A stretch of 64,000 bases of DNA from the NCBI RefSeq assembly GCF_900105725.1, contig NZ_FNLM01000034.1:3038001-3102000 (forward strand), read 5' to 3'. The notes beneath the pieces were generated by a model. The model was not told the origin of the DNA, made no database searches, and saw nothing but the letters and a program-made list of their open reading frames with translations. This DNA comes from Gordonia westfalica. GTDB lineage: Bacteria; Actinomycetota; Actinomycetes; Mycobacteriales; Mycobacteriaceae. This document shows positions 1 to 64,000 of this stretch, one piece after another (positions within the stretch are counted from its first letter, which is position 1; each line of letters starts with the position of its first letter). Made by a program: the position numbers and the translations under genes.

Positions 1-2043
1 GAAGCCCATGCCCACGGCCTTGGAGATGTCGCTCGTTCCGAGGTTCGAGGTGAAGATCAGCACGGTGTTCTTGAAGTCGACCGTACGACCCTGACCGTCG
101 GTGAGACGACCGTCCTCGAGGACCTGCAGCAGGGTGTTGTAGATCTCCGAGTGAGCCTTCTCGATCTCGTCGAACAGCACCACCGAGAACGGCTTGCGGC
201 GCACCTTCTCGGTGAGCTGGCCGCCCTCTTCGTAGCCGACGTAACCGGGAGGGGCACCGAACAGACGCGACGCGGTGAAGCGGTCGTGGAACTCGCCCAT
301 GTCGATCTGGATGAGCGCGTCGTCCTCGCCGAACAGGAAGTTGGCGAGCGCCTTGGAGAGCTCGGTCTTTCCGACACCGGACGGGCCGGCGAAGATGAAC
401 GAGCCCGACGGACGCTTCGGATCCTTCAGGCCGGCACGGGTACGGCGGATCGCCTTCGAGACGGCCTTGACGGCGTCCTCCTGGCCGATGATCCGCTTGT
501 GCAGCTCCTCCTCCATCCGGAGCAGACGGGTGGTCTCCTCCTCGGTGAGCTTGAACACCGGGATGCCGGTCCAGTTGCCCAGGACCTCGGCGATCTGCTC
601 GTCGTCGACCTCGGCCACGACGTCCATGTCACCACTGCGCCACTGCTTTTCGCGCTCGGCCCGCTCGGCGACCAGCTGCTTCTCCTTGTCGCGGAGGCTG
701 GCGGCCTTCTCGAAGTCCTGCGCGTCGATGGCGCTTTCCTTCTCCTTGCGCGCGTCGGCGATGCGGTCGTCGAACTCGCGCAGGTCTGGCGGCGCGGTCA
801 TCCGGCGGATGCGCATGCGCGCACCGGCCTCGTCGATGAGGTCGATCGCCTTGTCCGGCAGGAACCGGTCGTTGATGTAGCGATCGGCCAGCGTCGCGGC
901 AGCGACGAGTGCACCGTCGGTGATCGAGACGCGGTGGTGCGACTCGTAGCGATCACGCAGACCCTTGAGGATCTCGATGGTGTGCTCGACCGACGGCTCG
1001 CCGACCTGGACCGGCTGGAAACGACGCTCGAGAGCGGCGTCCTTCTCGATGTACTTGCGGTACTCGTCGAGGGTCGTCGCACCGATGGTCTGCAGCTCGC
1101 CACGGGCCAGCTTCGGCTTGAGGATGCTGGCGGCGTCGATCGCACCCTCGGCGGCACCTGCGCCGACGAGCGTGTGCAGCTCGTCGATGAACAGGATGAT
1201 GTCGCCGCGGGTGTTGATCTCCTTGAGGACCTTCTTCAGGCGTTCCTCGAAGTCACCGCGGTAGCGGCTGCCCGCGACCAGCGAACCGAGGTCGAGGGTG
1301 TAGAGCTGCTTGTCCTTGAGCGTCTCGGGGACCTGGCCGTTGACGATGGCCTGCGCCAGACCCTCGACGACGGCGGTCTTGCCGACGCCCGGCTCGCCGA
1401 TCAGCACCGGGTTGTTCTTGGTGCGGCGGCTCAGGACCTGCATGACCCGCTCGATTTCCTTCTCCCGGCCGATGACCGGGTCGAGTTTGCCCTCGGCGGC
1501 CGCGGCGGTCAGGTTACGACCGAACTGGTCGAGGACCAGCGAGGTCGACGGGGTGCCGGTCTCGCTGCTGCGACCGCCGGTGCCCGCCTCCTGCGGCTCC
1601 TTGCCCTGGTAACCGCTCAAAAGCTGGATGACCTGCTGGCGGACCCGGTTGAGGTCGGCGCCGAGCTTGACCAGGACCTGCGCGGCAACGCCTTCACCCT
1701 CGCGGATGAGGCCGAGCAGGATGTGCTCGGTGCCGATGTAGTTGTGGCCGAGCTGCAGGGCCTCGCGCAGCGAGAGCTCCAGCACCTTCTTGGCGCGCGG
1801 GGTGAACGGGATGTGTCCCGACGGCGCCTGCTGGCCCTGGCCGATGATTTCCTCGACCTGGCTGCGCACCCCTTCCAGGGAGATCCCGAGCGACTCGAGC
1901 GCCTTGGCGGCCACGCCCTCGCCCTCGTGGATGAGGCCGAGGAGGATGTGCTCGGTTCCGATGTAGTTGTGGTTGAGCATCCGCGCTTCTTCTTGGGCCA
2001 GAACCACAACCCGTCGCGCGCGGTCGGTGAACCGTTCGAACAT
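1..2043 (-). CDS. clpC: ATP-dependent Clp protease ATP-binding subunit ClpC (3' part outside window)
   Basis: AAA+ unfoldase that delivers substrates to the ClpP peptidase in the cytosol. The window holds 681 codons from the ATG; about 160 more would be expected. Visible in order: two Clp-N repeats (each with [13 protein letters not shown], about residues 25-40 and 100-115), the first ATPase domain with Walker A GEPGVGKT near residue 216, the UVR-type coiled middle region, and the second ATPase domain with Walker A GPSGVGKT near residue 552 and DEIEKAH. The reading frame runs off the window edge in the sequence GMGF. The start is fixed by the conserved [11 protein letters not shown] and by a GAGGGAGAAC ribosome binding site. 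A ClgR-box-like sequence lies about 220 bp upstream. Confidence 0.97.
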
Positions 2044-2262
2044 TGTTCTCCCTCACATTGCTAGCGCCCCGGCCGCCGCGAGAACCACCTCGTGTGCCCT
2101 GGGGAGACACTCGGGGCGGATGGGCGACGACCAGCCTGCTTCTACTCTAGAGGTCGCCCTGGGTGCACCTGCAGTTAACGCCCGTGCAGAGTGCACGGAT
2201 CGACCGCGACGGCGGGGATGTGCACAGTACAACTGCGCAGGCCGGGGCGGTGTTCCCGGCCC

Positions 2263-2280
2263 GCTACGCCGAGAGCGAAC
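2263..2280. promoter_or_regulatory. possible ClgR box upstream of clpC
   Basis: The site reads GCTACGCCGAGAGCGAAC. As I remember the corynebacterial ClgR consensus (WNNWCGCYNANRGCGWWS), every constrained position fits except the first. ClgR activates clp genes in corynebacteria and mycobacteria. It lies in the 275-bp gap between clpC and the VOC gene, about 220 bp from the clpC start. The rest of this gap holds only the clpC promoter region, with no gene. This is an inference from a remembered consensus. Confidence 0.35.
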
Positions 2281-2318
2281 GGGCCGTCCGACCACCGGAA
2301 ATGCGGAAGGAACCGGGC

Positions 2319-3077
2319 TCAGGCGGACAGTATCGACAAGATGTTGCCCGACGGGTCGGTGAACCATGCGATGTCCGGCTCCCCCTCGCCACCGCGGACG
2401 ATGCCCCGCTCGTCGTGGGTGAAGGCGTCGTAGCGCAGGATCTCGACGCCCTTGCCGACGAGGTCGACGACCGTTTTCCCGAGGTCGTCCACGGCGATGT
2501 TGAGCACGGTGAACGTCGCCGGCCGATGATCGTCCTTCGGGTACACCATCACCGTCGTCTGACGGGTGACGCGGACGCCGGCGATGCCCATCGGATAGCG
2601 CAGGACCCGCATCCCGAGGACATCGCGGTAGAAGCGCTCGGCCTCGTCGAGGTCGCGGACCGCGAAGCCGCTGCACGTCGACGCCGGCGGCCCCATCCGG
2701 ATCTCCTCGGCGTCGGAGATCCAGATGATCTGGAACCAGTTGCCGTCGGGGTCGGTTGCCGTCCCGAAGAAGTTGCCGTCCCGCTCCTCGAGAGGGCTGA
2801 TCCACTCGGCGCCGAGGGTGTCGAGCCGCGCCGCCGTCGCCCGCGGGTCATCGACCTCGATGTTCGGGATCGTGCGAGCGCCGTCGCCGTTGGGGCCGGA
2901 CACATCGTCGCGTTTGTCGAACATGAGATAGAAGCCGTCGAGGTTGACGACCTGATAGCCGGTTCCGTCGTCGCCGGTGGTCTCGACCTTCGCCTCGAAC
3001 GCCGACGCGTACCAGTGCGCGAGGCGTGCGGGGTCGTCGCTGGACAAGAGCAGTGAGCCGATCGTTGCAGTAGCCAT
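2319..3077 (-). CDS. VOC family protein (glyoxalase/bleomycin-resistance fold), two domains
   Basis: A 252-aa protein made of two tandem vicinal-oxygen-chelate domains. The first (about 5-120) starts GSLLLSSDDPARLAHWY; the second (about 130-250) starts FAVRDLDEAERFYRDVLG and ends DPSGNILSIL. Such proteins are metal-dependent dioxygenases, glyoxalases or binding proteins, and the sequence does not fix the substrate. The ATG is preceded by a short gap to the divergent bet operon, so the two may share a 100-bp promoter region. Confidence 0.85.
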   Translation of the reverse strand: MATATIGSLLLSSDDPARLAHWYASAFEAKVETTGDDGTGYQVVNLDGFYLMFDKRDDVSGPNGDGARTIPNIEVDDPRATAARLDTLGAEWISPLEERDGNFFGTATDPDGNWFQIIWISDAEEIRMGPPASTCSGFAVRDLDEAERFYRDVLGMRVLRYPMGIAGVRVTRQTTVMVYPKDDHRPATFTVLNIAVDDLGKTVVDLVGKGVEILRYDAFTHDERGIVRGGEGEPDIAWFTDPSGNILSILSA

Positions 3078-3176
3078 ACCAATCCAGACCGGGTGGGGAC
3101 GACGAATTCATCGGTCAGCACCCGAGTCGGGCAATTCACCCGATCACTCGAAGTGGAAAGGCTAGCGTCGAACGTC

Positions 3177-5387
3177 ATGAGTGCCGACGAAAGTCCACAA
3201 GGCCCGTCCACTCCAGCGACCGCGGGCACCGGGGAGCCGCCACGACGCACGAGTTCGGTCAACCTGACCGTCTTCGTCGCGTCGGCCGCCATCGTGCTCG
3301 CCTTCGCGATCTGGGCGCTCGCCGCGCCGGAAGCGGCGGAGACGGTGATCAGCGAGGTCCGCGACTTCATCACCCGCTGGTTCGGCTGGTGGTACTTCAT
3401 CCTCGCCACCGCGATCGTCGGCCTCGTCGTCTTCCTCGGGGTGAGCAAGTACGGCCGCTACCGGCTGGGTCCGGAGGAGTCCCGTCCCGAGTACAGCCTG
3501 TTCACGTGGACGTCGATGTTGTTCGCGGCCGGCATCGGCATCGACCTGATGTTCTTCTCGGTCGCCGAACCGGTCACCCACTTCCTCAACCCGCCGACTG
3601 GTGCGGCGGAGACCAACGCCGCCGCACGTGAGGCCGTGACCTGGACCGTCTTCCACTACGGCATCACCGGCTGGGCGATGTACGCCCTGATGGGCGGTGC
3701 CCTGGCCTATTTCGCGTTCCGGCACAATCTGCCGCTGACCATCCGCGCGGCGCTGTACCCGATCTTCGGCAAGCGGGTCGAGGGACGGTGGGGCGACGCG
3801 ATCGACGTCGCCGCCGTGCTCGGCACGATCTTCGGCATCGCGACATCGCTGGGAATCGGCGTGGTGCAGTTGAACTTCGGGCTCAACGAGATCTTCGGCA
3901 TCGAACAGGGCAAGGCGGCCCAGATCGGTCTGATCGCACTGTCGGTGGTCATCGCCACCGCGTCGGCGACATCCGGTGTGGACAAGGGAATTCGCCGGCT
4001 CTCGGAGATCAACGTGATCCTCGCGATCGCGATGCTCATCTACATCACGGTCGCCAAGGACGCCGACTTCCTGCTCAACGGCCTGGTCCAGAATGCGGGC
4101 GACTACGTGTCCACGTTCGCCGACCGCACCCTCGACACCTTCGCGTGGGATCAGGTGAATCCGCCGCCCGGCAACGACGCCCGCGCCTTCGTCGACGGCT
4201 GGACGCTGTTCTTCTGGGCGTGGTGGGTCGCCTGGGCACCGTTCGTCGGCCTGTTCCTGGCCCGCATCTCTCGCGGACGGACGTTGCGGCAGTTCGTCTT
4301 CGGCGTCCTCGTGGTCCCGTTCAGCTTCATCCTGGTGTGGATCTCGATCTTCGGGAACAGCGCCCTGGCCGTCGCCCGCGGTGACCAGGAATTCGCCGAG
4401 ACCACCGCGTCCACACCGGAAGCCGGCTTCTACTCGTTGCTCGAGCAGTATCCGGGCGCGACGCTGCTGATCGGGATCGCGACCATCACCGGCCTGCTGT
4501 TCTACGTGACGAGCGCCGACTCGGGTTCGCTGGTGATGGGCAACTTCACCAGCCGCCTCGCCGATCCGATGGCCGATTGCCAACGCTCCCTTCGTATCTT
4601 CTGGTCGGTGGCCATCGGCCTCCTGACACTGTCGATGTTGTTCGCCGGCGGCGGCGACGGGTCGATCCTGACCCTGCAGGCGGCGACCGTCATCATGGGC
4701 CTGCCGTTCTCGTTCGTCCTCGGCCTGATCGGGGTGTCGCTGCTGCGCGCGGTGCGCAACGAGTCGTACAAGCTCGACAGCTTCCGCCACACCCTGCCGA
4801 AGGTCATCGCGGTCGGCCGCGGTCCCACCGAGCAGGCCAGCTGGCGACAACGCCTGGTGGGAACCCTCCGCTTCCCCGGTCGTGTCGCGACCCGCAGGTA
4901 CATCACCGCGACGGTTCTCCCGGCGATGCACGAGGTCGCCGAGCAGTTCGGCCGGGAAGGCATCTCGGCGACGGTCGACGAGTCGGCCGCCAACGAGGGT
5001 CTGCCGTCACCGCGCCTCATCGTCCAACTGGCCGACGTCCCGGCCTTCGAGTACTGCGTGTGGCCGGTCTCCGCGCCGACGCCCACCTACGCGGTCCGCT
5101 CGCAGCGCTCCGACGACCGGTACTTCCGGTGCGAGGTGTACCTGACCGAGGGCTCGCAGGGATATTCGCTGTCGGGGTACAACCGCGAACAGATCATCGG
5201 CGACATCCTCGACCAGTACGAACGGCATCTGGGCTACCTCCATCTGCGTGACTCGGCCGCCGATCACCACGACCACACCGACAGCAGCGACTTCACCGGC
5301 GACACCACCTCCGTGTCCGACGACGTCGGTACTGTCGCAGAGGCGGACATACCCGACACCGACCCGGAAGGGGCGCCTGCTCCATGA
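3177..5387 (+). CDS. betT: BCCT family choline/glycine betaine transporter
   Basis: Membrane importer of choline or glycine betaine, 736 aa from the ATG chosen here. The BCCT core has about 12 membrane segments and the family marks GIGIDLMFFSVAEPVTHF (third-helix region) and WWVAWAPFVGLFLARISRG (around helix 8). GIGIDLM is the form seen in proton-coupled BetT rather than sodium-coupled BetP. A long soluble C-terminal domain (about residues 580-710) resembles that of BetT. An upstream in-frame start at 3093 exists, but the ATG at 3177 has a GGAAAGG-type site and begins a normal polar N-terminus. First gene of the choline oxidation operon; it overlaps the next gene by 4 bp (ATGA). Confidence 0.9.
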   Translation: MSADESPQGPSTPATAGTGEPPRRTSSVNLTVFVASAAIVLAFAIWALAAPEAAETVISEVRDFITRWFGWWYFILATAIVGLVVFLGVSKYGRYRLGPEESRPEYSLFTWTSMLFAAGIGIDLMFFSVAEPVTHFLNPPTGAAETNAAAREAVTWTVFHYGITGWAMYALMGGALAYFAFRHNLPLTIRAALYPIFGKRVEGRWGDAIDVAAVLGTIFGIATSLGIGVVQLNFGLNEIFGIEQGKAAQIGLIALSVVIATASATSGVDKGIRRLSEINVILAIAMLIYITVAKDADFLLNGLVQNAGDYVSTFADRTLDTFAWDQVNPPPGNDARAFVDGWTLFFWAWWVAWAPFVGLFLARISRGRTLRQFVFGVLVVPFSFILVWISIFGNSALAVARGDQEFAETTASTPEAGFYSLLEQYPGATLLIGIATITGLLFYVTSADSGSLVMGNFTSRLADPMADCQRSLRIFWSVAIGLLTLSMLFAGGGDGSILTLQAATVIMGLPFSFVLGLIGVSLLRAVRNESYKLDSFRHTLPKVIAVGRGPTEQASWRQRLVGTLRFPGRVATRRYITATVLPAMHEVAEQFGREGISATVDESAANEGLPSPRLIVQLADVPAFEYCVWPVSAPTPTYAVRSQRSDDRYFRCEVYLTEGSQGYSLSGYNREQIIGDILDQYERHLGYLHLRDSAADHHDHTDSSDFTGDTTSVSDDVGTVAEADIPDTDPEGAPAP

Positions 5388-6898
5388 GCAATACTCTGTA
5401 CATCGACGGCAAGTGGTGTGCCGCGGGTTCCGGAAAGACCCGCGAGATACGCTGCCCCGCAGACAATTCGGTGGTGGGCGTGGTAGCCGAGGCCTCCGCG
5501 GAGGACACCGAGGCGGCCATCGCCGCGGCGCGCCGGGCGTTCGACGACGGCCGCTGGAGTGCGACACCCGCCGCCGAGCGCGGAGATCTGCTCCTGCGCG
5601 TCGCCGACGACATCGATGCCCGCCGAGACGAATTCGTCCGCGCCGAGACCCTCGACACCGGCAAGCGGCCCTACGAGTCCGACATCGACATGACCGACAT
5701 CGCCAACTGCTTCCGCTATTTCGGCAAACTCGCCGCGCAGGATGCGGGCCGGGTCGTCGACACCGGATCGCCCGATGCCGACTCGCGCATCGTCTACGAA
5801 CCGGTCGGCGTCTGCGGCCTCATCACGCCGTGGAACTACCCGCTGCTGCAGGCGGCGTGGAAGGTGGCGCCCGCCCTCGCCGCCGGCAACACCTTCGTCC
5901 TCAAACCGGCCGAACTGACGCCGCACACCTCGATCCTTCTCCTGGAAGTCCTTGACGGACTGGACCTCCCGGCAGGGGTCGCGAACCTCGTGCTCGGCGC
6001 CGGAGCAGACGCCGGGGCGCCGCTGTCGTCGCATCCCGACGTCGACCTGGTGTCGTTCACCGGCGGACTGGTGACCGGACGCGTCATCGCCCGCGAGGCC
6101 GCGGCGACGGTGAAGAAGGTGGCCCTCGAACTCGGCGGCAAGAACCCCAACGTGGTGTTCGCCGACGCCTGCGCCACCGAGGATCTGCTCGCGGCCGCGG
6201 TGGACAACGCACTCAACGCGGCGTTCCTGCATTCGGGCCAGGTCTGTTCGGCCGGCGCACGGCTCATCGTCGAGGAGTCGGCACACGACCGGTTCGTCGA
6301 CGAACTGGTCCGACGCGCCGAGGAGATCCGGCTCGGACTGCCGTACTCCGAGGGCACCGAGACCGGACCGCTGATCTCCGAAGCCCACCGCGACAAGGTG
6401 CACGCCTACGTCGAACAGGCGCGTGCCGACGGCGCCGTGATCCGCACCGGAGGAGCCTTCGCCACCGGCGACCGGGGATCGGGGAAGCTCGACGACGGCT
6501 GGTTCTATCTGCCCACCGTCATCGACCGCGCCGACCGTTCGATGGCCTGCGTGCACGACGAGGCCTTCGGTCCCACCGTCACGGTCGAGACCTTCACCAC
6601 CGAGGACGAGGCGGTGACCCTGGCCAACGACACCGTCTACGGGCTCGCCGGAGCGGTGTGGTCGGCCGACGCCGCCCGCGCACGTCGCATCGCCGGCCGC
6701 ATCCGCGCAGGCACGGTGTGGGTCAACGACTTCGGGCCCTACCTGCCCGAGGCCGAGTGGGGCGGCTACGGCCAGTCCGGCTTCGGTCGCGAGCTCGGGC
6801 CGTCGGGCCTGGCCGAATACCGCGAGGCCAAACACGTCTACGAAAATCTCCGGCCGGGCGTGACCGGCTGGTTCGAAGATCGGAAGGGGCAGCAGTGA
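5384..6898 (+). CDS. betB: betaine aldehyde dehydrogenase
   Basis: NAD(P)-dependent aldehyde dehydrogenase of 504 aa, expected to oxidise betaine aldehyde to glycine betaine. The catalytic set is complete: Asn in TPWNYP (about residue 151), Glu in LELGGKN (about 249) and the nucleophilic Cys in GQVCSAG (about 288). Its place between a choline transporter and a GMC oxidoreductase supports the betaine assignment over other aldehyde dehydrogenases. The ATG overlaps the betT stop by 4 bp and its own TGA overlaps the next GTG, so translation is probably coupled. Confidence 0.88.
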   Translation: MSNTLYIDGKWCAAGSGKTREIRCPADNSVVGVVAEASAEDTEAAIAAARRAFDDGRWSATPAAERGDLLLRVADDIDARRDEFVRAETLDTGKRPYESDIDMTDIANCFRYFGKLAAQDAGRVVDTGSPDADSRIVYEPVGVCGLITPWNYPLLQAAWKVAPALAAGNTFVLKPAELTPHTSILLLEVLDGLDLPAGVANLVLGAGADAGAPLSSHPDVDLVSFTGGLVTGRVIAREAAATVKKVALELGGKNPNVVFADACATEDLLAAAVDNALNAAFLHSGQVCSAGARLIVEESAHDRFVDELVRRAEEIRLGLPYSEGTETGPLISEAHRDKVHAYVEQARADGAVIRTGGAFATGDRGSGKLDDGWFYLPTVIDRADRSMACVHDEAFGPTVTVETFTTEDEAVTLANDTVYGLAGAVWSADAARARRIAGRIRAGTVWVNDFGPYLPEAEWGGYGQSGFGRELGPSGLAEYREAKHVYENLRPGVTGWFEDRKGQQ

Positions 6899-8472
6899 GC
6901 GAGACCGGTACCGAGACCTACGACTATGTGGTGGTCGGAGGCGGTTCGGCGGGCGCGGCCGTGGCGTCCCGGTTGTCCGAGGACCCGTCGGTCACGGTGT
7001 GCCTGCTGGAAGCCGGCCCCTCCGACGTCGGGGACGACGCGATCCTGCGGCTCGACCGCTGGATGGAGCTGCTCGAATCCGGTTACGACTGGGACTATCC
7101 CATCGAGCCGCAGGCGAACGGCAACGACTTCATGCGGCACGCGCGTGCGAAAGTGCTGGGCGGCTGCAGCTCCCACAACAGCTGCATCGCCTTCTGGGCG
7201 CCGCGGGAGGACCTCGATTCCTGGGAGCGCGATTTCGGTTGCGCGGGCTGGGGTTCGGAGGAGTTGTACCGCCTCTACCCGCAGATCGAGACCAACGACG
7301 CCCCCGGCGATCATCACGGCCGCAGCGGACCCGTCCACATCATGACGGTGCCGCCGAACGACCCGTGCGGTGTCGCCGTACTCGACGCCTGCGAGGCGGT
7401 CGGCATCCCGCGAACGGAGTTCAACAGCGGCAAGACGGTCGTCAACGGCGCCAACTTCTTCCAGATCAACCGCCGCCCCGACGGGGTCCGCGCGTCGTCG
7501 TCGGTGAGTTACCTGCACCCGCACCTCGAGCGCCCGAACCTCACGATCCGCACCGGCTCCTGGGCCAAGCGCATCGTCATCGAGAAGGTCGACGGCGAGC
7601 TGCGGGCCGTCGGCGTCGACATCACCGACAACGCCTTCGGTCGCACCACCAGGATCGGCGCCGGACGCGAGGTGATCGTGTCCGCGGGCGCCATCGACAC
7701 CCCGAAGCTGTTGATGCTCTCCGGGATCGGGCCTGCCGATGATCTGCGTGAGCACGAACTCGACCTCCTCGTCGACTCCCCCGGCGTCGGCGAACACCTC
7801 CAGGATCACCCGGAGGGTGTCATCGGGTTCGAGACGAAGAAGCCGATGACGCAGGAGTCGACGCAATGGTGGGAGGCCGGGATCTTCACCACCGTCGATG
7901 ACGGACTCGACCGGCCGGACCTGATGATGCATTACGGCAGCGTGCCTTTCGACATGCACACGCTGCGCCAGGGATACCCGACGAGTGACAATACGTTCTG
8001 CCTCACCCCCAACGTCACCCACGCACGGTCGCGCGGCACGGTGAAGCTGCGCTCCCGCGACTTCCGCGACAAGCCGCGTGTCGACCCACGGTATTTCACC
8101 GATGACGAGGGTTACGACATGCGGATCATGATGGCGGGCCTGCGCAAGGCACGGGAGATCGCGTCCGCCGCACCGCTGCAGGAATGGGTTGCGCGCGAAC
8201 TCTATCCGGGACCGGACACCACCAGCGACGACGAGCTCGCCGATTACATCCGACGCACCCACAACACCGTCTACCACCCGGTGGGCACGGTACGGATGGG
8301 ACCGCCCGACGACGAGATGTCGCCGCTCGACCCCGAACTGCGGGTCAAGGGTGTCGCCGGACTACGCGTCGCCGATGCGTCGGTCTTCCCCGAACACACC
8401 ACGGTGAACCCGAACATCACCGTGATGCTCGTCGGGGAACGGTGCGCGGAGATGGTCGCCGCCGACAGTTGA
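6895..8472 (+). CDS. betA: GMC family choline dehydrogenase/oxidoreductase
   Basis: FAD-dependent glucose-methanol-choline oxidoreductase, 525 aa, expected to oxidise choline to betaine aldehyde. The N-terminal dinucleotide-binding motif VVGGGSAGAAVASRL starts near residue 12, the GMC signature KVLGGCSSHNS follows, and the C-terminal active-site region has YHPVGTVRMG and TTVNPNITVMLVGER. The GTG start overlaps the betB stop by 4 bp; a longer frame extends upstream inside betB but lacks GMC similarity. Third gene of the operon; the substrate is inferred from betT and betB. Confidence 0.85.
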   Translation: MSETGTETYDYVVVGGGSAGAAVASRLSEDPSVTVCLLEAGPSDVGDDAILRLDRWMELLESGYDWDYPIEPQANGNDFMRHARAKVLGGCSSHNSCIAFWAPREDLDSWERDFGCAGWGSEELYRLYPQIETNDAPGDHHGRSGPVHIMTVPPNDPCGVAVLDACEAVGIPRTEFNSGKTVVNGANFFQINRRPDGVRASSSVSYLHPHLERPNLTIRTGSWAKRIVIEKVDGELRAVGVDITDNAFGRTTRIGAGREVIVSAGAIDTPKLLMLSGIGPADDLREHELDLLVDSPGVGEHLQDHPEGVIGFETKKPMTQESTQWWEAGIFTTVDDGLDRPDLMMHYGSVPFDMHTLRQGYPTSDNTFCLTPNVTHARSRGTVKLRSRDFRDKPRVDPRYFTDDEGYDMRIMMAGLRKAREIASAAPLQEWVARELYPGPDTTSDDELADYIRRTHNTVYHPVGTVRMGPPDDEMSPLDPELRVKGVAGLRVADASVFPEHTTVNPNITVMLVGERCAEMVAADS

Positions 8473-8507
8473 CACCGCGGACAGGTGACACCGCGGGCGG
8501 TCGGCCG

Positions 8508-9110
8508 CTAGGTCCGGAAGGCGTCGACGATGCGGTCGAGAACCGCGGCGACCTCCGCGGTCGCCGCTTCTCGGTCCTCTGCCGCGGCGACGTACAGCGC
8601 CGCCTCGTCGAGCGCGCCGATCGCGACGTGGGCGAGGGGCCGGGTCGGTTGGTCGACGGCCTGGCCGGCGGCGATCGCCGCCCGGATCAGTCCTTCGACC
8701 AGGGCGAAACCGAACTCCTCACCGCGGGCACGCCATTGCGCCCAGCCGAGGACGGACGGCGCTTCGACGAGGGTGATCCGATGCACCGAGGGCTCGGTGC
8801 AGAGTTCGAGGAACAGTCGCATGCCCGACTTCAGGGCGGCGATCGGGTCCTCGGCGGCGAGCGCGCCGGCCGCCTCGGCGATCTGGGCGACCACGTCCTG
8901 TTCGACCGCGTCGTAGACGGCCGTGAACAGGCCCTTCTTGTCGTCGAACTGGTGGTAGAGCGCGCCCCGGGTCACGCCCGCCTCGTCGACGATCTCCTGG
9001 GTTCCGACTTCGGCGAAGCCGCGTTCCCCGAATAGCTTGCGACCTGCGGCGACGAGCGCCGCGCGGGTCGCTGCGGTGCGTTCGGCCTGGGTCCGACGGT
9101 TGACTTTCAT
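8508..9110 (-). CDS. TetR/AcrR family transcriptional regulator
   Basis: A 200-aa repressor-type protein. The N-terminal helix-turn-helix (about residues 8-55) has the classic pattern EIVDEAGVTRGALYHQFDDK; the rest is a helical ligand domain. It converges with betA and diverges from the alpha/beta hydrolase gene at 9180, so its natural target is the shared 69-bp intergenic region and the hydrolase rather than the choline operon. The ATG at 9110 is the only good start. Confidence 0.9.
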   Translation of the reverse strand: MKVNRRTQAERTAATRAALVAAGRKLFGERGFAEVGTQEIVDEAGVTRGALYHQFDDKKGLFTAVYDAVEQDVVAQIAEAAGALAAEDPIAALKSGMRLFLELCTEPSVHRITLVEAPSVLGWAQWRARGEEFGFALVEGLIRAAIAAGQAVDQPTRPLAHVAIGALDEAALYVAAAEDREAATAEVAAVLDRIVDAFRT

Positions 9111-9151
9111 ACAGTCTGCACGTAACTTTCATACTCAGTGTTCGTAAGTTA
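9103..9151. promoter_or_regulatory. candidate operator between TetR gene and hydrolase gene
   Basis: ACTTTCATAC occurs twice as a direct repeat (9103-9112 and 9125-9134, 22 bp apart), and TAACTT at 9123 faces AAGTTA at 9146. The region covers the TetR start and the divergent hydrolase promoter, as autoregulated TetR operators usually do. Binding is inferred. Confidence 0.45.
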
Positions 9152-9179
9152 TCCGAGTCTACGAGAAGCGGACCTCGCC

Positions 9180-10058
9180 ATGGCAAATACGCTGCCGACA
9201 GTCGAACTCCCCTCCGGTGTCATCGAGTACGCCACGTACGGACCCGAGGACTCCGCCCTGCCGCCGATCGTCTTCATGCACGGGGCCGTCGTCGATCACC
9301 GCCTCTGGGAGCCGGTGGCCGAGCTCCTCGCCGAACGCGGCCACCGTTGCCATGTACCGCTGATGCCTCTCGGTTCACATCGAATCCCGTGGGGCCCGGA
9401 CGCCGATCGTTCGCCGCGCGGGGCGGGCCGGCTGCCACGTGAGTTCGTCGGACATTTCGACCTGTCGTCGGCGACGCTGGTGGCCAATGACACCGGTGGC
9501 GCGGTCACCCAGTTCGCGCTCGACGAGGACCCGCGGTTCGTGAGCCGCCTCGTGTTCACCAACTGCGACGCCTTCGATCTGTTTCCTCCACAACCGTTTC
9601 GGCTGTACTTCGCGTTGATGCGGCACCGACTGCTGCTGAAGCCACTCGTCGAGGCGATGCGCCTCAAGACTCTCCGACATTCCCCGCTCGGCGTCGGCCT
9701 GCTACTCGACGACCCCGACCCCGAGCTGACCGGGTCGGTCTTCGCTCCCCTTCAGAACGACGTACGAATCCGCGAGGACTTCATCGCGTTCCTGCGGAAG
9801 ATCAGCCCGGCGGAACTCGCCACGGTGACCGCCCGCATGTCGCGGGTCGATCTTCCCGTCCGTTTCGTATGGGGTCGCGACGACCGGTGTTTCACCCTCG
9901 ACCACGGACGACGGTTCGCAGAGGTCTTCCCGGGACCCGACGGCGAAGGCGCCCGATTCGTCGAGATCCCCGACGCCCGGACGTTTGTCTCCCTGGACCA
10001 GCCGCAGGCGGTGGCGTCGGAGATAGCGGCGTTCACGACCGAAGCGTCCAAGCGCTGA
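9180..10058 (+). CDS. alpha/beta hydrolase, Asp-nucleophile type, catalytic His apparently missing
   Basis: A 292-aa alpha/beta-fold protein. The oxyanion region reads FMHGAVVDHRLW and the nucleophile elbow reads VANDTGGAV, so the nucleophile position is Asp, as in dehalogenase-like members, not Ser. The acid is in WGRDD. At the place of the catalytic His the sequence reads DARTFVSLDQP, with Thr instead of His, so classical hydrolysis is doubtful. The ATG at 9180 has an AGAAGCGG site; a longer frame starts at 9138 inside the promoter. It is probably controlled by the divergent TetR. The substrate is unknown. Confidence 0.8.
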   Translation: MANTLPTVELPSGVIEYATYGPEDSALPPIVFMHGAVVDHRLWEPVAELLAERGHRCHVPLMPLGSHRIPWGPDADRSPRGAGRLPREFVGHFDLSSATLVANDTGGAVTQFALDEDPRFVSRLVFTNCDAFDLFPPQPFRLYFALMRHRLLLKPLVEAMRLKTLRHSPLGVGLLLDDPDPELTGSVFAPLQNDVRIREDFIAFLRKISPAELATVTARMSRVDLPVRFVWGRDDRCFTLDHGRRFAEVFPGPDGEGARFVEIPDARTFVSLDQPQAVASEIAAFTTEASKR

Positions 10059-10115
10059 GAAGAAAAGTTGCCCGAAGGGCGTCGGATTCCGGGGCCTGCG
10101 CACGACGATGAGAAC

Positions 10116-10646
10116 GTGAGCAGCGACCAACCAGTGGCGGGACCCGAGGGATTGCTGGCGGTGTACGACCAGGCACTGCCGGCGGTGTACGGATTCGTCG
10201 TCCGTCGCTGTGCGGATCGTCGGATCGCCGAGGACGTGACCTCGGAGACCTTCCTGGCGGCCATGGACTCCGTTCGTCGACGCCGGGACACCCGGCCGAC
10301 GACCCCCTGGCTGATCGGGATCGCCCGACACAAGCTCGCCGACCATTGGCGGCGGGCTCAGCGCACGCCGGAACCGGTCGACGATCTTCCGGACCACGGG
10401 GACGACCCCTGGGACGCCGAACTCGACCGCATGGTCGCCCATCACACGTTGGGGCAGCTGACGCCGATCCATCGCTCAGTGCTCACGTTGCGCTACGTCG
10501 ACGATCTCCCCGTCGGCGAATGCGCGGAGATCCTCGGTCGCACGGTCGGTGCCACCGAGGCGCTTCTCACTCGCGCGAAGCGTGCCTTCCGCGAGGCCTA
10601 CCCGGAACCACAACCCCAGAGCAGCGGGAGAGGAGGTCACGCATGA
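10116..10646 (+). CDS. ECF-type RNA polymerase sigma-70 family factor
   Basis: A 176-aa alternative sigma factor. Region 2 runs from about residue 10 to 75 (LLAVYDQALPAVYGFVVRRC, then AEDVTSETFLAAM) and region 4 from about 105 to 160 (LTPIHRSVLTLRYVDDL, then ILGRTVGATEALLTRAKRAF). The GTG at 10116 is preceded by GATGAGAA; a longer frame from a TTG at 10068 has no sigma similarity. It overlaps the next gene by 4 bp, so the VOC protein is its co-transcribed partner in place of a classical anti-sigma factor. Confidence 0.88.
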   Translation: MSSDQPVAGPEGLLAVYDQALPAVYGFVVRRCADRRIAEDVTSETFLAAMDSVRRRRDTRPTTPWLIGIARHKLADHWRRAQRTPEPVDDLPDHGDDPWDAELDRMVAHHTLGQLTPIHRSVLTLRYVDDLPVGECAEILGRTVGATEALLTRAKRAFREAYPEPQPQSSGRGGHA

Positions 10647-11965
10647 GCACCCGGAACAGCACCCGCTTCGGCGAGGCACGGGATCCGCTGCGCGCACTGC
10701 GCGCAGCCGACACCCCCGGCTTCGACGATCCCGTCGAACCCGACCGCGGTTTCGCCGCCGCCCTGCGTGATCGTCTCGAACGCGGGGTGACGCTACCGCA
10801 AGGAGTCATCATGTCCACCGCAACACAATTCGACGAACCCGCCACCACCGAAGCCGCGAGCACGGTGCCCGTGGTCGAGCGGCCCGGCGCACTCCCCTAC
10901 CTCACCGTGGCCGAGCCGCAGGCCGCCATCGACTGGTACACCGCGAACCTCGGTGCACGGTTGCGCGGCGAGCCGATCGTCATGGACGACGGCGTCATCG
11001 GCCACGCAGAGCTCGAAATGGGCGGCGGTGTCGTCTATCTCGCGGCCGAGTTCCCCGACCTCGGACTGCGGGCACCCACCCCCGGGCACGTGTCGGTCAG
11101 CCTGATGCTCGCCGTCGACGACACCGACGCCGCCGTCGCGACGGCGGCCCGCGCCGGCGCCTCCGTCACCCGCGAACCATACGAGGGCTACGGCACCCGC
11201 ACCGGCGTCATCGTCGACCCGTTCGGTCACCGCTGGATGCTGGCCGGACCGTCGAAGGCGCAGTTGTCCAACCACATCCATCAGGGCGATATCGGGTTCA
11301 TGTCACTCAACACCCCCGACGCCGCGCGCGCCCGACGCTTCTACGCCGCGGTTCTCGGCTGGGAGTTCGATCCCGCGGGCCGCCGCGTGATCAACGTCGG
11401 ACACCGTCTGAACATCTTCGAGACCGATGGCGAGCCGACGATGTTCTGCGCCTACGCCGTCGACGACCTCGAGGCCGCGCATGCACGCATCGTCGCGGCC
11501 GGCGGACGCGGCGAGTTCGGTACGAGCCCGAACGGACACCGCATCGTCGACGCCGTCGATGCGCAGGGTGTGCGCTTCGCGGTGTTCGATCCCGAACCCG
11601 GCGACATCCGGCCCGACCAGCACCCGCGCAACACCGGCGCGATGAGCTACCTGACCGTGATGACGCCGGACAGTGCGCGCTTCCGCGACTTCTACGGCTC
11701 GGTACTCGGCTGGACGTTCCACGGCGGCCGGATCGACGACGGCTGGGAGGTCGACGACGTCCGGCCGCAGGTCGGGATCGCCGGTGGCGCCGACACTTCC
11801 GTCGCGGTCCCGATGTGGGTGACCGACGACGTCGAGGCGGCGGTCGAACGCGTCCGTGCCGCCGGAGGCGGCATCCTCGAGGAACCCCGCACCGCGCCCT
11901 ACGGCGTCTCCGCCCGATGCACCGACGACCAGGGAGCGCAGTTCTACCTCGGTCAGTTGTTCTGA
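10643..11965 (+). CDS. three-domain VOC family protein linked to an ECF sigma factor
   Basis: A 440-aa protein. The first 55 residues (with ALRAADTPGFDDPVEPDRGF) form a charged segment of the kind seen in proteins encoded beside ECF sigma factors. Three VOC domains follow (about 75-205, 215-320, 330-440), beginning at PYLTVAEPQAAIDWY, FMSLNTPDAARARRFY and YLTVMTPDSARFRDFY. Start ATG at 10643 overlaps the sigma factor stop; an internal ATG at 10811 could make a form without the leader. A ligand-sensing role for the sigma factor is inferred from the coupling. Confidence 0.85.
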   Translation: MSTRNSTRFGEARDPLRALRAADTPGFDDPVEPDRGFAAALRDRLERGVTLPQGVIMSTATQFDEPATTEAASTVPVVERPGALPYLTVAEPQAAIDWYTANLGARLRGEPIVMDDGVIGHAELEMGGGVVYLAAEFPDLGLRAPTPGHVSVSLMLAVDDTDAAVATAARAGASVTREPYEGYGTRTGVIVDPFGHRWMLAGPSKAQLSNHIHQGDIGFMSLNTPDAARARRFYAAVLGWEFDPAGRRVINVGHRLNIFETDGEPTMFCAYAVDDLEAAHARIVAAGGRGEFGTSPNGHRIVDAVDAQGVRFAVFDPEPGDIRPDQHPRNTGAMSYLTVMTPDSARFRDFYGSVLGWTFHGGRIDDGWEVDDVRPQVGIAGGADTSVAVPMWVTDDVEAAVERVRAAGGGILEEPRTAPYGVSARCTDDQGAQFYLGQLF

Positions 11966-11988
11966 GGAACCTCACTGTAGGACTTCAT

Positions 11989-12026
11989 TTCGACGTTGCG
12001 ACTTCGATCGAGGTCGCAGCGTCGAA
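11989..12026. repeat. long inverted repeat downstream of the VOC gene
   Basis: TTCGACGTTGCGAC (11989-12002) pairs with GTCGCAGCGTCGAA (12013-12026) with one mismatch; the loop centres on TCGATCGA. CTCAC (from 11971) and GTGAG (from 12027) could extend it around a bulge. It ends 24 bp after the VOC stop and could act as a terminator, but has no T tract. The rest of the 228-bp gap to the HNH gene shows nothing I can name. Confidence 0.5.
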
Positions 12027-12193
12027 GTGAGGTCTGGGAGTGGAAGGACCGATTCCCGCGTAACCCATTGCTGCACAACCCCTTGGTCACCCCGTCTGTG
12101 GATGAGTATCCGAACTTGTCGGTGGTGGGGTTTACCTTGGTTGGTAACAGATTCAGCCATCCAAGGTTGGGTTGTAGACGTTGTGGGGGCAGC

Positions 12194-13765
12194 GTGTCGA
12201 ACCCGTGGATCGATCTACCGGACGAGTTCCATGCCGGGGTCGATCCTGCCCACCCCGAACGCTCCGACACCGCAACCCATATGGAACGGTTTCGGTCGAT
12301 CCGCCACGGCGAAGCCTACCTGGCGTGGAGCCGCTACCAATCGATCGCCACCATCTACGACCAGCTCGTCGTCAACAGTGATGGCGGGTTCTTCATCGAT
12401 CGCTACACCGAGATGGTGACCCGGGTGTGCCGTGAGGATGCGATCACCCGCTACCGGGCTGATCAGTGGGTGGGCGAAGCACTCTGTCTTCGAGACCGGC
12501 TGCCGAAAGTTGCGACCACGCTGCGTGACGGCATCCTGTCGCGGGAGTTGATCCAGACTGTCATCGCTCGTACCGACCTCATCTCCGATGATGCTGTGAT
12601 CGCCGACCTCGACACCGACATCGAACACAGCTTGCGCAGCCGTAAAGGGGCGTGGTCGAAACTCACACTGCGTGACATGGTGGACCGCTTGGTGTTCCGG
12701 CACGATCCTGATGCGGTTCGGGAGCGTCGTCGCGAAACCTTGGACAAGCGCGGGGTGTGGACCGACAACTTCATCGACGGCACCGGCGAGATCACCGGTG
12801 TCATGGCCGCCGAGAACATCCGCATCGCCGAGAAAGCGGTGAAAGCGCTCGCCGACACCGTCTGCGCGCATGACGGTCGTAAACGCAACCAGCGCAATTC
12901 CGATGCCATGTTCGCGCTGTTGACCGGCACCATCTTCGAATGCCAGTGCGGGCGTGACGATTGTGACGCCGAGATCCCCGACCCCGCCGAGGTTGTCCGC
13001 TCGGTGAGCACCGAGATCGTCATCCACGTCGTCACCGACGCCGCCGTCATCGAGGGCGCCCCCGGTATCGGCTGGGTCGACGGCCACGGCGTCGTCTCCG
13101 ACGAGCACGTCCGTGACCTCGCCAACCGGCCCGACGCCATCATCAAACCGGTCACCCCGGTCCGCACCCCGCCGGTCCGTGTTGTCGCCGACGACGCGAG
13201 CGACGCCTCGTCGACCGAGGTCGTCTTCGTATATCCGGGTGCGCAGGCGGCCGATCCGTATCGCCCGACCACCGCGTGTGCGGAGTTCGTGCGGGTGCGT
13301 GACGGGTACTGCATCGAACCCGGTTGCCCGTGTTCATCATTCGACTCCGACCTCGATCATGTCACCGAGTACGACCGCACCAACCCCGCCCGGGGTGGGG
13401 CGACGTCGAGTGAGAACCTCAACGCCAAGTGCCGGTTCGGGCTTTTACACAAGACCTTCGGGGACTGGATCGACCTGCAGTACCGCGACGACGACGGCCG
13501 GCTGGTCACGGAGTTCGTCACCCCGGAGGGTTTCACCATCCTCGGTGACGCCGAAACCCTCGAAGACTTCTTTCCCAACCTGCGACGAATCCGCTACGAA
13601 CAGCCACCCCAGGCGCCACCGACCCCACGGGTCATCGCCGGGGATGACACCCCGCCCACCACCAACCGGCTTGCCAGCAAACACGCACGCCGGCGGGCCG
13701 AACGTGCCCGAAACCGGCGGGAGCGGGAACGGCGTGAGGAGATCGACGGACCTCCCCCGTTCTGA
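12194..13765 (+). CDS. DUF222 domain protein with C-terminal HNH endonuclease motif
   Basis: About 523 aa. The N-terminal two thirds is DUF222 (helical, with RYQSIATIYDQL and ALCLRDRLPKVA). The C-terminus has the HNH signature: GYCIEPGCPC, SDLDHVTEY, SENLNAKCRFGLLHK, with metal-binding Cys. Such proteins are abundant, often multi-copy, in mycolic-acid actinobacteria and their role is unknown. The C-terminal 60 residues are Arg-rich (RRRAERARNRRERERR). The start is uncertain: GTG at 12194 has GGGGGC ahead, while the frame is open back to 11996. Confidence 0.85.
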   Translation: MSNPWIDLPDEFHAGVDPAHPERSDTATHMERFRSIRHGEAYLAWSRYQSIATIYDQLVVNSDGGFFIDRYTEMVTRVCREDAITRYRADQWVGEALCLRDRLPKVATTLRDGILSRELIQTVIARTDLISDDAVIADLDTDIEHSLRSRKGAWSKLTLRDMVDRLVFRHDPDAVRERRRETLDKRGVWTDNFIDGTGEITGVMAAENIRIAEKAVKALADTVCAHDGRKRNQRNSDAMFALLTGTIFECQCGRDDCDAEIPDPAEVVRSVSTEIVIHVVTDAAVIEGAPGIGWVDGHGVVSDEHVRDLANRPDAIIKPVTPVRTPPVRVVADDASDASSTEVVFVYPGAQAADPYRPTTACAEFVRVRDGYCIEPGCPCSSFDSDLDHVTEYDRTNPARGGATSSENLNAKCRFGLLHKTFGDWIDLQYRDDDGRLVTEFVTPEGFTILGDAETLEDFFPNLRRIRYEQPPQAPPTPRVIAGDDTPPTTNRLASKHARRRAERARNRRERERREEIDGPPPF

Positions 13766-13772
13766 CCCGCCG

Positions 13773-14249
13773 TCACCGACCCACGAGCACACCGACCACC
13801 AACACCGCCACCGCGGCGGTGGTGAGCACCGACCGCACGATGTTCCACGGCACCCACACCGCGGTGAACTCGGCCCACGCTTGCGCGGCCTCCTCGCCGC
13901 GAGCGTCGGCGGCGGCGTCGAGGCGGTTGTTGGCCGGGACGTTGACGGTCATGGTGATGACGACGCCGAGCAGCGTGAGCAGGGTCGCGGCCAGGACCCA
14001 CCAGCGCAGACCCTCATCCCAGACGGCCCAGGTACCGAACGCACCGAACGCCACACCCCCGCCGAAGATGATCGCGAACAGCGGATTGAGGATGGCACTG
14101 TTCATTCGATGCATCGCCGGGACCGCGACATCGGCGCCGGCGCGGGTCAGGCCGGGGATCACGGCGTAGCCGAAACCTGCCAGCACACCGGCGCTGAGTC
14201 CGGCGGTCACGACCGTGAGGGTCACCAGTACGTCCTGCAGTACGTCCAT
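13773..14249 (-). CDS. DUF1772-type (anthrone oxygenase family) membrane protein
   Basis: A 158-aa protein with about four membrane segments, beginning MDVLQDVLVTLTVVTAGLSA, followed by a PGLTRAGADVAVPAMHRMN loop and ending VAVLVVGVLVGR. The loop and NVPANNRLD fit DUF1772. Some relatives are annotated anthrone oxygenases, but a catalytic role here is not supported. An alternative ATG at 14303 would add 18 residues and overlap the divergent gene start. It converges with the HNH gene, 7 bp between stops. Confidence 0.75.
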   Translation of the reverse strand: MDVLQDVLVTLTVVTAGLSAGVLAGFGYAVIPGLTRAGADVAVPAMHRMNSAILNPLFAIIFGGGVAFGAFGTWAVWDEGLRWWVLAATLLTLLGVVITMTVNVPANNRLDAAADARGEEAAQAWAEFTAVWVPWNIVRSVLTTAAVAVLVVGVLVGR

Positions 14250-14301
14250 ATACAACAGTGCACCTCGTGGCTCGCCGAAACGCCATGGTTCACTCTTAGC
14301 C

Positions 14302-15611
14302 ATGTCCTCACGCTCCCGCGCCCGGGCGCTCTTCGCGCGTCTGCCGTTCGGTATCGGGACGGTCGTACTGATCCTCTGCGCAGCGATGCTCGTCACCGTC
14401 GGGTGGTGCTCTCCGGCGGTAAGTACCAGGTCGACAACTCCGAGTACGCATACGGGGAATTGCGCGAGTACCACCGTGCGCCGTCCATCGCCTGGACCCT
14501 CGTCGGCCACGAGGATCTGCCCGACTATCGCGACGAGGTCACCATCCAGGTCGCCGACACGTCGGACGAGGGGTGGCTCATCGCCTACCCGTCCGGCCTC
14601 GGCCGCTCGTTCACGATGGTGGACCGCCGCAACGGTCGCCTGCTCTGGGATGCGCCCGTGAACGCCGGCCAGGGCGACTGCGCCTTCAACGAAGCCGGAC
14701 AGGTCGGGTGCGCCGTCCAGCTCGGCACGCCGCTCGACGACGGCTTCTATCTCGTCGACGACACCGGACACCCGACGCAGACCTCCGAGTACCTGGACAC
14801 CAAGAAGGTCGTGGGGCTCGGCAACAACTTCCTCCGCGTGAATCGCGTGGGCCACCAGGTCTCCCTGAACACACCCGCCGGGAAATCCATCTGGGCACGC
14901 ACCTTCGCCGCCCCGGTCATCGACATCGAGGTCACCGGCGACATCGTCGTCGTCAAGACCGCCGACGCCAGCCAGTACCTGGTGAACCCGACGAACGGCG
15001 ACAACCGCATCGCCTGCGACCAGTGCGACATCACCCTCTATCCGACGGGCGTCGCCGTCGAGCACCAGGACTACAACGCCGAGCGGGTCGCCACCTACGC
15101 GACGATCAACGGTCGAGTCGACCCGGACCCCGTCGACGACTCGGAAGGACTGCAGGTCGAGTCCGGACCGTCGACGCTGCCGCTGCTGACCGCATCCAAC
15201 CGCATCTTCGCCGACCGTGGGGAGTACGAGGTACGCGATCCCGCCCGCCGCGGCGCGCTCTGGCGGATCAGCGACCGGGAACTGTCGAAATCGGGAGCCA
15301 TCGCCTGCGGGTCGCTGGTCAACTTCGGACGCCTCGACGGGTCACGGACCACGTACGCACTCGACGACGGCAAACACATCGGCAGCGGTCCACCGCCCGG
15401 TCCGGAGCAGCCCATCCTGGCCAATCCCGCCTGTATCGGGTCCACGGGCACCACCATGATCCTGTCGAATCAGGGCCAGCTGACCGCCCTGACGCCGGAG
15501 AACACGGTGGCCTGGGAACAGGGCATCGGCTCACCCGGATTGATCAAAGTCGTCGAGGGATTCATCGTCCTGAGCGAGGGCGCCACGATGTCCGTTCTGC
15601 GCCCGAATTGA
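14302..15611 (+). pseudogene. PQQ-type beta-propeller membrane-anchored protein, frameshifted by one base
   Basis: The first 34 codons from ATG 14302 (MSSRSRARALFARLPFGIGT, then a hydrophobic helix to AAMLVTVG) are in one frame; the remaining about 400 residues (from VVLSGGKYQVDNSEYAYGEL to MSVLRPN) are in the next. Adding one G to GGG at 14401-14403 joins them perfectly. The body has repeats such as RRNGRLLWDAPV and LTPENTVAWEQG, typical of PQQ-like propellers without PQQ. It was probably an extracytoplasmic protein held by one N-terminal helix. Either a real null allele or a sequence error. A GTG at 14403 could start the downstream part without its anchor. Confidence 0.75.
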
Positions 15612-15780
15612 GTCTCGTGTGGGCCGTCTCACATCGACGCGTGTGTGCCCCCGACGACCTGCATCGACACAAACGCGCCCGCGTGTCCAGCCCTAGGCTG
15701 ATCACGGAAAGATAACGCTTTGCTCACGACCACGTGTACGGTCGGCTCGGTTCCGAAAGCACGAACCACGAGCAGTACAC

Positions 15781-16563
15781 GTGAGGTCATCAGTTTTGGG
15801 TAAGCATTCCAAGCCACGGAAGAAGACACGCACACCGCTATGGGCCACCGCCCTGCTCCCCGTCGGAGTCCTGGCGGGCGCGGCCACCGCAGGAGCCGAG
15901 CTGTCCCACCCGACAGCCGCCCCGGAGCCGAACAACATCGCCAAGGGCGTGACGGCTGTCGCGGCCCCGGCGCTCACCCCCGCCGTGAACGCCCACCCGG
16001 TCGCTCCGGCCCCGGCGCCGGCACCCGCCCCGGTCATCCGCCCGGCGAGCGTCACCTCCGGCGCGGTCCCCGTGACCAACTACGACGCCTACAAGAAGGC
16101 CGCCGCCACGATCGCCGACACCGCCCCGCGCTGCGGCATCGACTGGAAGGTCATCGCCGGCATCGGCAAGGTCGAGTCCCATCATGCCGACCAGGGCAAC
16201 GTCAACCCCGACGGCGTGCTGCGCAGCGCCATCTTCGGTCCCGTCCTCGACGGCTCGCTCGCCGGCAACGAGGTCATCAGCGACACCGACGGCGGAGAGC
16301 TCGACAGCGACGCGACCCACGACCGCGCAGTCGGCCCCATGCAGTTCCTGCCGTCGACCTGGAAGGCCTACGCCGCCGACGGCAACGGTGACGGAAAGTC
16401 CGACCCGCAGAACATCTTCGACGCCGCGCTGACCACCGCGCGCTACCTGTGCGACGGGGACCTGGACCTGCGCAACCCGGCGTCCCTGACCACCGCCATC
16501 CTGCGGTACAACAACTCGATGGAGTACGTGAACAACGTCCTCGGGTTCGCCCGCTCCTACTGA
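15781..16563 (+). CDS. secreted lytic transglycosylase
   Basis: A 260-aa exported murein-cleaving enzyme. A basic N-terminus ([15 protein letters not shown]) and hydrophobic segment form a signal sequence, followed by an Ala/Pro-rich linker (about 60-90) and a transglycosylase domain from about 105. The catalytic Glu is in [11 protein letters not shown], and [19 protein letters not shown] and [12 protein letters not shown] are the substrate-groove motifs. The start is GTG 15781 or TTG 15796. The 169 bp upstream hold no recognisable riboswitch. Its 3' end overlaps the convergent aminopeptidase by 7 bp. Confidence 0.85.
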
Positions 16564-17843
16564 GCCAGAAAAGCCTGCAGCGCAGCGGAATACATCGGCA
16601 CGTCGGCGGCGCCCATCAGTTCCCGCGCCGAGTGCATCGCGAGCTGCGGAGCCCCGACGTCGATCGTGGTGAGTCCCGTGCGGGTCGCGGTGATCGGTCC
16701 GATCGTCGACCCGCAGGGCAGATCCGCGCGATGGACGTACCGCTGCATCGGCACGCCGGCGTCGTCACAGGCCATTGCGAAGATGGCCTCTCCCAATGCA
16801 TCCGAGGCGTAACGCAGATTCTGGTTCACCTTGAGCACCGGCCCGCCGCCGATCGAGATCCGATGGCCGGGCTCGTGCCGTTCGGGATAGTTCGGGTGCG
16901 TCGCGTGCGCCATGTCTCCCGACAGGCACACGCTCGCAGCCATCGCCTGTAGGTAATCGGAGCGAGAACCGCCGCGCGCCAACACGATCCGCTCGCAGAT
17001 CGAGGCCAGGAAGTCCGATGCGGCACCGCGTTCGGAACCGCTGCCGACCTCTTCGTGGTCGAACAGTGCCAGTACACGCGTGTGCGTCGACGAGGAGCCG
17101 TCGAGTAGCGCCCGCAGGCCTGCATAGCAGGTGCCCTGATTGTCCAGACGCGGTGCGCTGAGCAGATTCTCGGCCGCGCCGATCACCGCCGACGGTGCGA
17201 TGTCGTGGGTCATCAGCTCCCAGCCCAGCAGCGCGTCCGGGTCGATGCCGGCATACTCCGCCACCCAGCCGAGGACGTCGGGAGTCCCGCCATCGAGGCC
17301 CCAGAGTCCGTTGACGTGCCGCTGCGGATCCGGCGAGACTCCCTTGCGGTCCTCGGACAGATGGATCGCCAACTGCGGCACCCGGACGACGGCCTCGGTC
17401 ACGTGGACGAGCGTGTGCGCCACGCGATCCCCCGACCGGTAGGCGAGTCGCCCGGACAGTCCGAGATCACGATCGAGCCATGAATTGAGCCAGGCGCCAC
17501 CATAGGGTTCGAGCGCGATCATCGCCAGCCCGGCCGACATGAGGTCGGGGTGCTGCTTCAGCCGGAGATTCGGGCTGTCGGTGTGCCCGCCGACGATGCG
17601 GAACGCCGGACCGCCACCGGTTTCCCAGGCGATGATCGAGCCGCCGCGGACGACATAGGACTTCGACGACGCCGCGCTGACCGCCGCGGGCCACGCCTGC
17701 TCTTCGGAAAGCCTTGTGTATCCCGCATTCTCGAGCTCGCGGGCGACGGTGGCGCAGACATGGAAGGGTGACGGCGAGGCGTCGATGAACTCCCCGAGGC
17801 CGGCCGCCGACGCGTTCGTGGAGATCTTCGGTCTGGCGCTCAC
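16557..17843 (-). CDS. pepC: M18 family aminopeptidase
   Basis: Dinuclear zinc aminopeptidase of 428 aa (cytosolic, removes N-terminal residues, often acidic). Metal and active-site motifs are present in order: [39 protein letters not shown] and the C-terminal [13 protein letters not shown]. The GTG at 17843 gives [12 protein letters not shown] and avoids overlap with purQ, whose stop is 10 bp upstream; a longer frame runs into purQ. It probably belongs to the purS-purQ-aminopeptidase transcription unit. Confidence 0.9.
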
Positions 17844-17853
17844 ACGGATCCGC

Positions 17854-18534
17854 TCAGACCGAGGCGAGCACTGAGTCGATCGCGGAGTAGAACAGTCCCA
17901 GACCGTCGTCGCTGGGGCCCGTGAGGGCTTCGGTCGCATGCTCGGGATGCGGCATGAGTCCGACGATCCGGCCGTTCGGGCTGGAGATCCCCGCGATGTC
18001 GAGTGCCGACCCGTTGGGATTGCGCTCCGGGTAGGTGAACACGATGAGGCCTTCGCCCTCGAGCTCTTCGAGCTTGCGCTCCGACGCCACGTAGCGACCC
18101 TCGCCCGACTTCAGCGGGATGAGGATGTCCGCGCCCCGCTCGAAACGGGTCGTCCACGCCGTGGTGTTGTTCTCCACGCGCAGCCACTCGTCGCGGCAGA
18201 TGAAGTGCAGACCCTCATTGCGGGTGAGCGCACCCGGCAGCAGACCGGCCTCGCACAGGACCTGGAATCCGTTGCAGATACCCAGAACCGGCATGCCCTT
18301 GCCCGCCGCCTCAATGACCGATCCCATCACCGGCGCGAAACGCGCGATGGCACCGGCACGGAGGTAGTCGCCGTAGGAGAAGCCGCCCGGCACGATGACC
18401 GCGTCGACACCCTTCAGATCGGCGTCGCCGTGCCACAGCGCGACGGGCTCGGCACCGGCGAGACGGACCGCGCGAGCGGCGTCGACGTCGTCGAGGGTGC
18501 CGGGGAAGGTGATGACCCCGATACGTGCAGTCAT
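17854..18534 (-). CDS. purQ: phosphoribosylformylglycinamidine synthase subunit PurQ
   Basis: Glutaminase subunit (226 aa) of FGAM synthase, step four of purine synthesis, supplying ammonia to PurL. The class-I amidotransferase triad is visible: nucleophilic Cys in [11 protein letters not shown] and His in MPHPEH. The family opening [10 protein letters not shown] is intact. It sits 5 bp after purS, the small bridging subunit. purL is not in the window. Confidence 0.96.
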
Positions 18535-18539
18535 CTCGC

Positions 18540-18779
18540 CTACTCCGCGACCCGGGAGACGTTGAAGTTCTCGATGACCGTGTTGGTCAGCAACTCTTCG
18601 GCGATGCGCTCCAGGGTTGCGTCGTCGACGGTGTCGTCGACCTCGAGTTCGAAACGCTTGCCCTGACGGACGTCGCCGATACCCGCGAACCCGAGCCGGC
18701 CCAGGGCGCCGACGATGGCCTGCCCCTGCGGGTCGAGAATCTCGGCTTTGGGCATCACGTCGACCACCACTCGCGCCAT
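18540..18779 (-). CDS. purS: phosphoribosylformylglycinamidine synthase subunit PurS
   Basis: A 79-aa subunit that links PurQ to small PurL in the FGAM synthase complex. The sequence [20 protein letters not shown] and ending [12 protein letters not shown] are typical. The ATG at 18779 has a GAGGAGCG site; the frame extends five codons further upstream but without family similarity. First gene of the purS-purQ unit. Confidence 0.95.
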
Positions 18780-18846
18780 GGCACCGCTCCTCAATGTCTG
18801 CTGATCAGTTCTCGCCTGGTCAGCTTACCGGGTGCCCCAAATCGAC

Positions 18847-19329
18847 TCAGAGCACGGATTCGATGGCGGCGACCACGGTCGGGTCGGTGGGCTCGGTGCG
18901 CGGACGGAAACGGTTCACGACCTCGCCGTCGGCGTTGACGAGGAACTTCTCGAAGTTCCACTGGATGTCGCCGGCCTCACCGTCGGCGTCGGCGTGGCGG
19001 GTCAGCTCGGCATACAGCGGATGACGGCCGTCGCCGTTGACATCGGTCTTCTCCAGCAGCGGGAACGTGACGCCGTAGGAGGTCGAACAGAAGGTCGCGA
19101 TCTCCTCGGCGGTGCCGGGCTCCTGGCCCATGAACTGGTTGCATGGGACGCCGACGACGGTGAGGCCCTTCTCGCCATAGGTCTTCGCGAGCTGCTCGAG
19201 ACCTTCGTACTGCGGGGTGAGGCCGCACTTGCTGGCGACGTTGACGATGAGGAGCGGCCCGCCGAAATCCTTCAGCGAGGCGTCGGAACCGTCGAGAGAA
19301 GTGACCGGGATGTCCTTGATGTTGCCCAT
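18847..19329 (-). CDS. glutathione peroxidase family thiol peroxidase
   Basis: A 160-aa peroxidase. The active-site Cys is in NVASKCGLTPQY (a Cys, not selenocysteine), the Gln in VPCNQFMGQEPG and the Trp in DIQWNFEKFLV, giving a full catalytic set. Actinobacterial members usually use thioredoxin or mycothiol rather than glutathione, so the name reflects the fold. It stands upstream of purS on the same strand with a 67-bp gap. Confidence 0.93.
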   Translation of the reverse strand: MGNIKDIPVTSLDGSDASLKDFGGPLLIVNVASKCGLTPQYEGLEQLAKTYGEKGLTVVGVPCNQFMGQEPGTAEEIATFCSTSYGVTFPLLEKTDVNGDGRHPLYAELTRHADADGEAGDIQWNFEKFLVNADGEVVNRFRPRTEPTDPTVVAAIESVL

Positions 19330-19450
19330 GACGAGAGATTAGCCCGTGGGCCCGTCCCTGTGATCGGCCGCACAGGCTGCTACGCAACGAGTCGACCGGG
19401 TACGGCTGTACTTGCGCGGACCCGTCGAGAGACTCAGATCACACGATTTT

Positions 19451-19493
19451 GCACAATATGTGCGATGTCACGCCTATTGCGTTTCTGCAATAG
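19451..19493. promoter_or_regulatory. two palindromes upstream of the MarR-MFS operon
   Basis: GCACA-ATA-TGTGC (19451-19463) and CTATTGC-N6-GCAATAG (19474-19493) are perfect inverted repeats 10 bp apart, ending 24 bp before the marR start. MarR proteins bind such palindromes, so these are good autoregulatory operators. Inferred from position and symmetry only. Confidence 0.6.
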
Positions 19494-19517
19494 TTGCATC
19501 GGAGTTACCATTTCCCG

Positions 19518-20030
19518 GTGTCCGAGGAATCCCCGTGCGCTCACGGCGCCGACCAATCGATCGAGGCCGCTTCGTCGGCGCTCGTCGCGTTCCTCGACCG
19601 GCTCCTCGACCTCGGCCGGCCCGAGACCATGGAGAGTCTCGCCGCCACCGACATCACCTTCTCCCAGCTGAGGGTGCTCTGCGCCCTCGGCAGCCACGAG
19701 GGTCCGATGCCGGTCAACGCCATCGCCGAGCAGGTTCAACTGTCCCTCGCGGCCGCGGGCCGGACGGTCGACAAGCTGGTCGGCTGCGGTTTGGCCGATC
19801 GTCGCGAGGACTCGGCCGACCGTCGGATCAAGCGCGTCTCACTCACCCACGGCGGCATGCGCTACCTCGAGACCCATCTGGCACTGCAGCACGAGACCGT
19901 ACGACGGTTCGTGGCCGGCCTGCCCGCCGAACTCCGGGACAACCTGTGTTCGGCGCTGCGACCCATCGTCGACGACGCCGTCGATCACTTCTGCCTGACC
20001 GGATCTATCGATAGGAAACACACCGCATGA
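19518..20030 (+). CDS. MarR family transcriptional regulator
   Basis: A 170-aa winged-helix repressor. The DNA-binding part is about residues 45-115: ITFSQLRVLCALGSHEG, VQLSLAAAGRTVDKLV and the wing DRREDSADRRIKRVSLT. GTG at 19518 is the likely start; the frame is open to 19494. It overlaps the MFS exporter by 4 bp, so regulator and pump are translated together, and two palindromes just upstream suggest autorepression relieved by a pump substrate. Confidence 0.9.
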   Translation: MSEESPCAHGADQSIEAASSALVAFLDRLLDLGRPETMESLAATDITFSQLRVLCALGSHEGPMPVNAIAEQVQLSLAAAGRTVDKLVGCGLADRREDSADRRIKRVSLTHGGMRYLETHLALQHETVRRFVAGLPAELRDNLCSALRPIVDDAVDHFCLTGSIDRKHTA

Positions 20031-21574
20031 CATCCTCCACCGGAGGCCATCTCCACGAAGGTCCGCCGGACACGAAGCTGGACCGCAATGTCCTGATGGT
20101 CGCCGGCGTGGTCGTTCTCGGCGCGATCATGTCGATTCTCGACGTCACCGTCGTGGCCGTCGCGCAGAACACCTTCCAGCAGGAGTTCAACACCGACGCC
20201 GCCGGCGCCGCCTGGACCGCGACCGGTTACACCCTCGCCCTGGCCGCAGTCATCCCGCTGTCGAGCTGGGCGGCGTCGCGGTTCGGCACCAAGAAGGTCT
20301 ATCTCGTCTCATTGGTGCTGTTCACCCTGGGTTCCGTCCTGTGTGCGCTGGCGCCGAGCATCGGCGCGCTGGTCGCGTTCCGCGTGATCCAGGGTCTCGG
20401 CGGCGGCATGCTGATGCCGGTCGGCATGATGATGCTGACCAAGGCCGCCGGTCCGGAACGAGTGGGTTCGGTCATGGCAGTCCTCGGTATCCCGATGCTC
20501 CTCGGCCCGATCTCGGGTCCCATCCTCGGCGGCGTCCTCATCGAGCAGCTGAGCTGGCACTGGATCTTCCTGATCAACGTCCCCATCGGAATCGGTGCCC
20601 TGGTCTTCTCCTGGATCGTCCTGCGCGACGATGCGGAGACCACGCGCTCGTCGATCGACGTCGTCGGTCTGCTCCTCCTGTCGCCGGGCCTGGCGCTGTT
20701 CCTGTTCGGCATCTCCTCGAGCGCGGAACACCGGACCTTCGTCAGCGGGCAGGTGCTGATCCCGACGATCATCGGCGCGATCCTCATCGTGGCGTTCATC
20801 TTCCACGCGCTGCGCAAGAAGAACCCGCTCCTCGATCTGAAGCTGTTCAAGAACCGCACGCTGAGCATCGCGGTGCTCACCATGGTGCTGTTCATGATCG
20901 CGTTCTTCGGTGCGGCACTGCTGTTCCCGCAGTACTTCATCGGCGTCCGCGGCGAGTCCACCCTGGCGGCGGGCCTGCTCCTGGCGCCGCAGGGCATCGG
21001 CGCCATGCTGACCATGCCGATCGCCGGCAAACTCACCGACAAGATGGGTCCCGGCAAGTTCGTGCTCGTCGGCATCGTGTTGATCCTGCTCGGCATGGCG
21101 ACGTTCACCATGCTCGGCGCGGACACCTCGTACTGGCTGATCTGCGGTTCGCTGTTCGTCCAGGGCCTCGGCATGGGTATGACGATGATGCCGATCATGT
21201 CCGCGGCGCTCGCCACGCTGAGCAACGCGCAGGTGCCCGACGGGTCGACGCTGATGAACGTCATCCAGCAGGCGGCCACCTCGATCGGCACCGCGGTGAT
21301 CTCGGTGATCCTCGCCAGCAGCCTGGCGAGCAAGCCGGAGGCAGGTCTCGCAATCATGGCGAACACCTCCGACAAGCCGCTGCCCCCGGGTGTCCCGGAC
21401 CCGCTGCCGGAGTCGTTCTTCGACACCGCTGCCGACGTGTTCTCCAACACCTTCGTAGTGTCGGTCGTACTGATCGTGCTCACGTTGATCCCGGCGTTCT
21501 TCCTGCCCCGCAAGAAGATCGCGTCGCCGCTCACCGAAGAGGACCTGGACCGCGGTCCGATCATGATGCACTGA
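20027..21574 (+). CDS. DHA2 family (EmrB/QacA-type) MFS drug exporter
   Basis: A 515-aa proton-driven exporter with about 14 membrane segments. Family motifs: motif D1-like LDVTVVAVAQNTF after helix 1, the RVIQGLGGGMLMP motif B and GPILGGVLIEQLSWHWIFLI (motif C and following). The C-terminus is cytosolic (LTEEDLDRGPIMMH). Expressed with the MarR regulator. The substrate cannot be read from the sequence. A strong bidirectional terminator follows. Confidence 0.93.
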   Translation: MTSSTGGHLHEGPPDTKLDRNVLMVAGVVVLGAIMSILDVTVVAVAQNTFQQEFNTDAAGAAWTATGYTLALAAVIPLSSWAASRFGTKKVYLVSLVLFTLGSVLCALAPSIGALVAFRVIQGLGGGMLMPVGMMMLTKAAGPERVGSVMAVLGIPMLLGPISGPILGGVLIEQLSWHWIFLINVPIGIGALVFSWIVLRDDAETTRSSIDVVGLLLLSPGLALFLFGISSSAEHRTFVSGQVLIPTIIGAILIVAFIFHALRKKNPLLDLKLFKNRTLSIAVLTMVLFMIAFFGAALLFPQYFIGVRGESTLAAGLLLAPQGIGAMLTMPIAGKLTDKMGPGKFVLVGIVLILLGMATFTMLGADTSYWLICGSLFVQGLGMGMTMMPIMSAALATLSNAQVPDGSTLMNVIQQAATSIGTAVISVILASSLASKPEAGLAIMANTSDKPLPPGVPDPLPESFFDTAADVFSNTFVVSVVLIVLTLIPAFFLPRKKIASPLTEEDLDRGPIMMH

Positions 21575-21587
21575 CCGATTTCGTCTC

Positions 21588-21637
21588 GAAACCACGAAGC
21601 CCCACCGACTCTCGGGTCGGTGGGGCTTCGTGGTTTC
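21588..21637. terminator. bidirectional terminator between MFS gene and oligopeptidase B
   Basis: A perfect 21-bp stem (21588-21608 with 21617-21637) around an 8-nt loop, with AAACC/GGTTT at the base. It lies between two convergent genes and can serve both strands. Confidence 0.9.
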
Positions 21638-21654
21638 AACCAGCGGGGTACGGC

Positions 21655-23802
21655 TCAGCAGTCCAGCGCGCCGGACTGCTGCAGGATCCACGCGATCTCG
21701 AAGGCGACTTCCTCCCACTGCTTGTACCGTCCGCTGACGCCGCCGTGACCGGCCGTCATCTCCGTCTTCAGCAGGATCGGATTGTCCGACGTCGACTTCT
21801 CCTGTAGCCGCGCAACCCATTTCGCCGCCTCGGTGTACAGCACCCGGGTGTCGTTGAGCGAGGTCAGCGCGAGGATCGGCGGGTACGGTTTCGCGTCGAC
21901 GTTCTCGTAGGGCGTGTAGGTCTTCATGTACTCGTAGACGTTCGGGTCGTGCAGAGGGTCACCCCACTCGTCCCACTCGATGACCGTCAGCGGCAGCGAC
22001 GGGTCCAGGATCGAGTTCAGGGCGTCGACGAACGGCACCGACGCCAGGATCCCGTTGAACAGCTCCGGCGCGAGATTGGCCACCGCACCGACGAGAAGCC
22101 CACCGGCCGAACCGCCCTCGGCGACCATCTGCTTCGGCGTCGTCCACCCGGACTCGACGAGATGGCGTCCGGCCGCGACGAAGTCGGTGAAGGTGTTCTT
22201 CTTGCTGAGTTCCTTGCCGTTCTCGTACCAGTAACGCCCCATCTCGCCACCGCCGCGGATGTGGGCGAGGACGAACACCATGCCCCGATCGAGCATGGAC
22301 AGGCGCGCCACCGAGAAGTAGGGATCGATGCTGGCCTCGTACGAGCCGTATCCGTACAGCAGCAGCGGGGCGGGCTTGGCGGAGTCGGTCTCCTTGCGCC
22401 GCACCACCGACAGCGGGATCCGGGTGCCGTCGTAGGCGATCGCCCACTCACGCGACTGGACGTAGTCGGCCGGGTCGTAGCCGCCGAGCACCGGCTGCCG
22501 CTTCAGCAGCGTGCGCTCACCGGTCGCGACGTCGAGTTCGAACAGTTCCACCGGTTCGATGAAACTCCCGTAGCCGATGCGCAGCTTCGGCGACCACCAC
22601 TCGGGGTTGCCGCCGAGTCCGGCCGAACTCAGTTCCTGCTCGAACTCGACCTCGTGGAAGTCGGATTCGGCGGGGATGCCGTCGATCTGCCGGAGGTCGG
22701 CGATGGCCAGACGCGGCAACGCATCTCGTCGGTACGACAGCACCAGGTAGTCGGCGAAGGCGTCGAGATCCTCGATGCGTCGGGTCGGGTCGTGCGCGAT
22801 CAGCGGACGCCGGTTCGACGGATCGTCGACCGGCGCGATGTCGATGGCGAAGTTCTCCGCCTTCTGGCCGTCCACGACCTCGTTGTGCACGATGACGAGG
22901 TGATCGTCGCCGCCGATGACCGCATGTTCGACGCTGTACTCGACGCCGTCGACGCGCGGTACGACACTGCGGAACTCACCGGTCGGGTTGTCGGCGGAGA
23001 GAATATAGCTCTCCGAGGTGATCTTGGAACCGACGCCGATGACGAGGTACTTGTCACTGCGCGTGGTGCCCATGCCGACCCAGAACCGTTCATCGGGCTC
23101 GTGGAAGACCTTGACGTCCTCGGTGCCGGCGCCGATGTCGTGGCGCCACACGGTGTCCGGACGCCACGCAGCGTCGACCGTCGAGTAGAAGACGTGACGG
23201 GCGTCCGCCGACCACACCGCGCTGCCCGAGGTGTCGGTGACGACGTCGTCGAGCACCTCGCCGGTGCGAAGATCCTTGATGCGCAGCGTGTATCGCTCGT
23301 CGCCGACGACATCGGTGCTGTAGGCCAGCCAGTTGCCGTCGTCGCTGACGGTCAGTGCGCCCAGACTGAAGAAGTCGTGCCCCTCGGCCTCGGCGTTGCT
23401 GTCGAGCAGGATCTCCTCACCGGGGAGCGTCACCCCGTCGTCGACCTTCGGCGCGGTCCAGTCGTCGTCGCCGGCGATCGGGCACCGGCAGGACGTCGAA
23501 TACTGCTTGCCCTCCTGGGTGCGGGCGAAGTACCAGTACCGTCCGCGCCGGACGGGCACCGACATGTCGGTTTCCTTGGTGCGGCTCTTTATCTCCTCGA
23601 AGATCTGCTTACGCAGGTCCTTCAGGTGCCCGGTGTGTGCCTCGGTGAACGCATTCTGCGCCTCGAGGTAGGCGGTGACCTCCGGATCGTCCTTGTCCCG
23701 CAACCATTCGTAGTCGTCGACGAAGGTGTCGCCGTGATGGGTGCGCTCCTTGGGCACCTTCTTGGCAACCGGCGGTGTCGCGGTTGCGCGCTCGTCGCTC
23801 AC
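21655..23802 (-). CDS. ptrB: S9 family peptidase, oligopeptidase B
   Basis: Prolyl-oligopeptidase-fold serine peptidase of 715 aa that cleaves short peptides after basic residues. An N-terminal seven-blade propeller (about 75-410) gates the catalytic domain with Ser in EGGSAGGLL, Asp in LTSLNDTRV and His in [23 protein letters not shown] and [12 protein letters not shown] are typical of the family. The GTG at 23802 has GGAGG 8 bp upstream and overlaps the purC stop (GTGA); a longer frame extends into purC. Confidence 0.93.
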
Positions 23803-24698
23803 GAGGACACCTCCGCGGTGGGCCAGTCGGCGAAGGACTTCTGCGAAATCCATTCATAGGCATCGATATAGCGCTGACGGGTGCGTTGGATGACGTCGTC
23901 GGGCAACGACGGTGGGGCGACGTCGGACGCACGGTCCCAGCCGGATTCGGCGCTGGTCAACCAGTTCCGGACGATCTGCTTGTCGAAGCTCGGCTGCACC
24001 TTGCCCGCCTCGTAGGACGCGGCCTCCCAGTAGCGCGAGGAGTCGGGCGTCAGCACCTCGTCGGCGAGCACCAGTTCCCCGTCCGCGCCGCGCCCGAACT
24101 CGAACTTGGTGTCCGCGAGGATGATTCCTCGATCGGCGGCCACCGCAGCGCCGCGTCCGTAGATGTCCAGGGTCGCCGAACGCAGCGCCTCGGCGAGTTC
24201 GGCGCCCTCCTGCTCGACGACGCGCTCGAAGCTGATGTTCTCGTCGTGCTCACCCTGCTCCGCCTTCGTGGCCGGGGTGAAGATCGGCTCGGGCAGCTTG
24301 CTCGCCTCCGCCAGGCCGGCGGGCAGTTCGACGCCGCACACCGCACCGGTCGCCTGGTAGTCGAGCAGACCCGAACCGGTCAGGTACCCGCGCGCGACGC
24401 ATTCGACCTGAACCATCGGGAGCCGACGCACCACCATCGACCGGCCGACGACCTCGCCCGGGATGCGCTCGTCGGTGGGTCCACCGGCGAGATGGTTGGG
24501 GACGCCGAGCTCGTCGAACCAGAAGAAGCTCATCGCCGTCAGGATGCGGCCCTTGTCGGGGATCGCGGGGGTCAGGATGTGGTCGTAGGCCGAGATCCGG
24601 TCGGAGGCCACCAACAGCAGGGTGTCCGCGTCGATCTCGTAGATCTCACGGACCTTCCCCGACGCCAGATGCCGGTAGGACTGCAGTTCGGGACGCAT
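23799..24698 (-). CDS. purC: phosphoribosylaminoimidazole-succinocarboxamide synthase
   Basis: SAICAR synthase, 299 aa, which joins CAIR and aspartate with ATP in purine synthesis. Recognised by [12 protein letters not shown] (nucleotide-binding start), [31 protein letters not shown] and [12 protein letters not shown]. The ATG at 24698 gives the family start [11 protein letters not shown]; the frame is open 29 codons further up. It overlaps ptrB by 4 bp. Confidence 0.96.
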
Positions 24699-24759
24699 GG
24701 ACTCGACCCTAGAGGTTCTGCGGGAGACGCGGGACGGCAGGCTCTGACATTCTTGACCG

Positions 24760-25038
24760 ATGACCGCACCCCACATCACCATCACCTACTGCACCCAGTG
24801 CAACTGGCTGCTGCGGGCGTCGTGGATGGCGTCGGAGCTGCTGAACACCTTCGGCACCGAGATCGGCTCGGTGACCCTGGTCCCCGGAACCGGCGGCGTG
24901 TTCCACATCGACGTCGACGGCACCCAGATCTGGGAGCGCAAACGGGACGGCGGTTTCCCCGGCGCCCCCGAACTCAAGCGGCTGGTGCGCGACGCCGCAC
25001 TCCCCGACTGGAACCTCGGGCACGGCGACCCGGCCTGA
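24760..25038 (+). CDS. SelT/SelW/SelH (Rdx) family thioredoxin-like protein, CxxC form
   Basis: A 92-aa thioredoxin-like redox protein. The active motif is YCTQCNW near residue 11, that is CxxC in place of the CxxU of selenoprotein [11 protein letters not shown] and [11 protein letters not shown] complete the Rdx pattern. Its role is uncertain. It diverges from purC with a 61-bp gap. Confidence 0.9.
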
Positions 25039-25083
25039 CACTCCGCCACGAATCGACCCATAGTTCTAATCAACGACTATAGA

Positions 25084-25302
25084 TTGACAGAAAGTCGAGG
25101 CTACAAATACTTTGCTCCGTGGCTGGTCACCCAACTCCTGGGCTTCGCCTCGATCGCGCTCGGCTTCGCGCACTTCTACCTGATACTCCGGGTGGTCCTC
25201 AACCGCGATCCGTTCGACTTCGACTACGTTCCGCCCGAGGGTGAGGACGAGTTCCGCGTCGACATCTCCAAGCGGAAGAAAGAGAAGAACCAGCCTGCGT
25301 AG
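25084..25302 (+). CDS. small single-helix membrane protein of unknown function
   Basis: A 72-aa frame with a TTG start (no ATG or GTG is available near the N-terminus). One hydrophobic helix (about 14-36, LVTQLLGFASIALGFAHFYL) is followed by an acidic segment (FDFDYVPPEGEDEF) and a Lys-rich tail (SKRKKEKNQ). A TATAGATT stretch just before the TTG may be a promoter. No family recognised. It ends ahead of a strong terminator, which supports a real gene. Confidence 0.55.
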   Translation: MTESRGYKYFAPWLVTQLLGFASIALGFAHFYLILRVVLNRDPFDFDYVPPEGEDEFRVDISKRKKEKNQPA

Positions 25303-25322
25303 TCAGCTGCGTCGTCGAACAC

Positions 25323-25373
25323 CTCCGGCCGGTGTCGACAGGACCGTGACAGTCCCGTCGACACCGGCCGGAG
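25323..25373. terminator. bidirectional terminator between the small membrane gene and purB
   Basis: A perfect 17-bp GC-rich stem (25323-25339 with 25357-25373) with a 17-nt loop, placed between two convergent genes. No T tract, which is usual in this GC range. Confidence 0.8.
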
Positions 25374-25398
25374 TGACCTCGATACGCGGCCGGGAGCC

Positions 25399-26826
25399 CT
25401 ACAGGATCGGGGCAGGCGCGTAGGCCGCGGCCTCCGGGTACTGCCCGATGATCTTCTCCGCGGCGGCGATGACGTCGGCGACCTGCTGTTCGGCCGCACC
25501 GACGAACACCGACTTGTCGGCGAGCAGCTCGTCGAGCTGCGCGCGGTCGAGCGGGATGCGGTCGTCGGCGGCGAGGCGATCGAGCAGATCGGGCTCGCGA
25601 CCCTCCTCACGCATGGCCAGGGCCACGGCGACGGCGTTCTCCTTGATCGCCTCGTGGGCGGTCTCGCGCCCCACGCCCGCGCGCACCGCCGCCATCAGCA
25701 CCTTGGTGGTCGCGAGGAACGGCAGGTAGCGGTCCAACTCGTTGGCGATGACCGCGGGGTAGGCGCCGAACTCGGCGAGGACGGTCAGGAAGGTCTCCAT
25801 CAGACCGTCGATCGCGAAGAAGGCGTCCGGCAGCGCGACGCGGCGGACGACCGAGCAGAACACGTCGCCCTCGTTCCACTGCGCGCCGGCGAGTTCGGCC
25901 GCCATCGAGCCGTAGCCGCGGAGGATCACGGCGAGACCGTTGACGCGCTCACAGCTGCGGGTGTTCATCTTGTGCGGCATCGCCGAGCTGCCGACCTGAC
26001 CGGGCTGGAAGCCCTCGGTGACCAGCTCGTGGCCGGCCATCAGCCGGATGGTGTGTGCGAGCGACGACGGCGCGGCGGCGACCTGCACCAGCGCGGACAC
26101 GACGTCGTGGTCGAGCGAACGCGGGTAGATCTGGCCGACCGAGGTGAACGAGCGGGCGAAGCCGAGGTGATCGGCGACGCGGGACTCGAGGTCGGCGAGC
26201 TTGACGGCGTCGCCGCCGAGCAGGTCGAGCATGTCCTGCGAGGTACCCATCGGGCCCTTGATGCCGCGCAGCGGGTAGCGGTCGATCAGCTCACGAAGCC
26301 GCGTGAGCGCGATCATCAGTTCGTCGGCGGCCGAGGCGAAACGCTTGCCGAGGGTCGTGGCCTGCGCGGCGACGTTGTGGCTGCGGCCGGCCATGACGAC
26401 CGAGGAGTACTGGGCGGCACGCTCGACGATGCGGGCCAGCACCGCGACACCGTGCGCGTGGACGTGCTCGAGCGAGCGGAGGATCTGCAGCTGCTCGACG
26501 TTCTCGGTGAGGTCGCGGCTGGTCATGCCCTTGTGGATCTGCTCATGGCCGGCGAGTGCGTTGAACTCCTCGATGCGAGCCTTCACATCGTGGCGCGTGA
26601 CGCGCTCACGGTCGGCGATCGAAGCGAGATCCACCTGATCGACGACGCGTTCGTAGTCGGCGATGGCATCGGCCGGGACGTCGATCCCGAGATCGCGCTG
26701 AGCCTTCAGTACCGCGATCCACAGGCGCCGTTCGAGTGCGATCTTGGTGGTCGCCGACCACAGCTCGGCGAGGTCGGCGGAGGCATAGCGGCTGGCCAGG
26801 ACGTTGGCAATGGCGGGCTTCGACAC
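25399..26826 (-). CDS. purB: adenylosuccinate lyase
   Basis: Homotetrameric lyase of 475 aa acting twice in purine synthesis: SAICAR to AICAR and adenylosuccinate to AMP. The fumarase-superfamily signature GSSAMPHKMNTRSCER contains the flexible catalytic loop, and HKGMTSRDLTEN and AGRSHNVAAQATTLGKR hold the other active-site residues. Start ATG 26826 gives MSKPAIANVLASRYAS, as in mycobacterial PurB. Confidence 0.97.
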   Translation of the reverse strand: MSKPAIANVLASRYASADLAELWSATTKIALERRLWIAVLKAQRDLGIDVPADAIADYERVVDQVDLASIADRERVTRHDVKARIEEFNALAGHEQIHKGMTSRDLTENVEQLQILRSLEHVHAHGVAVLARIVERAAQYSSVVMAGRSHNVAAQATTLGKRFASAADELMIALTRLRELIDRYPLRGIKGPMGTSQDMLDLLGGDAVKLADLESRVADHLGFARSFTSVGQIYPRSLDHDVVSALVQVAAAPSSLAHTIRLMAGHELVTEGFQPGQVGSSAMPHKMNTRSCERVNGLAVILRGYGSMAAELAGAQWNEGDVFCSVVRRVALPDAFFAIDGLMETFLTVLAEFGAYPAVIANELDRYLPFLATTKVLMAAVRAGVGRETAHEAIKENAVAVALAMREEGREPDLLDRLAADDRIPLDRAQLDELLADKSVFVGAAEQQVADVIAAAEKIIGQYPEAAAYAPAPIL

Positions 26827-26879
26827 CCGCCCAGTGTAGGTCGACCGCGGACAGATCCTGCAATCCCGCTACCCGACGC

Positions 26880-27296
26880 TCAGAAGGCCAGACACGTTCC
26901 GTTGGACCCGTAGCCCTGACGCACCTTCACCAGGGTGGGCTGCGAGGCCTTGCCGTTCTGGACCGCGTAGAGGTACTTGTCGCCGATCCGCCGGGGCACC
27001 CAGGTGACCGACGCGAGAGCGCCGGACGGGAGATCGCGGCCGATGAATCGTGCCGGCAGACCGGGCTTGACCTCCCAGAACTCCACCCAGCCGGAGGAGT
27101 CGACCGGGACCGTCACGGGGTACGTACAGCCGGTTCCGTAGACCGCCGACGACAGCGGGACACCGGCGTCGACACGGCCGGCCGGAGCGGCGTGCGCACC
27201 GGGCGCGACGAGCATCGTCACCCCGGCGATCACGGACATGAGCGCGGCGACAAGACCTGCGCGGGTACTGCGGCTGGCCAACGACTCCCCCGACAT
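26880..27296 (-). CDS. small secreted protein of unknown function
   Basis: A 138-aa protein with a Sec signal peptide (helix AGLVAALMSVIAGVTMLV, likely cleavage after APGAHA). The mature part of about 100 aa has two Cys (GTGCTYPV and NGTCLAF) that could form a disulphide, and reads like a small beta-sandwich. The start ATG 27296 has a GAAGGGA site. Not recognised as a named family. Confidence 0.7.
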   Translation of the reverse strand: MSGESLASRSTRAGLVAALMSVIAGVTMLVAPGAHAAPAGRVDAGVPLSSAVYGTGCTYPVTVPVDSSGWVEFWEVKPGLPARFIGRDLPSGALASVTWVPRRIGDKYLYAVQNGKASQPTLVKVRQGYGSNGTCLAF

Positions 27297-27369
27297 CCGA
27301 TCCCTTCCCGGTGGTGACCTGACGACCCATCGTGACACCAACCGGACCGGCGCGGGCGCGTTTTGCCCG

Positions 27370-27972
27370 TCACGCCCGCGGCGCGAGGACGTCGACCACC
27401 TCGAGCAGGGCGTCACGCACCGCGTCGATGGGCCGGACACCGTTCTGTCCGAGTGCGCCGACGATGGCGCCGTCCTCGATCCCGATCAGCTGGGCGATGT
27501 GGGCGGGGTCGGCGACCCGGCCCGATTTGGCGAGAACGTCGAGGTGGCACAAGGACAGCGCGCGCCACCGGTCGCTCACCACCTCGCGCAGCATCGGGTA
27601 CCGCGCCGCCAGCGCGATCATCTCGTAACGGGCCGACAGCTGCTGGATCGTGTCGTCGCCGACGACGACCTCGGCGAGAGCCGTCGCCGTTGCCGTTCTC
27701 CCGCGGCGTCGACGGGGAAGTGCGTTGCAGCGCTCGGTGACTGCGGTCGCGTCGTGGCTGCAGAGGCTCGCGGCGGCCTCGGCCATCAGGTCGTCGAGGG
27801 AGGCGAAATAGTACGTCGTCGACGCCAGCGGCAACTGGGCGCGCTCGGCCACCGCACGATGGCGCACGGCGTCGAAGCCACCTTCGAGCAGCAGCTCGCC
27901 GGCGGCCTCGATCAATCGAGACCGCCGTCGCGCACCCTTGGGTGTCGCTGCCGACGTCATCATGGGCTTCAT
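27370..27972 (-). CDS. TetR family transcriptional regulator
   Basis: A 200-aa regulator. The N-terminal DNA-binding domain (about residues 12-60) has AAGELLLEGGFDAVRHRAVA, then AERAQLPLASTTYYFASLDD. The C-terminus is a helical ligand domain ending LLEVVDVLAPRA. Start ATG 27972 is favoured over ATG 27963 because of upstream GGAG; both are possible. An inverted repeat overlaps its promoter. The partner gene is not obvious; the nearest divergent gene is 28144. Confidence 0.85.
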   Translation of the reverse strand: MKPMMTSAATPKGARRRSRLIEAAGELLLEGGFDAVRHRAVAERAQLPLASTTYYFASLDDLMAEAAASLCSHDATAVTERCNALPRRRRGRTATATALAEVVVGDDTIQQLSARYEMIALAARYPMLREVVSDRWRALSLCHLDVLAKSGRVADPAHIAQLIGIEDGAIVGALGQNGVRPIDAVRDALLEVVDVLAPRA

Positions 27973-27988
27973 GCTGCCAAAGGGCTCC

Positions 27989-28021
27989 GTACCGCCGTAT
28001 TGCTTTTGACCAAAGCGGTAC
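27989..28021. promoter_or_regulatory. inverted repeat upstream of the TetR gene
   Basis: GTACCGC (27989-27995) and GCGGTAC (28015-28021) form a perfect inverted repeat with a 19-bp spacer that contains CTTTTGACCAAAG. It sits 17-49 bp upstream of the TetR start, a usual place for an autoregulatory operator. Confidence 0.5.
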
Positions 28022-28143
28022 AACCACAGTCGAATTCCCGTATAAGCGGGCGACACTCGTGGTGAATGCGCTGTTCAGAGTCGGTGTCAGTCGGTCATCG
28101 GACAGGTGATCGGTACGCGCCCGAACGCGTCTACCGTGATCCC

Positions 28144-28902
28144 ATGCAGTTCGACGGCCTCCACGCTGTCGCCGATTACGCGGCGCTCTACACGTCCCTG
28201 AGGCAGTCCGCATTCGTCGACTTCCTCCGGGAGAGGCTGGGCACCTTCGACGTACGGTGCGACGAGGACAGTCGCGCCGTCGTGTTCACCTCCGACGGCG
28301 CCGGTTCCGAGGGACACGAAGAGGTTACGGCCGTCCGTTCGCGGGCGTCGCTGGTCGCCGTGGTCGAACCGTCGGCGATCGTCTGGGGCTGGGCACACCC
28401 GTGCGGCGACACGTCCGGACCGGCGTCGAGGCTACGTGAGGCCGGCGCACGACTCGGCATCGACGATTTCACCTCCCCGCGAGTGTTGCTGCCGCCCAAT
28501 CCGTCCCGCGACAGAGCCGACGATCCGGGCAGCCGGGTCATCGAGATCATCGCGGCCGCGGCCGTCGGCAGCACCGGCATGAGTCCGTATTGCACGGTTC
28601 GTCTCGAAGGTGACGATCGCGGCGTGTTCCTGCTCGACGGCATCACCCTCCCCGAGCCTACCTTCGCCGACTTCGCCACCAAGATGCCGAAGGTCATGGG
28701 TTCCCTTGCGGTGAACGATCATCGGGTCGCCATCCACGGCATGGCCGCGCGACGCGGGTGGCACATCAGCTGGCGGACCGGGACCGACGGCGGACGTTCA
28801 CCGATCTGTGATGTGACCGATGGTCGTTCTGTGGCCCACGTGAACTTCGACCGTCGCGGCCGGCCGGTGGATTACCTCTGCGAACTGGCCGACCAGAGCT
28901 GA
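28144..28902 (+). CDS. uncharacterised protein, possibly DUF6882-like
   Basis: A 252-aa soluble protein with no signal or membrane segment. The middle reads SAIVWGWAHP, which recalls the WxWAW pattern of DUF6882, and it has an Ala/Ile-rich helix IIEIIAAAAVGS. Start ATG 28144 (MQFDGLHAVADYAA). No function can be assigned. Confidence 0.6.
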   Translation: MQFDGLHAVADYAALYTSLRQSAFVDFLRERLGTFDVRCDEDSRAVVFTSDGAGSEGHEEVTAVRSRASLVAVVEPSAIVWGWAHPCGDTSGPASRLREAGARLGIDDFTSPRVLLPPNPSRDRADDPGSRVIEIIAAAAVGSTGMSPYCTVRLEGDDRGVFLLDGITLPEPTFADFATKMPKVMGSLAVNDHRVAIHGMAARRGWHISWRTGTDGGRSPICDVTDGRSVAHVNFDRRGRPVDYLCELADQS

Positions 28903-28958
28903 AGGCGCCCTCGGAGCCGACGACCGTCGATAGACTCGGCACCGACGAGAGGACAGTC

Positions 28959-29354
28959 ATGAAACTCGGATACCGGACCACCCTGCAGACCGACTTCGAC
29001 GACGCGGTCGCCCGCACCAGGGAAGCACTGAGCGACGTCGGCTTCGGTGTGCTCACCGAGATCGACGTGAAGGCAACCCTCAAGAAGAAACTCGACGAGG
29101 ACATGGAGAACTACCTCATCCTCGGGGCGTGCAATCCGCAGTTCGCTCATCGGGCGCTCGGGATCGAGCGGCAGATCGGCCTTCTACTGCCCTGCAATGT
29201 GGTGGTGCGCGACGACACCGACCACGCCGGGACAGTCATCGTCGAGGCGATGAATCCCGACATCATGGTCGCCGTGACCGACGCCCCCGGCCTCCCCGAT
29301 GTGGCGTCCGGAGCGGGCGAACTGCTGCAGAAGGCCATTGCGTCCCTCGACTGA
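28959..29354 (+). CDS. DUF302 domain protein
   Basis: A 131-aa protein matching DUF302 (TT1751-like fold): GYRTTLQTDFDDAVARTREAL, FGVLTEIDVKATLKKKL, YLILGACNPQFAHRAL, LLPCNVVVRD. The N-terminal motif and the ILGACNP loop are conserved in the family, whose role is unknown. Starts at ATG with GAGAGGAC upstream. Confidence 0.9.
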   Translation: MKLGYRTTLQTDFDDAVARTREALSDVGFGVLTEIDVKATLKKKLDEDMENYLILGACNPQFAHRALGIERQIGLLLPCNVVVRDDTDHAGTVIVEAMNPDIMVAVTDAPGLPDVASGAGELLQKAIASLD

Positions 29355-29448
29355 ACGTCAAGTCGGGGACAGATTTCTCACAGCTTCGGCGAGTCGCCCG
29401 ACTCGACGTTGCGTCGAGCCCGGGGTCCACGATTACCCTGTTCCTTCG

Positions 29449-30396
29449 ATGACCAGCCAGCGATCTCGTCTCCCCGATGCTGCCGACCGCGACCTCCCGC
29501 GTGTGGGCCGTCGAGCTGTGCTCGCCGCAGGCGTCGGAGCAGCGGCCCTCGGGATCGCCGCCTGCGCGAACTCGGCGCCGTCGGCGCCGGTGCAGCCCCG
29601 CAATCTCGAAGGCCGCGCCGCCGACGACGAACTGCCTGTCGAGACGTCGCCGCCTCCGGTCACGAGTGGCCCCCCGCTGATCACCGGCAGCTTCAGGTCG
29701 GCCCGCATGGGTGGCCGTGACACCCGCTGGGCGGTCGCCCGGCCCAACGGTGTGACCGGCAAGCTCCCGGTGGTCGTCGTGCTGCACGCACTGAACACCA
29801 ACGAGAAGTCGATCTTCGGGCCGAAGCTCGAGATGCAGACCGTGATGCAGCAGTACGTGGACAACGGGAACGCCCCGTTCGCGCTGGCCGCCGCCGACAT
29901 CGGCCGCAACTACTACCACCGCCGGGCCGACGGCACCGACGGTGGCGCGATGGTCCTCGACGAGTTCCTGCCGATGCTCGCGAGCGATCCGAAGCTCAAC
30001 CTGTCGACCGAGCGCATCGGACTCTTCGGCTGGTCGATGGGCGGCTACGGCGCGCTACGCCTGGCGTCGATGCTCGGTGCTCCGCGCGTCGCCGCCGTGG
30101 CCGTCAGCTCCCCCGCGATGTGGGCCGATCCGCGCAACTTCCCGCCGCGCGCCTTCGACAGCCTCGCCGACTACCAGGCCAACTCGCTGTTCGGTGCGCA
30201 GCCGAGCTTCGCGAAGATCCCGCTGCTGATCAACATCGGTTCGAGCGACCAGTTCTACACCTACACCCGCCAGTGGGCCGCCGGCCTGCACCCGCCGGCG
30301 GCCTTCGGCACCGCCGCCGGTGGACACACCAACCGGTACTGGCGCAGCGTGCTGCCCGAGCAGGTCGAGTTCCTGGGCCGCAACCTCGCGGTCTGA
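29449..30396 (+). CDS. lipoprotein alpha/beta hydrolase-fold esterase (Tat-type signal)
   Basis: A 315-aa surface esterase-like protein. The signal has twin Arg (RVGRRAVLAAG) and a lipobox (LGIAAC) with Cys near residue 39, so it is probably Tat-exported and lipidated. The nucleophile elbow is GLFGWSMGGYGALR, and GGHTNRYWR carries the likely His. It resembles the esterase D/antigen 85 group, but mycolyl transfer is not shown. Start ATG 29449; the longer frame upstream has no similarity. Confidence 0.82.
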   Translation: MTSQRSRLPDAADRDLPRVGRRAVLAAGVGAAALGIAACANSAPSAPVQPRNLEGRAADDELPVETSPPPVTSGPPLITGSFRSARMGGRDTRWAVARPNGVTGKLPVVVVLHALNTNEKSIFGPKLEMQTVMQQYVDNGNAPFALAAADIGRNYYHRRADGTDGGAMVLDEFLPMLASDPKLNLSTERIGLFGWSMGGYGALRLASMLGAPRVAAVAVSSPAMWADPRNFPPRAFDSLADYQANSLFGAQPSFAKIPLLINIGSSDQFYTYTRQWAAGLHPPAAFGTAAGGHTNRYWRSVLPEQVEFLGRNLAV

Positions 30397-30402
30397 GGGT
30401 TT

Positions 30403-30463
30403 CGCTCACTCGTTCCGCTCCCGCTCACGCAAATAGGGTGAGCGGGAACGGAGAACGTGAGCG
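30403..30463. terminator. imperfect long hairpin, bidirectional terminator
   Basis: CCCGCTCAC (30420-30428) pairs exactly with GTGAGCGGG (30438-30446); CGTTCCGCT and AACGGAGAACG extend it imperfectly, and CGCTCAC/GTGAGCG close it at the outside. It lies between the convergent esterase and purD genes. Confidence 0.7.
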
Positions 30464-30478
30464 GTCCAGCGTCTGGAT

Positions 30479-31738
30479 CTAGATGCTGATGCGACCTTCG
30501 AGAGCGTTGCGCCCGATGTCGGTGCGGAAGTGCGAGCCCGGCAGCTTGATCTTCTCGATCCGCGCGTAGGCCTGGGCGCGGGCCTCGGCCAGGTCGGCGC
30601 CGGTACCCACGACGGCCAGCACGCGACCACCGGCGGAGACGACGGCACCGTCGGCGTTCCTGGCGGTGCCGGCATGCAGCACACCGTCGGCGTCGGCGCC
30701 GGTGATGATGTCACCGGTACGCGGCTTGCCGGGGTAGTTCTCGGCGGCGACGACCACGGTGACCGCGGCACCGTCGTGCCACCGCAGCGGCGGGAGGTCG
30801 GCGAGCGTACCGGTGGCGGTGGCGTTCAGCGCCTCGCCGAGCGGCGACTCCAGCAGCGCGAGGACCGCCTGGGTCTCGGGATCGCCGAAGCGGCAGTTGA
30901 ATTCGACGACGGCCGGGCCGTCCTTGCCGATCGCGAGGCCGGCGTAGAGGAGACCCGAGAACGGGATGCCACGCTTGACCAGTTCGGCCGCAACGGGTTT
31001 GACGACCTCATCGACGATCCGCCCGGTCATCTCGGCGGGCAGCCAGGGCAGCGGCGTGTAGGCGCCCATGCCACCGGTGTTGGGTCCGGCGTCGTTGTCA
31101 CCGACGCGCTTGTGGTCCTGGGCGGGCAGCAGCGGGACCACGTTCTCGCCGTCGACGAGGCAGAACAACGAGACCTCGGGTCCGTCGAGGAAGCTCTCCA
31201 GCAGGACGGGATGTCCGCTCTCCAGGCACTCGGCCGCGTGATCGCGGGCGACATCCCGGTCGGGCGTGACGACGACGCCCTTGCCGGCGGCGAGGCCGTC
31301 GTCCTTGACCACCCAGGTCGGACCGAAGCGGTCGAGGGCAGCGTCGAGATGCGCCGGGTTGTCGACGATCTCCGCATGCGCGGTCTTGACGCCGGCCGCG
31401 GCCATCACGTCCTTGGCGAAGGCCTTGGATCCCTCGATCTGCGCGGCCTGCGCGCTCGGACCGAAGGTCGCGATGCCTGCCTCGCGCAGCGCGTCGGCGA
31501 CGCCGAGGACGAGGGGCACCTCGGGTCCGATGATGACAAGGTCGGCTTCCAGCTTCTGCGCCAGGGCCACGACCGCCTCGCCCGACACCACGTCGACGGC
31601 GTGGTTCGAGGCGATCGCCGAGGTTCCGGCGTTGCCGGGAGCGACATGCAGGTCGGTGACCGACGGATCGTTCTTGAGGCCGATGAGAAGGGCATGTTCG
31701 CGGCCGCCCGAGCCGATCACGAGTACGCGCACGACCAT
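30479..31738 (-). CDS. purD: phosphoribosylamine-glycine ligase
   Basis: GAR synthetase, 419 aa, ATP-grasp enzyme of step two of purine synthesis. The opening [15 protein letters not shown], the ATP-binding stretch [15 protein letters not shown] and the signature [14 protein letters not shown] are all present. Start ATG 31738 ([12 protein letters not shown]); the longer frame adds only a non-conserved stretch. Confidence 0.97.
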
Positions 31739-31820
31739 GACTCTAAACGACCGGGATGCTCGCTCACGCCGGCCGGCCCCGACCACCTCGTCGACGATCA
31801 CCATCAGCACCGGCGCCGGC

Positions 31821-33848
31821 TCAGGTCCTCGTCTGGGTCAGGTCGTACATAGTGACCCCGTCGACCGTCACCGCGGTGAAGTTCTCCTGAACCCACGCGC
31901 TGATCTGCGACGCCGGACGTTCGGAATCCGTGCCCATGCCGTCACCGCCCATGCCCGGTGCGCCCATACCCGGTCCGCCACCGCCGCCGAGGAACCAGTG
32001 GATCTTCTTCTCGGCGACCAGCGTCTGGAACTCGGCGAGGGTCGGCGACGGATCACTGCCGTTGAACCCGCCGATCGGCATCACCGAGTGGCCGGTCTCG
32101 AGCTGGTAGCCCGAGGCGGACATCGACCCGACCGCCGCGGCCACCCAGGTGTACCGGTCGGCGTCGGCGTTCAGCTTCTCGACGACGGCGGCGGCGGGCG
32201 TCGAACCGCGCAGCAGGCCACCGGAGCCGTCGCCGCCGCGACCCCCGGGCGTCCCCTGACCACCGGGGTACCCCTGGCCTCCGGGCATCCCCTGACCGGG
32301 GGCTCCCGGCATGCCGCGACCGTCGGGGCCGCCTCGTCCGCCCGGGCCGAACTCGCCCTCGACCCGCGGGCCGGCGGTGATGATCGATCCGCTCTTCTCC
32401 GTGGTCACCGTGTCGACGGTGTAGGCCACCGGACCGGCGAGACCGGCGAGGATCGCACCCGCCACCGCGGCCGCCGCGACGCCGCGCAGGTTCGCGAAGA
32501 CCATCGCGGCACCGGCGAGGAGGCCGATGACGATTACGGCCCAGCGCAGCCACGGCACGAAGTCGGGAGTGCGGTTCAGCAGGACGAATCCCCACACGGC
32601 CGCGATCCACACGGAGGCACCGAGGGCGAACCGGACCCAGAGACGATCCCGATGCGACCAGCAGACTGCGGCACCACCGGCGACCAGCGCGGCGACCGCC
32701 GGGGCGAGGGCTGCCGTATAGTACTGGTGGAAGATGCCGGCCATGAAGCTGAAGACACCCATCGTGACCAGCAGCCACATCCCCCAGACCGTGAGGTACG
32801 CGCGGCGCGGATCGGTCCGCCGGGCCCGGCCGATCAGGACTGCCGCGACGACGGCGAGCAGGACACCGGTCGGGATGAGCCACGCGATCTGACCGCCCTG
32901 TGCGGGTTCGAACATCCGCAGCCATCCGGTCTCGCCCCACGGGCCGCCACCGCCACCGCCGGGGCCACCGGGACCGCCGCGACCACCGGGGACCACTGCG
33001 CCGGTCTCGTTGCCGTTCAGTCGACCGAGACCGTTGTAGCCGAGAGTGAGCTCGAGGATCGAATTGTTCTGCGAACCACCGATGTAGGGCCGCGACGACG
33101 CCGGCCAGAGTTCGACGGCGAGAATCCACCAGCCGGCACTGACGACCATCGCACCGAGTGCGGCGAACATCTGGCCGAGCCGCCGCAACCAACCGCGCGG
33201 GCCGAAGGCCAGATAGGTGACCGACAGCGCGGGCACGATCAGCATCACCTGCAGTTGCTTGGTGAGGAATCCGAATCCGACGAACACGCCGGTGAGGATC
33301 AGCCAGCGCCACCGGCCGTCGTCGACCGCCTTCATCAGCGACCAGACGGCCGCGATCATCAGCAGGATCAGCAGCGCCTCGGGGTTGTCGAAGCGGAACA
33401 TCAGCGCCGCAACCGGAGTCAGCGCCAGCACCGCGCCGGCGAGGATTCCCGATCGGTGGCCGAAGTACTTTCGCGTGATCAGGTACAGCAGCGCGACCGA
33501 TGCCACCCCCATCAGGACCTCGGGCACCAGGATCGACCACGGGTTGACCCCGAAGATCCGCGCACTGAGACCCGGAATCCACAGGGAGGCGGGAGGTTTG
33601 TCGACGGTGATCGAGTTCGCCATGTCCGACGACCCGAAGAACCACGCTTTCCACGACTCCGAACCGGCCTGGACGGCCGCCGAGTAGAAGGAGTTCGCCC
33701 AACCGTTGATCGAGAGATTCCACAGGTAGAGGACCCCGGTGCCGATCAGCAGCGCGGCCAGCGAGAGCCGCTCCCACAGAACGTTCTTCGCCTGTGCCGG
33801 CGCCTGCGGAGCGGAGTCGACGGGTGGGTCGATGGTCAGTGTCGTCAT
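31821..33848 (-). CDS. GT39-family (ArnT/YkcB-like) membrane glycosyltransferase with Gly-rich loops
   Basis: A 675-aa polytopic membrane protein. The N-terminal part has the dolichyl/polyprenyl-phosphate mannosyltransferase-like pattern, with [12 protein letters not shown] after the first large loop, [16 protein letters not shown], and about 10-12 helices to residue 490. The C-terminal extracytoplasmic part carries low-complexity Gly/Pro/Met loops (about 283-300, 501-548 and 620-636). It probably moves a sugar from a polyprenyl-phosphate donor to an envelope acceptor. The upstream GT2-GtrA gene overlaps by 4 bp and probably makes and flips that donor. Confidence 0.85.
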
Positions 33849-35098
33849 GCGGCGGACTCCTGGGTCTTGCGGAACACCCAGCGGAGACCGACGAACCGGG
33901 TGAGCGTGGCCACCAGGTTCGCGATCACCAGGATGATCAGTTCGATGTGTTTGGTCGCGTCCGGCGCGACGGTGTGCAGCAGCAACAGTGAGCCGGCGGT
34001 GACGAGCCAGCCGAACAGGAACACTCCGAGCCCGAACAACTGGTGGCGCAGCGCATTGTCACGTCCGCGCACCCCGAAGCTGAACCTGCGGTTGGCCGCG
34101 GTGTTGAGAACAGCGGTGATCGCCAGGGCGACCAGGTTCGAGATCTGCGCTCCCAGGAACGAGTGCAGCGCGAGGAACAGCACCGCGAACGCGGCGGTCG
34201 ACGCCACGCCCACCACGCAGAACCGCGCGAGCTGGCCGACCAGTCCCCTCGGCACCCCGTCGATCTGGGGTCCGGCCGCCCGGTCGCGACCGATGGAAGC
34301 GCGGAGCTGGGCGATCGGCAGCCGCCCCATCGCCAGCGCGAGACCGACTCGCGCACAGCCCTTCAGATCGGCGAGGGCGGTGGGCACGATGTCGACGGTG
34401 CTGTCCGGGTCGTCGACCCAGTCGACCGGGATCTCCGCGATCCGCAGCCCGATCTGTTCGGCGAGCACGAGCAGCTCGGTGTCGAAGAACCACCCGGTGT
34501 CGGCGACGAAAGGCAGCAACTCGCGGGCGATGTCGGCGCGCATGGCCTTGAACCCGCACTGCGCGTCGGAGAACCTGGCGCCCATCGCCGTTCGGAGGAT
34601 GAGGTTGTAGGACCGCGAGATGAACTCCCGCTTGGGTCCGCGGACGACACGCGACGACCGGCTGAGCCGGGTGCCGATCGCGATGTCGGAATGCTTCGAC
34701 ACCAGCGGCGCGATGAGCGGCATCAGCGCGTTGAGGTCGGTGGAGAGGTCGACGTCGCAGTACGCGACGATCTCGGCATCGCTGCGCTGCCACACCGCGT
34801 TCAGCGCACGACCACGACCCTTCTCGTCGAGGTGGACGACGCGGACGCCGTCGAGTTCGTCGACGAGGCCGACGGCGATCGCGACGGTGTCGTCGGTGCT
34901 GGCGTTGTCGGCGACGGTGATGCGGGCCGGATACGGCACGTGCCGGCGCAGATGGCCGGCGAGCCGGCGCACCGACGACGCGAGGTCGGTCTGCTCGTTG
35001 TAGACGGGGACGACGATGTCGAGGACCGGGGTCGACACCGAACTGTCGGCGAGCGTGTACACCTGCGCCGTCCGGTCCGGCGGTGCTTGGGGAATCAT
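33845..35098 (-). CDS. bifunctional GT2 glycosyltransferase / GtrA-like protein
   Basis: A 417-aa fusion. Residues 20-250 form a GT-A domain like dolichol-phosphate mannose synthase: DIVVPVYNEQTDLA, TVADNASTDDT, YCDVDLSTD (DxD) and DAQCGFKAMRADIA. Residues 290-410 form a GtrA domain with four helices (FCVVGVASTAAFAVLFLAL, TAANRRFSFG). GT2 charges a polyprenyl phosphate and GtrA is thought to help flip it. The ATG at 35098 is preferred; the frame is open to 35191. Upstream is a PhoP-box-like array. Operon with the GT39 gene. Confidence 0.85.
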   Translation of the reverse strand: MIPQAPPDRTAQVYTLADSSVSTPVLDIVVPVYNEQTDLASSVRRLAGHLRRHVPYPARITVADNASTDDTVAIAVGLVDELDGVRVVHLDEKGRGRALNAVWQRSDAEIVAYCDVDLSTDLNALMPLIAPLVSKHSDIAIGTRLSRSSRVVRGPKREFISRSYNLILRTAMGARFSDAQCGFKAMRADIARELLPFVADTGWFFDTELLVLAEQIGLRIAEIPVDWVDDPDSTVDIVPTALADLKGCARVGLALAMGRLPIAQLRASIGRDRAAGPQIDGVPRGLVGQLARFCVVGVASTAAFAVLFLALHSFLGAQISNLVALAITAVLNTAANRRFSFGVRGRDNALRHQLFGLGVFLFGWLVTAGSLLLLHTVAPDATKHIELIILVIANLVATLTRFVGLRWVFRKTQESAA

Positions 35099-35132
35099 GA
35101 GGACCACGATCTGTCCCCACCCTCGAACCGGT

Positions 35133-35160
35133 CTGGAACCCGGCTGCCAGGTTCCTGTGA
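35133..35160 (-). promoter_or_regulatory. PhoP-box-like array of three 11-bp repeats upstream of the GT2-GtrA operon
   Basis: On the minus strand the sequence reads TCACAGG-AACC-TGGCAGC-CGGG-TTCCAGA: three 7-mers with CAG in the same place, repeating every 11 bp (plus-strand CTG at 35155, 35144 and 35133). The leading TTCACAGGAACCT is almost the same as the one upstream of phoP. The mycobacterial PhoP box, as I recall it, is two TCACAGC-type heptamers separated by 4 bp. The array ends 35 bp before the gene start. Confidence 0.6.
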
Positions 35161-35203
35161 ACCGTCGATCTGCGTTGTCGGGCGTCGCCACTACATTGGG
35201 TTC

Positions 35204-37315
35204 ATGGTTGCCACCCTCTCCCCCGACCAGCTGACCGCCGCCAACCGCGTCATCACCAGCCTGGCCGGTGAGGGCGCCGCGCTGCGCGAGGATCAGCTGC
35301 GGGCGGTCACCGCACTGGCCGGCGGTGAGCCCGGCACTCCCGGCGCACGGGTCCTGGTGGTCCAGGCGACCGGATGGGGCAAGTCGGCGGTCTACTGGTC
35401 GGCCACCGCGATCATCCGGGCCGGCGGCGGCGGGCCGACGCTCATCGTGTCCCCGCTGTTGTCGCTCATGCGCGACCAGGTGGCCGCCGCGGCCCGCGGG
35501 GGGCTCTCCGCGGCGACGCTGAACTCGTCGAACGTCGACGAGTGGTCGGCGATCGAGGCGCAGCTGCGGGCGGGAGATCTCGACGTCCTGCTGGTGTCAC
35601 CGGAACGCCTCGCCAATCCCGGCTTCGGACGCCGCGTGCTCGACGCACTGGCGGGCAATCTCGGGCTGCTGGTGATCGACGAGGCGCATGCCGTCTCCGA
35701 CTGGGGACACGACTTCCGGCCCGACTACCGTCGTGTCGCCGATGTACTCCGTTCGGTCAACCCGACGACGCCGGTCCTGGCCACCACCGCCACCGCCAAC
35801 GCCCGCGTCACGGAGGACGTCGCCGCGCAGCTCGACTCCGGTTCCGACGCGCCGACGCTCGTCCTCCGCGGTCCCCTCGCCCGAAAGTCATTGCATCTCA
35901 ACGTTCTCGACGGACTCTCGCCGGTGCAGCGATACGGCTGGGTGGCTCAGTCCCTCACCCATCTCCCGGGCTCGGGCATCGTCTACGTCCTCACCGTCGC
36001 CGACGCCGACCGGCTCGTCGAAGCCATCCGTGCGGTGCACGGGGACTCCGTCGAGGTCGCGGCCTACACCGGGCAGCTCGACGCCGACCGCCGGCACGAA
36101 CTCGAAGATGCGTTGCTGCACAACAAGGTCAAGGCACTCGTGGCGACATCGGCGCTGGGGATGGGTTATGACAAGCCGGACCTGGGCTTCGTCGTGCACG
36201 TGGGTTCGCCGCCGTCGCCGGTCTCCTACTACCAGCAGGTGGGCCGTGCCGGGCGCGCGCTGGACGACGCCGTCGTGATGCTGCTGGCCTCACAGACCGA
36301 CGACCGGATCTGGGATCACTTCGCCACCGCGACGATCCCCGATCCGGACAAGATGCGTGACCTCCTGGCGGCGCTGGAAGCCGCCGACGAGCCGCAGTCG
36401 GTCATCCAGCTCGAGGCCGCCACCCGCTTCCGCCGCACGCGAATCGAGTTGATGCTCAAGCAACTCGCCGTCGACGGCGTCACCGACCGCACCCCCGACG
36501 GCTGGGTCGCCACCGGCAAACCCTGGACCTACGACGCCGCCCACTACGACGGCGTACTCGCCGTCCGTCGCCGCGAGGCCGACATCATGCGCACCTACAT
36601 CGCCGGGCGCACCTGCCTGATGCGTCTGCTGACCGAGTCGCTCGACGATCCGCAGGCAGCCGACTGCGGTCGCTGCTCGGTGTGCCGGGGCGCGCTGAGC
36701 GAGGGCCTTCCCGACGCCGTCGACGCCGAGATCGTCCGCACCGTGACGTCGACGCTGCGCCGCAAGGCATCGACCCTCGACCCGCGGAAGATGTGGCCCG
36801 GCGGCGAATTCGGCCGTCGCGGAAGGATTTCCGCCGACCTCCTCGCCCACCCCGGCCGCGTCCTGGCCCATGCCGACGCACCCGAATGGGTGGAGGTGCT
36901 GGCCGCGGCCCGCAACGGCGACGAGCGTGCACTCGGCGAACTCGGCGACGCAGCGGTCGCGACCCTCTCGGCCTGGGTGCGCGAGACCGGTGTCCGCGCC
37001 GACGTCATCGTGTCACTGCGTCTGACCGGCACCACCCTGGCCGAGACGCTCGCCGAGCATCTGCGCACGGTCGGCAAACGCGGCGGCGGAACGTTCCCCG
37101 TCCGCCCGGGCGATCCGCCCACCGACGCGACCGGCGCCGTCGAGGCCGCCTACTGGCGCGATCACCTCGGCGATGCGCCCGAGGTCGCCGGCCAGAACGT
37201 GATGCTCGTCGTCGACGCCAACAGTTCCGGCTGGCCGATCACCCTCGCCGCCGCGGCACTCCGCGAGGCCGGGGCGAACGCGGTGTTGCCGTTGCTGATC
37301 CACCGCACGGTCTGA
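35204..37315 (+). CDS. recQ: RecQ family ATP-dependent DNA helicase
   Basis: A 703-aa 3'-5' helicase. Helicase motifs: EDQLRAVTALAGG (motif 0 region), ATGWGKSAVYW (I), SPLLSLMRDQ (Ia), VIDEAHAVSDWGHDFRPDY (II), ATTATAN (III) and YYQQVGRAGRA (VI). The RecQ zinc region follows with CGRCSVCRG near residue 490. The last 200 residues have no HRDC domain that I can recognise and end with a phosphoribosyltransferase-like DANSSGWPITLAAAAL stretch, as in mycobacterial homologues. Start ATG 35204. Confidence 0.92.
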   Translation: MVATLSPDQLTAANRVITSLAGEGAALREDQLRAVTALAGGEPGTPGARVLVVQATGWGKSAVYWSATAIIRAGGGGPTLIVSPLLSLMRDQVAAAARGGLSAATLNSSNVDEWSAIEAQLRAGDLDVLLVSPERLANPGFGRRVLDALAGNLGLLVIDEAHAVSDWGHDFRPDYRRVADVLRSVNPTTPVLATTATANARVTEDVAAQLDSGSDAPTLVLRGPLARKSLHLNVLDGLSPVQRYGWVAQSLTHLPGSGIVYVLTVADADRLVEAIRAVHGDSVEVAAYTGQLDADRRHELEDALLHNKVKALVATSALGMGYDKPDLGFVVHVGSPPSPVSYYQQVGRAGRALDDAVVMLLASQTDDRIWDHFATATIPDPDKMRDLLAALEAADEPQSVIQLEAATRFRRTRIELMLKQLAVDGVTDRTPDGWVATGKPWTYDAAHYDGVLAVRRREADIMRTYIAGRTCLMRLLTESLDDPQAADCGRCSVCRGALSEGLPDAVDAEIVRTVTSTLRRKASTLDPRKMWPGGEFGRRGRISADLLAHPGRVLAHADAPEWVEVLAAARNGDERALGELGDAAVATLSAWVRETGVRADVIVSLRLTGTTLAETLAEHLRTVGKRGGGTFPVRPGDPPTDATGAVEAAYWRDHLGDAPEVAGQNVMLVVDANSSGWPITLAAAALREAGANAVLPLLIHRTV

Positions 37316-37340
37316 GCACTCCACACACCGGGGTTTCGGC

Positions 37341-38708
37341 TCACCGGGCCAGCGCGAGCACCTCGTCGAACCCGTCGACGAGGCATGCGTGGAAGAGATC
37401 GACGTCCTCGATCGCACCGGTGTCCACGTCGATACCCAACTCGCAGGTGTCGACGTAGGTGAGGAGGGTGACGTTGACCGCCGCCCCGATGGTGGGGCCG
37501 AAAGCGTACTGGGCGCGCAGCCGGGCGCCGCAGAGGTAGAGCGGCACGGGGATACCGGGGACGTCACTGCAGAGGAAGTCGACGTGTCGCAGGACCGACC
37601 CGATGTACCAGCGCGGCATCAGGTTCATGGCGCCGGCGATCCACTGGGTATACGGCAGCGAACGCTCGTTGCGGACACGTGAGGTCCGCCGGTGGATCCT
37701 GGCGATCCGCTGCGCCGGATCTGCCTCTGCGACAGGCACATCGAACCTCATCAGGGTGATCCGGTTGCCGCCGGGGGCATCGTCCTCGGTGCGCAGATTC
37801 ACCGGCATGCACAGATGAAGGTCTCCGACCTCGGCGCCGTGCTTCTCGTGGTACAGACGGAGGCCTCCGGCGACGCCGGCGACGAAGGCGTCGTTGAGCG
37901 AACCACCGCCACGATGCCCGGCGTCGCGGAGTTGCTGCAGCGGGACCTGGTGGACGTCGAGGTGCCGGACCAGCGACCGGTCCGTCATCAGCGACGATCC
38001 GGTGTCATTGACCGGGCGAACCGTGCGGTATACCGACGCGGCGGTCTCGACGGCGGCACCGGCTGTCGCGAGCGGATGGCGAATCGTGTTGAACGCCAGA
38101 CCCGGTACCGATCTCACGAGCCCCGTCACGGTGTTCGACGCGCGGGCGGCGTCGAATCGCAAGGAGTCCAGATAGTCCCGCCACCAGGCCTCGTCGTTCG
38201 ACGGCAATGCGGACTCGGGTGCGGCCGGCGGCTGGTCGGTCTCCTCGGTCAGGTCGAAGAGCCGCATCGCGATCTCGATGGCGCCGACACCATCGGTGAG
38301 CGCGTGATGGAACTTGCAGACGACCGCGGCACCACCGTCGGCCAGACCGTCGACCAGGGTCGCCTTCCACAACGGACGGGCGCGGTCGAAGTCCTCCATC
38401 GCGGCGATCCGCGCCATCTCCAGCACGGTGTCGACGGTGCCCGGCGCGGGTGCGCTGACCCGGCGCATGTGGAAGTCGAGGTCGAAATCCTGGTACGGGA
38501 CCCACCGCGGCGGCGCCGACAGCGGCGAGTAGACGACGCGCTCGCGGAACATCGGCAGGTCGGCGCTGATGGTCTCGAACCGGCTGCGCGTCGCTTCCCA
38601 GTCGGGTGTGCGCTCCAGCAGGATCACCGTCACGACCGTCGATCTCAGGCGCGGGTCGGACTCCATCGCCCAGGTGAAAGCATCACTGTTGCGCATGTAC
38701 TCGGTCAT
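37341..38708 (-). CDS. WS/DGAT family O-acyltransferase (wax ester/triacylglycerol synthase)
   Basis: A 455-aa bifunctional wax ester synthase/diacylglycerol acyltransferase, the last step in storing neutral lipid. The catalytic HHxxxDG motif is H134-H135-A-L-T-D-G. Other family marks: the opening MRNSDAFTWAMES, PLWKATLVDGL, GGSLNDAFVAGVAGGLR and the C-terminal CSDVPGIPVPLYLCGA. Triacylglycerol storage is common in Gordonia and Rhodococcus. A single gene, transcribed away from recQ. Confidence 0.93.
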   Translation of the reverse strand: MTEYMRNSDAFTWAMESDPRLRSTVVTVILLERTPDWEATRSRFETISADLPMFRERVVYSPLSAPPRWVPYQDFDLDFHMRRVSAPAPGTVDTVLEMARIAAMEDFDRARPLWKATLVDGLADGGAAVVCKFHHALTDGVGAIEIAMRLFDLTEETDQPPAAPESALPSNDEAWWRDYLDSLRFDAARASNTVTGLVRSVPGLAFNTIRHPLATAGAAVETAASVYRTVRPVNDTGSSLMTDRSLVRHLDVHQVPLQQLRDAGHRGGGSLNDAFVAGVAGGLRLYHEKHGAEVGDLHLCMPVNLRTEDDAPGGNRITLMRFDVPVAEADPAQRIARIHRRTSRVRNERSLPYTQWIAGAMNLMPRWYIGSVLRHVDFLCSDVPGIPVPLYLCGARLRAQYAFGPTIGAAVNVTLLTYVDTCELGIDVDTGAIEDVDLFHACLVDGFDEVLALAR

Positions 38709-38819
38709 GACCGCCTCCGGTCATGACGGTACTCAGCTCGCTGTGGCGCCGATCGGTTTCGGCCCACCAGAGGACTTTGTGCCCGGGCCAAACGCCCGGC
38801 ATTCCAGAAACCCGCCCTC

Positions 38820-38863
38820 TTTCGGCATTTCCACCACCCTGCGGGGTGGCGGGTTTGCCGAAA
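38820..38863. terminator. hairpin downstream of the HIT gene
   Basis: TTTCGGCA (38820-38827) pairs with TGCCGAAA (38856-38863), and an inner stem CCACCC/GGGTGG (38834-38839 with 38844-38849) closes on a TGCG loop. It lies 24 bp beyond the HIT stop. The rest of the 178-bp gap to the WS/DGAT start holds no gene. Confidence 0.7.
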
Positions 38864-38886
38864 AGGGGTGGGTTTGCGGACGGGCG

Positions 38887-39312
38887 TCAGTCGGCGACGT
38901 ACTCGCCGTAGCCGAGCGAGCGCAGGCTGGCGCGGATCTTCTCGGCCGCGGCGTCGAGGTCCTCGGGGCTGGCGTTCTTGTTCGCGTTCGCGAGGTCGAA
39001 GGTCTCGAGCGAGAGCCCCTGGAAGACGTGGATGTGCACGTGGGGAACCTCGAGGCCGGCGATGAGCAGACCGATCCGCGGCGCGTCGAAGGCGTCCTTC
39101 ACGGCCTGACCGACCTTCTGCGCGACGCCGCTGAGGTGAGCGAACAGCGTGCTGTCCATCTGCTCCCAGTGGTCGACCTCGTTGCGCGGCACCACCAGCA
39201 CGTGGCCGGGGGTGACCGGCTCGATGGTCAGGAATGCGACGGCCTCGCCGTCCTTCCAGACGAATCGACCGGGGATGTCGCCGTTGATGATCATGCTGAA
39301 AACCGATGCCAT
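38887..39312 (-). CDS. HIT family nucleotide-binding protein
   Basis: A 141-aa histidine-triad protein (nucleotide phosphoramidase or diadenosine hydrolase group). The triad is VPHVHIHVF, preceded by PVTPGHVLVVPR. Start ATG 39312 gives MASVFSMIINGDIPG. In M. tuberculosis, as I recall, a HIT gene (Rv0759c) directly neighbours phoR; here a restriction-modification pair lies between them. Confidence 0.93.
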   Translation of the reverse strand: MASVFSMIINGDIPGRFVWKDGEAVAFLTIEPVTPGHVLVVPRNEVDHWEQMDSTLFAHLSGVAQKVGQAVKDAFDAPRIGLLIAGLEVPHVHIHVFQGLSLETFDLANANKNASPEDLDAAAEKIRASLRSLGYGEYVAD

Positions 39313-39404
39313 GCGCCCGAGTCTAGATGTTGTGTGGTTCGGCACCGCCGGACGCAGCCGTGTTGTCCACGAAGCTGTCGGGGGTCCATGACATCCTTTT
39401 CGGT

Positions 39405-40493
39405 GTGAGTGGGCCAGAAACCTCCCGACCGGGACGAGCAGTCGGATCCAGTGACGTCCTGGCCCGCGCGCAGCGGTTTCCCAGGTTGCGGTACATGGGG
39501 TCGAAGTACCGGCTGCTGCCGCATCTCGAACGCACCTTCGCCGAGATCGGCGGGACCACGGCCGTCGATGCCTTCTCCGGGTCAGGTGTCGTGTCCTACC
39601 TGCTGAAGGCGCAGGGCTTCGAGGTCGTCAGCAACGACTTCCTGCATTTCCCGCACATCATCACGCGTGCCTCGGTGGCGAATTCGAGCGTCCGCCTCGA
39701 GCCGGAACTCATCGAACAGATCTGCGGACCGGCCGCCGACGACCGCGACTACATCTCCAGCACCTTCGACGGCCTGTACTTCACCGCCGAGGACCGGGCG
39801 TTCCTGGACTCGGCGTGGTCGCACATCGACGCGCTGCGCGGGTATCGCCGCGACCTGGCCATCTCGGCCCTCGTCCTGTCCGCTGCACGCAAGCAGCCGC
39901 GCGGGGTGTTCACCTTCACCGACTCGACGCGGTACGCCGACGGACGCCGCGACCTCACGATGTCGCTGCGCGACCATTTCCGTCTGCGCGCGGCGGCCGA
40001 CTACAACTCCACCGTGTTCAGCAACGGATGCAGCAACCGGAGCGTCCAGGGCGACATCTTCGACCTCGACCTCCCGTGGTCGACGCCTCCGGATCTCGTC
40101 TACCTCGACCCTCCGTACGCGCCGCCCACCGACGACAACGACTACATCAAGCGCTACCACTTCCTCGAGGGACTCTCCGCGTACTGGCGCGGCATGACCA
40201 TCATGGAGAACACCAAGACCAAGAAGCTGCCCAAGCGGTTCACCCCGTTCGCGTACAAGCGGACCATCGAGGACGCCCTGCTGCGCACCTTCGAACACTT
40301 CGAGGATGCCGGCGCGATCGTGCTGTCGTATTCGTCGAATGCGTTGCCCGGCAAGGACCGGATCGTCGATCTGCTGGGCAAGGTCAAGCCGTCGGTCGAG
40401 GTGATCGCCATCGATCACAAGTACAGCTTCGGGACGCACGCCGCGGCCACCCGTCGTGACGTCAGCGAGTTCCTGTTCGTCGGACGGGACTGA
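39405..40493 (+). CDS. D12-class (Dam-like) N6-adenine DNA methyltransferase
   Basis: A 362-aa DNA adenine methylase. Motif order is that of the D12/alpha class: RYMGSKYRLLPHL at the start, AdoMet motif VDAFSGSGVVSYLL (about residue 54) and catalytic LDPPYAPP (about residue 235), with the helical target-recognition region between. The likely partner endonuclease is 10 bp downstream. The start is uncertain: GTG 39405, ATG 39495 (MGSKYR) or TTG 39327, none with a good ribosome site. Confidence 0.85.
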   Translation: MSGPETSRPGRAVGSSDVLARAQRFPRLRYMGSKYRLLPHLERTFAEIGGTTAVDAFSGSGVVSYLLKAQGFEVVSNDFLHFPHIITRASVANSSVRLEPELIEQICGPAADDRDYISSTFDGLYFTAEDRAFLDSAWSHIDALRGYRRDLAISALVLSAARKQPRGVFTFTDSTRYADGRRDLTMSLRDHFRLRAAADYNSTVFSNGCSNRSVQGDIFDLDLPWSTPPDLVYLDPPYAPPTDDNDYIKRYHFLEGLSAYWRGMTIMENTKTKKLPKRFTPFAYKRTIEDALLRTFEHFEDAGAIVLSYSSNALPGKDRIVDLLGKVKPSVEVIAIDHKYSFGTHAAATRRDVSEFLFVGRD

Positions 40494-40503
40494 CGCCGAG
40501 CAC

Positions 40504-41346
40504 ATGAGTGATGCAGTTGACTTCGAGGACTATCTGAAGTCGTTGGGACGGTTGACCTCTCACGTCGACCCCACCGCCTCCACACCGGAGGCCGAGCGGA
40601 TCGTCGAGGCCACCGGAAGCCTCGGCGGACTCCTCGACACCGACCTCACCGGGCTTGCAGCATGGGTGCGCGACAACCCCAATGACGTCCCCGTACTCGG
40701 ACTCGCGGTCGGGTTGTCGCAGGAGAAGCTCAAGAATGCGCTGCGCGATCACTTCGACACCAGCGGCTGGCACGGCCTGGCACGCACCCAGCCCGTCGAA
40801 CTGGTTACCTGGCTCGACGCGGAGTTCGACCTCGTGCGGATGCTGCGCACCCAGATGGAACGCACCTACACCTTCGCCGACATCCTAGTGGCCCGCGCCG
40901 GAACCCGCGCCACCGCGACCCGCGCCGGGGCGTCGGGCCGGCGGATCGAGGACGAGATCGAGGACATCGCGCGCGACCTCGGCCTGAACTACACGACCCG
41001 ATCCCGATTCGCCGGACGCAACGGACGCACGGCCCCCGCCGACTTGATCGTCGGCGACCCGAACTCCGCCGACATCGTGGTGGCCGCAAAGGGTTTCGAT
41101 TCGACGGGGTCCAAACTCACCGACGCCGTCCGGGAGATCGAGGAGATGGCCGAGGTACGTCTCCCCACCCAGCTCGTGCTCGCGGTGATCGACGGAATCG
41201 GCTGGAAGTCACGACAATCCGACCTTCGCCGCATCCACCAGTTGTGGGCCACCCGTCAGATCGACGGCATGTACACCCTCGTCACCCTCGACCGGTTCCG
41301 CACTGACGTGGCCGAGTTCGCTAGGTTGCGGAGGTTGATCAGCTGA
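40504..41346 (+). CDS. putative DpnII-like type II restriction endonuclease
   Basis: A 280-aa protein. The C-terminal half resembles the PD-(D/E)XK core of DpnII-type enzymes: a helix [12 protein letters not shown], an acidic residue in PADLIVGD (about 180), [10 protein letters not shown] (about 192) and then GSKL (about 202) at the start of the following helix. The usual ExK reads AAK here. The methylase 10 bp upstream supports a restriction role; the target (GATC for DpnII itself) is only a guess. Its stop overlaps the 3' end of phoR by 8 bp. Confidence 0.7.
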
Positions 41347-42850
41347 GGAGCGGCAGGCGAACCCAGAAGGTCGCGCCCTCACCCGGCGTCGATTCGACGC
41401 CGACCCGGCCGCCGTGCGCTTCCACGAGCGCGGCGACGATGGACAGCCCCAGGCCGTTTCCACCGCCCGAACCACGGTGGCGTGACTCGTCACCGCGGTA
41501 GAACCGCTCGAAAACGTGCTCGGCATCCTCCGGGGTCAGCCCTTGTCCGGTGTCGGCGACCGTCAGCACCGCCTCAGACCTGCCATCCGAGTCGTCGACC
41601 GCGACCCCGACCGTGATGGATGCCTCGGCGGGCGTGTGGTTGACCGCGTTGCCGATGAGGTTGCGCAACACCTGCAGGAGCCTCGGCGCGTCACCGGACA
41701 CCACCGGCGGTTGGTCGCCGGGCGTCACCTCGAGCCGGATGTCGCGTTCGGGCGCGGCGACCCGCGCCGACTGCACGGCGTCGGCGGCCAGGCCCAGCAA
41801 GTCGACGGGTGCCGTGGCGATGGGACGCTGCACGTCGAGACGCGCCAGCATCAGCAGGTCCTCGACGAGCAGGTTCATCCGTCCCGCCTCGTCGTTGATC
41901 CGCCGCATCGCGTCCGTGACGTCGGGAACGCCGCCCTGCGAATAGAGTTCGGCGAAACCCTTGATCGACGTCAACGGGGTACGGAGTTCGTGGCTGGCGT
42001 CGGCGATGAAGCGTCGCATCTCCTCCTCGGAGGCGCGGGCCTGTCGTTCCGACGCCGCGGTGGTGGCGAAGGCCTGCTGGATCTGGCCGAGCATCGTGTT
42101 CAGCGAATCCGACAGGCTGCCGACCTCGGTGTTGGGCGCGGCCGGCGGAACTCGCCGCGTGAGGTCGCCGGCCGCGATCGCGTGTGCGGTCTCCTCGACC
42201 CTCCGGAGGGGGCGGAGACTGGTCCGCACCAGCAGATAGCTGAGAACCCCGATGAGCACCACGACGACGACGCCGATGGCGAACTGCAACCAGATCAGCC
42301 TGCTCACCGTGTCATCGATGTCGGACATCGGGGTGGCCACGACGGTGGTGCCGAACATGTTGCTGTGCTTGATCACCCGCCACTGCGGACCATCCGCCTC
42401 GGCCGATCCGACGGTGACCGGTCCGACGTTGTCACCGGTCAGTCCGGTCAGATCCGGCGAGTGGTCGAACTGGTTGTAGACACTGACCGCCGAGATACCG
42501 CCCGGCCCTTGGAGAGTCGACTCCACGTAGTACGGCGACGGCGGACGGCGCGGCCCCGGCGGGCCGGAGCGCGGCTCGTTGGCCGGTGATCGCGGATCGG
42601 CCCACGTACGCGTGGCGTTGACCAGTCCTTCGTCCGCACGGGAGATGAGGTCCTGGCGCATCGACGAGGTGACCGCCACGCCGGAGGCCAGCAACCCGAC
42701 GACCACGAGAGCGAGCGTGAGTGCGACCAGGGAGAACCGCAGCGGCACACCGCGCTTGCGCGCCTGCGCCGTCGGCTGTGGCCGCGCATGGGACGCCGTC
42801 GGCTGAGGCCGCGCATGAGACGCCGTCGGCGGTGGCCCGGAGACGGTCAT
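41339..42850 (-). CDS. phoR: sensor histidine kinase PhoR
   Basis: A 503-aa two-component sensor. The N-terminus has a 9-residue tandem repeat (TASHARPQP), then TM1 (about 38-60), an extracytoplasmic sensor loop of about 120 residues with a Pro-rich stretch, TM2 ([14 protein letters not shown]), a HAMP domain, the dimerisation helix with [17 protein letters not shown] (phospho-His), and the ATPase domain with N ([11 protein letters not shown]), G1 (VADTGQGL), F ([10 protein letters not shown]) and G2 (GLGLSIV) boxes. The ATG overlaps the phoP stop (ATGA). Confidence 0.93.
42767..42834. repeat. 27-bp tandem repeat in the phoR N-terminus
   Basis: About two and a half copies of a 27-bp unit (beginning CGCCGTCGGC on the plus strand at 42767, 42794 and 42821) encode TASHARPQP on the minus strand. 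The frame is kept whatever the copy number, so copy-number change would lengthen only the cytosolic tail. Confidence 0.8.
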
Positions 42851-43572
42851 CAGTCGCGCGGCTCGCGCATCACGTAGCCGACACCGCGCAGGGTGTGGAT
42901 GAGACGCTTCTCGCCGTTGTCGAGTTTGCGACGCAGGTAGGAGACATAGGACTCGACGACGTTGACCTCGCCGCCGAAGTCGTAGTTCCACACGTGGTCG
43001 AGGATGCGGGGTTTGGACAGCACCGTCCCCGCGTTGACCATGAAGTAACGCAGCAGGGTGAACTCGGTCGGTGACAGCTGGACCGGTTTGCCGGCCTTGA
43101 AGACCTCGTGGGTCTCGTCGTCGAGTTCGATGTCGGCGAAGGTGATCCGCGACGAGGACTTCTGTTCCTCGTCGAATCCGCTGCGTCGCAGCAGGACCTG
43201 CAACCGGGCGACGACCTCCTCCAGGCTGAACGGCTTGGTGACGTAGTCGTCGCCGCCGATCGTCAGGCCGTTGACCTTGTCCGCGACCGAGTCACGGGCC
43301 GACAGGAACAGCGCGGGTGCCTCGACCCCGTCCGCGCGGAGACGCCGCAGCAGCCCGAACCCGTCCATGCCCGGCATCATCACGTCGAGGATCAGCACGT
43401 CGGTTTTGTTGCTGCGACACTTGTCGATCGCGGCGGGTCCGTCGGCGGCGGTGTCGACGTCGTATCCCTGGAACTTCAGCGACACCGACAAGAGCTCGCG
43501 GATGTTCTCCTCGTCGTCGACGACGAGGACCTTCGCGCCGCGCGCTTCGTCGTTCTTGGTCGGTCCACTCAC
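42850..43572 (-). CDS. phoP: response regulator PhoP (OmpR family)
   Basis: A 240-aa response regulator. Receiver domain: KVLVVDDEENIRELLSVSLK, phospho-Asp in VLILDVMMPGMDGFG, Lys in DDYVTKPFSLEEVV. Winged-helix output: LSPTEFTLLRYF, ILDHVWNYDFGGEVNVVESY and HTLRGVGYVMREPR. It is very close to the M. tuberculosis PhoP sequence as I remember it, which regulates envelope lipids and pH response. GTG 43572 is the likely start; the frame is open to 43617. A four-repeat array upstream suggests autoregulation. Confidence 0.93.
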   Translation of the reverse strand: MSGPTKNDEARGAKVLVVDDEENIRELLSVSLKFQGYDVDTAADGPAAIDKCRSNKTDVLILDVMMPGMDGFGLLRRLRADGVEAPALFLSARDSVADKVNGLTIGGDDYVTKPFSLEEVVARLQVLLRRSGFDEEQKSSSRITFADIELDDETHEVFKAGKPVQLSPTEFTLLRYFMVNAGTVLSKPRILDHVWNYDFGGEVNVVESYVSYLRRKLDNGEKRLIHTLRGVGYVMREPRD

Positions 43573-43594
43573 ACCGTCACTGTTCCAGAGTCGC

Positions 43595-43633
43595 CTGGAA
43601 CGTCCCTGGCCGGACACTGGGAGATTCCTGTGA
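43595..43633 (-). promoter_or_regulatory. PhoP-box-like array of four 11-bp repeats upstream of phoP
   Basis: On the minus strand: TCACAGG-AATC-TCCCAGT-GTCC-GGCCAGG-GACG-TTCCAGG. Four heptamers with CAG in the same place repeat every 11 bp (plus-strand CTG at 43628, 43617, 43606 and 43595). The spacing of one helical turn puts all four on one face of the DNA, as for OmpR-family dimers. The array ends 23 bp before the phoP start, so it may overlap the promoter. Confidence 0.65.
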
Positions 43634-43662
43634 ACGCCGACCTGCGGTTCGATCGGCGAAGC

Positions 43663-44349
43663 TCACAGCGTGGCGTCGCCGTAGGCGGCGGCGATGGCGT
43701 CCGAGCCGCGCCACCGTGAGTACGTGGGGCTCTGAGGCCACCCGGCGGGCGAGTCCTGCCATTCCTCCTGACGCCCCCACGGCAGGACGTCGAGAAGCCC
43801 GAACGTGAAACCGAGTTGTTCGGTCCCGCGGCCGGTCGTGTGCCACGTGCGGTAGACCGTGTCGCCGTCGCGGAGGAATACGTTGATCGCGAACCCCTCG
43901 CCCGGAGCGGCGTCGACGTCCGCGGAGAAGCTCGTGCCCGCCGACGAGTACCAGTCCATCCGGTTGCCGACGCGATTCTTGTAGGCCAACGCCTCGTCGA
44001 TCGGTCCGTGGGTGATGATCACGAACCGGGCGTCGTAGTCGGCGAGATAGTCGAGACGGCTGAACTGCGTCGTGTACCCGGTGCAGCCCGGGCACTGATA
44101 TTTCTCGCTCTCGGTCCACATGTGGTTGTAGACGATCAGCTGGGAAAGCCCGTCGAAGATGTCGACGAGGCGGATCGGACCGTCGAGTCCGGTGAGGATG
44201 TAGTCAGGCATCTCGACCATCGGCAGCCGGCGACGCTGCGCGGCGATCGCGTCGAGTTCGCGGGTGGCCGCTTTCTCGCGGACGCGCAGTTCCGCCAGGG
44301 CCGCGGCCCAGGTGTCGTGGTCGGTCAGGGGTGGAAGCCGATCGCTCAT
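43663..44349 (-). CDS. DUF899 thioredoxin-like protein
   Basis: A 228-aa protein of the DUF899 (AhpC/TSA-like) group. It has LIVYNHMW, then ESEKYQCPGCTGYT, where the CxxC-type pair sits in the thioredoxin-like fold, and RVGNRMDWYSSAGTSFSADV and TYSRWRGSDAI. Function unknown, presumed redox. Start ATG 44349 has a GAAAGG site; the frame is open further up. Confidence 0.88.
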   Translation of the reverse strand: MSDRLPPLTDHDTWAAALAELRVREKAATRELDAIAAQRRRLPMVEMPDYILTGLDGPIRLVDIFDGLSQLIVYNHMWTESEKYQCPGCTGYTTQFSRLDYLADYDARFVIITHGPIDEALAYKNRVGNRMDWYSSAGTSFSADVDAAPGEGFAINVFLRDGDTVYRTWHTTGRGTEQLGFTFGLLDVLPWGRQEEWQDSPAGWPQSPTYSRWRGSDAIAAAYGDATL

Positions 44350-44410
44350 GACGGTGCCTTTCGGTGATCGCGGGGGTCCCGCAGAGGCAGACCGCGCCGG
44401 AGCGTTCAAC

Positions 44411-45625
44411 TCATCGTTGCCGCATGTACGGGGCGGCATACCCGATCTTCATGGAGGTGTCGCCGAGCCACGCCGCGAGTTCCTCGGCCCGCGCGTCGAG
44501 TTTCCTCCGGGCCGCGGCCGGCAGGGGTTCGAGCGGGTGGATCGCGATCGAGTTGTCATCCCGGCGATACCAGCCGCCCACGATCCGGCCGTCCCACCAC
44601 GCGGTCTGGCCACCGTTGCCCACCGAGTCGAAGATCTGGGGCCGGTGGTCGCCGAGGTAGAAACCGCGCTCCTTGAAACCCATCGTGGTGGGGTCGAGTT
44701 CGGGCAGCAGCACCGCTTGTGGTTCGCAGTCCTCGTCGTCCCCGTTGCCGTGGTCGCCGGGAAGGTCGTCGGGCAACACGTGGCCGACGCCGCCCCCGTG
44801 CAGATCGCCACCGTCGAGATCGACCTCGACGGTGCCGAGGTCGGCGAGCGCGGCCCGCACCGCGGTCTTGGTGGAGCCCAGCCACCACACGAGGTCGGCC
44901 TCGGTGCCCGGACCGTACGTGCGCAGCCAGCGTTCGATGAGTGCCCGGTGTCCGTCGTGCACGCTCGGCGCGTCAGGGGTCTCGCCGAGCCACACCTTCA
45001 TCGACGTCCACGCCGGGCGGGACAGGTGCCAGTCGAAACGGTTGGGCCCGCGGACGATGTCGCCGGACGCGTCGAGCATGTTGAGGACCCGCGGGCCGAA
45101 ATGGCTCTTGCCCGCCCACGACTTGCCCTCGCCGAACGTGATCGATCCGTCGAGCGCGGGCAGCCGGCTGCGGAGTTCGGTCGACGTGAGTGACTCACCG
45201 CCGGCAAGCTCGGTGAGGACCGCCTCCCGCGCGGCCTCGATCCAGCCCTCCGGGTCGTCGACGTCGGGGCTGCGCCGGAGATCGCGGAGCATGTTGGTGC
45301 GCTCGGAGGCCGAGATGCGGGGGCCGAGCGCGCCGATCGCCTCGGCCAGGACGTCGCGCGGGAAGGCGAAGAGGGTCCGGCGCATCGCGAGATGTTTGAC
45401 GAGGGTCCGGTCGTCGTACAGCGCGGTGTCGATGTCGGCACGGGTCAGGCCGTCGACGCGCGCCCACGCGGACAGGTACACCGTCGACGGCGTGGTGGCG
45501 TGGAGGCCGACCATCGTCTCGGCCGCTTCGACGGCGGACGACGCTCGCGACGCGGCGTCGAGATGCATGCGGCGCATCAGCCGGGACCGGCGCTGGGTGT
45601 CGGTAATCCGCGGGCGCACTGGCAT
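44411..45625 (-). CDS. winged-helix DNA-binding domain protein (HTH_42/YcaQ-like)
   Basis: A 404-aa protein of the large winged-helix family that includes DNA glycosylase-like YcaQ/AlkX. It has MVGLHATTPSTVYLSAWARV, RTLVKHLAMRRTLFAFPRDV, LIERWLRTYGPGTEADLVWWL and WWDGRIVGGWYRR. These positions match the family; the substrate or DNA-repair role is not established for actinobacterial members. An acidic insert (PDDLPGDHGNGDDEDCE) lies near residue 285. Confidence 0.85.
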   Translation of the reverse strand: MPVRPRITDTQRRSRLMRRMHLDAASRASSAVEAAETMVGLHATTPSTVYLSAWARVDGLTRADIDTALYDDRTLVKHLAMRRTLFAFPRDVLAEAIGALGPRISASERTNMLRDLRRSPDVDDPEGWIEAAREAVLTELAGGESLTSTELRSRLPALDGSITFGEGKSWAGKSHFGPRVLNMLDASGDIVRGPNRFDWHLSRPAWTSMKVWLGETPDAPSVHDGHRALIERWLRTYGPGTEADLVWWLGSTKTAVRAALADLGTVEVDLDGGDLHGGGVGHVLPDDLPGDHGNGDDEDCEPQAVLLPELDPTTMGFKERGFYLGDHRPQIFDSVGNGGQTAWWDGRIVGGWYRRDDNSIAIHPLEPLPAAARRKLDARAEELAAWLGDTSMKIGYAAPYMRQR

Positions 45626-45647
45626 GCCGTGATCTTAGAGAGGGGAA

Positions 45648-45699
45648 GCGGGTGCCGGAGACCGGCCGACCCCCATCGACCCGGTTCTCCGGCACCCGC
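45648..45699. repeat. inverted repeat upstream of the winged-helix gene
   Basis: GCGGGTGCCGGAGA (45648-45661) pairs with TCTCCGGCACCCGC (45686-45699); ACCGG/CCGGT extends it with one base offset. It starts 23 bp upstream of the winged-helix start on the other strand, so it may be a structured 5' leader or a factor-binding site. Confidence 0.5.
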
Positions 45700-46073
45700 C
45701 CGGTTGCGTGGGCCGGACGACACACAGCCCCCGACGGGCAGTGCCTGAGAACACCTCCGTGTGTCCTGCGACCAACGCATCCTTACGGTCCCGACCCCCG
45801 TCGGGAACGCCTCACAAGCAGACCTCACGATGCGACCGGAGTACAGCCCCGCTCCGCAATCGTCGGCGAACACCGAGGTCAGACAGGAAATGGACTATCC
45901 GGACCGGACACTGCCGGTTCCGGTTCCGGACGTGTTCAGGTCAGATGACCTGGTCGTTCTCCCGCGGACGTGTCCGTCGCCACCTTTGGGCCTCCGAGCC
46001 TGGCGCCGCGGTCACCACTGGCGCATGATGGACCGGTCGATCAATCGTGCGGTCAGAGCGTGGAGTCGGGTGA
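45700..46073. other. gene-poor interval before the STAND gene
   Basis: The 448 bp between the winged-helix gene (ends 45625) and the STAND gene (starts 46074) hold the inverted repeat at 45648, a perfect palindrome at 45937, and nothing I can call a gene. Short frames (for example from 45761) lack a family or a ribosome site. The long leader suggests a regulated promoter for the STAND gene. Confidence 0.5.
45937..45952. promoter_or_regulatory. perfect palindrome CAGGTCA-GA-TGACCTG
   Basis: A 16-bp perfect inverted repeat with a 2-bp centre, 121 bp upstream of the HTH-nSTAND-WD40 gene. It looks like the operator of a dimeric regulator. The STAND protein itself has an N-terminal HTH-like segment. 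Confidence 0.5.
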
Positions 46074-49000
46074 GTGGATTTTGGTGAAGCGCTCGCGCGC
46101 CTTTTCGTGCAGGCGGGTCGCCCTACCCTCCGAGCCGCGGCCACCCGTGCCAAGGTCTCCGCGCAGCGGATCAGCGACTGGCGCAACGGCCGACATCTCC
46201 CGCGCGACTTCGCGACCGTCGAACCCCTTCTCGTCTGGCTGACGTCGCGGGCGGTGGCCGCGGGCGTCGCCGACGTCCTGACGATCCCCCAGTGGCGCGA
46301 GCTGTGGGACCGCCACCTGAACCAGGAGGCGGTCGACACCCCCGCGCCGCCCGCCCAGCACGCCCGCCCCTACGCCGGGCTGGCCACCCTGACCGCCGCC
46401 GACAGCGAGCTCTACTTCGGGCGCGACGACCTGGTCGGAACTCTCGTCGACACGATCGTCGCGACCTGCTCCGGGCCGTCGCCGCTGTCCCCCTCCTCTC
46501 GGCTCGTCGTCGTCACGGGTGTCTCCGGCTCGGGTAAGTCGTCGCTGCTGCGCGCCGGCCTCGCCCGCGACCCGCGGATATCGGCGCCGCGCCTCGCGGA
46601 GGTCACCCCGGAAGGACTCGTCATCGCGCCGCCGGTCGACGGGGAGGCCGACGCGGTCATCGTCATCGACCAGTTCGAGAACGTCTTCTCCCTCGCCGAC
46701 GCGCTGCGACAGTCCACGCTGCGCGAGGTCGAGGATCTCGCCGCCGACACCGTCGTGGTGGTCGGTGTGCGCGCGGACTTCTTCAGCCAGTGCGTGGAGT
46801 ACCCGTTCCTCGCCGACGCCTGGCAGCACCGCTGCGTGATCGTCTCGGAGATGACGCGCACCCAACTGCGCGAGGTCATCACCGCCCCGGTCCGGCTGGC
46901 GGGCGGACGCATCGAGGCGGGCCTGGCCGACGTGATGATCACCGACCTGTACGAGGCGTCGACGGTCGGCGACCGCGCGGGCCGGCTGCCGCTGCTGGCC
47001 CACGTCCTGCAGGCGACCTGGGCCCGACGCTCCGGCAACCGCATGACGTTGTCGGGTTACCGGGCGACCGGTGGCATCGCCCGCGCCGTCGCCGACACCG
47101 CGGAAGCCGCCTGGGACGCCATCGCCCCCGAACACCGCGAACTCGCCCGCGCGGTGCTGTTGGCGCTGGTCCACGTCGGTCCGGCGGGGATCGCCCTGCG
47201 TGTTCCGCTGTCGTCCTCGACCATCAGGAGCCGCTTCCCGCCGGAGGTCTCGACCGTCATCGACGAGTTCGCGCAGGCCCGGCTCCTGACCGTGTCCGCC
47301 GAGTCGGTGTTGCTGGTGCACGACGTCGTGCTGACCGCATGGCCGCGTCTGGCCGCGTGGATCGCCGACGACTCAGACACCCACGTGTGGTGGCAGCAAC
47401 TCGACGCCGACACCCAATCGTGGGTCGCCAACGGCCGGAGTCGGTCCTTCCTCTACACCGGTTCGCGGCTCGAGGACGCCAAGAGCCATCGCGAGTCGTT
47501 GCGGAGCAACTACGTCCACCTGCTGAGCAGTGACAACGACGACTTCCTCGACTCGTCGGTCGCGATGCAGCGTCGACGCCGGCTGCTACAGGTCGGCGCG
47601 GTCTCGGTGATCGTGGTCCTCGCGATCGCGGCGTCGATCACCGCCGTCATCGGCTTCCGGCAGGCCCACGACCTGCGGCAGCAGCGCAACGCCGCGGAAC
47701 GGGCGGCCCTGCTGTCCCACATCGACAGCATGGAGCACTCCAACCCATCGCTGGCCGCGCGTCTCCTCCTCATCGCACATCAGCTCTACCCGGACGACCC
47801 GACGGTGGTCGGACAGCTGCGCGGAGCTGCCACGAGCCCGCTCGCGACGCAGATCACCGGCCATACCGGCCCGGTCTACGACCTCGCCTTCGACCGGTCG
47901 GGCCGCTACCTGGCCTCGGCCGGCGGCGACCGCACGGTCCGGGTCTGGGAACGCACCGACACCACACCCCGGTATCGCGAGGTGGCCGCGCTGCACGGGT
48001 TCGGCAACTACGTCACCTCCACGAGCTTCCATCCGACGCGGCCACTCCTGGCCACCAGCAGCGGCGACGGTTCGGTCCGGATCTGGGACCTCGGCGACGC
48101 CACCCGGCCCGCTCTGCGGGAGACGGCGTCGCTCGGCCACGGCACGGTCTACATGGCGCGCTTCTCCACCGACGGACGGACGCTCGCCGCGTCGTCCGAC
48201 GACGGTCCATCACCGTGTTCGCGGTGTCGCCGACCGGGACACTGCGCGAGACCGCGGTACTCGACGGTCACGGCGCCGCTGCGCGGACACTGTCCTTCAG
48301 CCCGGACGGGCGTCTTCTGGCCAGCGGCGGGGACGACCGTCTCGTGCGCCTGTGGACGACCGGCGAGCAGCCGTCGCCGGTCGGCGAACCCATCGCCGGG
48401 TTCCCCAGCATCACGCACGCCGTCGCCTTCAGCCCGGACAGCCGCTCGCTGGCCGTCACCGGCGACAGCCCGAACGCCCAACTCTGGGACGTGACCGAGC
48501 CGCTGTCCCCCCGGCCGCTCAGCACGGCACTCCCGACCGCCACCGCCGGTTCCTGGTCGATCGCCTTCGACCCGACGGGTTCGCAGGTCGCCTCGGCACG
48601 CGCCGACGGCATGGTCCGGGTGTGGAACACGACGAACCGGAATTCGCCCACCGCCCAGTGGGCTCTGCAGACCGCGTCCGAGCAAGGCTCCGGCCGAACC
48701 TTCTCGGCCGCCTTCGACCCGACCGGCGACCACCTGGTGTCCGGGCGTTCCGACGGCACGATCGACGTCTGGTCGCTGCCCGACCGCTCGGTCCCCGACC
48801 GCGGCGGCACGATCAGCGGAGTGGCCACCGACCCAGCGCAGCGCATCCTCGCCACCGTCGGCTCGGACACCACCCTCAACGTGTGGACCCTCGGCGACGA
48901 GGAGATGACGCTGCGATCGCGCACACCCATCCAACGACGCGTCAACGACCATCCACGCGTCTCGGTGAACGAACGCGGAACCCTGGCGGCGACGGCCAAC

Positions 49001-49825
49001 AACAACGGCGGCCTGGTCGAGCTGTGGGACATCGGCAACCCCGACGCCCCGCGGTCGGCGGCCCGGTTGCCCCTCACGACGCGCTACTCGTTCCCGGTCG
49101 GTTTCGCGCCCACCGGCGACGTCCTCGCGACCGGCGACACCGACACCACGATCGCCCTCTGGGACACCAGCGACCCGACGTCGCCCAGGCGGATCGGCGC
49201 TCCTCTGCGAGGTCCGGAGGATCTCATCCGCAGCGTCGCCTTCAGCCCCGACGGCACCCGCCTCGCGGCCACCTCGGACGACAAACGTGTCTACGTCTAC
49301 GACCTGACCTCCCCGAACACCGAGCCGGTGACGGTGATCTCCGACGACGCACCCGTCACGCAGGCGGCCTTCGACGACGACGGCGAGGTCCTCGTCGTGG
49401 CGTCGCGCGACCTGTCCACCTGGCGACTGCCGGCCACGGACACCGCGGGCGATGCCGAACTGATCGACCGGCACGAGGACATGTTCGCCAACACGCTGTC
49501 CACCTCGCCCAACCGCGTGGCGGTGGGCACCTCCACCCATGAGCTGGTCAGTTTCGCGCTCGCCGACGACGGCACGCTGAGCGATCGGCAACCGGTGGGG
49601 ACGCTGCTCAACTCGACCGACACCACCACGACCTGGCAGGTCCCGGTGAGTCTCCCCGCGGACGACGAGATCATCGCCGGCGGGGACACCACCGGAAACG
49701 TCTACGTGCACACACTGGCGGTTCCCGACGCCCGAGAATGGGTCTGCGAGAACACGACCCCGCTGACCGAGGCGCAGCGGGCCACCTACCTGCCGCACGC
49801 CTATCTCCAGGGTGACTGCGACTGA
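46074..49825 (+). pseudogene. HTH-nSTAND1-WD40 signalling ATPase, frameshifted by one base
   Basis: About 1,250 aa when repaired. Residues 1-60 form an HTH-like segment (ATRAKVSAQRISDWRNGRHL). An nSTAND1 NTPase follows: YAGLATLTAADSELYFGRDD, Walker A GVSGSGKSSLLRAGL, Walker B AVIVIDQFENVFS. A membrane helix lies at about 507-525 (VGAVSVIVVLAIAASITAVI), then WD40 repeats (SAGGDRTVRVWE, TSSGDGSVRIWD and others) to a Cys-containing C-terminus. The frame breaks at 48204-48206 in DDG|SITVF: one missing base in the Gly codon restores it. Such proteins sense a ligand through the propeller; some act in antiphage defence. GTG 46074 has GGAG upstream. Confidence 0.8.
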
Positions 49826-49828
49826 GAC

Positions 49829-51453
49829 TCAGCGGAAGCCGAGCACCTCGTCGCCCCACGCCTCCCAGAGGTCGCCGTCGAGGTTCTGGACCACCCGGTC
49901 CTCGGCGTCGATCCGCAACACCGGCCGACGACCGGTGTCGTAGGTGGGCCAGGCGTCGCCGAGCGCGCCGGCGTCGGGCGCTCGACCATGCGCGAACGAC
50001 GTCCAACGACGGATCAGCCTCTGCGACACGGCCTCCCCGTGCTTGCGTCCGCCGAGCAGGAACGTGATGTCGCGCGGTCCCGCCCCCAGATTGCCCCAGA
50101 CATAGGGCACTTCGGTGGCGTGCGCGGCACCGAGGCCGAGGAGCCGGAACATCCGGGTGGTCCAGTCGTAGCGATACACGTAGACCGGGGCCCGCCGCGC
50201 GTGGGCGTCGGCGAGCCACAGCGTCGGCATGCGAAACGCGACGTCGCGGGCCACCCGAGCCCGGTGACCTTGGGCCGCAGTCCCGAGTAGGCCGAAAGCA
50301 CTTGCGCGCGTTCGGGTAACACCACATCGGGATATTCCGCCTGCATGCCGGCGAACATCCGCTCGATCTCCTCCGTGGTGATCGGCATGAGCGGAGATTT
50401 CATGTACTTGAAGAGGTTCGCCTCGTCGCGGTTGGTGCCGATGATCAGCGGGACGGGCAGGGCCCGGCCATTCCGGTAGACGTCGAGGGGATGTTCGGGC
50501 AGCAGGTCGCCGTCGACGACCGGCGCGAAGGCGATCGTGCCGGGCGAGTCGGTCGGCACCTTCGCGAACAGCTCCGTGGTGAGCGTCGAACACCTTGTGG
50601 CGTCGATCGATTCGAGACTGCTCACGATGTCGGCCGAGTCGCCGGAGCCATCGATGCCGGCGGTTTCGAGCAGGAGTTGCGCGACACGCGCGGCCCGGTC
50701 GGCGCCGTACATCGACGTGACCGGCGAGCTCTGCGCGATCGCCCGGCCGAACAGACCCTCCGCCGCGGGCATCGTCAGCAGCGCGGTCACCAGTCCGGCG
50801 CCCGCCGACTCGCCGAACACGGTCACCTTGTCCGGCGCGCCCCCGAATGCCGCGATGTGGTCACGCACCCACTCGAGCGCCGTGAGCACGTCGCTGAGTC
50901 CCACGTTCGACTCGAAGCGGGGGTCGATCGACGACAGGTCGGCGAAACCGAGCACCCCGAGCCGGTAGTTCAGGGTGACGATGACGACGTCACCCTCGGA
51001 GGCGAGTGCCGCTCCGTCGTAGTACGGCTGACTGCCGGACCCCAGCACGTACGCCCCGCCGTGCAGCCAGACCATGACCGGCAGTGCGACGGCGTCGTGC
51101 GCATGTTCCGACGCCCCCGGCGGGGTCCACACGTTGAGGTAGAGGCAGTCCTCGTCCATCACGACGTCCGGGCCGAGCCGGACCGCGGGGTTGAGTTCCT
51201 GCGGGCACACCGCGCCGAAGGTATGGGCGTCGATGACGGACCCGGTGTCGCCGGCCGGCGGGAGCGGTTGCGCCCGACGCCATCTCAGGTCGCCCACCGG
51301 CGGTTCGGCGTATCGGATACCGCGCCAGACGTCGGCACGGTCGGTGGCCACCCCTCGGTACGTGCCGAGCGCGGTGTGCGCGAGCGGATCCGCGGCGGGG
51401 ACCGTCGAGGTCGTCTCGGCAACGGCGGAGGTACCCGGTTCGTCATGCTGCAT
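49829..51453 (-). pseudogene. type-B carboxylesterase family protein, frameshifted by one base
   Basis: About 540 aa when repaired. The N-terminal part (from ATG 51453) has the family pattern YRGVATDRADVWRGIRYAEP, EDCLYLNVWTPP, VMVWLHGGAYVLGSG and the nucleophile elbow VTVFGESAGAGLV. The frame breaks after SGLRPKVTG; the rest (RVARDVAFRMPTLWLADAHA to GDEVLGFR) is in the next frame. One C added to CCC at 50260-50262 joins them exactly. The upstream frame is open past 51453 but overlaps the divergent gene. Confidence 0.82.
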
Positions 51454-51526
51454 CCGTCCATCGTGCACCGAGAAGCCGTGTCCGGGTGGCAGGAACGTGT
51501 GGCCAAGGATGGGTAGAGTGCGATGC

Positions 51527-51880
51527 ATGGAAGTACTACGCAACGTCGTAATCCTGCTACACATCGTCGGCTTCGCCGTGACCTTCGGAACGTGGGTCTC
51601 GCAGACCGTCACCCGCGAGTTCCGCTTCACCCGCGTCATGGACTACGGCGTGCTGCTGTCGTTCATCACCGGACTCGCGCTCGCCGCGCCGTGGCCGGCC
51701 GGCATCGACCTGAACTACCCGAAGATCGGCATCAAGCTGGTCATCCTCGTCGCCCTCGGCGCGATCCTCGGGATCGGCAGCGCGCGACAGAAGCGCACCG
51801 GCGAACCGGTGCCGCGTGCGCTGTTCTGGTCCGTCGGCGCGTTGTCGCTGCTCGCGGCCGGTCTCGCCGTCATCTGGTGA
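51527..51880 (+). CDS. small four-helix membrane protein of unknown function
   Basis: A 117-aa integral membrane protein with about four helices: VVILLHIVGFAVTFGTWV, YGVLLSFITGLALAAPW, IGIKLVILVALGAILGIG and FWSVGALSLLAAGLAVIW. His in the first helix is of the kind that can bind haem, but no signature is present. Widespread in related actinobacteria as a hypothetical. Starts at ATG 51527. Confidence 0.75.
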   Translation: MEVLRNVVILLHIVGFAVTFGTWVSQTVTREFRFTRVMDYGVLLSFITGLALAAPWPAGIDLNYPKIGIKLVILVALGAILGIGSARQKRTGEPVPRALFWSVGALSLLAAGLAVIW

Positions 51881-51903
51881 CGGGCGCTCGCCGGGTCACC
51901 TGA

Positions 51904-51936
51904 CTCGAACTCGCCGGGTCACCCGGCGAGTTCGAG
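51904..51936. terminator. hairpin between convergent genes
   Basis: CTCGAACTCGCCGGGT (51904-51919) and its exact complement (51921-51936) flank a single base. It overlaps the stop codon of the minus-strand gene and can serve both convergent genes. Confidence 0.7.
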
Positions 51937-52524
51937 CCGGTACACGCACATCGCCGGTTCCGGCCGCACCGTCACCAGGTCGTGGTTCGTCTTCTCTGCC
52001 GGACGACCGAACGTGCCGACCCAGGTGATGACCCGGAACGACACCACCAGGTCGCCGGCCGGGGTACGCCCGACGATCTGACCGATCGAGGACTCCTTGA
52101 CCTCGGAACCCGCTTCCGAGTTCCGCAACTGGGCGACGAGGCCATCGGCGGAACCGGCATCGGGCGAGTCGTCGCACAACCGATCCAGCGCCGATTCGAC
52201 GCGACTCGTGTCCGTGGGCGAATAGGTCAGCAGATCGACGACCATCAGTCGCGCGTACTCGACGACGGCCGCATCGTCGATCGGGGGCTCTTCCTCCGGC
52301 TCCTCCGAGCGCAGCGCGAACACCAGGACCTCGGCGGCCAGGAGTGCCACCGCCGCGGCGAGACCCACCAGCCACCACCGCGTGGGGCGGCGGTGCCGTG
52401 GAGACGGCCGACCATGGCGGAGGAGTTCGGCTCCGGGCCTGTCCGGCATGGGTCCGGATACGAGCGAAGCCCCGGTCCGCGTCGAGGACCAGCGACCTCC
52501 GGGTCCGCTGCGACCGTGCGTCAT
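51919..52524 (-). CDS. single-pass membrane protein of unknown function
   Basis: A 201-aa protein with a basic Pro/Arg-rich cytosolic N-terminus, one membrane helix (WWLVGLAAAVALLAAEVLVF, about 50-70), an acidic linker (EEPEEEPPIDD) and an extracytoplasmic domain of about 120 aa ending MCVYRLELAG. The layout recalls Mce-associated or conjugal TraB-like small proteins, but no family can be named. ATG 52524 has GGGGGAG upstream. Last host gene before the prophage. Confidence 0.65.
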   Translation of the reverse strand: MTHGRSGPGGRWSSTRTGASLVSGPMPDRPGAELLRHGRPSPRHRRPTRWWLVGLAAAVALLAAEVLVFALRSEEPEEEPPIDDAAVVEYARLMVVDLLTYSPTDTSRVESALDRLCDDSPDAGSADGLVAQLRNSEAGSEVKESSIGQIVGRTPAGDLVVSFRVITWVGTFGRPAEKTNHDLVTVRPEPAMCVYRLELAG

Positions 52525-52554
52525 CTGGCTCCCCCCGCGGGCCCGAGGCCCTCG

Positions 52555-52599
52555 TGGAGCCCCCTGTCAGGATTGAACTGACGACCGCTCGCTTACAAG
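52555..52599 (-). other. attL: 3' half of tRNA-Thr(TGT)
   Basis: On the minus strand it begins CTTGTAAGCGAG (anticodon loop with TGT, then the 3' anticodon strand), continues CGGTC, a T arm GTCAG-TTCAATC-CTGAC, the acceptor strand AGGGGGC and TCCA. The bases upstream (CGCCCCTGGTTGGCTGCCGA) do not form a D arm or pair with the anticodon strand, so this is not an intact tRNA. The intact copy is expected at attR beyond the window. Confidence 0.85.
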
Positions 52600-52673
52600 G
52601 TCGGCAGCCAACCAGGGGCGACGGTGAGCACGCTCCCCTTGCACAGGGTCGACACCGACAGGGCCGACGCGGC

Positions 52674-52871
52674 GTGAGCGGCCTGGTGTGGTCCGACGAC
52701 GAGATCGGCCTGTCCGTCTGGGTCAACGGGTCGTCGGTCGAACTCACGATGGGCGACGGATGGTCGGGCAGGCTGACCGCCGAGCAGGCCGCGAGGATCG
52801 ACGCCGGCGGCTTCGCGGACGCGATCAGGGTGGCGTGCGCTCGCGCCACAGAGGGCGTCGCTGTCCCCTGA
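52674..52871 (+). CDS. small acidic prophage protein of unknown function
   Basis: A 65-aa frame from GTG 52674 (VSGLVWSDDEIGLSVW, then GDGWSGRLTAEQAARIDAGG). It is acidic and reads as a small alpha-beta protein. It lies between attL and the integrase. Unknown family; could be a fragment. Confidence 0.45.
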   Translation: MSGLVWSDDEIGLSVWVNGSSVELTMGDGWSGRLTAEQAARIDAGGFADAIRVACARATEGVAVP

Positions 52872-52907
52872 AATGGGACGTTGCAGATTGGTACATCCGT
52901 GCCAGTG

Positions 52908-52935
52908 GTTTCCGATGGCGGATTGTGTTTCCGAT
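52908..52935. repeat. direct repeat GTTTCCGAT near attL
   Basis: GTTTCCGAT at 52908-52916 and 52927-52935, 19 bp apart, in the AT-richer stretch between attL and the integrase. Tyrosine integrases often bind such short arm-type repeats. A weak candidate. Confidence 0.3.
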
Positions 52936-53010
52936 CAGTGCAGATGATTGCGTTTTGGGCAACGTGCGTTGTTAGACCGTTATGTGACTTATGAGGCGAA
53001 AGTGGTTCCC

Positions 53011-53838
53011 GTGGCGAACGATATTGAAATGACATCCCACGTAATTGAGGACTGGATCACCCATCTCTACGCCGAGGGCAAATCGAACCGCACCGTGAAA
53101 GACCGCCGAATCGTTCTCCGCCGATTCGAACGCGATATCGAGACACCCATTCTCGCCGCCACCACCGGTCAAATCGCGGCATGGCTCGGACGTGACGACC
53201 TGGCCACCGTCACCCGATCCGTCTACCACTCGATCCTCACCGCGTTCTACAAGTGGGCCATCGCCGTCAAGCTCCGCGAGGACGACCCCGTCGCCCCCAT
53301 CAAGGCGGCGAAGCGCCCGCGCCGGCAGCCGCGGCCCGTCACACCCGATCAGTACCGACGCCTCCTCGACGGCGCCGCCGACGACCCCGTCACCACCGCG
53401 ATGCTGCTGCTCTCCGGGATGCAGGGACTTCGCGTGCACGAAGTCGCCCGCTTCCACTCCCGCCACCTCGACGTCGAGGCCCGCACGATCGAGGTCACCG
53501 GCAAAGGCGGCGCGTCGTACGTGCTGCCCGCCGCCCAGCCGGTGATCGACCACGCCCGGAAGATGCCGCAGACCGGATTTTGGTTCCCGTCACAGAGGGC
53601 GAAACACCTCGGTGGCCGTACCGTGTCCGAACGAATTCACCTGCACATGATTCGACATCGGGTCCCCGGTACGCCCCATTGTTTGCGCCACCACTTCGGC
53701 ACCCAGCTCGTTTCGAACGGCGCCGACCTGCGTGTCGCCCAGGAGCTTCTTCGCCATTCCTCGTTGCAGACGACGGCGATTTACGTCGCCACTTCCGACG
53801 ACAGGAAACGGGAAGCGATCGACCGGCTGGCGGCTTAA
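53011..53838 (+). CDS. int: prophage tyrosine integrase
   Basis: Site-specific recombinase, about 275 aa. The N-terminal SAM-like core-binding domain (about 5-95) has SNRTVKDRRIVLRRFERDI. The catalytic domain shows Arg in GMQGLRVHEVARF, HxxR in PHCLRHHFGTQL, His in LLRHSSLQTTA and the nucleophile in IYVAT. The position next to a split tRNA fits integration there. Start candidates: GTG 53011 (GAGGCGAAAG upstream), GTG 52984, ATG 53029, TTG 52948. Confidence 0.92.
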   Translation: MANDIEMTSHVIEDWITHLYAEGKSNRTVKDRRIVLRRFERDIETPILAATTGQIAAWLGRDDLATVTRSVYHSILTAFYKWAIAVKLREDDPVAPIKAAKRPRRQPRPVTPDQYRRLLDGAADDPVTTAMLLLSGMQGLRVHEVARFHSRHLDVEARTIEVTGKGGASYVLPAAQPVIDHARKMPQTGFWFPSQRAKHLGGRTVSERIHLHMIRHRVPGTPHCLRHHFGTQLVSNGADLRVAQELLRHSSLQTTAIYVATSDDRKREAIDRLAA

Positions 53839-54266
53839 TTCGGTCGCTGGCTGAGCCGATTGACGAGCTCGACGAATTTCATCGCGTCAGCCTCGCCGGT
53901 GTCCATGCCGGTGATGGTGTAGCCGTTGGGCCAAGTGATGTCGACGAGGATGTTCTGGGCCGTCTCTCCCATCACGCCGCCGACTGCGGCGCCTTTCCAC
54001 CCCGCCACCGCGTGGCCGGCGGCCATCCGTCCGATGCTCTGGTGGCTCTCGATCGCGCCGTACCGCATGGTGGCGTGGCATCCAGCGAGGGCGAACCACT
54101 GGTCGGAGTTGCGGCCGAACCCGATGCTGACACCGTTGGAGATGAGCCCGCCGAACCCCATCTTCAATGTCATCTGCTCGCGCAACTTGAGCGAGCTCAT
54201 CACCTCGCGCGAGGCTTTCGCCTCCGCCTTCTTGCGGTCCTTCTCGGCCCGTTTCGCGTCATCCAT
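53835..54266 (-). CDS. prophage protein of unknown function
   Basis: A 143-aa protein. A charged N-terminus (AKRAEKDRKKAEAKASREVM) is followed by a domain with FGRNSDQWFALAGCHATMRY and a C-terminal strand-rich part (ITWPNGYTITGMD). It has a Gly-rich central segment (GAAVGGVMGETAQ). Related genes occur beside integrases in actinophages; no function is known. Its stop overlaps the integrase stop by 4 bp (convergent). Confidence 0.7.
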   Translation of the reverse strand: MDDAKRAEKDRKKAEAKASREVMSSLKLREQMTLKMGFGGLISNGVSIGFGRNSDQWFALAGCHATMRYGAIESHQSIGRMAAGHAVAGWKGAAVGGVMGETAQNILVDITWPNGYTITGMDTGEADAMKFVELVNRLSQRPN

Positions 54267-54295
54267 GGGACGAATCTACGGCCGGGGACAATGAT

Positions 54296-54526
54296 GTGGT
54301 GACTGATCGCGAGGTGTTGCGTGCCGCGGCCGAGGCTGTGCGCGCCCTGATGCGCCGGCGCCAGGCTGCACAACAGCTCCGCTCCGACGGAGGGTGGGCG
54401 CCGCCGGACCCCGAGCTACTGGCGCTGGGCATTGAGTGCGACGAGGTGATTTACAACCAGCGGGCCGAGGCGACCGATCTCGCCGACCGGCTGGCGGCGG
54501 TGCTCGGGGATGCCTGGGAGCCCTGA
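54296..54526 (+). CDS. small helical prophage protein of unknown function
   Basis: A 76-aa frame with tandem GTG starts (54296, 54299). It is predicted all-helical and charged (REVLRAAAEAVRALMRRRQA, LGIECDEVIYNQRAEATD). It diverges from the 143-aa gene. No family recognised. Confidence 0.5.
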   Translation: MVTDREVLRAAAEAVRALMRRRQAAQQLRSDGGWAPPDPELLALGIECDEVIYNQRAEATDLADRLAAVLGDAWEP

Positions 54527-54606
54527 GGGGACTCCGACCTGCATCGTTCGTAGGCGAGACGCGAACGCTCCAAATCGCCGAAGCGGCATGCATTCGCCGA
54601 TCCTAT

Positions 54607-54643
54607 GCTTGCTCGTGGTACCTTCTGCCTATGACTAGCAAGC
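54607..54643. promoter_or_regulatory. inverted repeat spanning the P63C gene start
   Basis: GCTTGCT (54607-54613) and AGCAAGC (54637-54643) are exact complements 23 bp apart, on either side of the ATG at 54631. No ribosome binding site precedes the ATG. It could be an operator or an mRNA hairpin that hides the start. Confidence 0.4.
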
Positions 54644-55659
54644 AAAAACCAGCAAGCACCGGCGTCGAGCCGCCCCCTGCAGCCGCCGGAGGACGAGCCC
54701 GCGCGAAAGCACTCACCCCAGCAGAGCGATCAGCCATCGCAAAGAAGGCAGCGACCGACCGATGGTCCGTCGAAGCGCCTCCCGCCATCTGCGGGTCCGC
54801 CGACTCCCCACTCACTATCGGCGGCATCGAGATCGAGTGCTACGTCCTCAAAGACGGCACCCGTGTCATCACCCAGGCGTCGTTCATGCGTTCAATCGGT
54901 CGTAACCCACGTGGCAGTGGTCTCGCCGACGAGAACCTGCCGCCGTTCTTGCGCACACAGAGCATCCGCCCGTACATCACTGATGACATCGTCGCCGCTA
55001 GCCGACCCATCACATTCACTCTCCCTCGCGGTGGCCGAGCAAAGGGATTCCGGGCCGAACTACTCCCCGTCGTCTGCGAGCTGTACCTGAAAGCCCGGCA
55101 CGACGGGATACTTCCAGCGAACCAAGAACACATCGCCGCACAGGCAGAGATCCTCGTCCGAGGTCTCGCACAGACCGGCATCATTGCTCTCGTTGACGAA
55201 GCGACCGGTTACCAAGAGATTCGCGCCCGAGACGCACTCGCCAAGATCCTTGAGTCCTTCGTCGAGAAGGAGCTGCAACCGTGGGTTCGCACCTTTCCGG
55301 ACGATTTCTACAAGGAGATGTTCCGGCTCCGCGACCTCGAGTACCCGCCCAAGGACGGGCTCGGCGCGCGCCCCCAGTACTTTGGACTGTTCACCAACGA
55401 CATCGTCTATAAGCGTCTGGCGCCTGGCGTCCTCGAAGAGCTCAAGCGCGTCCAGCGTAAGGGGAAGACGGGCAAGCCGAAGGACAAGCTGTTCCAGCAC
55501 CTCACTCAGAACACCGGCTATCCGAAGTTGCGAGAGCACCTCGGATCAGTTGTCGCAATCATGAAGATGAGCCCCGACTGGGACACTTTCAAGCAGAACC
55601 TCGACCGCATCCATCCGAAGTATGACGAGACGATCCCGCTCGACTTCGACGCCAGGTAA
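54631..55659 (+). CDS. P63C domain-containing prophage protein
   Basis: A 342-aa soluble protein. The N-terminal 45 residues are Ala/Lys-rich (AGGRARAKALTPAERSAIAK), and the C-terminal part carries the P63C pattern: YFGLFTNDIVYKRLAPGVLE, then LFQHLTQNTGYPKLREHLG and MKMSPDWDTFKQNLDRIHPK. P63C proteins are found on phages and other mobile elements; their role is unknown. It lies in the non-structural, plus-strand part of the prophage and may be expressed in the lysogen. Confidence 0.85.
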   Translation: MTSKQKPASTGVEPPPAAAGGRARAKALTPAERSAIAKKAATDRWSVEAPPAICGSADSPLTIGGIEIECYVLKDGTRVITQASFMRSIGRNPRGSGLADENLPPFLRTQSIRPYITDDIVAASRPITFTLPRGGRAKGFRAELLPVVCELYLKARHDGILPANQEHIAAQAEILVRGLAQTGIIALVDEATGYQEIRARDALAKILESFVEKELQPWVRTFPDDFYKEMFRLRDLEYPPKDGLGARPQYFGLFTNDIVYKRLAPGVLEELKRVQRKGKTGKPKDKLFQHLTQNTGYPKLREHLGSVVAIMKMSPDWDTFKQNLDRIHPKYDETIPLDFDAR

Positions 55660-55672
55660 GCGGCGTCCGTCC

Positions 55673-55703
55673 CCCCGCCCAACACTTCTGGTTATGGGCG
55701 GGG
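55673..55703 (+). terminator. hairpin after the P63C gene
   Basis: CCCCGCCCA (55673-55681) pairs exactly with TGGGCGGGG (55695-55703) around a 13-nt loop, 14 bp after the P63C stop. No T tract. It separates the P63C gene from the acyltransferase gene. Confidence 0.65.
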
Positions 55704-55789
55704 TCGTGATGTAGTCCGAACGAATGAACGAACCCGATCACCGCGCTCTCGATGTGCTACCCGACGGAATTCAAGGCAATATCCACTGA

Positions 55790-56788
55790 GTGAAATCACA
55801 GCGGTTTGAATGGATGGACACTCTGCGTGGAATTGCCATGCTGCTCGTTGTAGTCCTCCACGCCGGATTGGCGCTGAACTACTACGCGGATTCCTACCCC
55901 CGCGTGATTGAGATCTTTAATCTCGCATTTCAGCCATTTCGAATGCCGACGCTGATGTTTCTCAGCGGCATGCTGCTGAACAAGTCGCTGTCGAAGCCGG
56001 CGCCCACGTACTTCGAGGGCAAGGGCCGCAAGCTTCTGTGGCCCTACCTGGTGTGGACTGCAATCGCTCTCACCGCCCAGGGCGACATCAGTGCATACAC
56101 ACTCGGGCGCGCCGTCTACAACCCCGTCGAGACACACCTCTGGTATCTGTGGTTCCTGCTGATCTTCTACACCATCGCTTTCGTCATCAAGCCGATCCCG
56201 TTCTGGATTCCCGGACTCATTGCGCTCGCCGCGTCACAGTTCCTCACTGAGGATTTCCGGTTGGAGAAGATGGCGTTTCTGTTCGCGTTCTTCATGTTCG
56301 GCAAGGTGTATTCCGAGCACGCCGACAAGCTGTCCCGTTTCAATCGGCCACTGATTCTCGTCGCCGTGTTCGCGGTCGGCGCAATCGCTTCGGGCTTCAA
56401 CATCGCCCACTGGAAGGTGCTGTATGAACCGGCCTACGTGGTCCCCGTGGTGTGCGGGCTGTTTCTCGCGATCTGCTTGGTGCCCCGCATCCCAGCGTCG
56501 AAGGCCCGCAGCGCCCTTCAGTACCTAGGCAGGAACTCGCTGATCCTCTACGTCGTGCATCTGATCGCGATCAAATCCGCCGGCACCGTCCTCGGCAACC
56601 ATGGACTGACCAACCCGTGGGTCCTGTTCCCCGTCCTGCTCGCGATCGGCATCGGCACCAGCGTCGTGTTCATGCTTCTGCGCGACCAGTTCACCGCCGT
56701 CGGATGGCTGTTCGAGCTACCGAGTCGCAAGCGCCAGGCCCCGCCGCAGGTCCAGGAGGAGCGACGGAGGGAACCCGAGGACGCCTGA
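55790..56788 (+). CDS. acyltransferase 3 family membrane protein (prophage cargo)
   Basis: A 332-aa integral membrane acyltransferase of the OafA/acyltransferase-3 group with about ten helices. The family opening is RFEWMDTLRGIAMLLVVVLHAGLAL, where the Arg and His of TLRGIAM..VVLHA are catalytic, and ETHLWYLWFLL is the second conserved region. These enzymes O-acylate cell-surface sugars, so it may alter the lysogen envelope. GTG 55790 is the start. It converges with the tail spike gene (3' ends 1 bp apart). Confidence 0.88.
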   Translation: MKSQRFEWMDTLRGIAMLLVVVLHAGLALNYYADSYPRVIEIFNLAFQPFRMPTLMFLSGMLLNKSLSKPAPTYFEGKGRKLLWPYLVWTAIALTAQGDISAYTLGRAVYNPVETHLWYLWFLLIFYTIAFVIKPIPFWIPGLIALAASQFLTEDFRLEKMAFLFAFFMFGKVYSEHADKLSRFNRPLILVAVFAVGAIASGFNIAHWKVLYEPAYVVPVVCGLFLAICLVPRIPASKARSALQYLGRNSLILYVVHLIAIKSAGTVLGNHGLTNPWVLFPVLLAIGIGTSVVFMLLRDQFTAVGWLFELPSRKRQAPPQVQEERRREPEDA

Positions 56789-56789
56789 G

Positions 56790-59282
56790 TCAGCCCCGTC
56801 CGACGATGCTCCACACGCCGGACGTGGCGTTGCTCATCACCTCAACCCACTCGTACTGCGCGTCCAGGACGACTGAGGTGGCACCATCGATCGAACCGCC
56901 CGCAGCGATCGTGACCGCATTGGCCGAGGCGTCAATCTTCTTAAACAGGAAGCGATAGCCCGCGGTGCTCGTGTTCGGCAGGGTCAGGGTGAAGGCGCCC
57001 GCGGTCGCGTTGCACAGGTTGTGTGGTCCGTTGGTGACGGTCAGGGTGGCGGCGGCGGTACGGACACTGGTGCCCACCCGGAAGCCGCCGCTGAACGCGG
57101 CAGGGCCGCTGGTGCTAATCGGGTACGCACCGCCAGCGGTGCGGAGGCCGGCGTCAGAGAGCACCGTACCGAGGTCGGCAGTCGCCGAACCGATCGCGGC
57201 CTGCGCGGCGGTAGTGCGCCAGCCTGCCCCGTCCCACACCTTCGCCTGGCCCGCGCCGTAGCGCACACCGCTCACATCGGCATTGCCTGTGACATCGAGA
57301 GCGATAATGGCCCGGCTGCCGGTCAGTGTGCCAGGCCCGATCACGAGGACCGATCCCGGCTTGGAGGTTCCCCCACTATCGACGTCGGCCGCGTGGACAG
57401 CATACGAAGACGGGTTCGTTCCGAAGATCTCAACCAGGCCGCCGCTGAGGTCAATCGTGACATCGGTGGCCAGCGCTGACACCTCCACGCCCTTGGCTGA
57501 GGTACGGATCTTCGGGGCCGCGACGCGGGTGCCCGTGCTGCCCGACCGGGACAGGATCGCGTTCTGTTCGCCGTAGTAGGTGGGGCGGACGATATCGAAG
57601 TCATAGTCGGCGCCGTACTGCGGGTTGCCATGTGACCACCCCGAGTTGTCGCCGCCGACCACGGTGTCGTCGATGGAGTAGGTGTCTCGGGAGCCGTGGC
57701 CGTGGGTCTGGAAGCTGACGCCGGCGGGGCGGTACGCCTTGCAGCGGCGTGACCCGCAGCGGGCGGATGCCACATAGTTGGCGAGGTGTCGCGTGCCGTA
57801 GGAGACGTCGTCTTCGAATTCGCCGTCGACACAGTGCATCATGCGACCGATGTAGCCGTGTCCCGATCCGGTTTGGAAGGGGTCTCGCCCCTCGACGCGG
57901 CGAGCACGGGGCCGCAGGCAGGCGCGGAAGCTACAGATGTGGTTCTGCCATCCGCGCACCACGACGTTCTCCACCAGCGGGTCGATGCAGCCGTTGAAGT
58001 GGAAGATGTGCGCGCCGCCATCCTCGATCGAGCCTGTGTACAGCCCGCCGGGATTGGTATCAATGAGCAGGCCGATGTTCCGCACGACTGGGCGCACCGG
58101 GTTGAGGATCTTGCGCAGCTTCGGTGCGTCAGAGCCGTTGACGCGGTAGGTATGGGCGAGCGGGACCCGCAGTCGCACCAGGCCCGAAGATGGAGTGGTG
58201 GATCGGACAATGTTGACTTCGCCGTAGCCCGCCCACGACACGTTGGTGCCGGTATCCCACTTGGCGACCGGATACTTGTCAGACAGGATGACCAGGTCGT
58301 CGGTGGTGAAGCTGTTCGCGCCGGAGAATGGGTTGGTGACGACCTCAACCGCGCCGCGAGCGAAGGTGGTCGACGATAGCGCGACCTCGGGGCCGAACGT
58401 CGAGGTCCACGTGATGAACGGATTGGCGACCGCGAGATTGGCCGACGACATCGTCTTGGTGACGACGCTCGCACCGTTGAAGTCCAGCGTCAGCGACTTC
58501 CCCGTGATCGAGATCGGGTCCAGGCGGTAGGTCTTGGCGGCATCGAAGATCAGCGTCGATCCGTCAGGCACGGAGGCGATGAGCGCGTTGAGTGCGGCGG
58601 TGTCGTTCGTGCCGGTGCCGGTGTTGGCGTCACCGCCGGTCCAGTCGCCCACGAGACCGTGCTGCCCGACGTAGAAGGTCTTGCCCAGCTGAGGGGCATA
58701 AGTGGTGTCGAGTGCCGTTCGCGTCTCCGAGTCCGGATCGATGATTCGTGCCGCGACGCCCGCATCGGGAACGACACCCTCGGCGACGTCGTCGAGGATC
58801 TGCTGGGCGGCGTCGCGGGCGGCGACGGCCTCGTCGCGGTACGCCTTCACCTCGGTGGTGACGAGCGGCGACTGGGGGCCGATGTCGTCGAACAGATCGT
58901 TGAGGTGCAGCGTCGTCCCGACGGCGGGCGGGTCGAAGGTGACGGATTTCGACGGCAGGGTCTTCTTGCCCCACATGAGCGTCGGCTGCGCGACCCACCG
59001 GACGGGGTTCCCGCCGATCGTCGCGGCCAGCCGGACGCCTTCGTTGCCCTGCAGGTCGGTGAGCACACCCGCGGCGACGAGCCCGGGAACCTCGGCGAGG
59101 GTGACGCTCTCGGACGCCCCCGCCGCACCCGCGGTGACGAACCCGGTGTTCGACGGCTTCGGCGCGAACACCACCTTCCCCGTCGGGTGCACCGTGTCGG
59201 GGTTGGGGTCGCCGTCGACGATGCCGTCGTCGACGATGTGCGACCACAGCCCCGTCACGGTCATGTACGTGACATCAGCCAT
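56790..59282 (-). CDS. phage tail spike/minor tail protein with beta-helix domain
   Basis: An 830-aa virion protein. Residues 1-130 form an adaptor with two sandwich-like parts (TVHPTGKVVFAPK, NPVRWVAQPTLMWGKKTLP), followed by a short helix (AYRDEAVAARDAAQQILDDV) and, from about 200, a right-handed beta-helix of the pectate-lyase type beginning GTGTNDTAALNALIASVPDG and YRLDPISITGKSLTLDF. The C-terminus (TLTVTNGPHNLCNATAGAFT, then LPNTSTAGYRFLFKK) is a tail-fibre-like knob. It probably binds or degrades a host surface glycan. It is the last gene of the late operon. Confidence 0.85.
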   Translation of the reverse strand: MADVTYMTVTGLWSHIVDDGIVDGDPNPDTVHPTGKVVFAPKPSNTGFVTAGAAGASESVTLAEVPGLVAAGVLTDLQGNEGVRLAATIGGNPVRWVAQPTLMWGKKTLPSKSVTFDPPAVGTTLHLNDLFDDIGPQSPLVTTEVKAYRDEAVAARDAAQQILDDVAEGVVPDAGVAARIIDPDSETRTALDTTYAPQLGKTFYVGQHGLVGDWTGGDANTGTGTNDTAALNALIASVPDGSTLIFDAAKTYRLDPISITGKSLTLDFNGASVVTKTMSSANLAVANPFITWTSTFGPEVALSSTTFARGAVEVVTNPFSGANSFTTDDLVILSDKYPVAKWDTGTNVSWAGYGEVNIVRSTTPSSGLVRLRVPLAHTYRVNGSDAPKLRKILNPVRPVVRNIGLLIDTNPGGLYTGSIEDGGAHIFHFNGCIDPLVENVVVRGWQNHICSFRACLRPRARRVEGRDPFQTGSGHGYIGRMMHCVDGEFEDDVSYGTRHLANYVASARCGSRRCKAYRPAGVSFQTHGHGSRDTYSIDDTVVGGDNSGWSHGNPQYGADYDFDIVRPTYYGEQNAILSRSGSTGTRVAAPKIRTSAKGVEVSALATDVTIDLSGGLVEIFGTNPSSYAVHAADVDSGGTSKPGSVLVIGPGTLTGSRAIIALDVTGNADVSGVRYGAGQAKVWDGAGWRTTAAQAAIGSATADLGTVLSDAGLRTAGGAYPISTSGPAAFSGGFRVGTSVRTAAATLTVTNGPHNLCNATAGAFTLTLPNTSTAGYRFLFKKIDASANAVTIAAGGSIDGATSVVLDAQYEWVEVMSNATSGVWSIVGRG

Positions 59283-59523
59283 CGGTGGGTTCCTCCTCTT
59301 GGCGAGCGATTACGGAATTCAGTTGATCGGCCGCCGCAGCCCAGTTCTCGCCCCACTGGGCGAACCACGGTCCGTCCCAGGGCATGAGGTAAACCGAGTC
59401 GGTGGTCGGCGGGTCGAAGGTGTCGGTGACGAGGTAGGCGTCGGTGGCCGAGTCGTGCCACCAGTAGGTGCCCTCGCCGGCGGCGTGGAAGTCAGCGACG
59501 TTGCTGGGGTTGATCATGATCAC
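59275..59523 (-). CDS. small phage tail-module protein of unknown function
   Basis: An 82-aa protein rich in Trp and Asp (GEGTYWWHDSATDAYLV, LMPWDGPWFAQWGENWAAA). It overlaps the upstream gene by ATGA and the tail spike gene by 8 bp. It could be a chaperone or adaptor for the spike. Confidence 0.75.
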   Translation of the reverse strand: MIMINPSNVADFHAAGEGTYWWHDSATDAYLVTDTFDPPTTDSVYLMPWDGPWFAQWGENWAAAADQLNSVIARQEEEPTDG

Positions 59524-60500
59524 GCCGCCTCACCGCGCGTCGAGGTGTCGACGGTGACGCCAGCCCAGGGGATGCAGTCGTTTCGGCGGTTCAGTGACGC
59601 GAGGGTCACCGTCGACGGGATGGAGCCCACGTTGTTGGGTGTGCGGAAGTACCAGGCGTCGAGCAGCTGGCCCGGGCGGGCCACATCGCCGGTCTGCGGA
59701 CGACACGCATAGGTGCGGGCCTCCTGCGCGAGACCGGGTGCGATCTGCTGGTGGGCAACGAACAGGATCTGGCCGGGCGTGCAGATCTGGTCGATCGCGA
59801 GGTCGACGCCGACCTCGCGCAGCGAGTTGGTGTTCGCCACCCCATCCTTGATGTTGCCACTGTCCCACACCTTTTCGATGGACAGGGTCGCGGGGTTGTA
59901 CACGCAGAGCGCCATGTAGTACGCCTCGATCGAGAAGACGTTCGCGTCGTTCCCGACCCGCCAGCGCAGCTTCTTCACCACGCCGCGGCGGTCCACGATG
60001 ATCGGCGTGTAGTCGACCGGAGCGAGACTGTTCGACAGGCTCGTCGGTGTCGACGGCTTGTAGGTGGCCGGCGCCGGATTCAGCGACACCACCGTGCTGC
60101 CCGAGCTGCCCGCCACGTTGCCGGTGGTGGAGTTCGCCGCATAGCTGCCCGAGGTGTGGTTGTGCGTTGCCGCCACCCACCGCACCAGGTCGGCACGGCC
60201 ACAGGTGACCATGTCGTCGATGTCGGCGACATACGCCGGAGTGACCGGCGACGAGGGTGCGACCTCCTCCAGATTGGCGATCGCCTCCTGCACCTTCTCG
60301 AGTTCGTAGCGGGTGCCCAACTCGCCGAAGATGGCGTTCGCCCTCTCCCGCAGCGACATCTGGTCCTCGGACTGCGGTGGCGGCATCGTGATCTTCGGAG
60401 CAGACCGCGTTGGGATCACCTGTGTCGCCGCGATCCGGTCATCAGGCGGTTCGGCGGCGGGCCAGTAATGGCGGTCCCGCCCCTCCGGTGGGGGTGTCAT
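59520..60500 (-). CDS. phage tail-module protein of unknown function
   Basis: A 326-aa structural protein. The N-terminus is Pro-rich, followed by a helical part (RERANAIFGELGTRYELEKV) and a strand-rich C-terminal domain (VDYTPIIVDRRGVVKKLRW, ALCVYNPATLSIEKVWDSG). It overlaps its neighbours by ATGA on both sides. Probably a minor tail protein. ATG 60500 is chosen over the upstream frame because of the coupling. Confidence 0.75.
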   Translation of the reverse strand: MTPPPEGRDRHYWPAAEPPDDRIAATQVIPTRSAPKITMPPPQSEDQMSLRERANAIFGELGTRYELEKVQEAIANLEEVAPSSPVTPAYVADIDDMVTCGRADLVRWVAATHNHTSGSYAANSTTGNVAGSSGSTVVSLNPAPATYKPSTPTSLSNSLAPVDYTPIIVDRRGVVKKLRWRVGNDANVFSIEAYYMALCVYNPATLSIEKVWDSGNIKDGVANTNSLREVGVDLAIDQICTPGQILFVAHQQIAPGLAQEARTYACRPQTGDVARPGQLLDAWYFRTPNNVGSIPSTVTLASLNRRNDCIPWAGVTVDTSTRGEAA

Positions 60501-61567
60501 CAGACCGTGACCCGCATCAGCCGAATCCGCAGCTGCGCCTTCGTGTTGCGGATCTGCCACGAGTTGAGGTTGCCCGCGACCTTCACCGCCGACGCGAACA
60601 GTGTCACCGCGGTGTTCGCGGGGATCACGCCCTCGGTCGATGCCGGGGTGAGGTCGACGTCGGAGTGCGCGCGGAACGCGACCTCGCGGTAGCCCTCACC
60701 GTCCTGGCCCTTGCCGTACCCGACGAGCGGTCCCGACGTGGCGTTGTCGGTGCGCAGCTCCATGTCGATCTGGGTGCCCGACTTCGACGACACGTCGACG
60801 CCTCCGGCGAAGTCGAAGCGGTATGGCCACGGCTTCGCCGGGATCGCGACGGAGAACAGGGTGTGGCGGGTGTCGGTCGACAACTTCGTGACGTTCGGGA
60901 ACCCGCCCGGGCCGACGACGTACTCCTCGGTGACGAACTGGCCCGGTTGCCACACCAGCTTGCCGTCGTCCTCGCGGAAGGTGAGGACGTCGCCGTCGGT
61001 GGGGTCGGAGTCGGCGGCGACGTCGACGGAGTTGATGACCGACCCCGACGGCCCAGTCGGACCGGGGTCGCCCTTCGGCATCTCAGGCAGGTCGATCCCC
61101 ACCGCGTACGAGCCGGCCGACCCCGACACCCGCACACCGAAGTCTGGGCCCGCCACCGGATCCCCGTCGATCGTCAGCGTCCCCGGAGTGAGCGCGGGCG
61201 GCGGACCCACCGGACCGGGTGTGCCGTACACACCGTGGTAGACGACGAACGACGCCCCGGACCACACGTACTGGTCGTTGGTGTCGGTGTTGCGCCACGC
61301 CCAGTTGGTGTTGTCCTCGCCGAGCACCAGCGCGAGAGCGTTGAGCTCGTCGGTGGTGAGCTCGCCGCGGTGGATCGCTCCGGGCGGCCCGGGCGGACCT
61401 GGCGCACCCTCGTACGCGGGCAACCCCATCACTGCCCGTTCGGCGGCACCGTTCTGGCGGCGACGGACGTGCAGATACGTTTCGGTCATCGGCGGGGCGC
61501 CGGCGGGCTGCGGGATCGCGAAGATCTCGAGCTCTACACCGATGCGTTCGATCGGGTCGTCAGCCAT
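60500..61567 (-). CDS. minor tail protein with collagen-like segments
   Basis: A 355-aa protein with three Gly-X-Y stretches: GAPGPPGPPG (about residue 54), GTPGPVGPPP (about 114) and KGDPGPTGPSG (about 165). Between them and after them lie beta-rich domains. Such collagen-like linkers are common in actinophage tail fibres. It overlaps the upstream gene by 8 bp. Confidence 0.82.
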   Translation of the reverse strand: MADDPIERIGVELEIFAIPQPAGAPPMTETYLHVRRRQNGAAERAVMGLPAYEGAPGPPGPPGAIHRGELTTDELNALALVLGEDNTNWAWRNTDTNDQYVWSGASFVVYHGVYGTPGPVGPPPALTPGTLTIDGDPVAGPDFGVRVSGSAGSYAVGIDLPEMPKGDPGPTGPSGSVINSVDVAADSDPTDGDVLTFREDDGKLVWQPGQFVTEEYVVGPGGFPNVTKLSTDTRHTLFSVAIPAKPWPYRFDFAGGVDVSSKSGTQIDMELRTDNATSGPLVGYGKGQDGEGYREVAFRAHSDVDLTPASTEGVIPANTAVTLFASAVKVAGNLNSWQIRNTKAQLRIRLMRVTV

Positions 61568-61934
61568 TGTGCTGTCTCACTTTCTCTCGCAGCAGCTTCC
61601 ACGCCTGGTCGGGGTTTTCGCCGAGGACGGAGATGCCGGTGACGCGGTGGGTCATGCGGGTCACCTCACCCGCGACGGTTTCGCTCTGAACGTCGCCGAG
61701 GTCGGGGGTCGCTTCCCAGTGCCCGAGCGGCACGAAGTCGCGGACCTCGCCCGACCACACGAGGTCGCGGGTGTAGTTGCACACCGCCTGGGCGACCAAC
61801 TCCGACAGAGGGTCCGGGATGGGGGCGAATGCGTTGTTCGACAGCGGTGTGTTGCGCAGGAACTTCCCGAGCCGCAGCACGGTCGGATCGTCGAGCGCGT
61901 ACGGCATCGGCCTGGTCTCGTCGTCGTCGCTCAC
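61560..61934 (-). CDS. late-operon protein of unknown function
   Basis: A 124-aa soluble protein from GTG 61934 (VSDDDETRPMPYALDD) ending REKVRQHNG, with a helical middle (DPLSELVAQAVCNYTRDLVW). It overlaps the lysin B stop by GTGA and the collagen-like gene by 8 bp. It may be a tail or head-to-tail component. No family recognised. Confidence 0.72.
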   Translation of the reverse strand: MSDDDETRPMPYALDDPTVLRLGKFLRNTPLSNNAFAPIPDPLSELVAQAVCNYTRDLVWSGEVRDFVPLGHWEATPDLGDVQSETVAGEVTRMTHRVTGISVLGENPDQAWKLLREKVRQHNG

Positions 61935-62719
61935 GGCGCGACCTCCCTCTTCACACGGTCGGCGGCGTGCTCGAGCATCGACAGCCCGCCGAGGGGCCGC
62001 CGGTTGTAGATCGTGTGCGTCGACCGGACACCGACACCGAGGTAACCGCGGGCGTCTTTCGCGGCCCGGTCGTAGCGGCCCCAGTTCCGCGGGTCCCACC
62101 ACGCACCCAGCTTGTCGTCGATCTCCGCGCGGACCGTCGGGTTCCCGAGCTTGGCCAGCACGTCCCGCACCCACACGGACCGGTCAGCGAGCTGCATCCG
62201 CGGTGTGAGGGTCGCGATGACGCGCAGCGGGGACCGCGGCGGGCAGCAGCAGATGACATCGCCCGGGTGGTTGACCGGAATGACGCGCGAGTCGACGTGC
62301 TGGCGGCCGCGTTCCGGCGCGGCGATCCCGTAGTCGGCCAGCCCATTCGAGCCGGGGTTCGACGGGTTCGCCACCACCACAGCGCGCTTTACCTGTGGGA
62401 ACTCGGCCATGATGCCCGACACGGCGAGGTCGTCGACGATGTCGGCGCCGGCCGAGTATCCGGCGAGCACGACGACCGCGTCCGGGTGGTCCGCTGCGAT
62501 GATCGCCAACTCGATCCGCACATTCGTGCGGCCAAAACGTTTCGTCGTCTCGTAGTCCGGGGCGTGCGGGTTGCGCTGGCCATTGACGAACCCGTACGCC
62601 GCCGGATAGTCGACCTCGACGTGCGTCCACCCGGCGCCGAGCCGATCCACGAACGGGGTCAGCATGTTCCGGCCCATCGGCTCACCGATACCGCGGACTG
62701 TCACCACATAGCGGTTCAT
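61931..62719 (-). CDS. lysin B (mycolyl ester hydrolase, cutinase-like fold)
   Basis: A 262-aa serine esterase of the actinophage lysin B type, which cuts the bond between mycolic acids and arabinogalactan at the end of lysis. The nucleophile elbow is VVLAGYSAGADIV (GYSAG), with an upstream TVRGIGEP opening, VDYPAAYGFVNG and a cutinase-like HPGDVICCCPPRSPLR. Start ATG 62719 overlaps the upstream membrane protein by ATGA. It shows that the phage host has a mycolic-acid envelope. Confidence 0.88.
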   Translation of the reverse strand: MNRYVVTVRGIGEPMGRNMLTPFVDRLGAGWTHVEVDYPAAYGFVNGQRNPHAPDYETTKRFGRTNVRIELAIIAADHPDAVVVLAGYSAGADIVDDLAVSGIMAEFPQVKRAVVVANPSNPGSNGLADYGIAAPERGRQHVDSRVIPVNHPGDVICCCPPRSPLRVIATLTPRMQLADRSVWVRDVLAKLGNPTVRAEIDDKLGAWWDPRNWGRYDRAAKDARGYLGVGVRSTHTIYNRRPLGGLSMLEHAADRVKREVAP

Positions 62720-63090
62720 CGTCTGTCCTTCGCTTGCTCGATGAGGAGCGTCCAGATCAAGTTCGCCACTGTCACCGCGAGCGCGAAGTACAGGACGAAT
62801 CGAATCTCGTTGCGCCACAGATACGCCGAGCCCGTCCACGCCGAGATACCGACCTGACCGGCGAACAGGGTCAGCGCTACAGCCAGGTACAGCACGGCCC
62901 GCCCCGCATGGGTGCGTGACCACCGCGACCGGAATCCGTACAGGAGGCTGAACAGTCCGGACAGCACGGCGATCGTCACGATCAGCACGTTCGCGCCAAC
63001 CCTCGCCTCAACACCAACCAGGTCGAGGACCGGCAGCAGCACTGCACCGGCCGTCAAGGTGCCGGCCGCGCTCTTCGCTGCCCGCTTCAT
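62716..63090 (-). CDS. holin-like membrane protein
   Basis: A 124-aa protein with four predicted helices (AGAVLLPVLDLVGVEARVGA, VLIVTIAVLSGLFSLLYGF, GRAVLYLAVALTLFAGQVG and RFVLYFALAVTVANLIWTL) and a charged tail (EQAKDRR). It lies directly before lysin B, with ATGA overlaps both sides, so a lysis role is likely, but the sequence itself does not prove it. Confidence 0.75.
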   Translation of the reverse strand: MKRAAKSAAGTLTAGAVLLPVLDLVGVEARVGANVLIVTIAVLSGLFSLLYGFRSRWSRTHAGRAVLYLAVALTLFAGQVGISAWTGSAYLWRNEIRFVLYFALAVTVANLIWTLLIEQAKDRR

Positions 63091-63272
63091 GCATACCTCC
63101 GTCTCATCGCCTTCTCGATTCCCTCACCGAAGTGGTTGTGGTCGGTTTGGCGGCGGCCCTCTTTCGCCAGCCACTCCACCTCGGGACGCTGTGCCTGCAG
63201 CCGATCCAGCTCCGCGCGCGCCTCGCTGGAGCTCTCGGATTCCCGACGGCGCTGCCACGGCCAGCGCATCAC
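63087..63272 (-). CDS. small charged lysis-cassette protein (DUF7620-like)
   Basis: A 61-aa soluble protein with a basic opening (MRWPWQRRRESE) and a charged helix (EARAELDRLQAQRPEVEWLA) ending GIEKAMRRRY. This pattern occurs among small actinophage genes next to holins. It overlaps by ATGA with both neighbours. Function unknown. Confidence 0.75.
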   Translation of the reverse strand: MMRWPWQRRRESESSSEARAELDRLQAQRPEVEWLAKEGRRQTDHNHFGEGIEKAMRRRYA

Positions 63273-63517
63273 TCGCTCCCTGCGATTTGCTGCTGTACCG
63301 ATTCGGCGATCCGCACCGCGGGCCGGGCGGCATCCAGCAACAGCCGGTTCTGCGCGGTGGCTTCCTCGGCCACGGTGCGCCAGTGATCGCGGTCGCTATA
63401 GGCCTGATCCAGCTGCGCTTTCGGCACCAACCGACCGAGGAGCACCAGCATGACGACTACCGCGAGGAGTGCGCCGGATGACAAGTCCGCCCACGGCAAA
63501 CCCCCGAGGGCTTCCAT
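63269..63517 (-). CDS. single-helix lysis-cassette protein (spanin- or holin-like)
   Basis: An 82-aa protein with one N-terminal membrane helix (SGALLAVVVMLVLLGRLV) and a long charged helix (DRDHWRTVAEEATAQNRLLL). One membrane helix plus a coiled coil is the layout of Rz-like proteins and of the second holin-like protein of actinophages. ATGA overlap with the upstream holin. Confidence 0.72.
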   Translation of the reverse strand: MEALGGLPWADLSSGALLAVVVMLVLLGRLVPKAQLDQAYSDRDHWRTVAEEATAQNRLLLDAARPAVRIAESVQQQIAGSE

Positions 63518-63990
63518 CAGTCGTCGGCGGAATCGGGCGCAGCGTGGCGGGGAGGCAGTCCGAGGTCCGCGCGCTGCACTCTCTCGTCCCGGAGTGTGTT
63601 GGTGATGAAGGGTTGTCGTTGATCGCGGTGGATTGTTGCGTTCACCGTGGGAGTCACCTGGGGGCGCGTCACCAGCAGGCCGAGCACCAGCGGTGCGGCG
63701 GCGAGAATCGCGCCCTGCTGCTGATCGGTGAGGTCGAATCCGAACGCGACCAACAGCGGCAGTCCGGTGCCGATGACACCGACGATCGCCGGAAGAACGG
63801 TCTCGCGGACGGTGATGACCACTATCAGCGACAGCACCGCGTTGACGAACGCCTGGATGATGCCCTGGGTCTCGGTGGATACGTTGATGCCGAACGCGAC
63901 GACCAGCGCGACCGCGGACATGATCGCCGCCGTCCACGCCGCGGGCTCGCGACCGAACACCAGCGTGGGGGTATGAGTGGGTACAGACAC
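63517..63990 (-). CDS. phage holin
   Basis: A 157-aa membrane protein with four hydrophobic segments: AWTAAIMSAVALVVAFGINV, FVNAVLSLIVVITVRETV, IVGVIGTGLPLLVAFGFDL and GAILAAAPLVLGLLVTRPQV. The C-terminus is hydrophilic. This is the layout of actinophage holins found just after lysin A. GTG 63988-63990 is the start; its upstream region is cut off by the window edge. Confidence 0.8.
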   Translation of the reverse strand: MSVPTHTPTLVFGREPAAWTAAIMSAVALVVAFGINVSTETQGIIQAFVNAVLSLIVVITVRETVLPAIVGVIGTGLPLLVAFGFDLTDQQQGAILAAAPLVLGLLVTRPQVTPTVNATIHRDQRQPFITNTLRDERVQRADLGLPPRHAAPDSADD

Positions 63991-64000
63991 GGTGAAACTC

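Follow-up and report, generated by a model that had tools for sequence, protein, structure and literature searches.

PhoPR is best known for regulating virulence in Mycobacterium tuberculosis, and a repeat array in front of a glycosyltransferase operon of Gordonia westfalica raises the question of whether the same two-component system also governs decoration of the cell envelope. We analyzed a stretch of 64,000 nucleotides from this genome (G000:C34:3038001-3102000), which is called the window below and in which all positions are counted unless another stretch is named. A preliminary description of the window, made from the sequence, had noted three repeats at exact 11-bp steps at positions 35133–35160, had likened them to a segment upstream of phoP, and had predicted that the GT2-GtrA/GT39 operon behind them belongs to the PhoP regulon. 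Throughout, PhoP denotes the regulator of the M. tuberculosis PhoP type and not the phosphate regulator PhoB.

Repeat arrays in the GT2-GtrA and phoP promoters

On the minus strand, positions 35160–35133 read TCACAGGAACCTGGCAGCCGGGTTCCAG; CAG occurs at offsets 3, 14 and 25. The array begins 62 bp 5' of the GT2-GtrA start codon and contains three CAG cores at exact 11-bp steps, followed by a degenerate fourth; the corresponding 7-bp boxes are TCACAGG (35154–35160), TGGCAGC (35143–35149), TTCCAGA (35132–35138) and the degenerate TTCGAGG (35121–35127), all on the minus strand. The phoP promoter, read on the same strand from 43633 downwards, is TCACAGGAATCTCCCAGTGTCCGGCCAGGGACGTTCCAG, and contains four CAG with the same period as the GT2 array, in the boxes TCACAGG, TCCCAGT, GGCCAGG and TTCCAGG (43594–43633). 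The reported likeness of the two cores is real, as seen by comparing TTCACAGGAACCT (35149–35161, minus strand) with TTCACAGGAATCT (43622–43634, minus strand). The count of three repeats given for both segments holds for the GT2 array, apart from its degenerate fourth box, but not for the phoP array, which has four.

The regulator encoded at 42850–43572 (minus strand), with receiver and Trans_reg_C domains, is orthologous to M. tuberculosis PhoP over its full length and lies 8 kb from the GT2 array. When it was compared with PDB chains using phmmer, residues 10–239 matched M. tuberculosis PhoP (9ji3, 3r0j/5ed4) with 392 bits, whereas the highest-scoring full-length chain with a different name, PrrA, reached 177 bits. 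The adjoining phoR gene (41339–42991, minus strand, given as the longest open reading frame) encodes a sensor histidine kinase with HAMP, HisKA and HATPase domains, and its true start probably lies further downstream than that of the longest frame. M. tuberculosis PhoP has been described as binding 7-bp direct repeats for which a strict 4-bp spacer is required, three or four motifs being bound more tightly (PMC4832192); a 7-bp repeat with a 4-bp spacer yields the 11-bp period found here. At least two such repeats with this spacer would be expected of a PhoP operator, and the GT2 promoter has three good boxes and one degenerate box, in a genome that encodes the cognate PhoP and carries the motif at the promoter of phoP itself. 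The boxes at 35133–35160 are very probably a PhoP binding site. A DUF899 gene (43663–44439) immediately precedes phoP in the same orientation, and a relative of it is found near phoPR in several other Gordonia loci.

Occurrence of the pattern in the window and in the genome

The preliminary description considered it unlikely that two promoters would share core and period by chance. The 13-mer on which this was based, searched with at most two mismatches, had 3 matches in the window compared with 0.85 expected, and 5 of 100 shuffled sequences also reached 3, so that the 13-mer is only mildly unusual. The bare pattern CAG(N8)CAG(N8)CAG had 4 matches, compared with 0.44 per first-order Markov window; these were two frames of the phoP array, the GT2 site and a site at 37723 inside a WS/DGAT gene. 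The last of these, on the minus strand of the window, falls outside the refined pattern described next and is probably due to chance. The refined pattern TCACAGNAANYTNNCAGN8CAG had 2 matches in the window and none in 100 Markov windows, although it had been drawn from these and related sites and this test was not blind. In the whole 6.4-Mb genome, it matched without mismatch at two places only, the GT2 site and the phoP promoter, and with up to two mismatches it gained one more array (C34:2358457, two overlapping matches), the reversed control having 3 matches. A looser pattern, CACAGN8CAGN8CAG, showed no excess in the genome (5 matches versus 7 for the reversed control), and the bare CAG period was accordingly dropped as genome-wide evidence.

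The refined pattern thus does not recur at many random coding positions, an outcome that would have spoken against the proposal, whereas the looser pattern performs no better than its control. By itself, the evidence in the window is suggestive, and since the looser pattern does not exceed its control, conservation in other genomes is decisive.

Conservation of the array before GT2-GtrA genes

We collected named loci that contain a GT2 relative, each with flanks of up to 10 kb. The 80 loci used are the best of 563; close relatives are over-represented among them, and they are not independent of each other. The closest GT2 among the named loci was that of Gordonia sp. 'Campus' (89% identity), although very near records may be left out of this comparison. 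A phoP orthologue (>70% identity) was present on 31 of the 80 stretches, including those of Gordonia (11/12), Williamsia (2/2) and Rhodococcus type (11/14), and loci from Mycobacterium, Aldersonia and Antrihabitans. No phoP orthologue was found on the fetched stretches of Nocardia and Mycobacteroides within these flanks, and the array was nevertheless present before GT2, a recurrence that supports membership of the operon in the regulon. In the 280-bp pieces upstream of GT2, the distances between CAG trinucleotides peaked at 11 bp and its multiples: pairs at 11 bp numbered 76 in the 32 loci with a nearby phoP and 102 in the other 49, while no distance from 5 to 40 outside the multiples of 11 exceeded 14 pairs.

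We then scored the loci with a matrix trained on 30 phoP-upstream arrays only (one from the window and 29 from these loci), that is, on a promoter other than that of GT2; one training array, from L047, had been taken one repeat out of register. Sites were ranked on both strands, typically over about 41,000 positions per locus, with the phoP region left out. Of the 81 loci scored, comprising the window and the 80 others, 70 had their top-ranking site upstream of GT2. In the window, the GT2 site scored 24.0 bits, compared with 8.0 for the next site and 31.4 for the phoP promoter, the GT2 array being the weaker of the two. The 11 loci without first rank were L051 and L057, which are of Rhodococcus type, L088 from Mycolicibacterium litorale, where the site ranked second, and L073, L077, L080, L081, L085-L087 and L089, which are Actinoplanes-, Pseudonocardia- and Cellulomonas-like records.

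A family-wide search yielded, by a hand count, matches with E of 6e-97 or lower in 95 of 151 genomes, and from this search we picked by hand 40 further GT2 upstream regions, one to three per genus. A score of 8 bits was reached by 25 of these 40, compared with none of 1410 control windows (705 pieces of L010-L089, both strands) and none of the 40 on the other strand; four of the regions repeat earlier loci, and without them the count is 21 of 36. Visual inspection of the 15 regions below 8 bits still revealed phased CAG and the usual layout in several, and one (L206) had the CGG form described below. The target promoter is thus conserved in both sets, which supports the view that the operator is not a local feature and that a PhoP-type site has been maintained across a large part of the mycobacterial group.

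The 69 GT2 promoters with a matrix score of at least 8 bits were aligned by the array. CAG stood at offset 3 in 68 of them, at offset 14 in 67, at offset 25 in 60 and at offset 36 in 40; within this fourth box, A at offset 37 (99%) and G at offset 38 (94%) were conserved more widely.

Two kinds of neighboring genes were also observed in these loci. At three Nocardia loci, a gene for a PhoR-like kinase (48–50% identity) lies directly upstream of GT2 (L046 8318–9829, L066 8412–9854 and L071 356–1840), and no PhoP relative was detected on these stretches at E 1e-3. At L073, L076, L077, L080-L082 and L086, from the Actinoplanes-, Pseudonocardia- and Cellulomonas-like records, genes for a PhoP-like regulator (51–55% identity) and a kinase lie beside GT2; GT39 also adjoins in most of them, and some have two CACAG repeats. 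From the latter loci, the link between the PhoP and GT2 genes may be older than the mycobacterial family.

Promoter layout

In the aligned GT2 promoters, the distances from the boxes to two downstream elements were nearly fixed. A predicted –10 element of the form GANNNT begins at offset 49 (GATCGT in the window, 35106–35111, minus strand), with A at offset 50 and T at offset 54 each in 97%, and [GT]ANNNT was present at this offset in 52 of 69 promoters. There was no peak for TANNNT, and this form was rejected in favor of GANNNT as the conserved element. The start codon, searched as [AG]TGA, was located at offset 62 in 53 promoters and at offset 61 in 13; the ATG at 35098 in the window has offset 62. 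The phoP promoters showed the same layout (A50 in 84% and T54 in 97%; [AG]TGA at offset 61 in 17 and at 62 in 8) among 31 rows, 30 of which are genuine, L030 being an artefact in which the stretch ends at the phoP start and the GT2 array was picked up instead. In the window, the predicted –10 element of phoP is AACAGT (43579–43584, minus strand), at offset 49 as for GT2.

The last box of the GT2 array ends 9 bp before the predicted –10 element. With a start site approximately 6–8 bp past this element, boxes 3 and 4 would lie at about –40 to –23, a position that fits the –35 region, the –10 element and the start site being placed here from conservation alone. The fixed spacing of boxes, GANNNT element and start codon points to an activator that reaches the –35 region, where it would touch the polymerase, and to an mRNA that is probably leaderless, starting at or next to the first codon.

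The glycosyltransferase pair

The first gene of the operon (33845–35098, minus strand) encodes a GT2-GtrA fusion (PF00535, PF04138), a predicted polyprenyl-phosphate sugar synthase with a GtrA membrane domain. It overlaps by 4 bases with the gene for a GT39/PMT_2 glycosyltransferase with a YkcB_C domain (31821–33848, minus strand), beyond which purD (30479–31810, minus strand) is a syntenic neighbor. The GT2 protein matches DPM synthase (5mlz, E 2.6e-7) and ArnC (9bhc, E 4.8e-6), and contains CDVDLSTD, which we take to be a DxD-type motif. For the GT39 protein, ArnT was the top match both by profile (5ezm, E 2.9e-7) and by fold (5f15, Foldseek rank 1, E 1.4e-8, with a moderate TM of 0.44/0.54), and the following fold matches were other GT-C enzymes, including the mycobacterial arabinosyltransferases Emb; the structure model had a pLDDT of 84 and a pTM of 0.87 and was built from 39 of 63 available sequences. 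The genome encodes one YkcB_C protein, and no close GT39a relative was found in it other than the GT39 of the operon.

A relative of polyprenyl-phosphate sugar synthases is thus joined to a GT-C transferase of ArnT fold, as judged by similarity and fold, and we infer from this the reaction, the use of a lipid-linked sugar and its transfer to an acceptor in the envelope. The pair is predicted to work like ArnC/ArnT while standing outside the curated families: the NCBIfam cut-offs for ArnC and ArnT were far from reached (32.9 versus 529 bits and 30 versus 567 bits), and the model of the polyprenyl-phospho-GalNAc synthase PpgS (NF058614) was likewise not passed (32.6 versus 370 bits). In enteric bacteria, the modification of lipid A with aminoarabinose by ArnC/ArnT is under the control of the two-component systems PmrA and PhoP. 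The Gordonia locus resembles that system in having a GT2 protein related to ArnC and DPM synthase, an ArnT-like GT-C enzyme and an OmpR-family regulator nearby, but its sequences are distant and its GtrA domain is fused to GT2. The YkcC/YkcB and YkoT/YkoS pairs of Bacillus subtilis also combine a GT2 protein and a GT-C enzyme in one operon, and PF24878 (YkcB_C) has matches in B. subtilis, one of 14 control genomes; a 2021 review lists the function of these pairs as unknown (PMC8035078).

Published expression of the syntenic pair

For three PhoR-deficient strains of M. abscessus subsp. massiliense, Belardinelli et al. (2023; PMC10715180) named MAB_0926/0927 as up among the genes that RNA-seq showed to differ in every strain, and confirmed MAB_0926 by RT-qPCR. 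In Mycobacteroides franklinii (L033), the gene order is GT2-GtrA, GT39, a class-V aminotransferase on the minus strand, a 351-aa AurF protein and a ferredoxin-reductase-like protein. Since MAB_0929 is described as a 351-aa AurF protein (PMC11925935) and MAB_0930 as a ferredoxin reductase (PMC10034137), MAB_0926/0927 are, by synteny, almost certainly the same GT2/GT39 pair. The M. franklinii counterpart carries TCACAGGAAACTCGCAGCGGCAACCCAG before GT2; the text consulted of PMC10715180 gives no binding site for the pair. MAB_0926/0927 are also absent from the list given there of genes that are down in a phoPR deletion at pH 5.7, from which PhoP may matter only when it is highly phosphorylated. 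A 2025 paper describes PhoPR mutations as raising glycosyltransferases of as yet unknown function (PMC11980365), and strong evolutionary pressure on phoR during chronic lung infection with M. abscessus has been reported (PMC10715180). The array would provide a direct and conserved reason why this pair of glycosyltransferases responds to defects in PhoR.

Proposed activation by PhoP and other explanations

The first rank of the site in most loci, the fixed spacing to the –10 element and start codon, and the syntenic pair in M. abscessus all favor the predicted membership of the GT2-GtrA/GT39 operon in the PhoP regulon. We infer binding of PhoP at 35133–35160 and the direction of control from these observations, and are confident of the explanation as a whole: a PhoP operator would activate the operon through a leaderless transcript, leading to lipid-linked sugar transfer to the envelope. 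Phosphorylated PhoP would bind head to tail on the three good boxes and the degenerate one, which, at 11-bp steps, would face roughly the same side of the DNA, the last of them extending into the –35 region; PhoP would activate transcription from the GANNNT promoter with the first codon at or beside the start site. The same layout would let PhoP activate its own gene, so that phoP and the GT2 operon would switch on together. The GT2-GtrA protein would then charge polyprenyl phosphate with sugar, the GtrA domain may help the charged lipid to reach the outer leaflet, and transfer of the sugar to an acceptor of the envelope would be the task of the GT-C enzyme; the predicted chemistry is thus that of a polyprenyl-phosphate sugar moved outside by an ArnT-like enzyme.

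Of the competing explanations, we consider repression of the operon by bound PhoP to be unlikely, yet the least unlikely of them. The phoP repeats of M. tuberculosis have been described downstream of the transcription start (PMC3413638), and binding near –35 can also block the polymerase; here, the boxes end before the predicted –10 element at the distance expected for an activator, and MAB_0926/0927 rise rather than fall in the PhoR-deficient strains (PMC10715180). Similarly unlikely, and marginally below repression, is that the array belongs to another regulator of the OmpR family with a similar motif, for example MtrA. Such regulators commonly bind repeats of 6–7 bp with 4-bp spacers (PMC10609481), and the PhoP helix is unchanged in the clade with CGG cores described below. 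The occurrence of the same array at the phoP promoter in the window and in 29 loci, from which the matrix that finds the GT2 site was learnt, argues for PhoP itself, as does the altered expression of the syntenic pair in PhoR-deficient strains (PMC10715180); moreover, a single further array within two mismatches in this genome is few for a regulator with a broad regulon.

The array also lies in the 105-bp gap between GT2 and a divergent gene for a RecQ-family helicase (35204–37315, plus strand), which it could serve from the other side. The boxes, –10 element and start codon are, however, oriented and spaced to GT2, and the helicase gene is present in only 13 of the 80 fetched loci (12 from Gordonia and L037), while loci of Rhodococcus, Nocardia and Mycobacterium without it keep the array. 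We therefore regard the helicase gene as a neighbor rather than a probable target, and its being the true one as very unlikely, although PhoP may have effects on both genes. L037 itself is a metagenome contig labelled Acidobacteriaceae that carries a Gordonia-like GT2/helicase pair, and the label may be wrong. As to mere chance similarity of the two promoters, the bare triple CAG is not rare, as its expected frequency, the extra site at 37723 and the looser genome-wide pattern show, and the 13-mer is mildly unusual, but the ranking by a matrix from other promoters and the clear separation of the further regions from their controls render coincidence negligible. Activation by PhoP is thus the reading that we retain.

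The kind of site is already known, and what is new is the target, the GT2/GT39 operon, and its breadth across relatives. The M. tuberculosis-type PhoP operators (phoP, lipF, pks2, fadD21 and msl3) share with it the direct repeats, the 11-bp period, an orthologous PhoP and autoregulation at phoP. They differ in that the arrays described here have three to four boxes in strict phase and at a fixed distance to the start codon, and a GT2/GT39 target is not named in the M. tuberculosis PhoP literature consulted. In the open-licence literature, mostly at the level of title and abstract, we found no description of an operator before GT2/GT39.

A clade with CGG cores

Two of the loci without first rank, L051 and L057 of Rhodococcus type, had no CAG boxes before GT2, and instead showed four TCCCGGG-type boxes at 11-bp steps (L051 9796–9834 and L057 9806–9905), with A50 and T54 of the –10 element kept and the start codon at offset 62 or 63. 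In one Rhodococcus-type genus, 6 of the 37 genomes, including those of L051 and L057, contained triple CCCGGGN5 arrays without mismatch. All 30 matches listed adjoin GT2 and, in three genomes, also phoP, and there was no other place in these genomes at zero mismatches. None were found in 13 other genomes (Rhodococcus type, Aldersonia and Antrihabitans), or in the genome of G. westfalica with one mismatch allowed. The phoP promoter of L051 mixes TCACAGG, TCACAGC and CCCCGGG, and the PhoP recognition helices of L051 and L057 showed no private change. CCCGGG is palindromic, and a different regulator at the CGG arrays is therefore possible. By comparison of the sequences, the core appears to have changed from CAG to CGG in this clade with the spacing unchanged, which provides a natural experiment in how the sites of a regulator change together.

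These observations lead us to a broader proposal, for and against which we see the balance as even. PhoPR of the mycobacterial group may be at root a switch for envelope glycosylation, whose oldest shared target would be the GT2 synthase with the ArnT-like GT39, an actinobacterial counterpart of PmrA/Arn, and the virulence targets of M. tuberculosis would have been added later. The Rhodococcus-type clade would then represent natural turnover of the operator, from CAG to CGG in one repeat after another at GT2 and, in half of the six genomes, at phoP, with the period, the –10 offset and the start codon held fixed. The link recurs in environmental Gordonia and Rhodococcus, in which the signal, the sugar and the acceptor can therefore be studied, and the role of PhoPR before virulence becomes a question that can be tested through such relatives.

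Further array sites in Gordonia

All 59 Gordonia genomes, that of G. westfalica included, had a match to the refined pattern within two mismatches, with 280 matches in total compared with 118 for the control pattern. Among the matches listed for G001-G032 with at most one mismatch (n = 73, counted by hand after dropping the double rows of L152, two of L155 and one of L154, and the own-genome row L092), 29 were located before phoP, 22 before GT2 and 9 before GT39 paralogues; the rest stood before an HtrA-like protease (2), a glycine-rich protein (1), a ferric-reductase-like protein (1) or no queried gene (9). The matches with two mismatches added eight GT39 sites and five sites near the glycine-rich protein, but these were fetched for recurring sequences and are not a fair sample.

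The GT39 paralogues with an array (PF13231) are of two types and are situated away from phoP and GT2 (L098, L125-L136, L145, L146, L175 and L179); in G008, G018 and G032, an array-bearing paralogue lies far from phoP on one contig. Boxes before paralogues so far from phoP independently support a link between PhoP and glycosylation. Together with the conservation at GT2, they strengthen the earlier suggestion that PhoPR controls envelope glycosylation, and the array thereby ties this system to cell-envelope decoration.

Arrays were also observed before an HtrA-like protease gene at two sites (L149 and L151), and near the gene for a glycine/methionine-rich protein without Pfam match at L137-L140, L142 and L153, one with a single mismatch and five with two. 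Those at L155 1450–1860 (G006) and L103 (G009) are near tiny open frames for very basic products, between rhomboid-like and PH-like genes as judged by eye, and a similar array occurs in G010 (L104). The third array of the G. westfalica genome (G000:C34:2358457-2358495; L092 1501–1539) has four repeats and is flanked by an ABC transporter gene on one side and two MspA-porin genes on the other; it points to the 3' end of an MspA-porin gene, away from the ABC transporter gene, and has a counterpart in G029.
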